44,664 bases of DNA from Clostridia bacterium. Lineage in GTDB: Bacteria > Bacillota > Clostridia > Oscillospirales > CAG-272. Positions 1 to 44,664 of this stretch are shown piece after piece. A program made the position numbers and the translations under genes. Each line of letters opens with the position of its first letter. Position 1 is the first letter of the stretch. The notes below the pieces were generated by a model. It had not been told where the DNA came from. It worked only from the letters and a program-made list of their open reading frames with translations, and did no database searches. The stretch lies in contig JAFTNU010000067.1 in the NCBI GenBank assembly GCA_017451735.1, positions 1 through 44,664 on the forward strand. Reading direction: 5' to 3'.

Positions 1-924
1 GTGGACTTCTTCGGCGGTGAGCCCTTGATGAACTTTCAGGTAGTCAAGGATCTGGTGGCTTATGCCCGCAGCATCGAGAAGGAAAAGGGAAAGAACTTTC
101 GCTTTACACTGACCACCAACGGCATGCTCATCGACGACGATATGATCGAATTTGCCAACAGAGAGTGCCACAACGTGGTGCTCAGCCTTGACGGGCGCAA
201 GGAGATCCACGACCGCTTCCGCGTGGACTATGCGGGGCAGGGGAGCTTTGACCGCATTGTGCCCAAGTTCCAGAAATTAGTGGCGGAACGGGGCGGAAAG
301 GGCTACTACATGCGGGGGACCTTTACCCACGCCAATCCCGACTTTTTGGAGGACATCAAGGTCATGCTGGATCTGGGCTTTACCGAGCTTTCGATGGAGC
401 CTGTGGTCTGCGCCGCGGGGGACCCCTCGGAGCTGACCGAGGCGGATATGGAGATCGTGAAGGATCAGTATGAGAAGCTGGCCGAGCTGATGCTCCGTCG
501 AGACGCGGAGGGCAGACCCTTTACCTTCTATCATTACATGATCGATCTGACCGGGGGCCCCTGTATTTACAAGCGCATCTCGGGCTGTGGATCGGGCACC
601 GAATATATGGCCGTGACGCCTTGGGGGGATCTGTACCCCTGCCACCAATTTGTGGGCGAGGAAAAATTCAAGCTGGGTGACATCTGGCAAGGGGTGACCA
701 ATACCGACACCCGTGCCGAATTTGCCGCCTGCAATGTCTATGCCCGCCCCGAATGTCGGGATTGCTGGGCACGGCTTTATTGCTCGGGTGGCTGTGCCGC
801 CAACGCTTACCATGCCACGGGCGCGGTAACGGGCGTGTACGAAAAGGGCTGTGAGCTCTTCCGCAAGCGTATGGAGTGCGCCATTATGGTGGCGGTGGCC
901 CGTGCCCTGAAGGGGAAGAAATAA
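1..924 (+). CDS. scfB: SCIFF-type radical SAM peptide maturase, 3' part
   Basis: C-terminal 307 residues of a radical SAM/SPASM enzyme of the family that forms thioether crosslinks in the Cys-rich SCIFF peptide of Clostridia. The reading frame is open from base 1 and starts at the internal radical SAM strand (GGEP at residues 5-8 as counted here), so the N-terminal Cx3Cx2C cluster loop lies outside the window. The Cys-rich C-terminal half (Cys 188, 196, 214, 244, 252, 255, 261, 265, 284) fits the SPASM/twitch domain binding auxiliary Fe-S clusters, with CxxCxxxxxC and CxxxC spacings. The precursor peptide gene is expected just upstream and is not visible. The stop overlaps the start of the next gene (TAATG). 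Family assignment is by sequence recognition; another six-Cys SPASM maturase is the alternative. Confidence 0.85.
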   Translation: MDFFGGEPLMNFQVVKDLVAYARSIEKEKGKNFRFTLTTNGMLIDDDMIEFANRECHNVVLSLDGRKEIHDRFRVDYAGQGSFDRIVPKFQKLVAERGGKGYYMRGTFTHANPDFLEDIKVMLDLGFTELSMEPVVCAAGDPSELTEADMEIVKDQYEKLAELMLRRDAEGRPFTFYHYMIDLTGGPCIYKRISGCGSGTEYMAVTPWGDLYPCHQFVGEEKFKLGDIWQGVTNTDTRAEFAACNVYARPECRDCWARLYCSGGCAANAYHATGAVTGVYEKGCELFRKRMECAIMVAVARALKGKK

Positions 925-2258
925 TGGAGACGCCGATCTGCGATTTTGTCAGACGGTATGCCGAAGATCGTAACCTGCGGCTCCATATGCCGGGGCACAA
1001 GGGGGTGTCGCTTCTTGGCTTTGAGTCCTATGATATCACCGAGATCCAAGGGGCGGACAGCCTTTATGAGGCAGACGGCATCATCAAAGAAAGCGAGGAA
1101 AACGCCTCCGCGCTTTTCGGTGCCCATACCTTTTATTCAACCGAGGGGTCCTCGCTTTGTATTCGCGCCATGCTGTACCTTGTGGCGCAAAAAGCCCGGG
1201 AACGGGGCGAGAAACCGCTGATACTGGCGGGCAGAAACGTCCATAAGAGCTTTCTTTCTGCGGTGGGGCTTCTTGACCTTGCGGTGGAGTGGCTTTACGG
1301 TGCGGGCTCTTACCTTTCCTGCTCCATCACGCCCACCGACCTGGACAGGGCGTTGACGGGAGTGGCGCAAAAGCCCGTTGCCGTCTATCTGACAAGTCCC
1401 GATTATCTGGGGAATACGGTGGATGTGGCCGCTCTTGCGGCGATTTGTCACGCCCGTGACGTGTTGCTTTTAGTGGATAACGCCCACGGCGCCTATTTGA
1501 AGTTTCTGCCCGTATCGCGACATCCCATCGACCTGGGTGCCGATCTGTGCTGTGATTCGGCGCATAAGACTCTGCCCGCGCTCACGGGCGGTGCCTATCT
1601 GCATATTTCTCATCGCGTTTCGGGGGATTTTGCTCAACGGGCCAAGGATGCCCTGGCACTTTTCGGCTCCACCAGCCCCTCGTATCTGATCCTGCAATCT
1701 TTGGACGCGGTCAACGCCTATCTGGCAGACGGCTACGCCGGGCGCCTTGCCGAGTTTGTGCGGCAGGTGCAGAGCTGTAAGCAGCGGCTCGCGGCGGCGG
1801 GCTATGCCCTTTGCGGCGACGAGCCGTTGAAGCTGACCATCCGCACCAAGCCTTACGGCTATCGGGGCGGGGAGCTGGCCGATCTGTTGTTGAAAAACGG
1901 TATCGTGTGCGAATTTTATGACCCTGATCATGTGGTTTTTATGCTGACTCCGCAAGTGGGGAGTGATGGGTTATGTCGGTTGACAGAGACACTTTGTGAC
2001 CTGCCCGGGCGCGCTCCCGTGACCGAGGAGCCGCCGCGGTTGGCGCGACCCAAACAAGTTCTGTCGGCAAGAGAGGCGATTTTGGCGCCGAGCGAGAGGC
2101 TCCCCGCGGAAAAATGTCTTGACAGAATTCTGGCCGTGGCCACCGTGGGGTGTCCCCCTGCGGTACCCATTGTCTGTTGCGGTGAGCGCATTGACGAGAG
2201 CGCTATCCGTGCCTTCCGTTATTACGGTGTTACCGCCTGTGCGGTGGTGAAGCCATAA
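924..2258 (+). CDS. PLP-dependent Arg/Lys/Orn decarboxylase
   Basis: 444-residue fold-type I PLP decarboxylase of the Orn/Lys/Arg class, as in short Firmicutes arginine decarboxylases (SpeA/YaaO type). The N-terminal HMPGHKG is at residues 21-27, the Asp-containing DNAHGA segment at 185-190, and the PLP-lysine motif SAHKTLPALTGG has Lys215. It would make a polyamine precursor by removing CO2 from a basic amino acid; which one cannot be read from sequence. The ATG at 924 shares one base with the upstream stop, so translation is coupled to the maturase gene. A strong hairpin follows the stop directly. The C-terminal domain is shorter than in inducible acid-resistance decarboxylases. Confidence 0.85.
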   Translation: METPICDFVRRYAEDRNLRLHMPGHKGVSLLGFESYDITEIQGADSLYEADGIIKESEENASALFGAHTFYSTEGSSLCIRAMLYLVAQKARERGEKPLILAGRNVHKSFLSAVGLLDLAVEWLYGAGSYLSCSITPTDLDRALTGVAQKPVAVYLTSPDYLGNTVDVAALAAICHARDVLLLVDNAHGAYLKFLPVSRHPIDLGADLCCDSAHKTLPALTGGAYLHISHRVSGDFAQRAKDALALFGSTSPSYLILQSLDAVNAYLADGYAGRLAEFVRQVQSCKQRLAAAGYALCGDEPLKLTIRTKPYGYRGGELADLLLKNGIVCEFYDPDHVVFMLTPQVGSDGLCRLTETLCDLPGRAPVTEEPPRLARPKQVLSAREAILAPSERLPAEKCLDRILAVATVGCPPAVPIVCCGERIDESAIRAFRYYGVTACAVVKP

Positions 2259-2305
2259 AGCAAGCGGCGGCCGTACCGATGGTACTGCCGCCGCTTGCTT
2301 TATGG
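2253..2305. terminator. Bidirectional hairpin between convergent genes
   Basis: Near-perfect inverted repeat of about 24 bp arms around a GAT loop, lying between the decarboxylase stop and the stop of the convergent GH120 gene. Its outer bases overlap the decarboxylase stop codon. The T-run is weak, with TTTAT within the arm. Confidence 0.7.
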
Positions 2306-2306
2306 A

Positions 2307-4268
2307 TCATACCTTCCAGAGTACAAGGCATTGCGTTCCCGGTTGCAATGCGGCAAAGGGACCGGGGATCACCGCGCTCGTGCGGGTGTTGCCGAAATAG
2401 TCCTTTGTAAAGTCGATGGGGGTCCCGTCGGGATTTTCATAGGGCTCCTCGGTGATGCGGGGCGCACCGAGACGCGCGGTGGTTACGGGCACGCAGTCGG
2501 CATTGACCACATCCTCGGGAACGGTCAGCTCCAGCATCCATGCTCCGTCCTTTTCGGTCACGGATGCGCGCATTTCCGATACCGTTATCGGGGATTTTTC
2601 TGCGCGGAAGGGGGAGGCATACCCTGTATAGGCATTGCCGTCGATATACACGGGCTGAGGCGTTTTGACGTAGATGGAAGATCTGTACTTATCGCCCTTG
2701 ATGGCGTCGAAAACCTTCGCGTACTCCTCGGGAGTGTCGTACTCGTCGTACATTCGGCACATATTCTTCAAATGTCGGCTGTATGCGGGCTCCTCGGGAG
2801 TGTCGGCAAGATGACCGAGTATCAGGTTGTTTATCACGCGGTCATCGCCGCCGTAGACGGGGGCATACCCCAGCACCGCCGTGCTGTGGGGAAGGTGGTA
2901 GGGGGTGGCGCGATCCAAAACCTTGTGGGGCTTGGTCAAGCCTGCGATCAGATTATGAACAAAGGCTGTGCCCTGAGCGTTATTGTCGATGGAATAATCC
3001 GAAAGGAACAGGTTGTGGTCCACCGTGCAGGGGCCGTGGGTCACCTCGATCATAAAATCGCGGTCGTTATGGTGATAGAGGTTGCGGGTCACGCGGGTGC
3101 CCTGTGCCTGCCAATCCAGCCAGGTGCCCAGAGTGCAATGATGGAAATGATTATTTTCGATCACCACGTCCACGGCTGCGTGGAGCTTGATGCCCGCCAT
3201 TTCATGTCCCCAGAACTCATGCTTGACGCCAATATTGTAAATGTGGTTGTGCTCGATACGGCTGAATGCGCATCCCATGTGACCGACCACCGCGTTTTGG
3301 CCGCAATCGTGGATCGTATTGTTTCGGATGAGGTGAGAGCCGACCCTTTCCTTGCTCCAACCGCAAAGCTGGAGTGCCAGAAAAACCGCCTCGGCTTGGT
3401 AGCGATGACCGCTTTTGCGGTGAAAGCGGGAGGAAAGCTCGTGCCCGCTTGCCGCCTCCTTGCCAATGCTGATAGCACTTGTCTTGGCGTCATGCAGATG
3501 GCAGTCCTCGATGATCCAGCCCTTTGCCCAGTTGGGGCCGACCATGCCGATCTGCTCGGCTGTGGGGGGATTCCAGGGGGTGGCGGCATGCGCCATTTCA
3601 AAGCCGCGCACCGTCATATAGCTGATGCCGGGTGCTTTGGGGCGGAAGCAGGACTGCCGCACGTTGATCTCAATCAACTCGGCATTGGGGTTTCTTTCTT
3701 GAAAATTACAATATAAGACGGTGTTATTTTCCTCCACACAGGCAAACCATTGATAGACCGATTGCTCCGGGTGCAGGAGCCGCTCGTCCCGCAGACGCCA
3801 GCTGTTCTGACAGCAGACCTCGCGGCGCTTGGCCAGGTACAATGCCTCCATAGAGGGCGCTTCGTACAGTGAGATGCCGTTCAGATAGACATCTCCTGCG
3901 TGAACGTCATAGCCCTTGGGCTCCTGGAGCCAGTCACCCGTGATGCTTTCGGCATAAGGATTCCACTCTCCGAACATGGTATTGGGCAGCACTTTTTTCC
4001 ACACCGTGCTATCGATCCGCTCCCAATCGGTGACGATCTCCGAGCCCTTGATGACAACATGCTCGCCGGGGGCTGCCTCATAGGTAATGCGGGTCTGTTC
4101 ATTAAAGCCACCGCACTTGGGGTCGACCCACTCGCGATAGGTGCCCTCATGCACCTGCACCGTGTCTCCGGGGGCGGCAATTGCAGCCGCGTGGTTGATG
4201 GTTTTAAAGGGGGCTTCTTTTGTGCCGGCGGCAAGGTCGTTGCCGTTTACAGATACGTGATAAATCAT
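2307..4268 (-). CDS. GH120 beta-xylosidase (copy A)
   Basis: 653-residue right-handed parallel beta-helix protein matching glycoside hydrolase family 120 from the first residues (MIYHVS) to the C-terminus. GH120 enzymes release xylose from xylo-oligosaccharides. From memory of the Thermoanaerobacterium XylC structure, the nucleophile Asp and acid/base Glu correspond to Asp385 (WLDWQAQGTR) and Glu408 (IEVTHGP), 23 residues apart as in XylC. No signal peptide is seen, so it is presumably intracellular, acting on imported oligosaccharides. The start is chosen at 4268 because AAAAAAGGAG precedes it by 5 nt; an in-frame ATG 21 nt upstream has no Shine-Dalgarno. It lies 43 nt downstream of its paralogue on the same strand, with a cre-like site in the gap. 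Confidence 0.87.
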   Translation of the reverse strand: MIYHVSVNGNDLAAGTKEAPFKTINHAAAIAAPGDTVQVHEGTYREWVDPKCGGFNEQTRITYEAAPGEHVVIKGSEIVTDWERIDSTVWKKVLPNTMFGEWNPYAESITGDWLQEPKGYDVHAGDVYLNGISLYEAPSMEALYLAKRREVCCQNSWRLRDERLLHPEQSVYQWFACVEENNTVLYCNFQERNPNAELIEINVRQSCFRPKAPGISYMTVRGFEMAHAATPWNPPTAEQIGMVGPNWAKGWIIEDCHLHDAKTSAISIGKEAASGHELSSRFHRKSGHRYQAEAVFLALQLCGWSKERVGSHLIRNNTIHDCGQNAVVGHMGCAFSRIEHNHIYNIGVKHEFWGHEMAGIKLHAAVDVVIENNHFHHCTLGTWLDWQAQGTRVTRNLYHHNDRDFMIEVTHGPCTVDHNLFLSDYSIDNNAQGTAFVHNLIAGLTKPHKVLDRATPYHLPHSTAVLGYAPVYGGDDRVINNLILGHLADTPEEPAYSRHLKNMCRMYDEYDTPEEYAKVFDAIKGDKYRSSIYVKTPQPVYIDGNAYTGYASPFRAEKSPITVSEMRASVTEKDGAWMLELTVPEDVVNADCVPVTTARLGAPRITEEPYENPDGTPIDFTKDYFGNTRTSAVIPGPFAALQPGTQCLVLWKV

Positions 4269-4284
4269 AATTTCTCCTTTTTTA

Positions 4285-4298
4285 TGCAAACGTTATGG
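4285..4298. promoter_or_regulatory. cre-like site (possible CcpA operator)
   Basis: TGCAAACGTTATGG fits the catabolite-responsive consensus TGNAANCGNTNNCA except for the last two bases. It sits 17 nt upstream of the ATG of GH120 copy A, between the two xylosidase genes. A CcpA-type role fits sugar genes but rests only on this match. Confidence 0.35.
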
Positions 4299-4311
4299 CT
4301 TTTTTGTAACA

Positions 4312-6255
4312 TCAATGCCAAACGACAAAGCAATTTTCGCCTGCTCTCAGTGTGGCGAAGGGACCGGGGATGACGGCTCCCTCTCGGCAGTTGCCGAAAA
4401 AGTCAAGCATAAAATCAATGGGCGTGCCATCGGGGTTTTCATAGCGCTCCTCAGTGATGCGGGGAGTGCCGAGACGCTGTGTAGTAACGGGCACGCATCG
4501 CTTGTCCGCCACCACCTGCGGTACCGTCATTGTCAGAATCCATTTGCCGTCCCGCTCATCAAGAGAAACGGACATTTCCGGCACCGTTAAGGGGTCCTTT
4601 TCCGCACGGAAGGATTGGGCATATCCCGTGTACACGTTCTCTGCGATCCATACAGGTTGAGGGATCTCGGTGTAGGACTTCAGAGAACGATAGCCCTTTT
4701 GCTCAAGCAGCTTCTCGTATTCCTCAGGCGTGCTGAATGGATCGTAATATTGCGAAAAATTGGCGTAGTGCTTGGCGGTAGCCTCGGTCTTGCCAAAGAA
4801 CAGATTGTTGTAAAGGCGATCGTCCCCGCCATAAACCGCCATGTAACCCATGACCGCCGTGCTGTGAGGCAGATGATAGGGTGTGGCGCGTTCAAATACC
4901 GGATGCGGGAATGCAGCACCGCGCATCACGTTGTGTACAAAAGCTGTGCCTTGGGCGTGATTGACAATGGCGTAGTCAGAAAGCAAAAGATTGTTGTCTA
5001 TGGTGCAGGGACCATGAGTCACCTCCACCATAACGTCAGCTCTGTCGTTTTTGTAATACAGATTGCGCGTCACACGGGTTCCCTGCGCTTGCCAATCCAG
5101 CCAGGTGCCACAGTTGGTATCGTGAATATTGTTCCCCACGATCACCACGTCAATGGCAGCATGGAGCTTGATGCCTGCCATCTCATGCCCCCAGAATTCA
5201 CGCTTTCTGCCAATGTTGTAGATGTGATTGTGTTCAATGCGACTGAACACACCACCAAGATTCCCCACAATACCACATTGCCCGCAATCATGGATCACAT
5301 TGTTACGAATCATGTGCGAGCCGATGTTATCCTTGCTCCATCCTGCACCGTTCAACGCGGCAAAAATTGCCTCTGCCTGATAGCGATGCCCCGACTTGCG
5401 CCCGAATCGGTATGAGAAATTCTGACCGGTAGAGCCTTCCTTGCCGATGCTGATCGCACAGCATTTGGCATCGTGCAAATGGCAATCCTCAATGATCCAT
5501 CCCTTTGCCCAGTGCGGTCCTACCATACCGATCTGCTCAGCGGTGGGCGGTGCCCACTGACAGGCAGCGTGTGCCATCTCAAAGCCGCGGACCGTGATAT
5601 AGTTGAGCCCGGTCCGTCGGGGGAAGAAGCAGCAGGGACGCACATTGATCTCCACCGTCTCCGTGTTGGGATCCTTATCCTGAAAATTACCAAAAATGAC
5701 AGTGGTGCCGTCATCCACCTGCGCATACCAACGGTACACGGTCTGCTCCGGATGCAAAATATCTTTCGGGAGAGCCGAGGAATAGCCGGAATAGCCCTCG
5801 GCGCGCATCTCTGCCTTGTAAAGATCCTCCATAGAGCTCGCCTCAAACATCGAAGCACCGTTGATGTATATGTCACCCGTATGTACGTCGTATCCGTCAT
5901 CGTGGGGCTTACGGATCCAATCCCCTGCAAGCACATCTGCATAGGGGTTGTAATCACCGAAAAAGCTGTTTGGTAGCACAGCTCTCCAAACGCCGCCCTC
6001 CACGCGCTCCCAGTCGGTCACCACCTCCGAGCCCTTGATCACCACGTGTTCGCCGGGGGCTGCCTCATAGGTCATGCGGGTTTGTTCATTAAGCCCACCG
6101 CACTTGGGGTCGACCCATTCGCGATAGGTGCCCTCATGCACCTGCACCGTATCTCCGGGGGCGGCGATTGCCGCCGCGCAATTGATGGTGCGAAAGGGCG
6201 CTTCCTTGGTGCCTGCATTACTGTCGCTTCCGTGAAGTGAAACGTGATAGATCAT
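4312..6255 (-). CDS. GH120 beta-xylosidase (copy B)
   Basis: 647-residue paralogue of the downstream gene; the N-terminal 85 residues are almost identical between the two copies and the rest is clearly homologous throughout. Candidate catalytic residues are Asp387 (WLDWQAQGTR) and Glu411 (VEVTHGP), here 24 apart because of a one-residue insertion. There is no signal peptide. The start at 6255 has AAAGGAG 7 nt upstream; the open frame upstream of it lacks family similarity. An extended -10-like TGATAGAAT lies about 35-43 nt upstream on the minus strand, with a poor -35. First gene of a probable two-gene operon. The duplication may widen substrate range, for example decorated xylo-oligosaccharides; that is inference. 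Confidence 0.86.
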   Translation of the reverse strand: MIYHVSLHGSDSNAGTKEAPFRTINCAAAIAAPGDTVQVHEGTYREWVDPKCGGLNEQTRMTYEAAPGEHVVIKGSEVVTDWERVEGGVWRAVLPNSFFGDYNPYADVLAGDWIRKPHDDGYDVHTGDIYINGASMFEASSMEDLYKAEMRAEGYSGYSSALPKDILHPEQTVYRWYAQVDDGTTVIFGNFQDKDPNTETVEINVRPCCFFPRRTGLNYITVRGFEMAHAACQWAPPTAEQIGMVGPHWAKGWIIEDCHLHDAKCCAISIGKEGSTGQNFSYRFGRKSGHRYQAEAIFAALNGAGWSKDNIGSHMIRNNVIHDCGQCGIVGNLGGVFSRIEHNHIYNIGRKREFWGHEMAGIKLHAAIDVVIVGNNIHDTNCGTWLDWQAQGTRVTRNLYYKNDRADVMVEVTHGPCTIDNNLLLSDYAIVNHAQGTAFVHNVMRGAAFPHPVFERATPYHLPHSTAVMGYMAVYGGDDRLYNNLFFGKTEATAKHYANFSQYYDPFSTPEEYEKLLEQKGYRSLKSYTEIPQPVWIAENVYTGYAQSFRAEKDPLTVPEMSVSLDERDGKWILTMTVPQVVADKRCVPVTTQRLGTPRITEERYENPDGTPIDFMLDFFGNCREGAVIPGPFATLRAGENCFVVWH

Positions 6256-6445
6256 GCTTCTATCTCCTTTGATCGATGTTTTCGTTCTTATTCTATCACA
6301 CAGGGACCGGCGCGTCTCGCCATATTTGATCTGTCGGTGGTCATTTTTTGTCCTAAACACTCTCGGATGCCTTCGATTCTTCTCCAAGGAGGGAGCCGAT
6401 TCACGCTTTATGGCACAAAATCGGAGCTTGCCGGGTGTCCGTCCG

Positions 6446-6474
6446 TTGACAGAACCGGGAGGCTGTGCTATAAT
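6446..6474 (+). promoter_or_regulatory. SigA promoter of the HAD gene
   Basis: Perfect -35 TTGACA at 6446-6451, 17-nt spacer, perfect -10 TATAAT at 6469-6474, 28 nt upstream of the ATG. Confidence 0.85.
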
Positions 6475-6502
6475 GATTTCAATACTTTTGACAGGAGATC
6501 AT

Positions 6503-7132
6503 ATGAGCACCTACTTGTTCGATTTTGACGGCACGCTGGTGGATTCCATGCCCACCTACGGCGCCCTGATGCTCCGTATTCTGGACGAGCATCACATTTC
6601 TTACGGAGAGGATATCATCAAGATCATTACCCCCTTGGGCTTTGTGGGGACTGCCGACTATTTCATCGGTATGGGGCTTGACCGTACCCGCGAGGAGCTG
6701 GTCGCTTTAATGACCGCATACGCCGTTGACGCCTACACCTACCGGGTGCCCGCCAAGGCGCACGTGCCCGAGGTGCTGAGGGAGCTGAAAAAGCAGGGAC
6801 ACAGTCTGAACGTCCTGACTGCCAGCCCGCACGATACGCTGGATCCTTGTCTCAAGCGACTGGGTATTTACGATTTGTTTGACCATGTGTGGTCCTGCAA
6901 TGATTTTTCCACCACCAAGGCCGACCCCGCCATCTATCGCATGGCGGCAGAGCGGATGGGCGTTCCCGTGGGAGACGTGATCTTTCTTGACGACAATTAC
7001 AACGCCGACAAGACTGCCAAGTCGGCGGGAATGCAGGTCTACGGGGTCTATGATGACTCTTCAAAGGAGTACGTGGAGGAAATGAAGGCCATCACCGATC
7101 GGTATATTTACGATTTCGCGGAGTTGGTGTGA
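6503..7132 (+). CDS. HAD-superfamily phosphatase, phosphoglycolate-phosphatase-like
   Basis: 209-residue haloacid dehalogenase hydrolase. Motif I is DFDGTLVD at residues 7-14 (Asp7 nucleophile, Asp9 general acid), motif II is LTASP near 105-109, motif III is Lys139, and motif IV is FLDDNYN with Asp163/164. The helical cap between motifs I and II is typical of subfamily I (Gph/PgmB-like). The substrate is a small phosphomonoester but cannot be named. AGGAG lies 5-6 nt before the chosen ATG, downstream of a consensus promoter; the longer open frame upstream contains that promoter and is not coding. Monocistronic by layout. Confidence 0.85.
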   Translation: MSTYLFDFDGTLVDSMPTYGALMLRILDEHHISYGEDIIKIITPLGFVGTADYFIGMGLDRTREELVALMTAYAVDAYTYRVPAKAHVPEVLRELKKQGHSLNVLTASPHDTLDPCLKRLGIYDLFDHVWSCNDFSTTKADPAIYRMAAERMGVPVGDVIFLDDNYNADKTAKSAGMQVYGVYDDSSKEYVEEMKAITDRYIYDFAELV

Positions 7133-7141
7133 TAAAACTTT

Positions 7142-7170
7142 CCAAAAGGGGTTTACAAAATCCCTTTTGG
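7142..7170. promoter_or_regulatory. 9-bp inverted repeat overlapping the cys promoter
   Basis: CCAAAAGGG at 7142-7150 and CCCTTTTGG at 7162-7170 are perfect inverse copies separated by 11 nt. The -35 box lies in the loop. No T-run follows, so an operator is at least as likely as a terminator of the HAD gene. Confidence 0.5.
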
Positions 7171-7180
7171 CGTGTATAAT
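7152..7180 (+). promoter_or_regulatory. SigA promoter of the T-box-cysE-cysS unit
   Basis: -35 TTTACA at 7152-7157, 17-nt spacer, -10 TATAAT at 7175-7180. Transcription would start near 7187, just before T-box stem I. Confidence 0.8.
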
Positions 7181-7199
7181 AATAGTGATAATATCATAA

Positions 7200-7468
7200 A
7201 GTCGACGAACGGGAGAAGACCCTGTAAGACCGTCAAAGAGAGCGCCGCCTTGGCTGAAAGCGGCGTGCGGCAAAGGGGGGATATGCACCCGTGAGACGCG
7301 GCGGGGAAGGTCGCGGCCCGCAAGGTGCCCGGCGAGTATCCGCCGACGTATCCCGCGTTAAGGGAGATCTGTTATTCAGCAGTAGAGAGGGGGAGACCCC
7401 GAAAAGCAGAGTGGAACCGCGGTTTGCCGCCTCTGTGCCGAAAGGTACGGGGGCGTTTTTGTTTTTTG
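7200..7468 (+). ncRNA. T-box riboswitch, Cys (UGC) specifier
   Basis: tRNA-sensing leader of cysE-cysS. The T-box sequence AGAGTGGAACCGCGG is at 7408-7422. The stem I arm AGAGAGCGCC...GGCTGAAAG is at 7237-7260. The lower stem pairs ACGGG (7209-7213) with CCCGT (7288-7292); the internal loop on the 3' side is AUA-UGC-A, with UGC at 7284-7286 as specifier. The terminator CGCCTCTGTGCC-GAAA-GGTACGGGGGCG followed by T-runs is at about 7428-7466. Uncharged tRNA-Cys should stabilise the antiterminator and raise cysteine synthesis and charging. Confidence 0.92.
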
Positions 7469-7481
7469 GGGCGTATTTGAA

Positions 7482-8261
7482 ATGAAAGATTGGGTAGAAG
7501 ATCTGGATAGATTGGCCGAGCTGTTGGCCTTGGCCGGCTATATGGGCAAAAAGGCCTGCCGTCGCTCACGGGAGCTTGTCAAGGAGGTTCGCTATGATAT
7601 TGCGGCCTTTCGCCAGCGGGATCCTGCCGCCAAGAGCGACCTGGAGGTCCTGCTACTGTACTCGGGCCTCCATGCCCGCACGGCACACCGCCTGTCCCAT
7701 GCGCTGTATCAAAACGGCCATACCTTTGCCGCCCGCGCCGTCAGCCAGGGTGCAAAGATGCTGACTGGTATCGAGATCCATCCGGGTGCCACCATCGGTC
7801 GCGGCCTTGTGATCGACCACGGCTCCGGGGTGGTCATTGGTGAGACTGCCGAGATCGGCAACAACTGTACGCTTTATCAAGGGGTGACCCTTGGCGGTAC
7901 GGGCAAGGACGAGGGAAAGCGCCATCCCACCCTGGGGAACAATGTGATGGTGGGGGCGGGCGCCAAAATCTTAGGCCCCATGACCATTGGCGACAATGCC
8001 AAGATCGCCGCAGGTGCGGTGGTGCTTGACGAGATCCCCGCCGACAGTACGGCGGTGGGCATTCCCGCAAAGGTGGTCCGTCTGGCGGGCGAGCGGGTGG
8101 CCAACGATCTGGATCAGATTCATATTCCCGACCCCGTCAACCAGGAGCTGAACGCCCTGCGCGAGGCCTTGACGGCGCTTTCTGCCAAGGTGACAAAGCT
8201 GGAAAAGGCAGGAAAGCCCGCGCCTCGAAAAAAGAGCGCTCCCAAGACCAAAAAGAACTGA
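7482..8261 (+). CDS. cysE: Serine O-acetyltransferase
   Basis: 259-residue CysE, which acetylates L-serine from acetyl-CoA to O-acetylserine, the first committed step to cysteine. It has an N-terminal helical region followed by left-handed beta-helix hexapeptide repeats with the signatures GRGLVIDHGSGVVIGETAEIG and LYQGVTLGGTGK. The C-terminal tail is longer than usual and Lys/Ala/Pro-rich. The start at 7482 is the first in-frame ATG after the T-box terminator; its Shine-Dalgarno is weak (TTGGGG 11 nt upstream). cysS follows 36 nt downstream, so both respond to Cys-tRNA charging. Confidence 0.93.
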   Translation: MKDWVEDLDRLAELLALAGYMGKKACRRSRELVKEVRYDIAAFRQRDPAAKSDLEVLLLYSGLHARTAHRLSHALYQNGHTFAARAVSQGAKMLTGIEIHPGATIGRGLVIDHGSGVVIGETAEIGNNCTLYQGVTLGGTGKDEGKRHPTLGNNVMVGAGAKILGPMTIGDNAKIAAGAVVLDEIPADSTAVGIPAKVVRLAGERVANDLDQIHIPDPVNQELNALREALTALSAKVTKLEKAGKPAPRKKSAPKTKKN

Positions 8262-8297
8262 AAATGCGATACGTATCGCTAAAAAGGAGACAAAGCA

Positions 8298-9755
8298 ATG
8301 CTGAATCTGTATAATTCCGCCTCCCATAAGCGGGAGCAATTTGTACCCAATGAGCCCGGCAAGGTCAGTATGTATACCTGCGGCCCCACCGTATATCACT
8401 TCGCTCACATCGGCAATCTGCGCACCTATATCATGGAGGATATCTTGGATCGCTATCTCCGCTACAGCGGCTATGAGGTCAAGCGCGTGATGAATATCAC
8501 CGACGTGGGTCACCTTTCCAGCGACGGCGACACCGGCGAGGATAAGATGCTAAAGGGTGCCAAGCGGGAGCATAAGACAGTCATGGAGATCGCCAAGTAC
8601 TACACCGATTGCTTCTTTGCCGATTGCGAAAAGCTTCACATCCGTCGTCCCGACGTGATCGAGCCCGCTACCCAGTGCATTGATGAGTTCATCAAGGTCA
8701 TTTCGGCTTTGATCGAAAAGGACTATGCCTACGAGGCGGGCGGAAACATCTATTTTGATACGTCCAAGCTCAAGCAGTACTATATCTTCAACGATTTCAC
8801 CTCCGAGGATCTTGCCGTTGGCGTCCGTGAGGGCGTGGAGGAGGACGGCAACAAGCGCAACAAGGCGGATTTCGTTCTTTGGTTCACCAAGTCCAAGTTT
8901 GAGGATCAAGAGCTGAAGTGGGATTCCCCTTGGGGTGTGGGCTATCCCGGCTGGCACATCGAGTGCTCCTGCATCAGCATGAAGCATCTGGGCGAGCGCC
9001 TGGATATCCACTGCGGCGGTATTGACAACGCCTTCCCCCACCACACCAACGAGATCGCTCAGAGCGAGGCCTATGTGGGTCACAAGTGGTGCAACTACTG
9101 GATGCATGTGCTCCATCTCAATACCGATTCGGGCAAAATGTCCAAGTCCAAGGGCGAGTTTCTGACCGTCTCGCTGCTGGAGAGCAAGGGCTATGACCCT
9201 TTGGTCTATCGCTTCTTCTGCCTCCAGTCCCATTACCGTCGCTCACTGGTGTTCAGCTATGAGAATCTGGATAATGCCACCGTGGCTTACCGCAAATTGG
9301 TGGCCCGCATTGCAGCGCTGAAGGTGACCGAGGGCGAGACCGTGGACGAGGAAAAGCTGAAGGTGCTCAAGCAGAAATTCGTTGCCGCTCTTGACAACGA
9401 TCTCAATACCTCCCTGGCCATCACGGCCATCTATGATGTGCTCAAATCCGATGCCAATGCCACCACCAAGCGGGCCGCCATTGACGATTTTGACACGGTG
9501 CTCTGCATCGATCTGTTGAAGGCCGCCGACGCTTATGCCGCCGAGGAGGCCAAAAAGGCGGAGGCTGCCGCCAATACCGTCCGTGTTTATTCGGATGATC
9601 CCGAGATCCGCGCCATCGAGGAGGCCATCGACGCCCGCGCCGCCGCCAAAAAGGCCAAAAACTATGCCGAGGCCGATCGCATCCGCGCCGAGCTGGCGGA
9701 GCGGGGCATCATCCTCACCGACACGCCCAACGGTACCACCTTTGAGCGAAAATAA
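8298..9755 (+). CDS. cysS: Cysteinyl-tRNA synthetase
   Basis: 485-residue class I synthetase charging tRNA-Cys. The HIGH-type motif is HIGN at residues 37-40 and KMSKS is at 280-284. Expected zinc ligands are present: Cys28, Cys223, His248 and Glu252. The C-terminal DALR/anticodon region ends in the usual Ala-rich helices (AAAKKAKNYAEADRIRAEL). AAAAGGAG precedes the ATG. It is transcribed with cysE from the T-box promoter, an arrangement known in Firmicutes. Confidence 0.96.
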   Translation: MLNLYNSASHKREQFVPNEPGKVSMYTCGPTVYHFAHIGNLRTYIMEDILDRYLRYSGYEVKRVMNITDVGHLSSDGDTGEDKMLKGAKREHKTVMEIAKYYTDCFFADCEKLHIRRPDVIEPATQCIDEFIKVISALIEKDYAYEAGGNIYFDTSKLKQYYIFNDFTSEDLAVGVREGVEEDGNKRNKADFVLWFTKSKFEDQELKWDSPWGVGYPGWHIECSCISMKHLGERLDIHCGGIDNAFPHHTNEIAQSEAYVGHKWCNYWMHVLHLNTDSGKMSKSKGEFLTVSLLESKGYDPLVYRFFCLQSHYRRSLVFSYENLDNATVAYRKLVARIAALKVTEGETVDEEKLKVLKQKFVAALDNDLNTSLAITAIYDVLKSDANATTKRAAIDDFDTVLCIDLLKAADAYAAEEAKKAEAAANTVRVYSDDPEIRAIEEAIDARAAAKKAKNYAEADRIRAELAERGIILTDTPNGTTFERK

Positions 9756-9816
9756 GGTAAAATTTTGCACTGCTTTCCCACCTGCAAGTTTTTGTGCACT
9801 TTTTGAAGAAAAAGTG

Positions 9817-9845
9817 TTGCATTTGTGAACGGTGCATGCTATAAT
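9817..9845 (+). promoter_or_regulatory. Extended -10 promoter of the lipoprotein gene
   Basis: -35 TTGCAT at 9817-9822, 17-nt spacer, -10 TATAAT at 9840-9845 preceded by TGC (extended -10). Confidence 0.8.
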
Positions 9846-9882
9846 AACAGTACCCCAAAAAAATCTACGGAGGAAAACAGAA

Positions 9883-10308
9883 ATGAAAAAGTTTGTACGT
9901 ATTATGGCGCTCACACTTGTGGCAGTCATGCTTTGCGCAACTCTCGCATCCTGCGGCGCTCCTGCCAAGGATCCCGCAAAGGCTGTGGATGCTTTGAAGG
10001 AAGACGGTTATGCAACCACCAAGGATGATACCGTGATTCCCGCCCTGCTCAAGCTTGCCGGCTATGATCTTAAGTCTGTTGTTACCGGCACCAAGACTGC
10101 CGAGGACAAGGACGGCAACAAGACCGTTGAGCACGTATCCGTGTTCTACTTTGCCGATAAGGATAATGCCGAAAAGGCGCTTGACAAGGTCAAGGAGTAT
10201 GCTTCCGACGACAAGAAGGAATCCGATGAGTCCACTTGGGTCGAGCCCACCAGATCCGGTGCTATGGTTTACTACGGCACCAAGGCTGCGATCAAGGCCG
10301 CTAAGTAA
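9883..10308 (+). CDS. Small secreted lipoprotein, unknown function
   Basis: 141 residues. The signal peptide MKKFVRIMALTLVAVMLCA is followed by lipobox LASC with Cys24 as the lipidation site, so the protein should be anchored to the outer face of the membrane. The mature part is about 118 residues, rich in Lys, Asp and Ala, with no recognised domain. The start at 9883 is fixed by the signal peptide and a GGAGG 9 nt upstream; an in-frame ATG at 9832 lies inside the promoter. Bounded by its own promoter and a strong terminator, so it is monocistronic. Confidence 0.75.
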   Translation: MKKFVRIMALTLVAVMLCATLASCGAPAKDPAKAVDALKEDGYATTKDDTVIPALLKLAGYDLKSVVTGTKTAEDKDGNKTVEHVSVFYFADKDNAEKALDKVKEYASDDKKESDESTWVEPTRSGAMVYYGTKAAIKAAK

Positions 10309-10318
10309 TCGGAACAAT

Positions 10319-10355
10319 GCAAAAAACACCCGAGCATCGCTCGGGTGTTTTTTGC
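10319..10355. terminator. Terminator after the lipoprotein gene
   Basis: GCAAAAAACACCCGAGC, ATC loop, then GCTCGGGTGTTTTTTGC. Perfect 17-bp arms with built-in A and T runs, so it can act in both directions. Confidence 0.9.
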
Positions 10356-10400
10356 AGCTTTAGCGATGTTGCCGATGTTATGCCCCGGAGGGACTTCCGC

Positions 10401-10425
10401 ATACCACCGGCTTAGCCGGTGGTTA
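10401..10425. repeat. Short palindrome, REP-like
   Basis: ACCACCGGC-TTA-GCCGGTGGT at 10403-10423, perfect 9-bp arms and a 3-nt loop, no T-run, between a terminator and the 3' end of a convergent gene. Confidence 0.5.
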
Positions 10426-10464
10426 TGATATGATGCCGATCCGACGGCACGGTGCGCCGTGGCT

Positions 10465-11514
10465 TCAGGTATCGGAGATATTTCCGGGCTCCTCGGCGTT
10501 TTCTGCTTGCGGATATGGAGAGGAAAGAACATGCTTTTGCTCCGGGTAAGGCAGACCGTTTTTGATGTCTTGCTTTGAGATTTCGCCGACTTGTATCGAG
10601 AATCCGATGTCCAGCCAGTGGGGATTGGCGGGATAGGGACATATGTCAAACAGCTCGCCCCGCAATCCGGTCAAGCGACAAAGGGGCTCCAATTCCGGAA
10701 AGGGGCCGGGTGAGGGGCCGCAATCCAACAGGGCATGGATCACAGGCCCAATACCGTAAGTCCGGGTCCCCTCCATAACCACGGTGCGTTCCCTTGCTGT
10801 GCGGTACGCCGTCAAAAAGACGGCAAAGGCCGAGCCTACCAGCAGATTGAAGTCATCCACCTTCATCTGCCCGTAGCCGAACCCTGTGAAATCGTAAGAG
10901 AACCGACAGCCGCAAAGCAGGGCCAGGTGTGTGGTGCGGTAGGCAATGGCCGCTACCGTTGTGTCAAAATTGCCGCAATCGCGCCTGTCAAAAAACAGAG
11001 GCGCCTGAATGCGATTCAACCAGGGGATCAGAATGCGGGCGGCCTCCTCCATCATCTTCCTGACGGTCTCCTCGTTTGTGCTTTCATCGGTGCTGATATT
11101 GCAAAGCAGGGTCGCGGGGGACAGGCGAAGGTGCAGAGCCGTCAAGATATCGGCGAGGGCGCCGCAGATCTCCAGCGTCTGCCGGATGCGTCCCTCGGGT
11201 ACAACGGCCACTGTCAGCCTTGTGCGGGCAAAAAAGGAGCACAGGATCAGAACCGTACGGTCGCCCGCACGCATGAGATAGGACTCCTCATTTGCCGAGC
11301 AGAGCAGGCGGTGCAAAGCCTGTCGCTCCTTGGGATGGGGACGAAAATGCGCAAAAAAGCTGTTACCGATTGCAAGAGTGGGCTCGGTCGCCGCGGTGGC
11401 CGGGCGCATGCCCACAACGGTAAAATCCTCGGTGAGCAGATACAGGCTCTCCTCAAAAGAACAAACGGTGCCGTCGGAGCCGCCGATGCGGTCGGAGCAG
11501 GAAAGCGTGTGCAT
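10465..11514 (-). CDS. Conserved-looking protein of unknown function, 349 aa
   Basis: Not recognised. The start is set at the ATG 11514 (MHTLSCSD) with AAAGGA 4-5 nt upstream. The open frame continues far upstream, but that part lies antisense to the two genes on the plus strand and is not coding. The protein has no signal peptide or clear membrane segment. Residues 1-130 could be a small sensory-type alpha/beta domain, followed by a helical stretch with a Glu/Met-rich segment. A faint likeness of the last 150 residues to a degenerate GHKL ATPase (VDDFNLLVGSAFAVFLTAY) is not strong enough to name it. It is divergent from the P-loop kinase gene, sharing a 105-nt promoter region. Confidence 0.6.
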   Translation of the reverse strand: MHTLSCSDRIGGSDGTVCSFEESLYLLTEDFTVVGMRPATAATEPTLAIGNSFFAHFRPHPKERQALHRLLCSANEESYLMRAGDRTVLILCSFFARTRLTVAVVPEGRIRQTLEICGALADILTALHLRLSPATLLCNISTDESTNEETVRKMMEEAARILIPWLNRIQAPLFFDRRDCGNFDTTVAAIAYRTTHLALLCGCRFSYDFTGFGYGQMKVDDFNLLVGSAFAVFLTAYRTARERTVVMEGTRTYGIGPVIHALLDCGPSPGPFPELEPLCRLTGLRGELFDICPYPANPHWLDIGFSIQVGEISKQDIKNGLPYPEQKHVLSSPYPQAENAEEPGNISDT

Positions 11515-11561
11515 AAGGATCCTTTCGTTGATCAATGAAAATAAAAATGCGGCAGGTCGAT

Positions 11562-11590
11562 TTGACTTTCTGCCGTGTATTCTGTATAAT
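11562..11590 (+). promoter_or_regulatory. SigA promoter of the P-loop kinase gene
   Basis: -35 TTGACT at 11562-11567, 17-nt spacer, -10 TATAAT at 11585-11590. Confidence 0.8.
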
Positions 11591-11619
11591 AAAAAGAGCC
11601 CGGAAAAGGGGGGGATCTT

Positions 11620-12141
11620 ATGAAGATTCAGATCATCGGCTACAGTGGCAGTGGAAAATCCACATTGGCAAGGGCCATGGGGGAGGTGCTGGACCTGCCC
11701 GTGCTCCATCTGGACAATACCAAGTTCTACGGCAATTGGCAGGAGTACAGCTTTGAGGAGCAGACTGCCATGGTGGAGCAGTTTCTCTCCGAGCATGAGA
11801 ACGGCTGGGTCATCGACGGTAATTACTCCAAGATCGCGCCCCGCCGGTTTTCCGAATCGGATATGACGATCTTTCTGGATTTCGGCAAGGTCTTTTGCTA
11901 CATTTCCGCCTGGCGGCGCTATCGCAAGAATCGGGGGAGAGCGCGGGAAAGCTGCCCCTGTGTTGAAAAGTTTGATAAGGAGTTCCGCGATTGGATCTGG
12001 AGGGGGAGCCGTACGCCTGCCCGCCGGCAACAGTATCGGGATAATCTGGAGAAGACCCGCGGTGAGCAGACCGTTCTGAAAAATCGGCGTCAGGTCAATC
12101 GATTCCTGAATGATTTCCGAAAAAAGTACGGGAAAAGGTGA
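11620..12141 (+). CDS. P-loop kinase of the FlaR/topology-modulation type
   Basis: 173-residue adenylate-kinase-like P-loop NTPase. The Walker A motif GYSGSGKST is at residues 7-15, followed by the LDNTKFYGNW segment and VIDGNYS, typical of proteins annotated as DNA topology modulation protein FlaR; the true substrate of this family is unsettled. The basic C-terminal half (RRYRKNRGRARE) could form the lid. A consensus promoter lies 30 nt upstream and GGGGGGA precedes the ATG. The metallophosphoesterase gene follows after 33 nt and is probably cotranscribed. Confidence 0.75.
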   Translation: MKIQIIGYSGSGKSTLARAMGEVLDLPVLHLDNTKFYGNWQEYSFEEQTAMVEQFLSEHENGWVIDGNYSKIAPRRFSESDMTIFLDFGKVFCYISAWRRYRKNRGRARESCPCVEKFDKEFRDWIWRGSRTPARRQQYRDNLEKTRGEQTVLKNRRQVNRFLNDFRKKYGKR

Positions 12142-12174
12142 CCCGTTATTCTGTTTTGATAAAGGAGAAAAAGC

Positions 12175-13023
12175 ATGAGCAGAAAACGCATTTTGATCGC
12201 ATCCGACATTCATTGGTGCCACCTGGAGTGGTACGGCGTGAGCACCGAGGAACGCATGGAGCGCTTTGTGCGCCATGTGGAGGAGGAGTATGAAAAGGAT
12301 CCCTTTGAGGCTTTGCTTCTGCTGGGAGACTACTCCCTGGATCACTGGAAGTGGAATATTAAGGGATGCTGGATCAACGAGGGCCGTAGCAATACCAAGG
12401 TCTTTGCGGATCGGGTGATCTCGCGCTTGAAAAGGTTGGGCGTTCCCATGGCCGCCATTGCCGGCAATCACGAGCAATACGGCAATACTCTGTGGAAAGA
12501 GCTGACCGGCTTTACCCGTACCGACTCGCTGGTTCTGGGGGACGATCTGTTTATTCTGCTCGATACCTTTGGTGCAGATCTGGATCCTACCGAGCATAGC
12601 GACGGGACCTATTGCGGCGCTGATGTGGAGCTTGTCCGCTCCCTGATGGCTCAATATCCCGATAAAAGGGTGATCCTTTGTGCCCATCATTTTGAGCCCG
12701 GCCGCGAGAGCGATGCATTCAGACAGCTGGTGGCCGAGGACGACCGTATCCTGTGCCTCTTTGGCGGGCATGTGCACCGCTCCAATGTGGTGGAGCTGGG
12801 CGAGGCGTGGGGCAACAAGGCCCTCCTTTATACGGGACAGTATTCCTACAACAACGGGAAGAATGGCCCGCCCATGAATTCCATGTGGGGCTTCCGTGAT
12901 CTGATCCTGACCGACGATGCCCTGGAATCCCGCTACATTACCCCTGCGAATACCATTGTATATAACGAAGAAACGGTGGAGCATCCTTACGGATATCAGG
13001 ATACCTATAAAAGAGAATTCTGA
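12175..13023 (+). CDS. Calcineurin-like metallophosphoesterase
   Basis: 282-residue cytoplasmic metallophosphoesterase with all core motifs: DIH (11-13), GDYSLD (51-56), GNHE (97-100), AHHFEPG near 160 and GGHVHRS near 195. These bind a dinuclear metal centre for phosphomonoester or diester hydrolysis. Substrate unknown. AAAGGAG lies 7 nt upstream of the ATG. It lies downstream of the FlaR-like kinase and upstream of a bidirectional terminator. Confidence 0.85.
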   Translation: MSRKRILIASDIHWCHLEWYGVSTEERMERFVRHVEEEYEKDPFEALLLLGDYSLDHWKWNIKGCWINEGRSNTKVFADRVISRLKRLGVPMAAIAGNHEQYGNTLWKELTGFTRTDSLVLGDDLFILLDTFGADLDPTEHSDGTYCGADVELVRSLMAQYPDKRVILCAHHFEPGRESDAFRQLVAEDDRILCLFGGHVHRSNVVELGEAWGNKALLYTGQYSYNNGKNGPPMNSMWGFRDLILTDDALESRYITPANTIVYNEETVEHPYGYQDTYKREF

Positions 13024-13096
13024 TTACTTGACCACGATCCTTGCACTGCCCGTCCGCACGGTCCATGCGGCTTGGTCTCATATTAACCAAAACACA

Positions 13097-13128
13097 CCCC
13101 GTTGCGCGCCATTCGGCGCGCAACGGGG
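13097..13128. terminator. Bidirectional terminator between convergent genes
   Basis: CCCCGTTGCGCGCC, loop ATTC, GGCGCGCAACGGGG, then TTTT. Serves the phosphoesterase on plus and trkH on minus, where GTGTGTTTTGG follows. Confidence 0.85.
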
Positions 13129-13152
13129 TTTTAATCGTAGCTTAAAACCGGC

Positions 13153-14598
13153 TTATTTTTTCCAGGTCTTGGGTGAAAAGAGCACCAGCATGGGGATCAG
13201 CTCCAGGCGCCCGGCCAGCATATCGAAGGTCAGCACCAGCTTGGAAAGGTTAGAGAAAAAGGCAAAGTTCCCTGTGGGGCCCACCCTGGCAAAGCCGGGG
13301 CCCACGTTGCCAAGGGCGGTGGCAACCGCCGAGAAATTGGTGATAAAATCGGCTCCGTCCAGGGAAACGATCAACACAGAAAAGCCGAAGAAGATGATAT
13401 AGCAGGCAAAGAAAATAAAGACCGAATTAACGGTGCTTTGCTCCACGGGCTTGCCGTCCACCGTGATCTTTTTCACTTGCTTTGGATGAATGGCGTTGCT
13501 GATCTCGCGGGCGATGCTCTTAAAGAGGATCACCAGGCGGGAGACCTTGACACCGCCGCCCGTGCTGCCCGCGCAGGCGCCGATAAAGAACAGCATCATC
13601 AATGTGGCTTTGCCAAGCTCGGGCCAGAGATCGTAGTTTGCTGTGGCATAGCCCGTGGTGGAGATCAAAGAGGCGACCGTAAAGTAAGCGTGGCGCAGAC
13701 CCTCCCACACCGTACCGTAGGTGTCGCGCAGGCTCCAGGTAATGATGCCCACGGCTGACGCCACGATCAGGATAAAGGTAATGACCTCGGTGGTCAGGGC
13801 ATCGCGCCATTTGCGCTTGATCAGCAGAAAATAGGATTCAAAGTTGATGGAGAAGATCAGCATGAAGGTGCCGATCATGACCTGCAGGAAGGGCGAAAAG
13901 CGGTTCATGCCGTCGTTGTAGAAGGAAAATCCGCCCGTGCCTGCCGTGCCAAAGGAGGTGCAAAGTGCCTCAAACACCGGCATGCCGCCAATGAGATAGA
14001 CGATGAACATGACAACGGTCAGCACAAAATAGATGGAGTAAAGCAGCAGCGCCGTGGTGCGCACGCGAGGAACCAGCTTGCTGACCGACGGCCCGGGGCT
14101 TTCTGCCTTCATCATGTGCATGTTGCGGCCGCCGCTGAGAGGCAGAAAAGCCATGATAAAGACCAGCACGCCCATGCCGCCCACCCAGTGGGTAAAGCAA
14201 CGCCAGATGTTGATCGAGCGGGGCAGGATCTCCACGTCGGTCATGATCGAGGAGCCCGTGGTGGTAAAGCCCGAGGCGGCCTCAAACAATGCGTCAAAAT
14301 AGTTGATCTCGTTGGCGGCGCCCAGATCCACGAACATGAAGGGGAGCGCGCCGGACACGGTCAGAAGGATCCAGCACAGCGACACGATGACAAAGCCGTC
14401 GCGGGCACGAAGCTCGGTTTTTTTCGGCTTTCTTAGGATCGGCAGCGAGCCGATCGCCAGGCAGATGGCCATGGTGAGCAAAAAGCCCTTGATGGCCTCT
14501 TCGCCATAGGCCAGGGCCGTGACCGTGGGCACCAGCAGAAAGCCTGCCTGAAACAGCAGGATCCAACCGAGGATATAGGTGATCATTCGATAGTTCAT
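13153..14598 (-). CDS. trkH: Trk/Ktr-type K+ uptake protein, membrane subunit
   Basis: 481-residue polytopic membrane protein of the TrkH/KtrB family, K+ translocation. Four pore-loop repeats are visible: ASGFTTTGSS, SFGTAGTGGFS, LISTTGYATAN and ATALGNVGPGF, each with the selectivity glycine. It pairs with the cytoplasmic TrkA encoded directly upstream, whose stop lies 7 nt before this ATG. The Shine-Dalgarno TGAGGTG overlaps the trkA stop, which indicates translational coupling. The start at 14598 is preferred over a GTG at 14604 that falls inside the Shine-Dalgarno. Confidence 0.92.
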   Translation of the reverse strand: MNYRMITYILGWILLFQAGFLLVPTVTALAYGEEAIKGFLLTMAICLAIGSLPILRKPKKTELRARDGFVIVSLCWILLTVSGALPFMFVDLGAANEINYFDALFEAASGFTTTGSSIMTDVEILPRSINIWRCFTHWVGGMGVLVFIMAFLPLSGGRNMHMMKAESPGPSVSKLVPRVRTTALLLYSIYFVLTVVMFIVYLIGGMPVFEALCTSFGTAGTGGFSFYNDGMNRFSPFLQVMIGTFMLIFSINFESYFLLIKRKWRDALTTEVITFILIVASAVGIITWSLRDTYGTVWEGLRHAYFTVASLISTTGYATANYDLWPELGKATLMMLFFIGACAGSTGGGVKVSRLVILFKSIAREISNAIHPKQVKKITVDGKPVEQSTVNSVFIFFACYIIFFGFSVLIVSLDGADFITNFSAVATALGNVGPGFARVGPTGNFAFFSNLSKLVLTFDMLAGRLELIPMLVLFSPKTWKK

Positions 14599-14605
14599 GG
14601 GCACC

Positions 14606-15961
14606 TCATTTCAGCACATCGGTGATGTCGTGCAATGCCATGAGCTCGGAGACGATGACCACACGGTCGCCGGGTAGGATGCAGTCGTGACCGCGGGGGA
14701 TGAGGACCTTTTGCTCTCGCAGAATCGAGGCGATCAGCACGTTTTTCTTGAATTGCAGCTGCGATAGGGGCTTGCCTGTGATGGGGGAGCCCTCTTTCAC
14801 AATAAATTCCGATGCCTCAACCTTTCCCTTGATCACGTTGTAAAGGGTCTCTACGTTAGAGCCGATGGTATTCTTCATGGCGCGGATATACCGCACGATC
14901 ACATCGGAGGCGATATTTTTGGGGTAGATGATGGTGTCCAGATCCAGGTGGGTGACCACATCGGAAAAGTCGAAGCGGTTGATCTTGGTCACCAGCTTGC
15001 CGTGCCCGACTCGCTTGGCAAACAGGGAAAGGAGGATGTTTTCCTCGTCCATATTGGTCAGCGCCACAAAGGCACCGGCATTCTCCAGTCCCTCCTCGAT
15101 CAGAATTTCCTGATCGCCTGCGTTGCCGTGAATGATGGTGGCGTTCGGGAACAGGGAGCAGAGCTCGTCACAGACCTTGGCTTCCTTTTCAATGATCTTG
15201 ACCGCGATCCCTTCCTTCAACAGCATTTCGCACAGGTAGTGGGCGGTTTTGCCGCCGCCGGCGATGATCACATCCTTCACCGAATGGGTGCGGTAGGCGA
15301 TCTTGGTAAAGAAGTCGTCGGCGTTTTTGGGGGATGTGATCAGCGAGATCACATCCTTACCCTCAAAGGTCAGATCGCCCTTGGCGATATAGGCTTGGTC
15401 CCCTCGTTCTACGGTGCAGATCAGTACGTCACAGTGGAGGCGTGAGACCACCTCGCGGACAGACATTCCCACCAAGGGGCTGTTTGCGGGCAGGCGGAAT
15501 TTGACCAGCTCCACCCGGCCCCCCGCAAAGGTATCGATCTTCATGGCCGAAGGAAAACGCAGTACCCGTGTGATCTCCTCGGCCGCCGCATATTGGGGAT
15601 TGATGACCATGGCCAGGCCCAATTCCTCCTTGAGGTAGGAGGAGTCCGTGCTGTACTCGGGCTGCTTGACACGGGCAATAACGTGGCAATTGCCGGATTT
15701 TTTTGCTACGATACAGCAAAGCAGATTGAGCTCATCCGAGCCGGTGACAGCGATCAGCAGATCGGCGCTTTCGATGCCTGCCTCCTGCTGAATGGCGTGG
15801 GTGGCACCGTTGCCGATCACGCCCATGACATCCAGGCGGGTAGAGACCTCCTGTACCTTTTCGGCAGAAATATCCACCACAGTGATATTGTTGCCTTCCT
15901 CGCCCAGCTGCTCGGCCAGATTTTGGCCGATCTTGCCGCAACCGACGATGATGATATTCAT
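14606..15961 (-). CDS. trkA: Trk system K+ uptake regulator TrkA
   Basis: 451-residue TrkA with two RCK_N plus RCK_C units in tandem. The first Rossmann motif is GCGKIG at residues 7-12, and the second begins at VIIAGGGKTAHYL near 230. TrkA binds NAD(H)/nucleotides and gates the TrkH pore. The start at 15961 (MNIIIVGCG) matches the usual family N-terminus and has GAGGG 5 nt upstream; an ATG at 15994, 4 nt after the previous stop, is an alternative adding 11 residues. Middle gene of a three-gene operon. Confidence 0.92.
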   Translation of the reverse strand: MNIIIVGCGKIGQNLAEQLGEEGNNITVVDISAEKVQEVSTRLDVMGVIGNGATHAIQQEAGIESADLLIAVTGSDELNLLCCIVAKKSGNCHVIARVKQPEYSTDSSYLKEELGLAMVINPQYAAAEEITRVLRFPSAMKIDTFAGGRVELVKFRLPANSPLVGMSVREVVSRLHCDVLICTVERGDQAYIAKGDLTFEGKDVISLITSPKNADDFFTKIAYRTHSVKDVIIAGGGKTAHYLCEMLLKEGIAVKIIEKEAKVCDELCSLFPNATIIHGNAGDQEILIEEGLENAGAFVALTNMDEENILLSLFAKRVGHGKLVTKINRFDFSDVVTHLDLDTIIYPKNIASDVIVRYIRAMKNTIGSNVETLYNVIKGKVEASEFIVKEGSPITGKPLSQLQFKKNVLIASILREQKVLIPRGHDCILPGDRVVIVSELMALHDITDVLK

Positions 15962-15998
15962 GCCGCCCTCGGGCTTGACACGTGTGAACTTCATGTGC

Positions 15999-16922
15999 TT
16001 ATAACCTTTCCGAAGTTGATGTCCGATCTTCTTCTGATAAATTTTCCATACTGCTTGGAGGGGGAGCTTCCGCGGCCGCGGGCTCCTCCTCATCGTCGCG
16101 GAATACGGGGATGAACTGGCCCGCAATAGGTCCCTTACCCCGATGCTTGACGTAAAAATAACCGATGACGCTGAATATGGCGGCACCGATAAAGTTAACA
16201 AACAGATCCTCCATGGTGTCTGCCAGTCCCACATCCAGATGCCCCGCCACCTCGATAGCCTGTCCGTCTGCCGTGTAAAGCACACTTTTTTCAATGTCGG
16301 TGATGTGGGTGACCTTCCCCCCCAGATCATTGGGGATGGATACGGTGTCCAGCGTGCTCACAATGGTATCCTTTTGCATATCGGTGTGCAAAAGGCTATC
16401 CGCCGTGTATTCAAAAAATTCCCACAGTACGCCGATGGTCATGGAAAAGCAGAAGGCCACGATGGCCAGAAAAATGGGGGAGAGCGCAAAGCGAAAGCGC
16501 TTGTTCTTGTTGAAAATATCCACCAGACAAAAGCCGAATGCCGCGAACATGAACCCGTTGAAGGTGTGAAGCATGACATCCCAGAAGGGAAAGATCTGGT
16601 AAAAATTGCCGATCTCACCCAGTATCTCGGCGCAGAAAACAAAGGCATAGGCCAGGATCTCCAGCGTGGTGGGTAATTTGACGCGGAAGCTTTTTTCAAT
16701 AAAGGGCGGGAGCAGCAGAAGGGCTGAGGCCAACACGCCGGTGAATACGTTCTCAAAACGCCTCTCAATGATACTGCGGATGATGACGGTGAGGATCGTA
16801 AGAGAAAGCAGAATGTAGACGACAAAGGCTTTCTTATCCTCCTTGATCTGCTCGATCAGGGAACGGTACAGGGACTTGCGCTTTTTCTTTTGCTTGCTTT
16901 TGGGGCTATCGGATCTCGACAT
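15999..16922 (-). CDS. Multi-pass membrane protein, YjdF/DUF2238-like
   Basis: 307-residue inner-membrane protein with a basic N-terminus (KKKRKS) and about seven predicted membrane helices. The charged-in-membrane motif HTFNGFMFA and the segment GVLWEFFEYTADSLL resemble YjdF (DUF2238) proteins of unknown function; the cytoplasmic tail is acidic and proline-rich. The region with VSIPNDLGGKVTHITDIEKS is unusual between helices. The start at 16922 follows AAAGGAGAG at 6 nt; an upstream ATG has none. First gene of the operon with trkA and trkH, which suggests but does not prove a link to ion homeostasis. Confidence 0.7.
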   Translation of the reverse strand: MSRSDSPKSKQKKKRKSLYRSLIEQIKEDKKAFVVYILLSLTILTVIIRSIIERRFENVFTGVLASALLLLPPFIEKSFRVKLPTTLEILAYAFVFCAEILGEIGNFYQIFPFWDVMLHTFNGFMFAAFGFCLVDIFNKNKRFRFALSPIFLAIVAFCFSMTIGVLWEFFEYTADSLLHTDMQKDTIVSTLDTVSIPNDLGGKVTHITDIEKSVLYTADGQAIEVAGHLDVGLADTMEDLFVNFIGAAIFSVIGYFYVKHRGKGPIAGQFIPVFRDDEEEPAAAEAPPPSSMENLSEEDRTSTSERL

Positions 16923-16983
16923 AGCGGCTCTCCTTTGTTTGGCAGTCATAGGAACCGGGATGTCATAAGGGCATAGTACATTT

Positions 16984-16992
16984 ATTATATCA
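16984..16992 (-). promoter_or_regulatory. Extended -10 promoter of the membrane protein-trkAH operon
   Basis: TGATATAAT on the minus strand; the -35 region is weak. Confidence 0.5.
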
Positions 16993-17091
16993 TATTTTTG
17001 TTTAAATGGCTATCCCTTTCCCGATTTTTTCTCGATTCTGTAATTTTTTTAACAAAACAGCAAAAAGCATAACCAAAATCGCAAAAAAGTG

Positions 17092-17120
17092 TTGACAAAC
17101 CCCTTGAATTTTGATACAAT
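17092..17120 (+). promoter_or_regulatory. SigA promoter of the small lipoprotein gene
   Basis: -35 TTGACA at 17092-17097, 17-nt spacer, -10 TACAAT at 17115-17120. Confidence 0.8.
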
Positions 17121-17166
17121 AATGCTGAAGAACTTCCCAAAATGCGTGAAAGGATATGTGTACAAC

Positions 17167-17379
17167 ATGAAAAAGAGCATCCTGTGTCTGCTGTTGGCAC
17201 TCTGCCTGTGCCTTTGCGTGATTTTTGTTTCCTGCGATGATGAGCCGGAGCCTACCCCGCCCCCTGTTACGGATGAGACCGAAAAGCAGGGCGAGATCCA
17301 TACCACCCCCTCCAGCGGCGGTGATGTCAATCCCGATATGCCCAACGAGCAGATCGACGGAAGTACGGCACGTTACTGA
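17167..17379 (+). CDS. Very small lipoprotein, unknown function
   Basis: 70 residues. MKKSILCLLLALCLCLCVIF is a signal peptide unusually rich in Cys, ending in lipobox VSC with Cys23. The mature part is only about 48 residues, Pro/Glu/Thr-rich and probably disordered (EPEPTPPPVTDE). AAAGGA precedes the ATG. It has its own consensus promoter and terminator. Function unknown. Confidence 0.65.
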   Translation: MKKSILCLLLALCLCLCVIFVSCDDEPEPTPPPVTDETEKQGEIHTTPSSGGDVNPDMPNEQIDGSTARY

Positions 17380-17387
17380 TGAATGAA

Positions 17388-17426
17388 AAAAGAGTTTTGC
17401 ACCGGTGCAAAACTCTTTTCTTTTTT
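17388..17426 (+). terminator. Terminator after the small lipoprotein gene
   Basis: Perfect 16-bp arms without loop (AAAAGAGTTTTGCACC mirrored), followed by CTTTTTT. Confidence 0.9.
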
Positions 17427-17484
17427 GCATAAATGTGCCATGGGGCGGAGAAAATAGGAATATCACATGAAAAGGAGAGAAAAC

Positions 17485-17670
17485 ATGGCACAGATCACAG
17501 AAAAAGAACTTTCGGCCCTTGGCGATCTTTTGAGCATGGAAAGCGTTCTTTGCGCCAAATGCCACGATATGGCAAATTGCACACAGGATACCGCGCTGAA
17601 GGATCAGTACACCCAGATGGCACAACGCCATCAGCGCCACTTCGACGAGCTTTTCTCTAATTTAAAGTAA
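17485..17670 (+). CDS. Small helical protein paired with CotF-like protein
   Basis: 61 residues, all-helical by composition, with a CAKC pair near residues 24-27. It lies 10 nt before a CotF-domain gene, and such small proteins often accompany CotF proteins in Clostridia, so a spore-coat or ferritin-like role is plausible. AGGAG is 7 nt before the chosen ATG. A possible forespore-type promoter (GCATA at 17427-17431, 18 nt, GAAAATA) lies upstream; this is a weak match. Confidence 0.65.
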   Translation: MAQITEKELSALGDLLSMESVLCAKCHDMANCTQDTALKDQYTQMAQRHQRHFDELFSNLK

Positions 17671-17680
17671 GGAGGGAACC

Positions 17681-17953
17681 ATGATGGAACAATGCGGATT
17701 TACCGATAAGGAAAAGGCCACCGACCTTTTGCAGAGCGAGAAATATCTTGCCGGCTGCTATAACAGCTATCTGTTGGAGGCTGCCACCCCCGAGGTGAAG
17801 CAGTGCTTCAGTGGGATCCTGAATGATACTCACAGTATGCAGCAGCAGCTCTTTGAGGATATGAACAGTCGCGGCTGGTATCCCGTGACCAAGGCCCAGG
17901 AGCAAAAGATCGGGGAGGCAAAGCAGAAGTTCGCCGCCAAGGTCAGTCAATAA
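17681..17953 (+). CDS. CotF-family spore coat protein
   Basis: 90-residue protein of the Coat_F family. The core DLLQSEKYLAGCYNSYLLEA followed by DTHSMQQQLFEDMNSRGWYPV is the recognisable two-helix signature. Expected in the outer layers of the spore. AAGGAGG precedes the tandem ATG codons at 17681/17684; the first is taken for spacing. Operon with the upstream 61-aa gene. Confidence 0.85.
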   Translation: MMEQCGFTDKEKATDLLQSEKYLAGCYNSYLLEAATPEVKQCFSGILNDTHSMQQQLFEDMNSRGWYPVTKAQEQKIGEAKQKFAAKVSQ

Positions 17954-18020
17954 AATACGCGAACGGTATCAAAAAACAGAGGATCCGAAATAGCGTAATC
18001 CCCGTAACGAAGCTTTAACA

Positions 18021-18068
18021 AAAAGCACTTATGATAACGAAGCAATCGTTTGTCATAAGTGCTTTTGC
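18021..18068. terminator. Terminator between CotF gene and acetyltransferase gene
   Basis: AAAAGCACTTATGA paired with TCATAAGTGCTTTT around an inner ACGA/TCGT stem; usable in both directions between convergent genes. Confidence 0.85.
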
Positions 18069-18107
18069 GTTACTTTGGGGAATCTTTTTTGCGCATCCCC
18101 GGTTTTT

Positions 18108-18722
18108 TCAAGGAAGCTCCTCGGGGTCGATTTTTCTGTCCTTGAAATAGTATGCCTTGTCCCGCTCATTCACCCGGCGCAGGATACGGCAAGGGTTACC
18201 GACAGCCACCACATTGTCGGGCAGATCCTTGGTGACAATGCTGCCCGCGCCGATCACCACATTGTTGCCGACGGTTACACCGGGCAGAACGATCACGCCC
18301 GCCCCCAGCCAGCAATTGCACCCGATATGCACGGGGGCGTTGCATTGATAGCCCTTTTCCCGCAGCTCGGGCAGGATGGGATGCCCCGCAGTGGCAACCG
18401 TGACATTGGGGCCGAACATGGTGTGATCCCCCACATAGATGTGGGTGTCATCCACCAGGGTCAGATTGAAATTACCGTATACCCCTTTTCCGAAGTGAAC
18501 ATGGCGTCCACCCCAGTTGGCATGAAGGGGCGGCTCGATGTAACAGTCCTCGCCAATCTCGGCGAACATTTCCTTCAGCATTTGTTGCCGCTTGGTCTGC
18601 TCGTGGGGGCGCGTGGCATTGAATTCGTAGAGCTTTTCCAGGCAGTCAAGCTGCTCCTTCATGATCTCGGCGTCACCGGGGAGGTAGAGGTCACCGGTGT
18701 GCATCTTGCTTTTCATATCCAT
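18108..18722 (-). CDS. Maltose/galactoside O-acetyltransferase family
   Basis: 204-residue hexapeptide-repeat acetyltransferase of the Maa/LacA type. The N-terminal cap (MKEQLDCLEKLYEFNATRP) is followed by left-handed beta-helix repeats; His (TAGHP) and HANWGGRHVHFGKG match the active-site region. It would transfer acetyl from acetyl-CoA to a sugar hydroxyl. The start at 18722 has AAAGGAG 8 nt upstream. A terminator lies in the short gap from the upstream gene, so it probably has separate or readthrough expression. Confidence 0.85.
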   Translation of the reverse strand: MDMKSKMHTGDLYLPGDAEIMKEQLDCLEKLYEFNATRPHEQTKRQQMLKEMFAEIGEDCYIEPPLHANWGGRHVHFGKGVYGNFNLTLVDDTHIYVGDHTMFGPNVTVATAGHPILPELREKGYQCNAPVHIGCNCWLGAGVIVLPGVTVGNNVVIGAGSIVTKDLPDNVVAVGNPCRILRRVNERDKAYYFKDRKIDPEELP

Positions 18723-18754
18723 GTGCGTTACTCCTTTGCTTGCGGTGAAAAGGG

Positions 18755-18781
18755 AAAAACCCGCAAACGGTGCGGGTTTTT
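18755..18781. terminator. Terminator between two minus-strand genes
   Basis: AAAAACCCGCA, loop AACGG, TGCGGGTTTTT; symmetric A/T runs. Confidence 0.85.
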
Positions 18782-18787
18782 CATGTA

Positions 18788-19183
18788 TCATTCCGCGTCG
18801 GCGGGCTTCTCCTCGGTTGCGGCCTCGGCAGTGTCTTCCTCGGCGGTCTCATCCTGCGCCACGGGCTCATCGGTGTCAGCCTCGGCATCGGAAACGGTAG
18901 GCTCCTCTTCGGTGCTCTTGGGCGCGGTCTTGAGCTCGGTGATACGGTCGAAGAGGGCATCGATAGCGGCGATGATGCGCAGCTTCTCTTCCTCCAGATC
19001 CTCTTCGGTGTGCAGGTCGCGATAGATCAGGCGCCCCAGGTTCTCATACTGCTCGTCGATCTTCATTTCAAGATTTTTGATCTTGACGGAATTGGCGGCA
19101 GAATCGAAGATCTCCTCGGTTTTGTCGGAGATCTTTTTGACGGTACGCTTGGTAGCGTTGCAAAAACGGTTAAATGCAGACAT
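18788..19183 (-). CDS. Small protein with acidic tail, unknown function
   Basis: 131 residues. The N-terminal 80 are helical and amphipathic (NATKRTVKKISDKTEEIFDSAANSV), the last 50 are almost all Glu/Ala/Asp/Thr and probably disordered. There is no signal peptide. AAAGGAG precedes the ATG at 19183. It has its own promoter and terminator. Similar helical small proteins are common in Clostridia but have no assigned function. Confidence 0.6.
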   Translation of the reverse strand: MSAFNRFCNATKRTVKKISDKTEEIFDSAANSVKIKNLEMKIDEQYENLGRLIYRDLHTEEDLEEEKLRIIAAIDALFDRITELKTAPKSTEEEPTVSDAEADTDEPVAQDETAEEDTAEAATEEKPADAE

Positions 19184-19213
19184 GATAAAAACTCCTTTCC
19201 GGTTCTTACTTAC

Positions 19214-19242
19214 AGTATAGCGCAAATTTGTGAAAATGTAAA
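19214..19242 (-). promoter_or_regulatory. SigA promoter of the acidic-tail gene
   Basis: On the minus strand: -35 TTTACA (19242-19237), 17-nt spacer, -10 TATACT (19219-19214). Confidence 0.75.
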
Positions 19243-19252
19243 GAAGTTTTTT

Positions 19253-19281
19253 GTATAGTTGTATGAAAAAAGGAAAAAATA
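19253..19281 (+). promoter_or_regulatory. Possible forespore (SigG/SigF-like) promoter of spoVAC
   Basis: GTATA at 19253-19257, 17 nt, AAAAATA at 19275-19281. It resembles GHATR/CATNNTA only in part. Confidence 0.3.
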
Positions 19282-19294
19282 GTTAAGGACGAGA

Positions 19295-19313
19295 GAGCGA
19301 GATCAACTCGCTC
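19295..19313 (+). repeat. Leader hairpin before spoVAC
   Basis: GAGCGAG-ATCAA-CTCGCTC, perfect 7-bp stem, ending 8 nt before the GGGAGGG Shine-Dalgarno region. Confidence 0.45.
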
Positions 19314-19334
19314 CCTTGAGGGAGGGATGCAACA

Positions 19335-19784
19335 ATGAATATGGATAAGAAAACCTATGCCCGCTATGTGGAGGCGCGGGCGCCCCGCTCACCCCTGGTC
19401 AAGGATTGTGTTCACGCCTTTCTGGTGGGCGGCGGGATCTGCCTTTTTGCCGAAGGAATGATCCAGCTGTTGACCGGAGCTGCCAAGCTATCGCGGGATA
19501 CAGCGGGGACATGGACTTCGATCACCCTGGTTCTGATTGCCGTGGTGCTGACGGCGATCGGTATTTTCGACAAGATCGCCAAGTTCGCGGGGGGTGGCAC
19601 GCTCCTGCCGATCACGGGTTTTGCCAACGCGGTAGCATCGCCTGCCATCGATAGCCGCTCCGAGGGCTTTGTTTTGGGCGTGGGGGCCAAGATCTTTACC
19701 GTGGCGGGGCCTGTACTTCTTTACGGTACGGCGGCGGGAATGATCTATGGCGTGATCTATTGGATCTGTACGCTGATCTGGTAA
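19335..19784 (+). CDS. spoVAC: Stage V sporulation protein AC
   Basis: 149-residue membrane protein of the SpoVAC family, with about four membrane helices and the family signatures DCVHAFLVGGGICL and GFVLGVGAKIFTVAGPVLLYG. SpoVA proteins form the channel moving dipicolinic acid into the forespore and out at germination. Neither spoVAD nor spoVAE(B), usual neighbours, is present: a tRNA gene follows and the upstream gene is on the other strand. GGGAGGG lies upstream of the ATG at 19335; ATG 19341 is an alternative. Confidence 0.93.
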   Translation: MNMDKKTYARYVEARAPRSPLVKDCVHAFLVGGGICLFAEGMIQLLTGAAKLSRDTAGTWTSITLVLIAVVLTAIGIFDKIAKFAGGGTLLPITGFANAVASPAIDSRSEGFVLGVGAKIFTVAGPVLLYGTAAGMIYGVIYWICTLIW

Positions 19785-19818
19785 AACGAAAAAAATGGCA
19801 GACAAACCGCTTTTACTC

Positions 19819-19847
19819 TTGACAATCCCGCGCTTGTATGTTAAAAT
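19819..19847 (+). promoter_or_regulatory. Promoter of tRNA-Gln
   Basis: -35 TTGACA at 19819-19824, 17-nt spacer, -10 TAAAAT at 19842-19847. Confidence 0.8.
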
Positions 19848-19869
19848 AATACGCATATGAGCAGAATAT

Positions 19870-19944
19870 AGGGATGTCGCCAAGCGGTAAGGCACCAGAC
19901 TTTGACTCTGGTATCCGTCGGTTCGAATCCGGCCATCCCTGCCA
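19870..19944 (+). tRNA. tRNA-Gln (TTG)
   Basis: 75 nt with encoded CCA. The acceptor AGGGATG pairs with CATCCCT, anticodon stem CCAGA/TCTGG, loop CTTTGAC with anticodon TTG, T-arm GGTTCGAATCC. In most Clostridia Gln-tRNA is made from Glu-tRNA by GatCAB, which makes the degenerate GatA elsewhere in the window relevant. Confidence 0.95.
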
Positions 19945-19996
19945 ACAGAAAGCCCCACGGCATTTGCCGTGGGGCTTTCTGTTGGCAGGGATGGCC
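19931..19996. repeat. Long palindrome joining tRNA-Gln 3' end and its terminator
   Basis: Perfect 31-nt arms (19931-19961 and 19966-19996) with ATTT loop. The left arm begins in the tRNA T-stem/acceptor, so the right arm is an inverted copy of the last 14 nt of the tRNA plus 17 nt downstream. The central AAAGCCCCACGGC stem works as the terminator. Confidence 0.9.
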
Positions 19997-20163
19997 TCTT
20001 TCGAAGACGCCACCGCAGGTGGCGTCGGTGAAGTTGCGATAGCAACTTCATACAAAGCGCTTGGCGCTTTGTGGGCGAATAGGCGGCTTTGCCGCCGTCC
20101 GGCATCTCGGAGGGGCACCCGTACGGGTGCCCCTCTTTGTTGGCAGGGATAGCCTTTTTCGAC
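19981..20163. repeat. Hairpin cassette between 24-nt direct repeats
   Basis: Direct repeats 19981-20004 and 20140-20163 (GTTGGCAGGGATRGCC plus TYTTTCGA, 2 differences) flank five perfect hairpins: 20006-20026, 20029-20050, 20052-20072, 20082-20096 and 20110-20135. No open frame of note. Confidence 0.8.
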
Positions 20164-20196
20164 ATACAGAAAAATTTTCTGCTTTTCATTTTACAG

Positions 20197-20225
20197 TTGA
20201 CAAGCCTTTTCATTCATACTAAAAT
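20197..20225 (+). promoter_or_regulatory. SigA promoter of the GH39 gene
   Basis: -35 TTGACA at 20197-20202, 17-nt spacer, -10 TAAAAT at 20220-20225. Confidence 0.8.
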
Positions 20226-20255
20226 GATGTTAAATTAGGAAAGAGAGGGCAGACC

Positions 20256-21491
20256 ATGGCAACCGTTCAAGTGGATTTTCAACATATGTTGGGTAGAATC
20301 AAGCCCATGCATGCCGTGAATAACGGACCTACCCGTGGCTCCCGTATGTTTCCGAAAACGGGAACCTTTGAGGCGTTCCGGGAGTCGGGTATCCCCTTTG
20401 TCCGCAATCACGATGCCTCCTTTTGCGCCAATTACGGCGGCGAGCATACAGTGGATATCAATGCCGTCTTTCCGAATTTCGATGCCGATCCTTACGATCC
20501 CGCATCCTACGATTTTGCCTGTACCGATGAGTACTGTGAGAGGATCATGGATGCAGGGGCTGAGGTTTTTTATCGTTTGGGCAATAAAATCGATCACCGT
20601 GTTAAGAAATATGACTCCGTTCCCCCAAAGGATTACCGCAAATGGGCGGTGATCTGCGAGCATATCATCAGACACTATAACTACGGCTGGGCGGATGGAT
20701 TTTACTGGAATATTCAATACTGGGAGATCTGGAACGAGCCGGGCAACGGGCGGGAGTGCTGGGATGCTCCCTTTGAGGAGTTTCTGCCCCTGTTTGCGAT
20801 CACTGCCAAGCACCTGAAGGAGAAGTTCCCCGAGTTGAAGATCGGCGGTCCCGCTTTCCACACCGGCGGCGTGGATAAGCTGACCGAAACCTTTCTCGGT
20901 TATATGAAGGAGCATGATGTGCCCCTGGATTTCTATTCCTGGCACACCTACAAGCCAGAGCCAGCCGCCTATACCAAGCGCATGCTCCGCGTGCGCGAGG
21001 CACTGAATGCCTTCGGTTATACCCACACCGAGAGCATTCTCAACGAGTGGAATTATATCATCAACTGGAAGGACGGCCTTCTGGAATCCAAAAAGGCGAT
21101 CATCGGTATGAAGGGAGCCGCCTTTACCGCGGCGGTTATGGCAGAAGGGCAAAATCATCCCCTGGATATGCTGATGTATTACGATGCCAGAATGGGCGCT
21201 ACCCTCAACGGGTTATTCAATTTCTATACCAATGAAAGAATGAAGGGGTATTATCCCTTTTGGCTGTTTTCCAAGCTCTATCGTATCGGTCAGCAGGTCA
21301 AGTGCCTGTCAGACAATGAGCAGATCTATGCGGTTGCCGCCTGCAATGAAGAGGAGAGCGCCGTGATGCTGAGTTACTTTACCAATGACCCCGAGGCCAA
21401 AAGCGAGCCCGCGACCTTGGAGCTGCAGCATTGCACACATGATGCCTTTGCACTGCTTTTACTGGATGATACCCACGATGCAAACAGGTAA
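20256..21491 (+). CDS. GH39 beta-xylosidase, C-terminus frameshifted
   Basis: 411-residue glycoside hydrolase of family 39 (clan A, TIM barrel plus beta-domain). The acid/base Glu161 is in the IWNEPG motif and nucleophile Glu264 in ILNEWNY. Members cleave beta-xylosides with retention. No signal peptide, so cytoplasmic, as are the GH120 enzymes in this window. The frame ends at 21491, but a -1 shift just before it continues for 27 more codons ending at 21571 with a typical beta-domain end (see separate entry), so the gene or the read has lost a base. GAGAGGG precedes the ATG. Confidence 0.87.
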   Translation: MATVQVDFQHMLGRIKPMHAVNNGPTRGSRMFPKTGTFEAFRESGIPFVRNHDASFCANYGGEHTVDINAVFPNFDADPYDPASYDFACTDEYCERIMDAGAEVFYRLGNKIDHRVKKYDSVPPKDYRKWAVICEHIIRHYNYGWADGFYWNIQYWEIWNEPGNGRECWDAPFEEFLPLFAITAKHLKEKFPELKIGGPAFHTGGVDKLTETFLGYMKEHDVPLDFYSWHTYKPEPAAYTKRMLRVREALNAFGYTHTESILNEWNYIINWKDGLLESKKAIIGMKGAAFTAAVMAEGQNHPLDMLMYYDARMGATLNGLFNFYTNERMKGYYPFWLFSKLYRIGQQVKCLSDNEQIYAVAACNEEESAVMLSYFTNDPEAKSEPATLELQHCTHDAFALLLLDDTHDANR

Positions 21492-21571
21492 ATACCGTAA
21501 AAGTGCAGAACGGTATGTTAAAATTGGTGCTGGAGCCCAATACGGTGATTCTTCTGGAGGGCCGAAAATAA
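21488..21571 (+). pseudogene. Out-of-frame 3' tail of the GH39 gene
   Basis: In the -1 frame relative to the GH39 gene this encodes VNTVKVQNGMLKLVLEPNTV, then ILLEGRK and a stop. This looks like the last two strands of a GH39 beta-domain. It overlaps the premature stop by 4 nt and ends 7 nt before the terminator stem, so the original gene end was at 21571. Confidence 0.7.
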
Positions 21572-21578
21572 GCGCTTG

Positions 21579-21627
21579 AACAGGAAGGCTCGGCCCACAG
21601 GGCCGAGCCTTCCTGTTATGTTTTTTT
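21579..21627. terminator. Terminator between GH39 and acyltransferase genes
   Basis: 18-bp perfect arms AACAGGAAGGCTCGGCCC with loop ACA, followed by a run of seven T; convergent genes share it. Confidence 0.9.
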
Positions 21628-22923
21628 CCCCACCTTAGCCGTTTCCTTGGCGCGCTGATGGTCGTCCTTTAGCATTTTATACAGCTCCTCGGTCACAAGG
21701 CGCGCTTTGGCAACGCAATCGCCCGTACTCTTTGGAATGCAGTAGTAGAGCATGGAGTTGTTTCCGATGGAGATCACATCTCCCAGCTCGTACCAGTTGA
21801 AATCGGCGTTCAGTGTGTAGGTGGAAAAGGGGCCCTGGGTGTAATCGAGCTTGCCGTTGCATCCTGTCAGGTGGAACCCGGCACGGGAATGGGTCAGATG
21901 CCCCTCGCCCACATGATACAGACACCTGGTGTCGGCAAGCACATAAATCTCTACATCCACATCCAGATGGTAGCGGTTTTCGGCGATCTCGCGGCGGGCA
22001 CACTCCCGTTCCCAGGCGAACCAATCGGGAATATGGGAAAATTCGGTCTCGCCCGCGGTGGCGTGGAGGTAGCCGTATTCATCCAGTGTCCATTCCTTAC
22101 CGCAGCTGTTGCAGGAAAGCGTTACGCCCTTGCCTCTCAGACAGCCCTCCGCCCCACAGGCAGGACATTTGTAAAGGATGCGGTTGAGATGGTCGGCACG
22201 GAATGCTTCGTCGATCCGTACATTGTTCTCCTGCTGCCAACGAAAATTGTCAAAGGTGAATTTTTCGGTGATGAGGCGGGCGATCTCCTCGGCAGGCATT
22301 TCCTTGATCTGCTCGGGCGAGAGAAGATATTCCATTTCGGCCTCTACCTTCACATGGCGGCGTTGCAGATTGTTATAAAGCGGGTCTCTGGCAAAGGCCC
22401 CGTAGGTGCGGATCATCACCACGGGGACACCCATCAGCTTGGCGCATTTTCCAAGACTGTCGGGCAACAGCGTGGAGGTGCCGTCAAAGGTGTAGCCTGC
22501 CTCGGGGTACATCAGCACCGAGCTGTTGAGCTTTTTCAGGGCGTAGACCATATCCCGCACCAGATTCAGATCGGAAACGAACTTGTTGGTGGGAATGCAA
22601 CCGAGAGAGCGCATCAGCCAATTTTTACCCACAAAGCCGTCGGTGGTGCAGACAATGTTGAAGGGACGGGGATAAAGGATCGTGGAGGCGATCTTCAGAT
22701 CAATAAAGCTGGAGTGGTTCATCAAAAACAGAGCCGGCTCCTTTTTGCTCAGTTTCTCCATGCCGATCCGCTTGCAGGAGAAATGCGTGGCGTGCAGATC
22801 GGGGGCTGAAGCGAAGCGCAACAGCGTGCGCCAAAAAAGGCTTTGCCGAAGAGGCTTTTTGTGAGGACGAACGGGTAGGGCCAGTACGTCCTCAAAGGCT
22901 TTATCCTTGGTCTTGATTTTCAT
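21616..22923 (-). CDS. PlsC-like acyltransferase with zinc-ribbon C-terminal region
   Basis: 435-residue protein. The N-terminal half is a glycerol-3-phosphate-acyltransferase-like domain with HX4D motif NHSSFID (His70, Asp75) and PEAGYTFDGTS near residue 139, as in 1-acyl-sn-glycerol-3-phosphate acyltransferases. After about residue 250 it has a zinc-ribbon pair, CPACGAEG and CNSCG, then a beta-rich domain of about 150 residues not found in classic PlsC. Probably phospholipid or lipid-related acyl transfer at the membrane; the role of the extra domain is unknown. The Shine-Dalgarno (GGCAGG) is weak; the promoter upstream is good. Confidence 0.8.
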   Translation of the reverse strand: MKIKTKDKAFEDVLALPVRPHKKPLRQSLFWRTLLRFASAPDLHATHFSCKRIGMEKLSKKEPALFLMNHSSFIDLKIASTILYPRPFNIVCTTDGFVGKNWLMRSLGCIPTNKFVSDLNLVRDMVYALKKLNSSVLMYPEAGYTFDGTSTLLPDSLGKCAKLMGVPVVMIRTYGAFARDPLYNNLQRRHVKVEAEMEYLLSPEQIKEMPAEEIARLITEKFTFDNFRWQQENNVRIDEAFRADHLNRILYKCPACGAEGCLRGKGVTLSCNSCGKEWTLDEYGYLHATAGETEFSHIPDWFAWERECARREIAENRYHLDVDVEIYVLADTRCLYHVGEGHLTHSRAGFHLTGCNGKLDYTQGPFSTYTLNADFNWYELGDVISIGNNSMLYYCIPKSTGDCVAKARLVTEELYKMLKDDHQRAKETAKVGKKT

Positions 22924-22955
22924 TCTGTCAACCTGCCTTGTTGTATTGTATTCTT

Positions 22956-22984
22956 ATTTTATCATACGTCGGGCGTTTTTTCAA
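22956..22984 (-). promoter_or_regulatory. SigA promoter of the acyltransferase gene
   Basis: Minus strand: -35 TTGAAA (22984-22979), 17-nt spacer, -10 TAAAAT (22961-22956). Confidence 0.75.
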
Positions 22985-23067
22985 CCGTATGAAGGAGTAC
23001 AAAGTCAAAGCGATTGTCACGGTTTGAGGCTTCTCCTATGAAAAGGAGCAGAGAAATCCCACAAAAG

Positions 23068-23091
23068 CAAAAACTCCAAGGCTATAGCGTG
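23068..23091 (+). repeat. Left 24-nt inverted repeat of the AT-rich island
   Basis: CAAAAACTCCAAGGCTAT followed by AGCGTG; its inverse copy at 25040-25063 differs at one base. Confidence 0.85.
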
Positions 23092-23191
23092 ATGTCTTTA
23101 GCGGAAAATTTGAAAAAGGACTAGGTGCGAGCATCGCATTTTACCGGACAAATGCAAATGGGCTAATCCCAAACCCTTATCACAAACAGAA

Positions 23192-23235
23192 AGAGAGAGC
23201 AAATCGGTTTGAAATCCAAATGCTCTCTCTTTTTT
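23192..23235. terminator. Terminator at the left of the island
   Basis: AGAGAGAGCA (23192-23201) pairs with TGCTCTCTCT (23221-23230), then TTTTT. It lies downstream of the small minus-strand immunity-like gene and of the plus-strand remnant. Confidence 0.75.
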
Positions 23236-23280
23236 CTGTTAGTAATGTTTTGATATCGCAAAAGTGATGTTGTTTTTGAA

Positions 23281-23550
23281 TCAGTCGCCGTATTCAAGCT
23301 CTTTTACAAGTTCAATTAAAGGTTTGCCATCAATTTTATGGTTGAGTAACAAATCATCAAAACTCTCATAATCTCCTAAAACCTCGCCATAGGCATAAAC
23401 CTGTATAGCTTTGCCGTGCGGCTCTAAAACAAAGGATTTTCCTTTGTACTCCAATATAATTTCGCTTTGTCCGTTAATACACCAATCTTCCGTCTGAATA
23501 AGGAACATGATATCGTCATCATCAAAATTATATTTTGTTAAATCAATCAT
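23281..23550 (-). CDS. Small acidic protein, candidate immunity partner
   Basis: 89 residues, strongly acidic (NFDDDDIMFL, ELEYGD). No recognised domain. Its start overlaps the stop of the upstream basic protein (TAATG at 23550), so the two are translationally coupled. The order basic protein then acidic protein, their sizes and the AT-rich setting fit a toxin/immunity module, which is inference. Base composition is much lower in GC than in flanking genes, consistent with transfer. Confidence 0.6.
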   Translation of the reverse strand: MIDLTKYNFDDDDIMFLIQTEDWCINGQSEIILEYKGKSFVLEPHGKAIQVYAYGEVLGDYESFDDLLLNHKIDGKPLIELVKELEYGD

Positions 23551-23861
23551 TATAAAAATCTCCTTTTCTTTTTCGCTTTTTCAAACTCCTTACGCTCTTG
23601 TTTGTTTGGTTTACGGTCTGGTGCTCTTTTTCCTTTTTGAATATCGTGCACATGATCATATGGCTTGTGATTATCGGGCGTATCCAAATCCTTATACGCC
23701 CAACCGTCAGCACCGAATTTTCTTCTTGAACGGAACCTTCCAGTATCGGCATTGTAAGTGTCAATATATGTCCACGGAAACCATTTCATAGGTTTTCTGC
23801 CATAAGCAGTTTTTGATATCCCTTTACCGTGATGAAACTGCTTGTAAGGTTTTCTGCTCAT
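23550..23861 (-). CDS. Small basic protein, candidate polymorphic-toxin C-terminal domain
   Basis: 103 residues, very basic, ending in KAKKKRRFL. The middle has RRKFGADGWAYKDLDTPDNH then PYDHVHDI, a pattern of Asp/His residues seen in short C-terminal domains of RHS, phage-associated and other polymorphic toxins; I cannot name the family. It carries no secretion or repeat domain, so it is an orphan module. GAGGTGAT is 6 nt before the ATG. A TATAAT with TTGACT 17 nt upstream abuts the ATG directly, leaving the true promoter uncertain. Confidence 0.55.
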   Translation of the reverse strand: MSRKPYKQFHHGKGISKTAYGRKPMKWFPWTYIDTYNADTGRFRSRRKFGADGWAYKDLDTPDNHKPYDHVHDIQKGKRAPDRKPNKQERKEFEKAKKKRRFL

Positions 23862-24040
23862 ATTATATCACCTCTTTGAAATAAAGTCAAGTTTACTGCT
23901 TGCAATAATAGTCTAACATAAAATTCTTAATTTGTCTGTCCGCTGTGTTTTGAATTTTGGGGTTTACAAAACAGATATATTTTTGAGTAATATATTAATT
24001 TTATGGTTTACATAGTGTAAAATATTTATGAGGTGGTAAA

Positions 24041-24799
24041 ATGATTTCTTCAATTATAAAGCTATCCGTATCAGACTTTGTTCTTCGCATTCTTCAGAAT
24101 GATGCGGAAAAATTTGGCTTTTTGAAAAAAGAAAAAGAGCCCAATTTGAATGGACTTCTTAATAAGATCATACCCAATTTATTATATTTTCGAAAAACGC
24201 GTCGAGATGAAATTTATAGAATATTGAACGAGAATTTTGCAAGAAATGATACGGAAGACATTTATGAGTGTGTAAATACCGTTATAGATCAAGTTTATTT
24301 TTCAGATGCGGAACTGCAAATCTTAGACGAAGTCATATGGTTTAGACCGTCAACAAAGCAAAACGCTGTATTTGATGAAATTGAGCAGTCTGAAGCAAAA
24401 ATAACCGGACAAACGACTACGGAATATATACGAGGATTACTAAACGAGTATTCAAGGCTTCCGCAATACAAACGGGAGACGCTTGCATTTAATGGAGAAC
24501 TTTATGATTTTGCCGAAGCATGCGAAACGGGCAAAATATTTCACGCGACGATAAACGGTAAGTCAATCAGGATGTTTGCCTTTCACTATGTTTACGGCTT
24601 TACCTATGACCAAAGTAATTATCTGATTGGATACGATCTAACAAACAAAGTTATTGGAGCAATACCGTTATGTATGATACGGGATTCATACGTAGTCGAG
24701 AGAAAATATAAGCCAAGCGAGAAATTAGTTAATTTATTGCAAGAATACTATGAAAACGAAGAATATGACAAGGTTTTTTCTTATGAGGAGGAACTATAA
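24041..24799 (+). CDS. WYL-like domain protein
   Basis: 252 residues, Lys/Glu/Asn-rich and AT-rich. Residues about 170-235 (FHATINGKSIRMFAFHYVYG then FTYDQSNYLIGYD and IPLCMIRD) resemble the WYL ligand-binding fold found in transcription regulators and defence-associated regulators. No classic winged helix is evident in the first 100 residues, which could hold a divergent DNA-binding part. Start at 24041 with GAGGTGG 5 nt upstream. The stop directly abuts the ATG of a small Lys-rich gene. Probably regulatory; targets unknown. Confidence 0.6.
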   Translation: MISSIIKLSVSDFVLRILQNDAEKFGFLKKEKEPNLNGLLNKIIPNLLYFRKTRRDEIYRILNENFARNDTEDIYECVNTVIDQVYFSDAELQILDEVIWFRPSTKQNAVFDEIEQSEAKITGQTTTEYIRGLLNEYSRLPQYKRETLAFNGELYDFAEACETGKIFHATINGKSIRMFAFHYVYGFTYDQSNYLIGYDLTNKVIGAIPLCMIRDSYVVERKYKPSEKLVNLLQEYYENEEYDKVFSYEEEL

Positions 24800-24937
24800 A
24801 TGAAAAAGAAACCTCTTGGAAAAGGGAAATACGTTAAAGCAAAAACACCCGAAGCCAAGCAAAAGCAAAAGGCTGCAATCATAGGATACTACACGAAAAA
24901 ACGCGCAGAAGAAAAGAAGAAAAACAAACCGTGGTAA
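24800..24937 (+). CDS. 45-aa Lys-rich small protein
   Basis: The ATG at 24800 immediately follows the stop of the WYL-like gene, with GGAGG 9 nt upstream inside that gene. It encodes 45 residues, about a third Lys (MKKKPLGKGKYVKAKTPEAK at the start, NKPW at the end). Strong base composition for RNA/DNA binding, but no recognised family. It ends 20 nt before a strong terminator, supporting a two-gene operon. Confidence 0.55.
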   Translation: MKKKPLGKGKYVKAKTPEAKQKQKAAIIGYYTKKRAEEKKKNKPW

Positions 24938-24957
24938 ATAAAAGCGGCGTTTGGTAC

Positions 24958-24998
24958 AAAAAAGTCATTGCGAATTTTTTCGCAATGACTTTTTTTCT
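24958..24998. terminator. Strong bidirectional terminator at the right of the island
   Basis: AAAGTCATTGCGAA paired with TTCGCAATGACTTT, with A-run before and T-run after. It can stop the plus-strand small-protein gene and also the minus-strand gatB transcript about 85 nt beyond its stop. Confidence 0.9.
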
Positions 24999-25039
24999 TT
25001 TAAGGCTTTCGGTTGGCATGATTTCTCCGTTTAGGATAG

Positions 25040-25063
25040 CACGCCATAGCCTTGGAGTTTTTG
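25040..25063 (-). repeat. Right 24-nt inverted repeat of the AT-rich island
   Basis: Read on the minus strand it is CAAAAACTCCAAGGCTAT followed by GGCGTG; partner of 23068-23091 with one mismatch. It lies 20 nt beyond the gatB stop. Confidence 0.85.
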
Positions 25064-25083
25064 AACCATTGAAAGGAATGTGC

Positions 25084-26520
25084 TTACGCCTTGTTGATCT
25101 CGTCAATCAGCATGGTACGCAGCACCTGCGGGTCGCAGTTGCCCTTCAGCTGCTTCATGCACTTGCCGAAGAGTGCCATCAGCGCCTTTTCCTTGCCACC
25201 CTTGAAGTCGGCAACCGCCTTGGGGTCGGCGGCAATTGCCTCTTTGATGACCTTGTCGATAAGCCCTGTGTCGTTGGAGAGGATCAAGCCGTTCTCCTCG
25301 GCGTATTTGGCAGGATCCAGGTCCTTTTCAAACATGGCGATCAGGATCTTCTTGGCGTTGCCGCGGCCGATGGTGCCGTCGGTGACCAGCTTGATCAGCT
25401 TGCCAAGGGAGGTGCCGTTGACGGTCAGCTGGTCGGCAGTCTGCTGATTCTTGTTGAGAAGGTTCATGCAATCGGAGATCAGCCAGTTGGCGGCCTCCTT
25501 TGCGTTGCCGCATTCGGCAACGGCGCCTTCGAAGCAATCGCACAGTGCGCGGCTACCCGTCAGAATGTCGGCGTCGTACTCGCCAAGACCGAACTCGCTC
25601 ATGTAGCGGGCCTTTTTGACCTCGGGGAACTCGGGCAGGGAGTTTTTGATACCGTCATACCACGTATCGTCGATGACAACGGGCATGATGTTGGGGTCGG
25701 GGAAGTAGCGGTAGTCGCCCGCCGTCTCCTTGTTACGCATGGCAAAGCTCTTACCCTTGACGTCGTCCCAGCGGCGGGTTTCCTGCACCAGCTCCTCGGT
25801 GCCGTTCTCAATGGCGTCGATGTGGCGGGCAGTCTCATACTCGATGGCACGGACGATGGCGGAAAGAGAGTTCATGTTCTTCATCTCGGTGCGCACACCA
25901 AGCTGATCGCTGCCCTCGGGGCGGACCGACAGGTTCACGTCACAGCGCATGGAGCCCTGCTCCATACGGCAGTCGGAGACCTTGGCAAAGCGCAGGAGCG
26001 AGCGAAGCCGCTCCAGATAGGCGACGACCTCCTCTGCCGAGGAAAGATCGGGCTGGCTGACGATCTCGATCAAGGGCACGCTGGTGCGGTTGAAGTCCAC
26101 CAGGGACGTATTGGTCCAATCGTCGTGAACCAGCTTGCCTGCGTCCTCCTCCATATGGATCTGCTTGATGCGGATCGACTTTTTGCCCTTGGAGGTTTCG
26201 ATATCCACCAAGCCGTTGACGGCAACGGGGGCAAACCACTGGGTAGTCTGATAGGAGCAGGGGAGATCGGGGTAGTAATAGCTCTTTTTATCAAAGGTGG
26301 TGGTGCGGTTGATGTGGCAGTTCAGCATCATGCCGGCAGTCATACCCAGATTGACCACGTTTTTGTTCACGATGGGGAGCATGCCGGGCATACCACAGCA
26401 TGCGGGGCAGACGTGATCGTTCTGCTCGGCGCCGAATTTGGCGGAGCAGGAGCAAAAGATCTTGGATTTGGTGGCAAGCTCTACGTGAACCTCCAGACCG
26501 ATAACGGTTTCAAATTTCAT
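25084..26520 (-). CDS. gatB: Asp-tRNA(Asn)/Glu-tRNA(Gln) amidotransferase subunit B
   Basis: 478-residue GatB, which phosphorylates the Asp or Glu on misacylated tRNA and swaps phosphate for ammonia. Family signatures are intact: GLEVHVEL at the N-terminus, FCSCSAKFG and VCPACCGMPG with the zinc/metal Cys, HMEEDAGK, DFNRTSVPLIEIVS and EQGSMRCDVN, plus the YqeY-like C-terminal tail. Length is normal. Its ATG is 1 nt after the gatA stop (TGATATG). It looks fully functional even though its partner GatA does not. Confidence 0.95.
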   Translation of the reverse strand: MKFETVIGLEVHVELATKSKIFCSCSAKFGAEQNDHVCPACCGMPGMLPIVNKNVVNLGMTAGMMLNCHINRTTTFDKKSYYYPDLPCSYQTTQWFAPVAVNGLVDIETSKGKKSIRIKQIHMEEDAGKLVHDDWTNTSLVDFNRTSVPLIEIVSQPDLSSAEEVVAYLERLRSLLRFAKVSDCRMEQGSMRCDVNLSVRPEGSDQLGVRTEMKNMNSLSAIVRAIEYETARHIDAIENGTEELVQETRRWDDVKGKSFAMRNKETAGDYRYFPDPNIMPVVIDDTWYDGIKNSLPEFPEVKKARYMSEFGLGEYDADILTGSRALCDCFEGAVAECGNAKEAANWLISDCMNLLNKNQQTADQLTVNGTSLGKLIKLVTDGTIGRGNAKKILIAMFEKDLDPAKYAEENGLILSNDTGLIDKVIKEAIAADPKAVADFKGGKEKALMALFGKCMKQLKGNCDPQVLRTMLIDEINKA

Positions 26521-26521
26521 A

Positions 26522-27676
26522 TCATTTGCCCTCCTTTACAAGAAGTGCGGCAAGATCAAGCAGGGCGCCCTCCGAAAAAGCGGGACCGACCAGCTGTACG
26601 CCACCGGCGACCACTGCGGGCAGCCCCGTGATAGATGCGGGAGCGGTGTAACGGTTTTCCTCAAAGGCGATGTAGGGATTCTCCTTCACGTCAGTCTCGG
26701 TGTACGCCGGCTTGGAGCAAGCGGGCATCAGCACGGCGTCGAAATCGGCAAAGAGCTTGCCGAAGGCCTCGGCAAGCACCCTGCGGATGCGGAGTGCCTT
26801 ATCGTACTTTGCCATATAATTTTTGGTGGAAAGCACATCCGAACCAAAGAGAATGGCGGTCTTGAGCAGAGCACCGAAGGATTCGGTGCGGCTGTTGGTA
26901 TAAAGCTCGTCGATGGTGGTGTAATTTTGCGTACGGTAGCCGAATTTGATGCCATCATAGCGGGAAACATTGTTGCAAAGCTCGGCACACATCAGAATGT
27001 TCCACGCGGTCTTGGCGGCGCTCAGCACATCCGCCTCGATCTCGGTGATTTCGATACCGTTGGCGACCATTTCGGCTTTTGCCGCTTCCAGCTCGGCGGT
27101 TATGTCGGCGTCGGCCTCCATTTTGATAACGGCCACCTTTTTTACGGGCTTTTCACACCCGTCTGCCGCCTTTTTGCAAAGGGCGTCGGCGTGCATGGTA
27201 CCGTCCTTGTCATCGTGTCCCGCCATGGCGGAAAGCACCTCACGGCAATCTGCAATATTGCGTGCCAGCACGCCCACGGTCTCACCGGAGCAGGCCACGG
27301 GCACGGTGCCGTAGCGGGAAACGGTGCCGTAGGTGGGCTTGACGAATACCAGCCCGTTCTGGGCGGCGATGCGGCGGGGAGCGCCGTTCACATCAAGAGA
27401 AATAACCCCCTTGACGGTATCGTTTTCCAAGGCTTTGGCAGAGGCGGCGGTCAGCTTGCCGTTCTCCGTAAGTGTGCCTGTATAGGCGGTCTCGCCCACA
27501 AGGTCAATGGCAAATTCGCCCACCTGTGCCTTACCTGCCATCTCATAGCCCGCGGCGGTCAGTCGCTCGACCACCTCGGCGTCAAACAGACTCATGTACC
27601 CCTCCAGCATGCGGGAGCCGGCGGTGGTGGGGAGTGCCTTGGTCAGCATCATATCATCCAATACAATTTTTTTCAT
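26522..27676 (-). CDS. gatA: GatA-like amidotransferase subunit A lacking catalytic triad
   Basis: 384 residues against about 485 for normal GatA. It aligns by eye from the segment holding the catalytic Lys onward: SRMLEGYMSLFDAEVVERL, VKPTYGTVSRYG, SRYDGIKFGYR and the C-terminal end match GatA. But the Lys of IKDN is Asp7, the GGSSGGSA loop with the cis-Ser reads GKLTAASA (73-80), and the nucleophile Ser of GGSIRQPAA is Ala99 in NGAPRRIAA. The N-terminal helical domain of about 75 residues is absent, and the 11-nt gap to gatC leaves no room for it. The ATG has AAGGAGG upstream. So it should lack glutaminase activity, though it may still scaffold GatB and GatC. Confidence 0.85.
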   Translation of the reverse strand: MKKIVLDDMMLTKALPTTAGSRMLEGYMSLFDAEVVERLTAAGYEMAGKAQVGEFAIDLVGETAYTGTLTENGKLTAASAKALENDTVKGVISLDVNGAPRRIAAQNGLVFVKPTYGTVSRYGTVPVACSGETVGVLARNIADCREVLSAMAGHDDKDGTMHADALCKKAADGCEKPVKKVAVIKMEADADITAELEAAKAEMVANGIEITEIEADVLSAAKTAWNILMCAELCNNVSRYDGIKFGYRTQNYTTIDELYTNSRTESFGALLKTAILFGSDVLSTKNYMAKYDKALRIRRVLAEAFGKLFADFDAVLMPACSKPAYTETDVKENPYIAFEENRYTAPASITGLPAVVAGGVQLVGPAFSEGALLDLAALLVKEGK

Positions 27677-27687
27677 GTGATACCTCC

Positions 27688-27969
27688 TTACTCCACCAAG
27701 CGGGGGACCTGCCAGTAGCCGTCCATGGTCTCGGGCGCGCCCTTTTGCAGCTCGTCGCGGGTAAAGAGTTTCTTTTCCACGTCCTCGCGCACCACGGTGA
27801 GAATGGGCATCACGTGGACCATGCGCTCGACGCGTTCGGTGTCGATGGCGTCAAGCACAGCCATTTCCTTATCCTGCCTTGCAAAAAATGCGAGAACGGC
27901 CTCCTTTTCTGCGTCGGTCAGACGCAGTTGGTTCAGCTTTTCCAGGGATTGCAGTGTGGTCTGATCCAT
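27688..27969 (-). CDS. gatC: Asp-tRNA(Asn)/Glu-tRNA(Gln) amidotransferase subunit C
   Basis: 93-residue GatC, a small subunit that wraps around GatA and stabilises the GatAB interface. The N-terminal helices (LEKLNQLRLTDAEKEAVLAF) and the C-terminal LFTRDELQKGAPETMDGYWQ then VPRLVE match the family. GGAGG precedes the ATG. It lies 13 nt after aspS and 11 nt before gatA. Confidence 0.9.
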   Translation of the reverse strand: MDQTTLQSLEKLNQLRLTDAEKEAVLAFFARQDKEMAVLDAIDTERVERMVHVMPILTVVREDVEKKLFTRDELQKGAPETMDGYWQVPRLVE

Positions 27970-27982
27970 ATGGGTAACCTCC

Positions 27983-29758
27983 TTAATCTCTCACTTTGAT
28001 GTGCACTTCGCGGAGCTGCTGCTCGGTGACCTCGCCGGGGGCACCCATCATCAGATCCTGTGCGTTGCCGTTGAGGGGGAAGGCGATGACGTCGCGGATG
28101 GTCTCCTCCTCGGCGATGAGCATGATCATGCGGTCCACGCCGGGGGCCATGCCCGCATGAGGGGGGGCACCGTAGGAGAAGGCAGTGTAAAGAGCGCCGA
28201 ACTTGGCCTTTACATCCTCCTCGCCGTAGCCTGCGATCTCAAATGCCTTGCGCATGATCTCGGGGTTATGGTTACGCACGGCGCCGGAGGAAAGCTCCAC
28301 GCCGTTGCAGACGATATCGTACTGATATGCAAAGATCTCAAGGGGATCCTTATTGAGCAGCGCATCCATGCCACCCTGGGGCATGGAGAAGGGGTTGTGG
28401 GTAAAGTCGATCTTGCCGGTCTCCTCGTTGCGCTCGTACATGGGGAAGTCCACGATGAAGCAGAACTCAAAGGAGTCGTTCTTCACAAGTCCCAGCTCGT
28501 TGCCGATCCAGGTGCGCATCTGACCTGCCAGGCTGTTGATCACGGCGGGCGCGTCGCTGATGAAGAACAGGGAATCGCCCTCCTTGATGCCGCAAAGTGC
28601 GGTGAGCTCAGCCTTTTGCTCCTCGGTCAGGAACTTGGCGATGGGACCCTTGTACTCGCCGCCCTCCAGGGTGATATAGCCGCAACCGAACTTCATGCCG
28701 ATGCTGCGGGAATAGGTGTCGATGGCCTTTTCAAATGCCTTTTTGCCGTCGCCCTCGCCGTCCTTTTTCACCAGATAGTTGGCGACGATGCCGCGGACCA
28801 GCTTGTTCTTGAAGGGAATCGTACGGCCGTTGAAGGTGAGAAATTCGTTCTTGGCGAAGAAGTCGGTCAGATCCTTGATCTCCAAGGGATTGCGCAGATC
28901 GGGCTTGTCGGAGCCGTATTTGAGCATGGCATCGGCAAAGGTGATGCGGCGGAAGGGGGGCTCGGAGACCTTTTTGTCCGTGAACTTCTTAAAGGTATTG
29001 TAAACGACCTTCTCGGCCACGGCAAAGACATCCTCTTGGGTGGCGAATGCCATTTCAAAATCCAGCTGATAGAACTCTCCGGGGGAGCGATCCTGACGGG
29101 CATCCTCGTCGCGGAAACAGGGGGCAATCTGGAAGTAGCGGTCAAAGCCGGAGGCCATCAGCAGCTGCTTGAACTGCTGGGGCGCCTGGGGCAGCGCATA
29201 GAACTTGCCCTTGTGCTTGCGGCTGGGCACCAGATAGTCGCGGGCGCCCTCGGGAGAGGAGGCGGTGAGAATGGGGGTCTGAATCTCCAAAAAGCCCATC
29301 TCTTCCATTTGGGAGCGCAGGTAAGAGAGTACCTTGGAGCGGAGCACGATGTTATCGTGGATCTTTTTGTTGCGCAGGTCGAGGTAGCGGTATTTCAGAC
29401 GCACCTCCTCACGGGTTTGGGTAGAGGCATCGATCTCAAAGGGCAGACCCAGCTGGCAGGGACCCAGTACCTCGATCTTGGCGGCGCGGACCTCCACAAG
29501 ACCGGTCTCGATCTTGGGGTTGACGGTCTCGGGATCACGCTCGGTGACGGTGCCTTCCACCAAAACCACGGTCTCCTTGGAGATGCCCGCCAGCATCTTA
29601 TCATCGGAAAAAACGATCTGAGTCACGCCGTAGTGGTCGCGCAGATCCACAAAAAGCACGCCGCCGTGGTCGCGGATCGTGTCTACCCAACCGGTCAGGG
29701 TGACGGTCTGTCCGATGTGGGTTTTGTTCAGCTCATTACAGGTATGTGTTCTAAGCAT
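27983..29758 (-). CDS. aspS: Aspartyl-tRNA synthetase, probably non-discriminating
   Basis: 591-residue bacterial-type class IIb AspRS with OB-fold anticodon domain (LTGWVDTIRDHGGVLFVDLR), catalytic core motif 2 (FRDEDARQDRSPGEFYQLDF), the GAD insertion and motif 3 (GVDRMIMLIA). Cotranscription with gatCAB under an Asn T-box implies that it charges both tRNA-Asp and tRNA-Asn with Asp. The start at 29758 (MLRTHTCNEL) has GGAGG 8 nt upstream; a TTG 15 nt earlier overlaps that site. First gene of the operon. Confidence 0.95.
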   Translation of the reverse strand: MLRTHTCNELNKTHIGQTVTLTGWVDTIRDHGGVLFVDLRDHYGVTQIVFSDDKMLAGISKETVVLVEGTVTERDPETVNPKIETGLVEVRAAKIEVLGPCQLGLPFEIDASTQTREEVRLKYRYLDLRNKKIHDNIVLRSKVLSYLRSQMEEMGFLEIQTPILTASSPEGARDYLVPSRKHKGKFYALPQAPQQFKQLLMASGFDRYFQIAPCFRDEDARQDRSPGEFYQLDFEMAFATQEDVFAVAEKVVYNTFKKFTDKKVSEPPFRRITFADAMLKYGSDKPDLRNPLEIKDLTDFFAKNEFLTFNGRTIPFKNKLVRGIVANYLVKKDGEGDGKKAFEKAIDTYSRSIGMKFGCGYITLEGGEYKGPIAKFLTEEQKAELTALCGIKEGDSLFFISDAPAVINSLAGQMRTWIGNELGLVKNDSFEFCFIVDFPMYERNEETGKIDFTHNPFSMPQGGMDALLNKDPLEIFAYQYDIVCNGVELSSGAVRNHNPEIMRKAFEIAGYGEEDVKAKFGALYTAFSYGAPPHAGMAPGVDRMIMLIAEEETIRDVIAFPLNGNAQDLMMGAPGEVTEQQLREVHIKVRD

Positions 29759-29830
29759 GAGTGATTCCTCCAAAATATTGATACTTTATTATTATTTTCA
29801 AATGTGAAGCAGGATAACCGCGGGAGTGAT

Positions 29831-30080
29831 AAAACAAAAAAGCGCCTTTCTCCCATACACATGGGACGAAAGACGACTTCCGCGATACCACCCAAATTGA
29901 TCCTTTCGGATCCTCTTCATTGCATCTTGACGCGATGAACGTGCGGTTCTAATCGCCGCCGCCCACGGGGGCACGGCTTTCTTCCGCAGGCTCCGGAGCG
30001 TTTTTCTTGCAAGGCTCATTGCCGTGTTTCCACCGTCGACGGCTCTCTTTGAACGGGACACCTGCAATACTCTCTCCATC
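29831..30080 (-). ncRNA. T-box riboswitch, Asn (AAC) specifier
   Basis: Leader of aspS-gatCAB. On the minus strand the T-box sequence TGGGTGGTATCGCGG is at 29894-29880 and is followed by a terminator hairpin (ATGGGA/TCCCAT core, T-run 29841-29831). Stem I begins GGAG/CTCC at 30077, with AGAGTA on the 5' side of the internal loop and GAA-AAC-G on the 3' side; AAC at 30002-30000 occupies the specifier position, exactly as UGC does in the cys leader. The distal AGAGAGCC and GGTGGAAA elements are also present. Confidence 0.9.
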
Positions 30081-30102
30081 ACAGCCTATTGAATTTGATG
30101 TA

Positions 30103-30131
30103 ATTGTATCACGTTTTGCCTCTTGTGTCAA
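30103..30131 (-). promoter_or_regulatory. SigA promoter of the T-box-aspS-gatCAB operon
   Basis: Minus strand: -35 TTGACA (30131-30126), 17-nt spacer, -10 TACAAT (30108-30103). Confidence 0.85.
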
Positions 30132-30289
30132 TAGGAATTTTTGAAAATCTTTGGCCAAAATCTTTGACGCGGATCGTATCCTTGCAGAGCGATATCCGTT
30201 GCCTGTGGAACATTTTGACAAAATACTGCATAGACTGCCGATTGACATCCAACATGTTGCACAAAAATTGACAAATGTGTGAAAATCAC

Positions 30290-30318
30290 TTGACAAGTGG
30301 GCGAAGTTGGATTATACT
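30290..30318 (+). promoter_or_regulatory. SigA promoter of the feo operon
   Basis: -35 TTGACA at 30290-30295, 17-nt spacer, -10 TATACT at 30313-30318. Confidence 0.85.
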
Positions 30319-30325
30319 TTAAACG

Positions 30326-30375
30326 GTTAGCAAACGCTAACTTTTTTACGGCGATAGACGTTAGTAAGCCCTAAC
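30326..30375. promoter_or_regulatory. Two DtxR-family-like operators in the feo leader
   Basis: GTTAGC-AAAC-GCTAAC at 30326-30341 covers the expected transcription start, and GTTAG-TAAGCC-CTAAC at 30360-30375 repeats the half-sites 34 nt further on. GTTAG/CTAAC half-sites are like those of DtxR/IdeR iron repressors, so Fe2+-dependent repression is the likely logic. Confidence 0.65.
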
Positions 30376-30409
30376 GCGAGCATCCACATATAAAAAGAGG
30401 AACAGAATT

Positions 30410-30622
30410 ATGATGCCTTTAAACTTTGCTACCGTTGGAGAAGAGAATATCATCAAGCGGGTGGGCGGTACGCCCGATACCAAAAAGCACCTGGAGGATA
30501 TGGGCTTTGTGGTGGGCGGCGCGGTCACGGTCATCAGTACCATCGGGGGGAACGTCATTGTGAACGTCAAGGAGACCCGCGTGGCCATCAGCCGTGAAAT
30601 GGCACAGAAGATTATGGTGTAA
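30410..30622 (+). CDS. feoA: FeoA-family protein (first copy)
   Basis: 70-residue SH3-like FeoA domain (IIKRVGGTPDTKKHLEDMGF then VVGGAVTVIST and VAISREMAQKIMV). FeoA proteins bind FeoB and modulate Fe2+ uptake. GAGGAAC precedes the tandem ATG codons. First of two feoA genes in the operon. Confidence 0.9.
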   Translation: MMPLNFATVGEENIIKRVGGTPDTKKHLEDMGFVVGGAVTVISTIGGNVIVNVKETRVAISREMAQKIMV

Positions 30623-30660
30623 GCCTTTATCTTATAGATTCAATTGAAGGAGGAGCAGGT

Positions 30661-30882
30661 ATGAACACGTTGCGGCAGATCCCCGTCGGCGGTAGTGCCA
30701 AGGTCGTTAAACTGCACGGCGAGGGTGCAGTCAAAAGACGCATCATGGATATGGGTATTACCAAGGGCGTTGAAGTCAAAGTACGCAAAGTGGCACCTCT
30801 GGGCGATCCCATCGAAGTGACCGTGCGCGGTTACGAGCTGTCGATCCGTCTGGCAGACGCCGAGAACATCGAGGTGGAATAA
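30661..30882 (+). CDS. feoA: FeoA-family protein (second copy)
   Basis: 73-residue FeoA SH3-like domain (GGSAKVVKLHGEGAVKRRIM then DMGITKGVEVKV and YELSIRLADAENIEVE). It is clearly divergent from the first copy. GGAGGAG precedes the ATG. Two FeoA proteins ahead of FeoB is a common clostridial arrangement. Confidence 0.92.
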   Translation: MNTLRQIPVGGSAKVVKLHGEGAVKRRIMDMGITKGVEVKVRKVAPLGDPIEVTVRGYELSIRLADAENIEVE

Positions 30883-30955
30883 GCCACCGAAAGGGGCAGA
30901 TTCCCCTTGTTTATTGCATCAAATGTTAGTCTATACTAATAAAGGAGAAGAAAAC

Positions 30956-33394
30956 ATGAACATACGCATCGCTCTTGCGGGCAACCCCAACTGCGGTAAG
31001 ACCACCCTGTTCAATGCACTGACGGGCTCTAACCAGTTCGTCGGCAACTGGCCCGGTGTTACCGTAGAGAAAAAAGAGGGTAAGCTGAAAAAGCACGAGG
31101 GGGTCATCGTCACCGACCTGCCCGGCATCTACTCTTTGTCCCCCTACACGCTGGAGGAGGTCGTCGCCAGAAAGTATCTGATTGAGGAGCGCCCCGATGC
31201 CATCCTCAACATCATCGACGGTACCAACCTGGAGCGCAACCTGTACCTGACCACTCAGCTCACCGAGCTGGGCATTCCCGTGGTCATTGCCATCAATATG
31301 ATGGACGTCGTTCGCAAGAACGGCGACAAGATCGACATCAAGCGCTTGTCCGAGGCCCTGGGCTGTAAGATCGTTGAGATCTCGGCGTTGAAGGGTGACG
31401 GCGTCATGGAGGCTGCAGAGGCCGCCATCGAGGCCGCGAAAAACGGTAAGACCGTGCCTCAGCACAACTTCTCGGGCGCGGTAGAGCACGCCATTGCCCA
31501 CATTGAGGAGGCCGCCGTGCACGGGCTCCCCGAGGAGCAGCAGCGCTGGTACGCCATCAAGATCTTTGAGCGCGACGACAAGGTGCTGGAGCAGCTGAGC
31601 ATTGACGCCGAGAAGATGGCACACATCGAGGAGGACATTGCCGCCGCCGAGAAGGAGCTGGATGACGATGCCGAATCGATTATCACCAACGAGCGTTACA
31701 TTTACATCGGTCAGATCATCAAGGGCGCCTACAAGAAGCGGGATGCCGGTAAGATGACCGTCTCCGATAAGATCGACCGTGTGGTCACCAACCGCTGGGC
31801 GGCGCTCCCCATCTTTGCCGCCATTATGTTCCTGGTTTACTTTATTTCCGTGTATACGGTCGGCACCTGGGTCACCGACTGGACCAATGACGGTCTCTTT
31901 GGCGACGGCTGGCGCTTCCTTGGCATCGGCACCTCCAAGTATGAGGATGCCGTTGACGCGTATGCCGCCGAAAATGTCTGGACCACCATGCCTGTGCTGG
32001 TCACTCCCGGCATCGAGGCTGCCGTTGATGCAGAGGTTCCCGGTGCCGAGGAGATCCTCGGTGCCATCGAGGAAGAGGACTTCGGTGCCTTTGAGGAGGC
32101 ATGGGGCTCTTACGGTCCCGCCATCGTCGAGCATTACGGCGAGGTTGCGGGCGCGGCGCTGGACGAGGTGGTCAACGGCTACTTTGAGGGTGCCCCCGAT
32201 CCTGCCGAATACGGCGCGTGGATCCCCGGCATTCCCGTTCTCTTTGAGAAGCTGCTGGACGCCATGAACGCCGCCGATTGGGTCAAGAGCCTGGTTCTTG
32301 ACGGCATCGTGGGCGGTGTGGGCGCAGTGCTCGGCTTTGTGCCTCAGATTCTGGTGCTCTTCATCCTGCTGGCATTCCTGGAGTCCTGCGGCTACATGGC
32401 GCGTATCGCCTTTGTGATGGACCGTATCTTCCGCAAGTTCGGCCTTTCGGGCAAGTCCTTTATCCCCATGCTGATCGGCACGGGCTGTGGTGTTCCCGGT
32501 ATTATGGCAAGCCGTACCATCGAGAACGAGCGTGACCGTCGCATGACCATCATGACCACCACCTTCATCCCCTGCGGCGCTAAGATGCCCATCATCGCGC
32601 TGATCGCCGGTGCGTTGTTCAACAACGGCTGGTGGGTGGCTCCGGTAGCCTACTTCATCGGTGTTGCCGCCATTATCATCTCGGGCGTCATGCTGAAAAA
32701 GACCAAGATGTTCGCAGGCGATCCCGCTCCCTTCGTTATGGAGCTTCCCGCCTACCATCTGCCCACCGTTTCCAACATTCTCCGCTCCATGTGGGAGCGC
32801 GGCTGGTCCTTCATCAAGAAGGCGGGCACCATTATTCTTGCCTCCACCATCGTGATCTGGTTCTTCTCCAGCATCGGTACCAACGAGGCAGGTGCCCTGG
32901 TCTTCTGCAGTGACGAGCTGGTCAAGAGCTGGCTGGACTACGCCGGCAGTGCGATCTCCTGGATCTTTGCACCGCTCGGCTTCAATGATTCCACTGCCGC
33001 CGTGGCGACGGTGATGGGTCTGGTTGCAAAGGAGGAGGTCGTTGCCGTGTTCGGCGTGACCGACTTTATGGGCATGGGCAGACTTTCCGCCTTCTCGTTC
33101 CTGATCTTCAACCTGCTGTGCGCGCCCTGCTTTGCGGCCATCGGTGCCATCAAGCGTGAGATGAACAGCGCCAAGTGGACCTGGTTCGCCATCGGCTACC
33201 AGTGCGGCTTTGCCTATGTGATCTCTCTGATCGTTTACAACCTGGGCTGCTTGTTCAGCGGCAATGTATCGGGCGCGCTGGGCGTGATCTGCGTGATCCT
33301 CGCCTTTGCGGCTGTGGGTGCACTCGGCTATATGCTGTTCCGCCCCTACAAGGAGGCAACAAAGCTGGAGCTGGACGTAAAGGTCGCCAAGTAA
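30956..33394 (+). CDS. feoB: Fe2+ transporter FeoB
   Basis: 812-residue FeoB. The N-terminal G domain has G1 GNPNCGKTT (9-17), the G3 DLPG motif near 55 and the G4 NMMD near 118, followed by the helical GDI-like spacer. The membrane part has the two gate halves, including SCGYMARIAFVMD, IGTGCGVPG and TFIPCGAKMPI. After the first membrane helix there is an acidic insertion of about 120 residues (EVPGAEEILGAIEEEDFGAF) that is longer than in E. coli-type FeoB. Start at 30956 after AAAGGAG. Drives GTP-linked ferrous iron uptake. Confidence 0.96.
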   Translation: MNIRIALAGNPNCGKTTLFNALTGSNQFVGNWPGVTVEKKEGKLKKHEGVIVTDLPGIYSLSPYTLEEVVARKYLIEERPDAILNIIDGTNLERNLYLTTQLTELGIPVVIAINMMDVVRKNGDKIDIKRLSEALGCKIVEISALKGDGVMEAAEAAIEAAKNGKTVPQHNFSGAVEHAIAHIEEAAVHGLPEEQQRWYAIKIFERDDKVLEQLSIDAEKMAHIEEDIAAAEKELDDDAESIITNERYIYIGQIIKGAYKKRDAGKMTVSDKIDRVVTNRWAALPIFAAIMFLVYFISVYTVGTWVTDWTNDGLFGDGWRFLGIGTSKYEDAVDAYAAENVWTTMPVLVTPGIEAAVDAEVPGAEEILGAIEEEDFGAFEEAWGSYGPAIVEHYGEVAGAALDEVVNGYFEGAPDPAEYGAWIPGIPVLFEKLLDAMNAADWVKSLVLDGIVGGVGAVLGFVPQILVLFILLAFLESCGYMARIAFVMDRIFRKFGLSGKSFIPMLIGTGCGVPGIMASRTIENERDRRMTIMTTTFIPCGAKMPIIALIAGALFNNGWWVAPVAYFIGVAAIIISGVMLKKTKMFAGDPAPFVMELPAYHLPTVSNILRSMWERGWSFIKKAGTIILASTIVIWFFSSIGTNEAGALVFCSDELVKSWLDYAGSAISWIFAPLGFNDSTAAVATVMGLVAKEEVVAVFGVTDFMGMGRLSAFSFLIFNLLCAPCFAAIGAIKREMNSAKWTWFAIGYQCGFAYVISLIVYNLGCLFSGNVSGALGVICVILAFAAVGALGYMLFRPYKEATKLELDVKVAK

Positions 33395-33421
33395 TCCGAG
33401 AACTTTGAAAGGAGCTTCGCT

Positions 33422-33613
33422 ATGCTTGCGTGGTTACAACAAAACTGGGGGAACATCGTGATCCTTGCGGTGATCGCTCTCATTGTGGGTGCAATCGTGT
33501 TCAACTACATCCGTGCCAAGAAAAAGGGAAAGAACACCGGTGGCTGTGGCTGCGGCTGCGGGGGATGCTCCATGCAAGGAATGTGTCACTCCCAAAAGAA
33601 ACAAAAAAAATAA
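33422..33613 (+). CDS. FeoB-associated Cys-rich membrane protein
   Basis: 63 residues: one N-terminal membrane helix (NIVILAVIALIVGAIVFNYI) followed by a short basic linker and GGCGCGCGGCSMQGMCH with six Cys. This is the small Cys-rich protein often encoded after feoB in Firmicutes, probably an Fe-handling FeoC analogue. AAAGGAG precedes the ATG, 27 nt after feoB. Confidence 0.85.
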   Translation: MLAWLQQNWGNIVILAVIALIVGAIVFNYIRAKKKGKNTGGCGCGCGGCSMQGMCHSQKKQKK

Positions 33614-33618
33614 CAGGT

Positions 33619-33645
33619 GCCCCGCCCGAATCCTTCGGGCGGGGT
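33619..33645. repeat. GC-rich hairpin inside the feo operon
   Basis: CCCCGCCCGAA-TCC-TTCGGGCGGGG, perfect 11-bp stem without T-run, between the Cys-rich gene and the HMA gene; may weaken or process the transcript. Confidence 0.6.
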
Positions 33646-33667
33646 GACTTGTAAAAAAGAGGTTACT

Positions 33668-33931
33668 ATGCTGAAAATCACATTGAAAATCGAGGGCATG
33701 GCCTGTGGGATGTGTGAGGCTCACGTAAACGATGCCATACGCCGCAGCTTTACCGTTGATAAGGTCAGCTCCTCGCACAAGGCGGGAAAAACCGTGATCA
33801 TTGCCAAGCAGGATATCGATGACGATCGGCTGATCGATACCGTGGCGGCCACAGGGTATACCCTTGCCACCATCGAGCGGGAGCCTTATGAAAAGCAGGG
33901 CCTTTTCGCTTACCTTAGAAAACGCAAATAA
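33668..33931 (+). CDS. Heavy-metal-associated (HMA) domain protein
   Basis: 87-residue single HMA domain with metal motif GMACGMC (Cys13, Cys16), the fold of CopZ-like metallochaperones. It ends in a basic tail (YLRKRK). No metal-transport ATPase lies nearby; its position at the end of the feo operon hints at a role in handling iron-linked or contaminating soft metals, an inference. GAGG precedes the ATG. Confidence 0.8.
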   Translation: MLKITLKIEGMACGMCEAHVNDAIRRSFTVDKVSSSHKAGKTVIIAKQDIDDDRLIDTVAATGYTLATIEREPYEKQGLFAYLRKRK

Positions 33932-33953
33932 AAGGGCGCAACGCGCCCTTTTT
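33930..33953 (+). terminator. Terminator of the feo operon
   Basis: AAAGGGCGC-AAC-GCGCCCTTTTT; the stem begins within the stop codon of the HMA gene. Confidence 0.85.
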
Positions 33954-33955
33954 GT

Positions 33956-33984
33956 TTGACTTTTATATGGAAATGTGCTATCAT
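33956..33984 (+). promoter_or_regulatory. Extended -10 promoter of the PfkB kinase gene
   Basis: -35 TTGACT at 33956-33961, 17-nt spacer, -10 TATCAT at 33979-33984 preceded by TGC. Confidence 0.75.
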
Positions 33985-34016
33985 GGTATCGAAAAAGAAA
34001 AAAGGGGTGTAATTGC

Positions 34017-34964
34017 ATGATTGCCACCATGACTGCCAATCCCTGCCTGGATAAAACTGTTGCGGTAGAGAAATTCGACCTGTATCGCATGAATCGGGTG
34101 GAGATCCTTCGTACCGATTTTTCCGGAAAGGGCATCAATGTTTCGCGGGTTTTAAAGGCCTTCGGGGGTGAAACGCTGTGTACGGGCTTTGATTTCTGCG
34201 ATTCCGGCACCTCGCTCCTGACCGAGGACCTCGATCTTTCGGGTATTGCCCACGATTTTGTGACGGTGAAGGGAGCTTTGCGGGTCTGCACGAAAATTTT
34301 TGATGAAACCCGCAAGCATACCATTGAGGTGAATGAGAGAGGAGTGCCCGTAACCGCTGCCGATGGAGAGAGACTTCTTGCCAAGGTGGAAAATGTGGCC
34401 AAACGGTGCGACTTTTTTACTCTTTCGGGCAGCTTACCCATGGGATTGGATCGCGATTTTTACGCCGAATGTGTGCGGCGGATCAAGGCGGCGGCTCCCG
34501 GGTGCCGCGTGGTGGTGGATGCCGAGGGGGAACAGCTATTGTCGGCTCTGCAAGCGGCTCCCTTTATGATCAAGCCCAATATCTATGAATTCGAAGGGAC
34601 CTTTGGTGTGAAGGCGGAGAGCTTGTCCGATCTGGATCATAAGGCCCGCGAAATTCTGGAAGCATATGGGCTTGGCATGATCTGCGTGTCGCTTGGAGAA
34701 AAAGGCGCCTATATTGCAGACCGTTCGGGGGCTTATTTCTCCGAGCCGGCCGCTGTAACGGTGCGTTCCCTGCAGGGAGCGGGGGACTCCATGGTGGCGG
34801 GGATCTGTCTGGCACTGGAGCAGGGGCTTTCCACCTCCGATGTCCTGCATTATGGCGTGGCCGCCGCCGGTGCTACGGTTTCGACCGAGGGTACACAGGC
34901 GGGGAGACGCGCCGATTTTGAAGAATTGCTCAACCGCGAGAGCCATGTGCGGAAAATCTCATAG
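34017..34964 (+). CDS. 1-phosphofructokinase/tagatose-6-phosphate kinase family (PfkB)
   Basis: 315-residue PfkB-family sugar kinase of the hexose-phosphate subgroup: TANPCLDKTV at the N-terminus, GKGINVSRVLKAFGG near residue 38, SGSLPMG, and GAGDSMVAG with the catalytic Asp near residue 253. It adds a second phosphate to fructose-1-P or a similar ketose/hexose phosphate using ATP. The ATG at 34017 has AAAGGGG upstream. No PTS genes are adjacent. The AraC gene follows after 29 nt in the same direction and may regulate it. Confidence 0.85.
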   Translation: MIATMTANPCLDKTVAVEKFDLYRMNRVEILRTDFSGKGINVSRVLKAFGGETLCTGFDFCDSGTSLLTEDLDLSGIAHDFVTVKGALRVCTKIFDETRKHTIEVNERGVPVTAADGERLLAKVENVAKRCDFFTLSGSLPMGLDRDFYAECVRRIKAAAPGCRVVVDAEGEQLLSALQAAPFMIKPNIYEFEGTFGVKAESLSDLDHKAREILEAYGLGMICVSLGEKGAYIADRSGAYFSEPAAVTVRSLQGAGDSMVAGICLALEQGLSTSDVLHYGVAAAGATVSTEGTQAGRRADFEELLNRESHVRKIS

Positions 34965-34993
34965 AAAGAACCTGCTTTAAGGAGGTGTTTGAT

Positions 34994-35794
34994 TTGAAAA
35001 AGCAATACGCCTTTGAAAATATTCGATGCCATATCGGCAATATTGATTTTTTGCAGATCACCCGCGGAAAAGGCTATACCATTCGTTTTCGTGAGGGCAG
35101 AGAAAAAAACGGCTTCATTTTTGTGCAGAGCGGCGCCATGCGTTATACCTTTTTGGAAGGAAATGCGGGTGAAGTCCTGTTGGGAATGGGTGAGATGTTT
35201 TTTATTCCCGCGGGAACCGCTTATGAAGCCATTTATCTGGAGGACGGCACCCGTGCCATAGTTGCACAATTCGACTTGCTTGATGGCGCGCTGCCGCAAG
35301 GATTCTCCACACCTTGCTCCATCCAATTGTACGACGCCGAACGACAGATGCGGAGCCTTTTTGAGCATCCGCATCCCGCACCCACCGAGGAAAATCGCAC
35401 GTTTTATTGCATTTTTCGCATGTATGAATTGCTATGGAATGCGGTCAACAGCCGTCAGGAAACCGCGGCTCGCTTCCTCAAGCTGACTCCCGCCCTGCAG
35501 GAACTCCGAAAGCACTTTGCCGCACAGCACAAGGTGGATTATTATGCGGATCTTTGCGTGATGAGCGAGTCTGGGTTCCGCCGCCTTTTTCGGGAGTACA
35601 CCGGGCTCTCACCCATTGAATATCGCAACCGCTTGCGCCTGGAGGAGGCGCGGAAGCTGATCGGTACCGGGGAATACTCGGTGGCCGAGGCGGCCGATGC
35701 GGTTGGCTTTACGAATATTTCCTTTTTCTGCCGTAGCTATAAAAAGCTTTTCGGGCAGACCCCGCTGGGGCATCAGGCTAAGGATGGCGTTTGA
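34994..35794 (+). CDS. AraC-family transcription regulator
   Basis: 266 residues: an N-terminal cupin-type sensing domain (GEMFFIPAGTAYEAIYLEDG) and a C-terminal double HTH (about 170-262; SGFRRLFREYTGLSPIEYRN and AADAVGFTNISFFCRSYKKL then FGQTP). The start is a TTG at 34994, 8 nt after a perfect AAGGAGG; the upstream in-frame GTG lies inside that ribosome-binding site. It is likely to sense a sugar or metabolite linked to the PfkB kinase. It overlaps the convergent small gene by 17 nt. Confidence 0.88.
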   Translation: MKKQYAFENIRCHIGNIDFLQITRGKGYTIRFREGREKNGFIFVQSGAMRYTFLEGNAGEVLLGMGEMFFIPAGTAYEAIYLEDGTRAIVAQFDLLDGALPQGFSTPCSIQLYDAERQMRSLFEHPHPAPTEENRTFYCIFRMYELLWNAVNSRQETAARFLKLTPALQELRKHFAAQHKVDYYADLCVMSESGFRRLFREYTGLSPIEYRNRLRLEEARKLIGTGEYSVAEAADAVGFTNISFFCRSYKKLFGQTPLGHQAKDGV

Positions 35795-35987
35795 ATGGCA
35801 TTTCACTGATTTTTATCATACGGTCGTATTTTTTGATGGCATCCGTCACGGCGTGCAGATCTGCGGCAGAGTGGATGTAGGCACCGTATTGGCTGATTTT
35901 CAGCTGTGTTTCCACTGATTGAGAAAGGAAATACTTTCTGCTGCCGGCACTGCCATGGTAGAGTGCATTCAAATTTTCGTATCTCAC
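35778..35987 (-). CDS. Small protein of unknown function, GTG start
   Basis: 69 residues (MRYENLNALYHGSAGSRKYF then LSQSVETQLKISQYGAYIHS). The GTG at 35987 has TGAGGTGAT 4-6 nt upstream. The segment around QYGAYIHSAADLH resembles small uncharacterised clostridial proteins. It overlaps the convergent AraC gene by 17 nt. No domain assigned. Confidence 0.5.
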   Translation of the reverse strand: MRYENLNALYHGSAGSRKYFLSQSVETQLKISQYGAYIHSAADLHAVTDAIKKYDRMIKISEMPFKRHP

Positions 35988-36270
35988 GATATCACCTCAG
36001 TGCTATTCTGCGCATTTGACCGTCGAATGATGCGGCGATGTGAAAACAGAGAAGTTCCCGGGGCAAACGCCGGCGTTTGCCTCCGGGGACTTTGGCGGAG
36101 GTGTGGACGGCGGCAAGCGCCTATTCCTCCCCGACGGCAAGCGTCGGTGCAAGATGCCTTGTAGAGACCGACATTCTGGACGGTCCGCGATACAAACAGT
36201 ATCATCAAAAATAAGAGCGTATCTTGCCGCGCGCGCCCTGCGCGCGCAGTTCTCATCCCGTAATCCCACG
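35988..36270. other. Gene-free stretch with palindromes downstream of tRNA-Ser
   Basis: No credible gene. Contains a 37-nt near-perfect palindrome at 36054-36090 centred on GGCAAACGCC/GGCGTTTGCC, a GC-alternating hairpin at 36229-36247 (GCGCGC arms) and weaker ones (GACGGCAAGCGTC at 36133). Similar in style to the cassette after tRNA-Gln. Confidence 0.6.
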
Positions 36271-36312
36271 CCATAACAAAAGAGCACCCATATGGGTGCT
36301 CTTTTGTTATGG
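36271..36312. terminator. Palindromic terminator fused to tRNA-Ser CCA end
   Basis: Perfect 42-nt palindrome (21-nt arms) whose right end is the CCA of tRNA-Ser on the minus strand (36310-36312). AAAAGAGCACCCAT and its inverse form the core. It must serve as the terminator. Confidence 0.85.
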
Positions 36313-36398
36313 CGGAGGGAAAGGGATTCGAACCCTTGTGGGCGGGTGCCCAAACGGTTTTCAAGACCGCCTCGTTATGACCACTTCGATATCCCTCC
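36310..36398 (-). tRNA. tRNA-Ser (TGA)
   Basis: 89 nt with long variable arm and encoded CCA. Acceptor GGAGGGA pairs with TCCCTCC, anticodon stem GCGGT/ACCGT with loop CTTGAAA (anticodon TGA), variable arm TTGGGCACCCGCCCACAA, T-arm GGGTTCGAATCCC. Confidence 0.95.
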
Positions 36399-36547
36399 GT
36401 ATATGAAACTGCTTTCGCAGAAATCATCGGATTATTAAATTTTTTAGAAATATTTTTAGAAATGCGATTTTATGATTGTTTTGGAGTGCCAAGAAAGTCA
36501 GTGTTTACAAGGCTTTTCGAGATATTTGCGTCTGCATCGCTCGCAAA

Positions 36548-36591
36548 TTTTCAAGACAGCCTCGTTATGACCGCTTCGATATGCCTCCGTA
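36548..36591 (-). pseudogene. tRNA-Ser 5'-half relic 1
   Basis: 44 nt match tRNA-Ser from 3 nt upstream of the 5' end through the anticodon loop with 3 mismatches; the 3' half is missing. Confidence 0.85.
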
Positions 36592-36655
36592 GGCTATTAA
36601 ATTGTCCCGAATAGTCACCGAACCAATTCAAAATGGGTTCGAAAACCTTCGGAAA

Positions 36656-36699
36656 TTGCGAGAAACTTGCGAGAAATTTGCGAGAAAACTGCGAGAAAG
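36656..36699. repeat. Tandem 11-nt repeat, four units
   Basis: TTGCGAGAAAC, TTGCGAGAAAT, TTGCGAGAAAAC, TGCGAGAAAG in a row. Confidence 0.8.
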
Positions 36700-36784
36700 C
36701 CATCTCGCAACGTGCAGATGAACCCCCGAAAAACCCAATAAAATCAAGGGTTTTTGAGAGATTGCACAGACGGATGAAGGAAGG

Positions 36785-36827
36785 TTTCAAGACCGCCTCG
36801 TTATGACCGCTTCGATAACCCTCCGTG
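36785..36827 (-). pseudogene. tRNA-Ser 5'-half relic 2
   Basis: About 41 nt match tRNA-Ser from the 5' end through the anticodon loop with 2 mismatches; the 3' half is missing. Confidence 0.85.
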
Positions 36828-37074
36828 TATAGCACGGAGAGGTTTGAGAAGTGTCTCGATTGCCGCAGGCAAGCGAATTCGCTTCGGAACATTCGCCGCA
36901 AGGCGAAATAACCCTCCGTGTTTGAGTGTTAAATTGTAGATTTATTTTCAAGCCTCGTGCCCTTCCGAAAACATAGTCGCAATTCTTCGTCAAGCAAGCT
37001 TGACTCGCCTTGCTCCTTGTTTTCGTGACACGCTTGCAAAAACGACACATTGTGTCCTTTTTGCGGCGCTTACC

Positions 37075-37103
37075 CGTTATGACCGCTTCGATAACCTTCC
37101 GTA
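37075..37103 (-). pseudogene. tRNA-Ser 5'-end relic 3
   Basis: About 29 nt match the acceptor strand and D-arm of tRNA-Ser; similarity ends at the start of the anticodon stem. Confidence 0.75.
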
Positions 37104-37105
37104 TG

Positions 37106-37136
37106 AGCCCTTGCCGATTCGGCAAGGGCTTTTTTC
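37106..37136 (+). terminator. Plus-strand terminator hairpin without a plus-strand gene
   Basis: AGCCCTTGCC-GATTC-GGCAAGGGCT followed by TTTTTT. It lies between the symporter stop (minus) and the tRNA relics; on the minus strand no T-run follows. Confidence 0.7.
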
Positions 37137-37166
37137 AATTGTACTATCAAGTATAAAGAGTTGCGA

Positions 37167-38807
37167 TTATTTTGCAGTGTCGGAGACGCTCTCGGCCTCG
37201 GCGGATTCGGACGCTTCGTCGGATGTCCGGTCTTCATTTGCCGAGGTGATATTAATGCCCGCTTTCATTTCGGCGGCAACCGCATCAAAGTCCTCGAGGA
37301 TTTTCTGTTCGGGCTTGGGAGTTAGCAGACTGACGACTACGATAAAGAGCAGGGAAATGATAAAGGCAGGGAGAAGTTCGTAGATGTCCCACGCGCCGCC
37401 CAAGGGGCGGATGGCGTATTTCCAAATAAAGACGGTGGCACCTCCGGAGATGATTCCGGCAAGGGCACCCCACTTGTTGGTGCGCTTCCAGAACAGGGCG
37501 CAGAGCACAAGGGGGCCGAAAGCGGCACCAAAGCCCGCCCATGCGAAGGAAACCATACGGAATACCGAGCTATCAGGATTCCATGCCAAAATCATGGCAA
37601 CCACGGCAATGATCAGAACTGTCCCGCGGGCAACCCACATTTGGGATCTTTGGGACATGTTTTTCCAAGCGAAGCGTTTGACGAGGTTTTCGGAAACGGA
37701 GGAGGAGGCCGCGAGTAGCTGGGAATCGGCGGTGGACATGATCGATGCCAGAATGCCTGCGATGATAAAGCCTGCAATAATAGCGGCGAAGGTATCCAGC
37801 GAGCCGATGGCATCTGCCATATAAATAATGATGCGTTCGGAATCAAAGCCCTCGGCGCTCAGCAGACCGTTGGTGGAGGCAAAGGAGTAACCGATGATAC
37901 CGATAATGATGGCAATTGCCATGGAAATGACCACCCATACGGTACCCACGCGGCGAGCAACCTTGATCTTGCCGCTATCCTCAATCGCCATAAAGCGCAG
38001 AAGAATGTGGGGCATACCGAAGTAGCCCAGTCCCCAGGCAAGGGTGGAAACGATAGAAAGAAAGCCGAAGCTACCATCGGTACCGGTCAGGCTGAAGTAG
38101 TCACCGAAGCTCGTGAAGCCCTCCATGGAACGGAGGTTATCGGCTACGGCATTTAGACCGCCAGCGCTTTCCACACCGAAGCAGATGATCACCAACAGCG
38201 CCATGGTCATTACGATGGACTGGATTAGGTCGGTGGTGGAGGCGGCAAGGAATCCGCCGATGACGGTGTAGACTACCAGGATGGCACCGCCTACGATCAT
38301 TGCTACATGATAGTTGAGACCAAAGATGGAGTTGAACAGCTTGCCGATGGCGGCAAAGCCCGAAGCGGTGTAGGGAACAAAGAATATCACAATGACCACG
38401 GCGGCGATGGCAGTGAGAAATCCATGCTTGTCACCGAATCGGTCGGAGAAGAAGTCGGGAATGGTATTGGACTTGGTGCGTGCCGAGTAGTGGCGGATGC
38501 GCTTTGCCACGATCAGCCAGTTGAGATAGGTACCGATGGCAAGACCGATAGCAGTCCAAACCGCCTCGGCAAAGCCGGTGGTCACGCCCACAAACCCGGT
38601 GATCAGCGCCAGACCGGGCAGACCCATCAGCAACCAGGACGACATGTCCGAGGCCTCGGCGCTCATGGCGGTGACGTAGGGACCGAGCTTTCTGCCACCG
38701 AGGTAAAAATCGTCGGTGTTTTTGTTTTGGCGGGAACACTTGACCCCAACCCACACGATATAAATCATGTAGGCGATGATCGAGATCCAGATCATAGTGA
38801 ATTTCAT
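37167..38807 (-). CDS. putP: Sodium:solute symporter, PutP (Na+/proline) type
   Basis: 546-residue SSS-family transporter with about 13 membrane helices. Typical signatures: NTDDFYLGGRKLGPYVTAMS, AEASDMSSWLLMGLPG and the Na+-site segment ILASIMSTADSQLLAASS. Proline is the best substrate guess. The C-terminal tail of about 40 residues is acidic and Ser/Glu/Ala-rich. Start at 38807 with AAAGGA 8 nt upstream; its promoter is divergent from that of secG. Confidence 0.88.
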   Translation of the reverse strand: MKFTMIWISIIAYMIYIVWVGVKCSRQNKNTDDFYLGGRKLGPYVTAMSAEASDMSSWLLMGLPGLALITGFVGVTTGFAEAVWTAIGLAIGTYLNWLIVAKRIRHYSARTKSNTIPDFFSDRFGDKHGFLTAIAAVVIVIFFVPYTASGFAAIGKLFNSIFGLNYHVAMIVGGAILVVYTVIGGFLAASTTDLIQSIVMTMALLVIICFGVESAGGLNAVADNLRSMEGFTSFGDYFSLTGTDGSFGFLSIVSTLAWGLGYFGMPHILLRFMAIEDSGKIKVARRVGTVWVVISMAIAIIIGIIGYSFASTNGLLSAEGFDSERIIIYMADAIGSLDTFAAIIAGFIIAGILASIMSTADSQLLAASSSVSENLVKRFAWKNMSQRSQMWVARGTVLIIAVVAMILAWNPDSSVFRMVSFAWAGFGAAFGPLVLCALFWKRTNKWGALAGIISGGATVFIWKYAIRPLGGAWDIYELLPAFIISLLFIVVVSLLTPKPEQKILEDFDAVAAEMKAGINITSANEDRTSDEASESAEAESVSDTAK

Positions 38808-38853
38808 GGAGACGTCCTTTCTGTTGCTCATCAAATGGCGAATATATGAACTG

Positions 38854-38882
38854 ATTATAACATATAACTAAGAGGAAGTCAA
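38854..38882 (-). promoter_or_regulatory. SigA promoter of the symporter gene
   Basis: Minus strand: -35 TTGACT (38882-38877), 17-nt spacer, -10 TATAAT (38859-38854). Confidence 0.8.
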
Positions 38883-38910
38883 TAAAAAACAAAAAAATTT
38901 GCCAATCCTA

Positions 38911-38939
38911 TTGCAATTTGCAAAAATATGTGTTATAAT
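38911..38939 (+). promoter_or_regulatory. Extended -10 promoter of secG
   Basis: -35 TTGCAA at 38911-38916, 17-nt spacer, -10 TATAAT at 38934-38939 preceded by TGT. Confidence 0.8.
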
Positions 38940-39004
38940 ATCTGCATATTATGTGTAACTGTGCAAGGGTGTGCCCTTTGCAGATCTTTTTTTGGAGGTA
39001 AATT

Positions 39005-39262
39005 ATGGGTGCTATTGAATATGTTCTGGGCGGTATTCTGATCGCCATGGCACTGTTTCTTGTGATTGCCGTATTGCTCCAGACCGGTAAGGACAAGCGT
39101 CTTTCGGGCTCTATTGCCGGCGGTACCGATACTTACTTTGGCAAGTCCAAGGGTCGTAGCTGGGATAAGATCCTTGCCCGTATCACCACCGTGATCGCGA
39201 TCCTTTTCGGCGTTCTGGTCGTTGTGATGTATGTGCTGATCGCTAAGTTCTACACCGCGTAA
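39005..39262 (+). CDS. secG: Preprotein translocase subunit SecG
   Basis: 85-residue SecG with two membrane helices separated by the polar loop (LLQTGKDKRLSGSIAGGTDTYF). It is the third channel subunit of SecYEG. GGAGG precedes the ATG. The usual downstream partner rnr is not found here: a terminator and an AEC transporter follow. Confidence 0.93.
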   Translation: MGAIEYVLGGILIAMALFLVIAVLLQTGKDKRLSGSIAGGTDTYFGKSKGRSWDKILARITTVIAILFGVLVVVMYVLIAKFYTA

Positions 39263-39270
39263 AAGATGCT

Positions 39271-39306
39271 GCCGCAAGCGCCGACAGGCCTTGCGGCGCT
39301 CTTTTT
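39271..39306 (+). terminator. Terminator after secG
   Basis: GCCGCAAG (39271-39278) pairs with CTTGCGGC (39290-39297), followed by GCTCTTTTTG. Confidence 0.75.
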
Positions 39307-39337
39307 GTCTGTTAACTTTGTTTTAAGGAGAAAAAGC

Positions 39338-40327
39338 ATGGAATTGTTTCTTCCCACCCTTAATCAGATGGCATATCTGTTTTTGCTGATCGTTATCGGT
39401 TATGTTCTTGCCCGCTTGCGGGTGGTGCCTGACAATGCCGCAGGTGTGCTTTCCAAGTTAGAGAACAATGTGTTCATTCCCGCGTTGGTCATGGGAACCT
39501 TTATGACCAAGTTTACCGTTTCTTCTATCCATACCGCAGGGCGGTTTTTGGTGGCCGGCCTGATCACCGTTGGTGTGACGGCGCCCTTGGCGGTGTTGCT
39601 CGGTAAATTTTGTGACAAGGATCGTTATATCCGTAAGATCTGCACCTACGGATTGGCCTTTTCCAACTTTGCTTTTATGGGGAACGCCATCGTGGAAGGA
39701 TTGTTCGGTACCGATATCCTGTTTGTTTATCTGATTTTCACCTTGCCCTTCTGGGCCTTGATCTACACCTGGGGGGTGCCCGCATTGCTGATGCCCGCCA
39801 GCGAAGGCAAGCGTACGGCCTGGCAACGGATCAAGCCCTTTGTGAACCCTATGTTTATCGGTATGATCATCGGTATCATTCTGGGGCTGCTGCCGTTTTA
39901 CGGGCATGAATATGCGGATTTCGGATTCTTTGGTTCTCTTATCAAGGATTTAGGCAGCTGTATGTCTCCCATTGCCATGATCCTGATCGGTATGACCATT
40001 GCCAAGATCGATCTGAAGGCAACCTTGAAGGCGCCGTCGGTTTATGTGACCTCTGTTATCCGTCTGATCGCCATCCCGTTGGTGACCGTGGCAGTTCTCA
40101 AATTGGTGCTTTATCTGTTCCCGACACTCCCCCGGGAGGTGACCCTTTGTGTGATCTGCGCATTAGCGATGCCCTTGGGACTCAGCACCATCGTGATCCC
40201 CAGCGGATATGGCATGGATACCACCGCGGCCTCCGGCATGGCGCTGGTCTCCCATCTTCTGTCCTGCATCACCATTCCGCTGATCTTTTTGCTGGCACAG
40301 GCCGTGGGAATTCTGCCTATCTTTTGA
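39338..40327 (+). CDS. AEC-family transporter
   Basis: 329-residue membrane protein of the auxin efflux carrier family, about ten helices in two halves, with NNVFIPALVMGTF near the N-terminus and PLGLSTIVIPSGYGMD near the C-terminus. Bacterial members move malate, malonate or similar dicarboxylates; the substrate is unknown. AAGGAG precedes the ATG. No separate promoter is seen, so readthrough of the secG terminator or a weak internal promoter must supply it. Confidence 0.85.
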   Translation: MELFLPTLNQMAYLFLLIVIGYVLARLRVVPDNAAGVLSKLENNVFIPALVMGTFMTKFTVSSIHTAGRFLVAGLITVGVTAPLAVLLGKFCDKDRYIRKICTYGLAFSNFAFMGNAIVEGLFGTDILFVYLIFTLPFWALIYTWGVPALLMPASEGKRTAWQRIKPFVNPMFIGMIIGIILGLLPFYGHEYADFGFFGSLIKDLGSCMSPIAMILIGMTIAKIDLKATLKAPSVYVTSVIRLIAIPLVTVAVLKLVLYLFPTLPREVTLCVICALAMPLGLSTIVIPSGYGMDTTAASGMALVSHLLSCITIPLIFLLAQAVGILPIF

Positions 40328-40328
40328 G

Positions 40329-40361
40329 AACAGCCCGTCGCTCTGCGACGGGCTGTTTTAT
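40329..40361 (+). terminator. Terminator after the AEC transporter
   Basis: AACAGCCCGTCGC-TCT-GCGACGGGCTGTT followed by TTAT. Confidence 0.85.
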
Positions 40362-40400
40362 ATTGCCTGTGCTTGACAGGCAACACTGAGGCGCAGGTGA

Positions 40401-40535
40401 TCGCACAGCTGTCGGTCTGCGGGTGGCATTGGCGGCTCACCCAAGGGCTTTATCAACAAGCAGAAAAACGGCAACTCCGGCATCGAGTTCTCCGGTAACA
40501 AGAAGGTCTGCAGCGTATTTGAGACCGTGCAATAA
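40401..40535 (+). pseudogene. 3' relic of an unidentified gene
   Basis: A 44-codon open stretch with no start codon ends in GGIGGSPKGFINKQKNGNSG, then IEFSGNKKVCSVFETVQ and a stop at 40533-40535. Codon use is gene-like and a strong terminator follows 3 nt later, as after an intact gene. The 5' part of the gene is missing. The family is not recognised. Confidence 0.5.
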
Positions 40536-40537
40536 AC

Positions 40538-40570
40538 AGCAAGGCACCGCCAAAGGGCGGTGCCTTGCTT
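40538..40570 (+). terminator. Terminator of the gene relic
   Basis: AGCAAGGCACCGCC-AAAG-GGCGGTGCCTTGCT, perfect 14-bp stem; only TTC follows. Confidence 0.75.
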
Positions 40571-40623
40571 CACATAGGGGAAAAATCCGTTTCGCATTTT
40601 GATATATTTATCCGATTTTGCAC

Positions 40624-40652
40624 TTGACAACCGTCACATTTTATAATATAGT
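40624..40652 (+). promoter_or_regulatory. SigA promoter of an AraC gene
   Basis: -35 TTGACA at 40624-40629, 17-nt spacer, -10 TATAGT at 40647-40652. Confidence 0.8.
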
Positions 40653-40688
40653 AAAAGTAAAAATAAGAAAAAGGTGGTAAAATCCGAT

Positions 40689-41453
40689 ATGGTCACGATC
40701 GACGGCATGGAATTGATCTATTCCAACATGGGCCTTTTTGACAGCGATAACGATTGGATCCATCCCACAATTACGGTGGACACTTATGAGATCATTTATG
40801 TCATGGAGGGGGAGGTCCATATCCGCGAGGGCGAGACGGTCTATGACCTGCGCAAGGGTGAAATGCTTCTTCTGGAGCCGAACATCGAGCATGGGGGGAC
40901 CGCAGTCAGCCACGGGAGAACCTCCTTTTATTGGCTGCATTATCACTGCTCCGATCCTGCGGCGCTTGCTTTTCCCAAGCGCTTCAGCCCGGAGGCACCG
41001 GTTACCGTTCGCGTGCTCAAGGAGCTGATGCACCTGCAACGCTCCGCGCCGGTCATTGCCGAATTGACGCTGGCGCGCTTTCTGCTGGATGCAGGCAGAG
41101 AGCGGGAATATGGGAATAGCCGTGCCTATGAGATTGCCGAGTACATCCGCGCCAACAGTCGACAGCCTCTGACGGTGAACGCCCTTGCCCGCCGTTTTGG
41201 CTACAGTCCCGACCATCTTTCCCGTCTGTTCAAGCGGGAGTTTGGGTACGATGCCAAAACGGCCATCATCAAAAACCGTGTGGACTATATCGAATCGGTC
41301 TTGCTTCACTCGGGGGATCCGATCAAGGAGATCGCCGTCCGTTGCGGGTTTGAGGATGAAAATGCTTTTGTGAAATTCTTTAAATACCACACCCGCACCA
41401 CACCGTCAGAATTTCGCAACAGATATTTTCACGTGCATATCAACAGTAAATAA
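40689..41453 (+). CDS. AraC-family transcription regulator
   Basis: 254 residues. The cupin domain (TYEIIYVMEGEVHIREGETV then KGEMLLLEPNIEHGG) precedes a C-terminal AraC double HTH (about 150-250; YSPDHLSRLFKREFGYDAKT and CGFEDENAFVKFFKYHTRTT then PSEF). Start at the ATG 40689; the GTG at 40674 lies inside the AAAGGTGG ribosome-binding site. It stands alone with its own promoter and terminator, convergent with an EamA transporter that could be its target. Confidence 0.88.
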   Translation: MVTIDGMELIYSNMGLFDSDNDWIHPTITVDTYEIIYVMEGEVHIREGETVYDLRKGEMLLLEPNIEHGGTAVSHGRTSFYWLHYHCSDPAALAFPKRFSPEAPVTVRVLKELMHLQRSAPVIAELTLARFLLDAGREREYGNSRAYEIAEYIRANSRQPLTVNALARRFGYSPDHLSRLFKREFGYDAKTAIIKNRVDYIESVLLHSGDPIKEIAVRCGFEDENAFVKFFKYHTRTTPSEFRNRYFHVHINSK

Positions 41454-41499
41454 AACACCCCGGAACGGTGCGAGATTCGCACCGTTCCGGGGTGTTTTT
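41452..41499. terminator. Shared terminator between convergent AraC and EamA genes
   Basis: 22-nt near-perfect arms (AAAACACCCCGGAACGGTGC) with GAT loop; overlaps both stop codons. Confidence 0.9.
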
Positions 41500-42418
41500 A
41501 CAGATTGATGATGACCAAAGCGCCAAAGGCGATCAGAATACCGACCATACAGCGTGGAGTGATCTTCTCCTTGAAGAGGATCGCCGCCATCAAAAGCGAG
41601 AGGATCAAGCCGGTGCCCTGCGACAGGGGATAGAGCTGTGCGGGGGAAAGATACCTTGCCGCAGTGGTTGTGAAGAAGGAGTGCAGGAACAGACACAGTG
41701 CCATGATGACAAGATAAGGCAGAACGCCTGTGACAACACGCAGGGCATTCTGCGTTCGGGGGACTGCGGCACCCTTTTTCGTTAGCCGGCCTTTGCAGAT
41801 AACGGCAAGGAGTGGGATGATCAGGACCGCGGCGGAGAACACGTAAGTGTAAAAATTGAATACCGTGGTGCTGCCTGCGGGAAAATCATGGATGAACCAC
41901 TTTTGCGCAAAGGAGGAGACACCGTTGGCGGCGCCGCAAAGCACGAGGAGCAAAAAAGAGGCAAACGTCATCCTTTTTTTGATACGGTTGTTGTAGGTGC
42001 ACATGATGTAGGTGGCGATCAGAAGCAGCCCCAGTCCCACCCATTGCAGGGGCGCGATGGGATCCCCGAAGAGAAAATAGCACAGGAGTAAGGGAACAAG
42101 AACACCCAAGGTGAGAAAAACATCCAGCATCATATAGGCGCCCTGCCGTACGGCAAGCAGCCAGCTGACCACGAAAAGGGAGGTGCCCAGTCCCGAAAGG
42201 GCCGATATCAAAAGCAACTTGCCGTTCACGGCAAGGGCTGTGACGTCCCGCTCATAAAGCAGGATAAAGAAAAAGCCGATCACAATGCAAAGCAGCATGC
42301 GCACGGTGTTGATGAGCATGGCGCCGGAGAGCGTGTCGGCGCTTCCGCTCGTTTTTTTGCCGCAGTAGCCCTTTACGGCGCCGCAAAGGCAGGCGATGCC
42401 TACGAATAAGTAACCCAT
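41498..42418 (-). CDS. EamA/DMT-family transporter
   Basis: 306-residue ten-helix membrane protein of the drug/metabolite transporter superfamily. The two EamA halves are visible, ending GTGLILSLLMAAILFKEKIT then PRCMVGILIAFGALVIINL. Substrate unknown. AAAGGA precedes the ATG. It sits between two AraC genes, divergent from the one at 42572. Confidence 0.8.
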   Translation of the reverse strand: MGYLFVGIACLCGAVKGYCGKKTSGSADTLSGAMLINTVRMLLCIVIGFFFILLYERDVTALAVNGKLLLISALSGLGTSLFVVSWLLAVRQGAYMMLDVFLTLGVLVPLLLCYFLFGDPIAPLQWVGLGLLLIATYIMCTYNNRIKKRMTFASFLLLVLCGAANGVSSFAQKWFIHDFPAGSTTVFNFYTYVFSAAVLIIPLLAVICKGRLTKKGAAVPRTQNALRVVTGVLPYLVIMALCLFLHSFFTTTAARYLSPAQLYPLSQGTGLILSLLMAAILFKEKITPRCMVGILIAFGALVIINL

Positions 42419-42543
42419 AGCATTCCTTTCATCGGGATCGATGTCCGCCGATCCCCGTCGATTTCAACCGCTGCTATTTTATCGCTTTGCGGGGGAAAAA
42501 GCCATATGATATTGTGGAAAAACTGGATTTTTCTCTAAAAACA

Positions 42544-42552
42544 TGTTATACT
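42544..42552 (+). promoter_or_regulatory. Extended -10 promoter of an AraC gene
   Basis: TGT followed by TATACT (42547-42552); the -35 is poor. Confidence 0.5.
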
Positions 42553-42571
42553 GTGGGTGAAAGGCGGTGGT

Positions 42572-43447
42572 ATGATGACAAAAATTGTGGAGATGCGGGA
42601 TCCGACTCTGACCGCAGGAGAGCTTTCGGTGCGGGATGTGGAGGTCATACGTCAGATCTGGCACGACGGCTGGGGATATACGGGCTTTGTGCAGCATCCC
42701 CGCCCCAAAAGCGGATTGGTATTTATCTGCTCCGAGATCGAGGGAACCTTTAGCGTTTTGGGCGGTGAGACCCTGATCGCAAGGCAAGGGGATGTGTTTT
42801 ATGCGCCCCGCGGCTGCCGCTATTCGGTCTCTTTTCGGGGCGGACGCCGGGAGAGCCGCATGGACAGCTACACCGTACATTTTAACTTATACGATGAGGC
42901 GGGAGAGGAGCTCCTCTTTTCCAATCGCCCCGTGATCCTGACCAACGACCCTGCCTGTCGCTTTTCCGCCGGTGCCGAGGCACTCTGGCGGGCGGTGAAT
43001 CGGGCGGAGCTTTCGGCAAACCGCTTCAAGGTCAGCACCAAATTCTTCTCGCTTCTGGATGAGGTGATCGACGAGGTGCGGGTGCGGGATGCGGGGCTTT
43101 ATCCCATCCGCGCGGGTGTGGAGGCTCTTTGCAACGAATGGGATCAAAACGAGCATATGAGCCGCTATGCCGAGCTGTGCGGCGTGTGTGAGAGCTATTT
43201 TTATCTTTTATTCAAAAATTGGGCGGGGATGAGTCCTGTGGAATACCGCAACCGCATCCGTATGACAAGCGCCGCGACGCTCCTTTGCAATACAGATCTG
43301 ACGGTGAGAGAGATTGCCGCCACCGTCGGCTTTGACGACCCCTTTTATTTCAGCCGTGCCTTTCGCCGCACCTTCGGCATCCCACCCTTGCAGTACCGCA
43401 AGGGCGGTGGCAAGGATGAACGCGCATTGCCCCCCGGTGCAACCTGA
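42572..43447 (+). CDS. AraC-family transcription regulator
   Basis: 291 residues. The N-terminal cupin part (LGGETLIARQGDVFYAPRGC) is followed by a linker and an AraC HTH pair (about 190-285; CESYFYLLFKNWAGMSPVEY and VGFDDPFYFSRAFRRTFGIP). Start at the ATG 42572 or 42575 after AAAGGCGG; a GTG at 42557 is less likely. Divergent from the EamA gene, convergent with another AraC gene 42 nt away; no terminator is seen in that gap. Confidence 0.87.
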   Translation: MMTKIVEMRDPTLTAGELSVRDVEVIRQIWHDGWGYTGFVQHPRPKSGLVFICSEIEGTFSVLGGETLIARQGDVFYAPRGCRYSVSFRGGRRESRMDSYTVHFNLYDEAGEELLFSNRPVILTNDPACRFSAGAEALWRAVNRAELSANRFKVSTKFFSLLDEVIDEVRVRDAGLYPIRAGVEALCNEWDQNEHMSRYAELCGVCESYFYLLFKNWAGMSPVEYRNRIRMTSAATLLCNTDLTVREIAATVGFDDPFYFSRAFRRTFGIPPLQYRKGGGKDERALPPGAT

Positions 43448-43489
43448 TCATGGGCCTTGTCCGGCATGCGGATGAGGGCTATCCGTTGG

Positions 43490-44305
43490 CTATGATTGCA
43501 TACGCTTTTTGGCCCGATAAGCACCGGGACTCATGCCCACAAGGGCGGTAAAGGCACGGTAAAAGCTTCGTTCCCCCGAAAAGCCGGCTTCCAATGCGAT
43601 GTCAATGATGTTGAAATCCTTATTGACCAGCAGGGCTTTGGCATAGTCCACGCGCAGAGAATTGAGCAGAGTGCGGAAATTGGTGTGTGGGATGACCGAA
43701 ATGCAATGGGAGATATAATTGGCACTATAGCCTGTGGCGGCACAGACCGAGGAGAGGGAAATGTTCTCCTTGAAATGGTCGTTCATGTAAAGCAGAACCG
43801 AGGCAAGTGCGTCGTTCTTCAGGCTTGCGGCGGTCTGCGGAACGGTGCGCATATATTCTTCAAAGATCGTAAAGGCCAGTGCTTTTGTGGCACGGTAGCG
43901 GATCGGATCGAATTCCAGATGGAGAAAATCATCGCAGGGCGCGGGCAAAGAGCCCTCCACATAGTGCCGCAGGGGCGCGGAGGGGGTGAATACGGCGCGA
44001 TCGCCGCTGATATACATGTTTTCACCCGAAATGAAATCTGAAATGAAATCGTTGGAGAAGCGGCCGATCCAGATATGACAGTAGCTCGGTGTGTGAAAGG
44101 CGTGGGCGCGGAATGGCGTGATCACGGCCAGATCACCCGCATGGGCCACCTCGCGTTTTTTATCCACGGTGATTTCGATCGTCCCCTCCAGCACATATAC
44201 GATCTCGGGGAACTGATGAATGCGTGGGATCATCTCATAGACCCCTTGATGATAGGTGCTTTTCAGCGAACTGCCGTGCCCGAAGTTTTGAAATTGGATG
44301 AACAA
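43490..44305 (-). CDS. AraC-family transcription regulator, TTG start
   Basis: 271 residues. An N-terminal cupin (EIVYVLEGTIEITVDKKREV then HAGDLAVITPFRAHAF) and C-terminal AraC HTH pair (about 170-265; TGYSANYISHCISVIPHTNF and AGFSGERSFYRAFTALVGMS then PGAYRAKK). The start is taken as TTG 44305, 7 nt after GGGAGG; the open frame upstream runs through an inverted repeat. That hairpin stands directly before the ribosome-binding site and may affect expression. Confidence 0.85.
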   Translation of the reverse strand: MFIQFQNFGHGSSLKSTYHQGVYEMIPRIHQFPEIVYVLEGTIEITVDKKREVAHAGDLAVITPFRAHAFHTPSYCHIWIGRFSNDFISDFISGENMYISGDRAVFTPSAPLRHYVEGSLPAPCDDFLHLEFDPIRYRATKALAFTIFEEYMRTVPQTAASLKNDALASVLLYMNDHFKENISLSSVCAATGYSANYISHCISVIPHTNFRTLLNSLRVDYAKALLVNKDFNIIDIALEAGFSGERSFYRAFTALVGMSPGAYRAKKRMQS

Positions 44306-44322
44306 GACGCTACCTCCCTTTA

Positions 44323-44396
44323 GCCTGGCTAGGGACAAGAGAGTGAGTTGAACACGCCCACAACCGCGGTTTTCATTCTCTTGTTCCTAGCCAGGC
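44323..44396. repeat. Inverted repeat in the AraC leader
   Basis: GCCTGGCTAGGGACAAGAGA at 44323-44342 and its inverse at 44377-44396 (1 mismatch, G-U pairing possible), 34-nt loop. Confidence 0.85.
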
Positions 44397-44664
44397 GAAA
44401 ATAATACGAATCCGATCCGGAGCCCGAAAATCATGTCAATGCTGTGTCAAAGGGCTTGCAAATATCCGCTATTTCCTACGCCCTTTTCCTTGCCTTGGCA
44501 AGATTTTCGAGCTCGGGATTTCAAGGAACCTGTAAGCGAAGATTTTTTGAGTGATTTTGATGTTGGACACGCGCAGGAAAGTGTGGACTTTTCAAGCGTG
44601 AACAGCGTGAAAAGCACCGAAAAATCTCGCTTACAGGCGAGTTCGCATTATTTCCGCCTGGCTA
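44388..44664. mobile_element. MITE-like element, possibly cut by the window edge
   Basis: Terminal inverted repeats of about 22 nt (TAGCCAGGCGRAAATAATRC then GAA; 2 differences) at 44388-44409 and 44643-44664 enclose about 230 nt of non-coding, strongly self-complementary sequence. No transposase. Whether the element or its repeat goes on beyond the window cannot be seen. Confidence 0.55.

Follow-up and report, generated by a model that had tools for sequence, protein, structure and literature searches.

Glutamine amidotransferases are the textbook case of a glutaminase coupled to an ammonia tunnel. The closest described system to the operon reported here is the GatCAB amidotransferase. The operon differs from it in its GatA, called GatA* here, which is without the Lys-cisSer-Ser triad, without the presumed glutamine-binding residues, and without about 72 N-terminal residues. 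It shares with GatCAB the subunits, the gene order, the conserved GatB columns, the signature of a non-discriminating AspRS (ND-AspRS), and an asparagine T-box of the kind cited for C. acetobutylicum (2012 work, via PMC4206432). By sequence, this is probably a variant of the GatCAB kind in which the glutaminase feature is absent and which is still a tRNA amidotransferase.

There are other systems with which the operon can be compared. Archaeal GatDE is alike in that an asparaginase-family protein may be tied to a GatB-type transamidase. Unlike in GatDE, there is no GatD by the curated cut-off, GatA* and GatC are retained, and the link is a genomic one. Mammalian CPS1 belongs to a glutamine-dependent family of amidating enzymes and uses free ammonia. 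NAD synthetases are split into glutamine-using and ammonia-using enzymes, the single-domain form being ammonia-dependent, according to PMC3376133. The likeness to CPS1 and to the ammonia-dependent NAD synthetase would lie in the use of free ammonia, but here the amidase subunit appears to be kept as a pseudoenzyme and the target is an aminoacyl-tRNA. AspRS joined to GatC is represented by the NCBIfam family PRK12820. Such a fusion is also found in GatA* operons, but that of L049 reaches a score of 456.9, where the cut-off is 1379.

The window, which is the whole stretch of 44,664 nucleotides that was analysed, contains a minus-strand operon in the order T-box, aspS2, gatC2, gatA*, and gatB2 (Table 1). 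The gatA* reading frame is intact and is flanked by gatC2 and gatB2. GatA* matches the Pfam Amidase family (PF01425) with 172.8 bits, above the gathering score of 27, and thus belongs with the amidase signature proteins. Against NCBIfam gatA it obtains 238.5 bits, under the cut-off of 481.1, so the GatA equivalog score is not reached. GatB2 matches NF004012 with 598.8 bits, above the cut-off of 338. Upstream of the operon, plus-strand reading frames at 30410-33394 appear by eye to encode FeoA-type proteins and a FeoB-type iron transporter.

Table 1. Operon features and their positions in the window.
Feature	Position	Strand	Description
gatB2	25084..26520	minus	478 aa; kinase/transamidase subunit
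gatA*	26522..27676	minus	384 aa; short GatA, no Lys-cisSer-Ser triad; predicted pseudoamidase
gatC2	27688..27969	minus	93 aa; NCBIfam gatC 58 bits, cut-off 47.1
aspS2	27983..29773	minus	596 aa; AspRS with RDHGG, non-discriminating signature
T-box leader upstream of aspS2	29859..30091	minus	104.4 bits, gathering 93; specifier reads AAC (Asn)

The structure 2df4 is presumably GatA of S. aureus, and its residues Y309, R358, and D425 are taken to be glutamine-binding. In an HMMER alignment of GatA* with this protein, K79 corresponds to D7, S154 to L75, and S178 to A99. These are the three substitutions that the first-pass annotation had read by eye, and they were reproduced. Furthermore, Y309 corresponds to W225, R358 to A274, and D425 to N341. 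The same comparison places the N-terminal shortening and indicates a cis-Ser loop that is about 7 residues shorter.

Substitutions of this kind occur throughout the relatives. Thirty-nine of 41 GatA* loci, each from a different genome, were aligned; L070 and L078 were excluded, their reading frames being broken by a stop. The Lys79 column contains D (37) and E (2). The cis-Ser154 column, where the alignment is loose in the shortened loop, contains L (33), a gap (3), I (2), and Y (1), and the column after it has Ser in six of the 39 rows. The Ser178 column contains A (22), S (8), T (7), and Y (2). The full triad is present in 0/39 rows. Ordinary GatA, represented by 74 rows, has K in 72, S in 73, and S in 74 at the triad columns; L105 (an X) and L050 (an odd protein) are the exceptions. 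The triad loss in GatA* is not due to chance or a local error, because it is the same in 39/39 aligned rows. Trp stands at Tyr309 in 38 of the 39 rows, and the presumed glutamine-binding Arg and Asp are absent from every one. Judged by these alignments, GatA* has lost its glutaminase site. An amide could still be hydrolysed through new catalytic residues, for which the family-specific conserved polar residues D58, N97, R102, E132, N235, E340, and the D/E at Lys79 are candidates. However, there is no fixed nucleophile (Ser178 is A/S/T/Y), and with the presumed glutamine-binding pair also gone a new site is quite improbable.

Relatives of GatA* that are 49-100% identical were found in 10 of 146 genomes of the same family, the window genome included. 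In the order, matches at E <= 1e-80 occur in 16 of 394 genomes and in 13 of 168 genera; three of the 16 were already in the analysed set, and the other 13 may overlap genomes reached by name. At least 593 stretches matched in the scan of named genomes; the analysis used the 80 best of them, and the family may include more distant members beyond these. These 80 consist of 32 GatA* and 48 ordinary GatA. L045 and L056 are one genome with the same coordinates and were counted once. The analysed set comprises 41 distinct GatA* genomes, namely the window genome, 9 others, and 31 named ones. Of the 32 GatA* loci among the 80 best matches (from at least 593), 22 have titles that name a hoofed animal's gut or rumen sample, or the animal.

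The dN/dS ratio of GatA* is 0.06-0.19 in the 14 closest pairs and that of GatB is 0.02-0.08 in the 13 of the same pairs where it was calculable, the pairs overlapping and many dS values being above 1. GatA* nevertheless clearly evolves faster than GatB, and under constraint. An internal stop is absent from 39 of 41 gatA* loci, one of which is cut by a contig end. Both results bear out the earlier claim that gatA* is not a decaying pseudogene. In L070 and L078, where a stop interrupts gatA*, the adjacent gatB is intact, and these two may be pseudogenes or assembly errors. In a quick tree, all 41 GatB partners of GatA* fall on one side of a branch with an SH-aLRT support of 100. The first-pass annotation had also suggested a conserved family of an undescribed type. 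Its conservation holds across the 41 genomes. As for novelty, titles and abstract openings in the searchable literature gave no description of a triad-less GatA or of such an operon.

The GatB subunits that accompany GatA* appear to be well preserved. Among columns that are invariant in ordinary GatB (at least 97% of 70 rows, L050 excluded), 64 of 72 are retained in at least 95% of the 41 GatA*-partner rows, including E10, H12, K79, and E125. The remaining eight are changed, and R78K, G147S, Q233H, and D277N are each found in 40 or 41 of the 41 rows. Of the 41 loci, 37 have the order aspS(-)gatC-gatA*-gatB. A contig end truncates three of the others (L048, L070, and L075), and the fourth (L055) is without an adjacent aspS. 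AspRS and GatC matches lie in a single reading frame in 21 of 41 GatA* loci, and the same fusion is suggested in further relatives, where AspRS reading frames are about 700 aa long and no separate gatC was matched. The fusion is not special to GatA*, because L110 has it with an ordinary GatA.

A separate observation concerns the odd protein mentioned above, which is the second GatA of G087 (L050:1968-3308). Its Lys79 and cis-Ser loop are gone while Ser178 is kept, and the GatB of this locus keeps 71 of the 72 invariant columns. It is possibly an independent, partial loss.

His or Leu in the RDxG motif of the anticodon-binding domain is taken here to be the discrimination switch of AspRS. The operon AspRS has His at this position (36) in 35/35 rows that are not gapped there; two further rows have a gap, and one genome is represented twice. 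The second AspRS has Leu in 21/21 rows, which come from 21 of the 41 genomes. Among ten PDB matches, five alignments were compared at this position. His is present in 4wj3 (named Asp/Asn ligase), Leu in 1eqr, 1c0a, and 6hhv (tRNA(Asp) ligase), and Lys in 6wom; the species of these chains are likewise assumed. By this motif, the operon AspRS carries the non-discriminating signature and the second AspRS the discriminating one. In 10 of 40 GatA* genomes scanned (L048 lies outside the scan), a T-box at the gathering score stands before aspS. The specifier is AAC (Asn) in 10/10. All ten belong to one GatB subclade of 14 rows, and the other of the two subclades is without them. A scan of the ordinary locus L051 gave no T-box match.

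The role of the operon can be inferred in part from the other routes to Asn-tRNA and Gln-tRNA that the genomes contain. A PF01425 search found GatA* to be the only GatA in 27 of 41 genomes. A full canonical GatA accompanies it in 13, among them the window genome, which holds a full second gatCAB; G087 has the odd second GatA instead. GatA* might be a mere scaffold while an active GatA is encoded elsewhere, which the first-pass annotation had offered as one option. The second gatCAB would then lend its canonical GatA, either as an ammonia source or as a substitute within the complex. The window genome and the 12 others would allow this. However, with no other GatA over the cut-off in 27 of 41 genomes, 21 of which are also without AsnRS, this option cannot hold in general, barring genome gaps, and is extremely improbable.

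AsnRS over the cut-off is present in 8 of 41 genomes. Six of these are among the 27 with GatA* only, and in the other 21 of the 27 no AsnRS over the cut-off was found. GlnRS over the cut-off is present in 36 of 41 genomes, these being 26/27 with GatA* only, 9/13 with canonical GatA (Fisher 0.03), and G087. Completeness is 73-97% for the 8 of the 21 GatA*-only, AsnRS-negative genomes with a figure, and since the assemblies are fragmentary and lack some sequence, some gene absences may be gaps. Most simply, GatCA*B would make Asn-tRNA(Asn) in the 21 genomes, and Gln-tRNA would be left to GlnRS. Since AsnRS is present in eight genomes, six of them GatA*-only, the operon also persists where strict need for it is absent. 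Asparagine synthetases were considered as an alternative source of asparagine. AsnA occurs in 1 of 41 genomes and PF00733 matches above 150 bits occur in 21, including the window genome. They do not replace AsnRS and do not decide the matter. An AsnRS-like match in G169 was set aside. It is under the cut-off, its NCBIfam type is aspartate--tRNA(Asn) ligase, and G169 was counted as lacking AsnRS. This gene (L147:4277-5560) lies by eye in a surface-polysaccharide-like cluster.

The canonical gatCAB of the window genome (L051:2-17241) clusters with genes that look by eye like glutamate synthase, type III glutamine synthetase, an AmtB-PII fusion, pyrG, purF, and carA. The cluster prompted a nitrogen-regulation model, in which canonical gatCAB would be induced at nitrogen shortage. 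The model was dropped because 24 further ordinary gatA loci are mostly without such neighbours. Among these 24, glnN and gltS are nearby only in L158 and pyrG only in L141, and weak purF-like matches (26-27% identity) occur at L150 and L158.

Most likely, with a probability of roughly 0.68, the operon encodes an active Asp-tRNA(Asn) amidotransferase that is dedicated to tRNA-Asn, has lost the glutaminase activity of GatA, and is fed by free ammonia. The non-discriminating AspS2 would load Asp onto tRNA-Asn. GatB2 with ATP would then activate the Asp side chain and amidate it. GatA* would no longer hydrolyse Gln or Asn. It could hold GatB and GatC together and may be where ammonia enters, the conserved D/E (D7) and Trp (W225) in the old pocket being the proposed NH4+ entry site. 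The nitrogen would be free ammonia, possibly supplemented by an asparaginase-like protein. Where a T-box is present, uncharged tRNA-Asn would turn the operon on. The enzymatic activity, ammonia substrate, entry site, and regulation are predicted from sequence comparisons. Ammonia is plentiful in the gut and rumen. GatB-type enzymes can use ammonium: in yeast GatFAB the trimming of the GatF N-terminal domain lowers glutamine-dependent transamidation and, in one mutant, increases NH4Cl-dependent transamidation, as PMC4027206 reports. Among the nitrogen sources free ammonia would be the first choice and fits most of the data. To this extent the free-ammonia option of the first-pass annotation stands; it leaves the linkage to an asparaginase-like gene unexplained, which counts against it. 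Further points against the ammonia-fed reading are the eight genomes that also have AsnRS, the two broken gatA* copies, the confinement of the T-box to one GatB subclade, and the genome gaps that may lie behind some absences. If the reading is correct, a whole clade has lost the glutaminase of a step that is essential to translation and has retained a dead subunit. The role of GatA in assembly apart from catalysis could then be tested, as well as whether free ammonia sustains Asn-tRNA synthesis and how the relative of asparaginases is tied to the absence of AsnRS.

The asparaginase-like protein could itself be the source of nitrogen. PF00710 matches are present in 32 of 41 genomes. Of these, 28 are of a divergent type (DAL) and the other four are AnsA-type. 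DAL forms one clade against five AnsA-type rows with a support of 100/100 (one AnsA-type match of G158 is outside the tree). A dedicated protein of this kind may have taken over the amidase role and supply nitrogen, as GatD does in GatDE. If so, imported asparagine would charge tRNA-Asn without AsnRS. Of 41 gatA* loci, 7 have DAL at a distance of up to 7 kb from gatA*, compared with 0 of 74 ordinary gatA loci, contig ends cutting both sets. In one of three DAL subclades, 7 of 9 members are beside the operon. The DAL start codon overlaps the gatB stop in L057, downstream of the T-box; induction by uncharged tRNA-Asn would make little sense for an asparaginase that degrades asparagine. In L049 and L070 about 50 bases separate gatB from the DAL that follows it, in L044 and L045 DAL lies ahead of the T-box, and in L042 and L059 the distance is greater.

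The distribution of DAL also points in this direction. It is present in 19 of 21 GatA*-only, AsnRS-negative genomes, the two without it being G159 (0.9 Mb) and G165, versus 0 of 6 AsnRS-positive ones (Fisher 9.5e-5). Over the 41 genomes it is present in 27 of 33 without AsnRS and in 1 of 8 with AsnRS (Fisher 5.2e-4). However, both tests are post hoc, having been chosen after the neighbourhood was seen, they treat related genomes as independent, and the DAL frequencies cover GatA* genomes only. DAL is also present in 8 of 12 genomes with canonical GatA and no AsnRS, and 34 of 41 loci, the window locus included, show no DAL next to the operon. The motif GGTI is present in 28/28 DAL rows, but HGTDT is exact in 21 of them, with Ser replacing its Thr in four. 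The column that is Lys in 5/5 AnsA-type rows, presumably the catalytic Lys of asparaginases, has Lys in 1/28 DAL rows. Four DALs score 73-86 bits against GatD (cut-off 310) and 88-101 bits against type I asparaginase (cut-off 260.5). A takeover of the amidase role by DAL is thus doubtful. For the borrowed amidase that the first-pass annotation had mentioned, there is now a candidate, and the usual catalytic Lys is missing from nearly all of its members.

The tRNA that the predicted ammonia-fed enzyme would act on was seen in one locus. According to PMC4206432, the acceptor pair recognised by bacterial GatCAB is U1-A72. The tRNA-Asn at L069:5-80 has G1-C72. It belongs to G160, an AsnRS-negative genome with GatA* only, and its contig also carries a fused aspS-gatC, gatA*, and gatB operon. 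This is the only tRNA-Asn in the scanned loci of GatA* genomes, and none was found in those from the window genome. The G1-C72 pair counts against the ammonia-fed reading, and it comes from a single gene. If it is general, either the tRNA recognition is changed or the complex has another role. For example, the complex might have no amidating function and be a relic of AspRS2 with a role in regulation or binding. The G1-C72 pair is in keeping with such a relic, as is the operon beside AsnRS in six GatA*-only genomes, but the GatB active-site columns are conserved and 21 genomes have no other detected route to Asn-tRNA(Asn), and a relic is highly improbable. A third class of tRNA-dependent amidotransferase can be proposed tentatively. 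It would combine a GatB-type subunit, a pseudo-GatA, and an independently recruited asparaginase-type amidase through which free asparagine would charge tRNA-Asn in the absence of AsnRS, perhaps with a changed tRNA rule of G1-C72. The window itself carries a tRNA-Gln (TTG anticodon) at 19870-19944 with an A1-U72 acceptor, in a genome that has GlnRS and canonical gatCAB.
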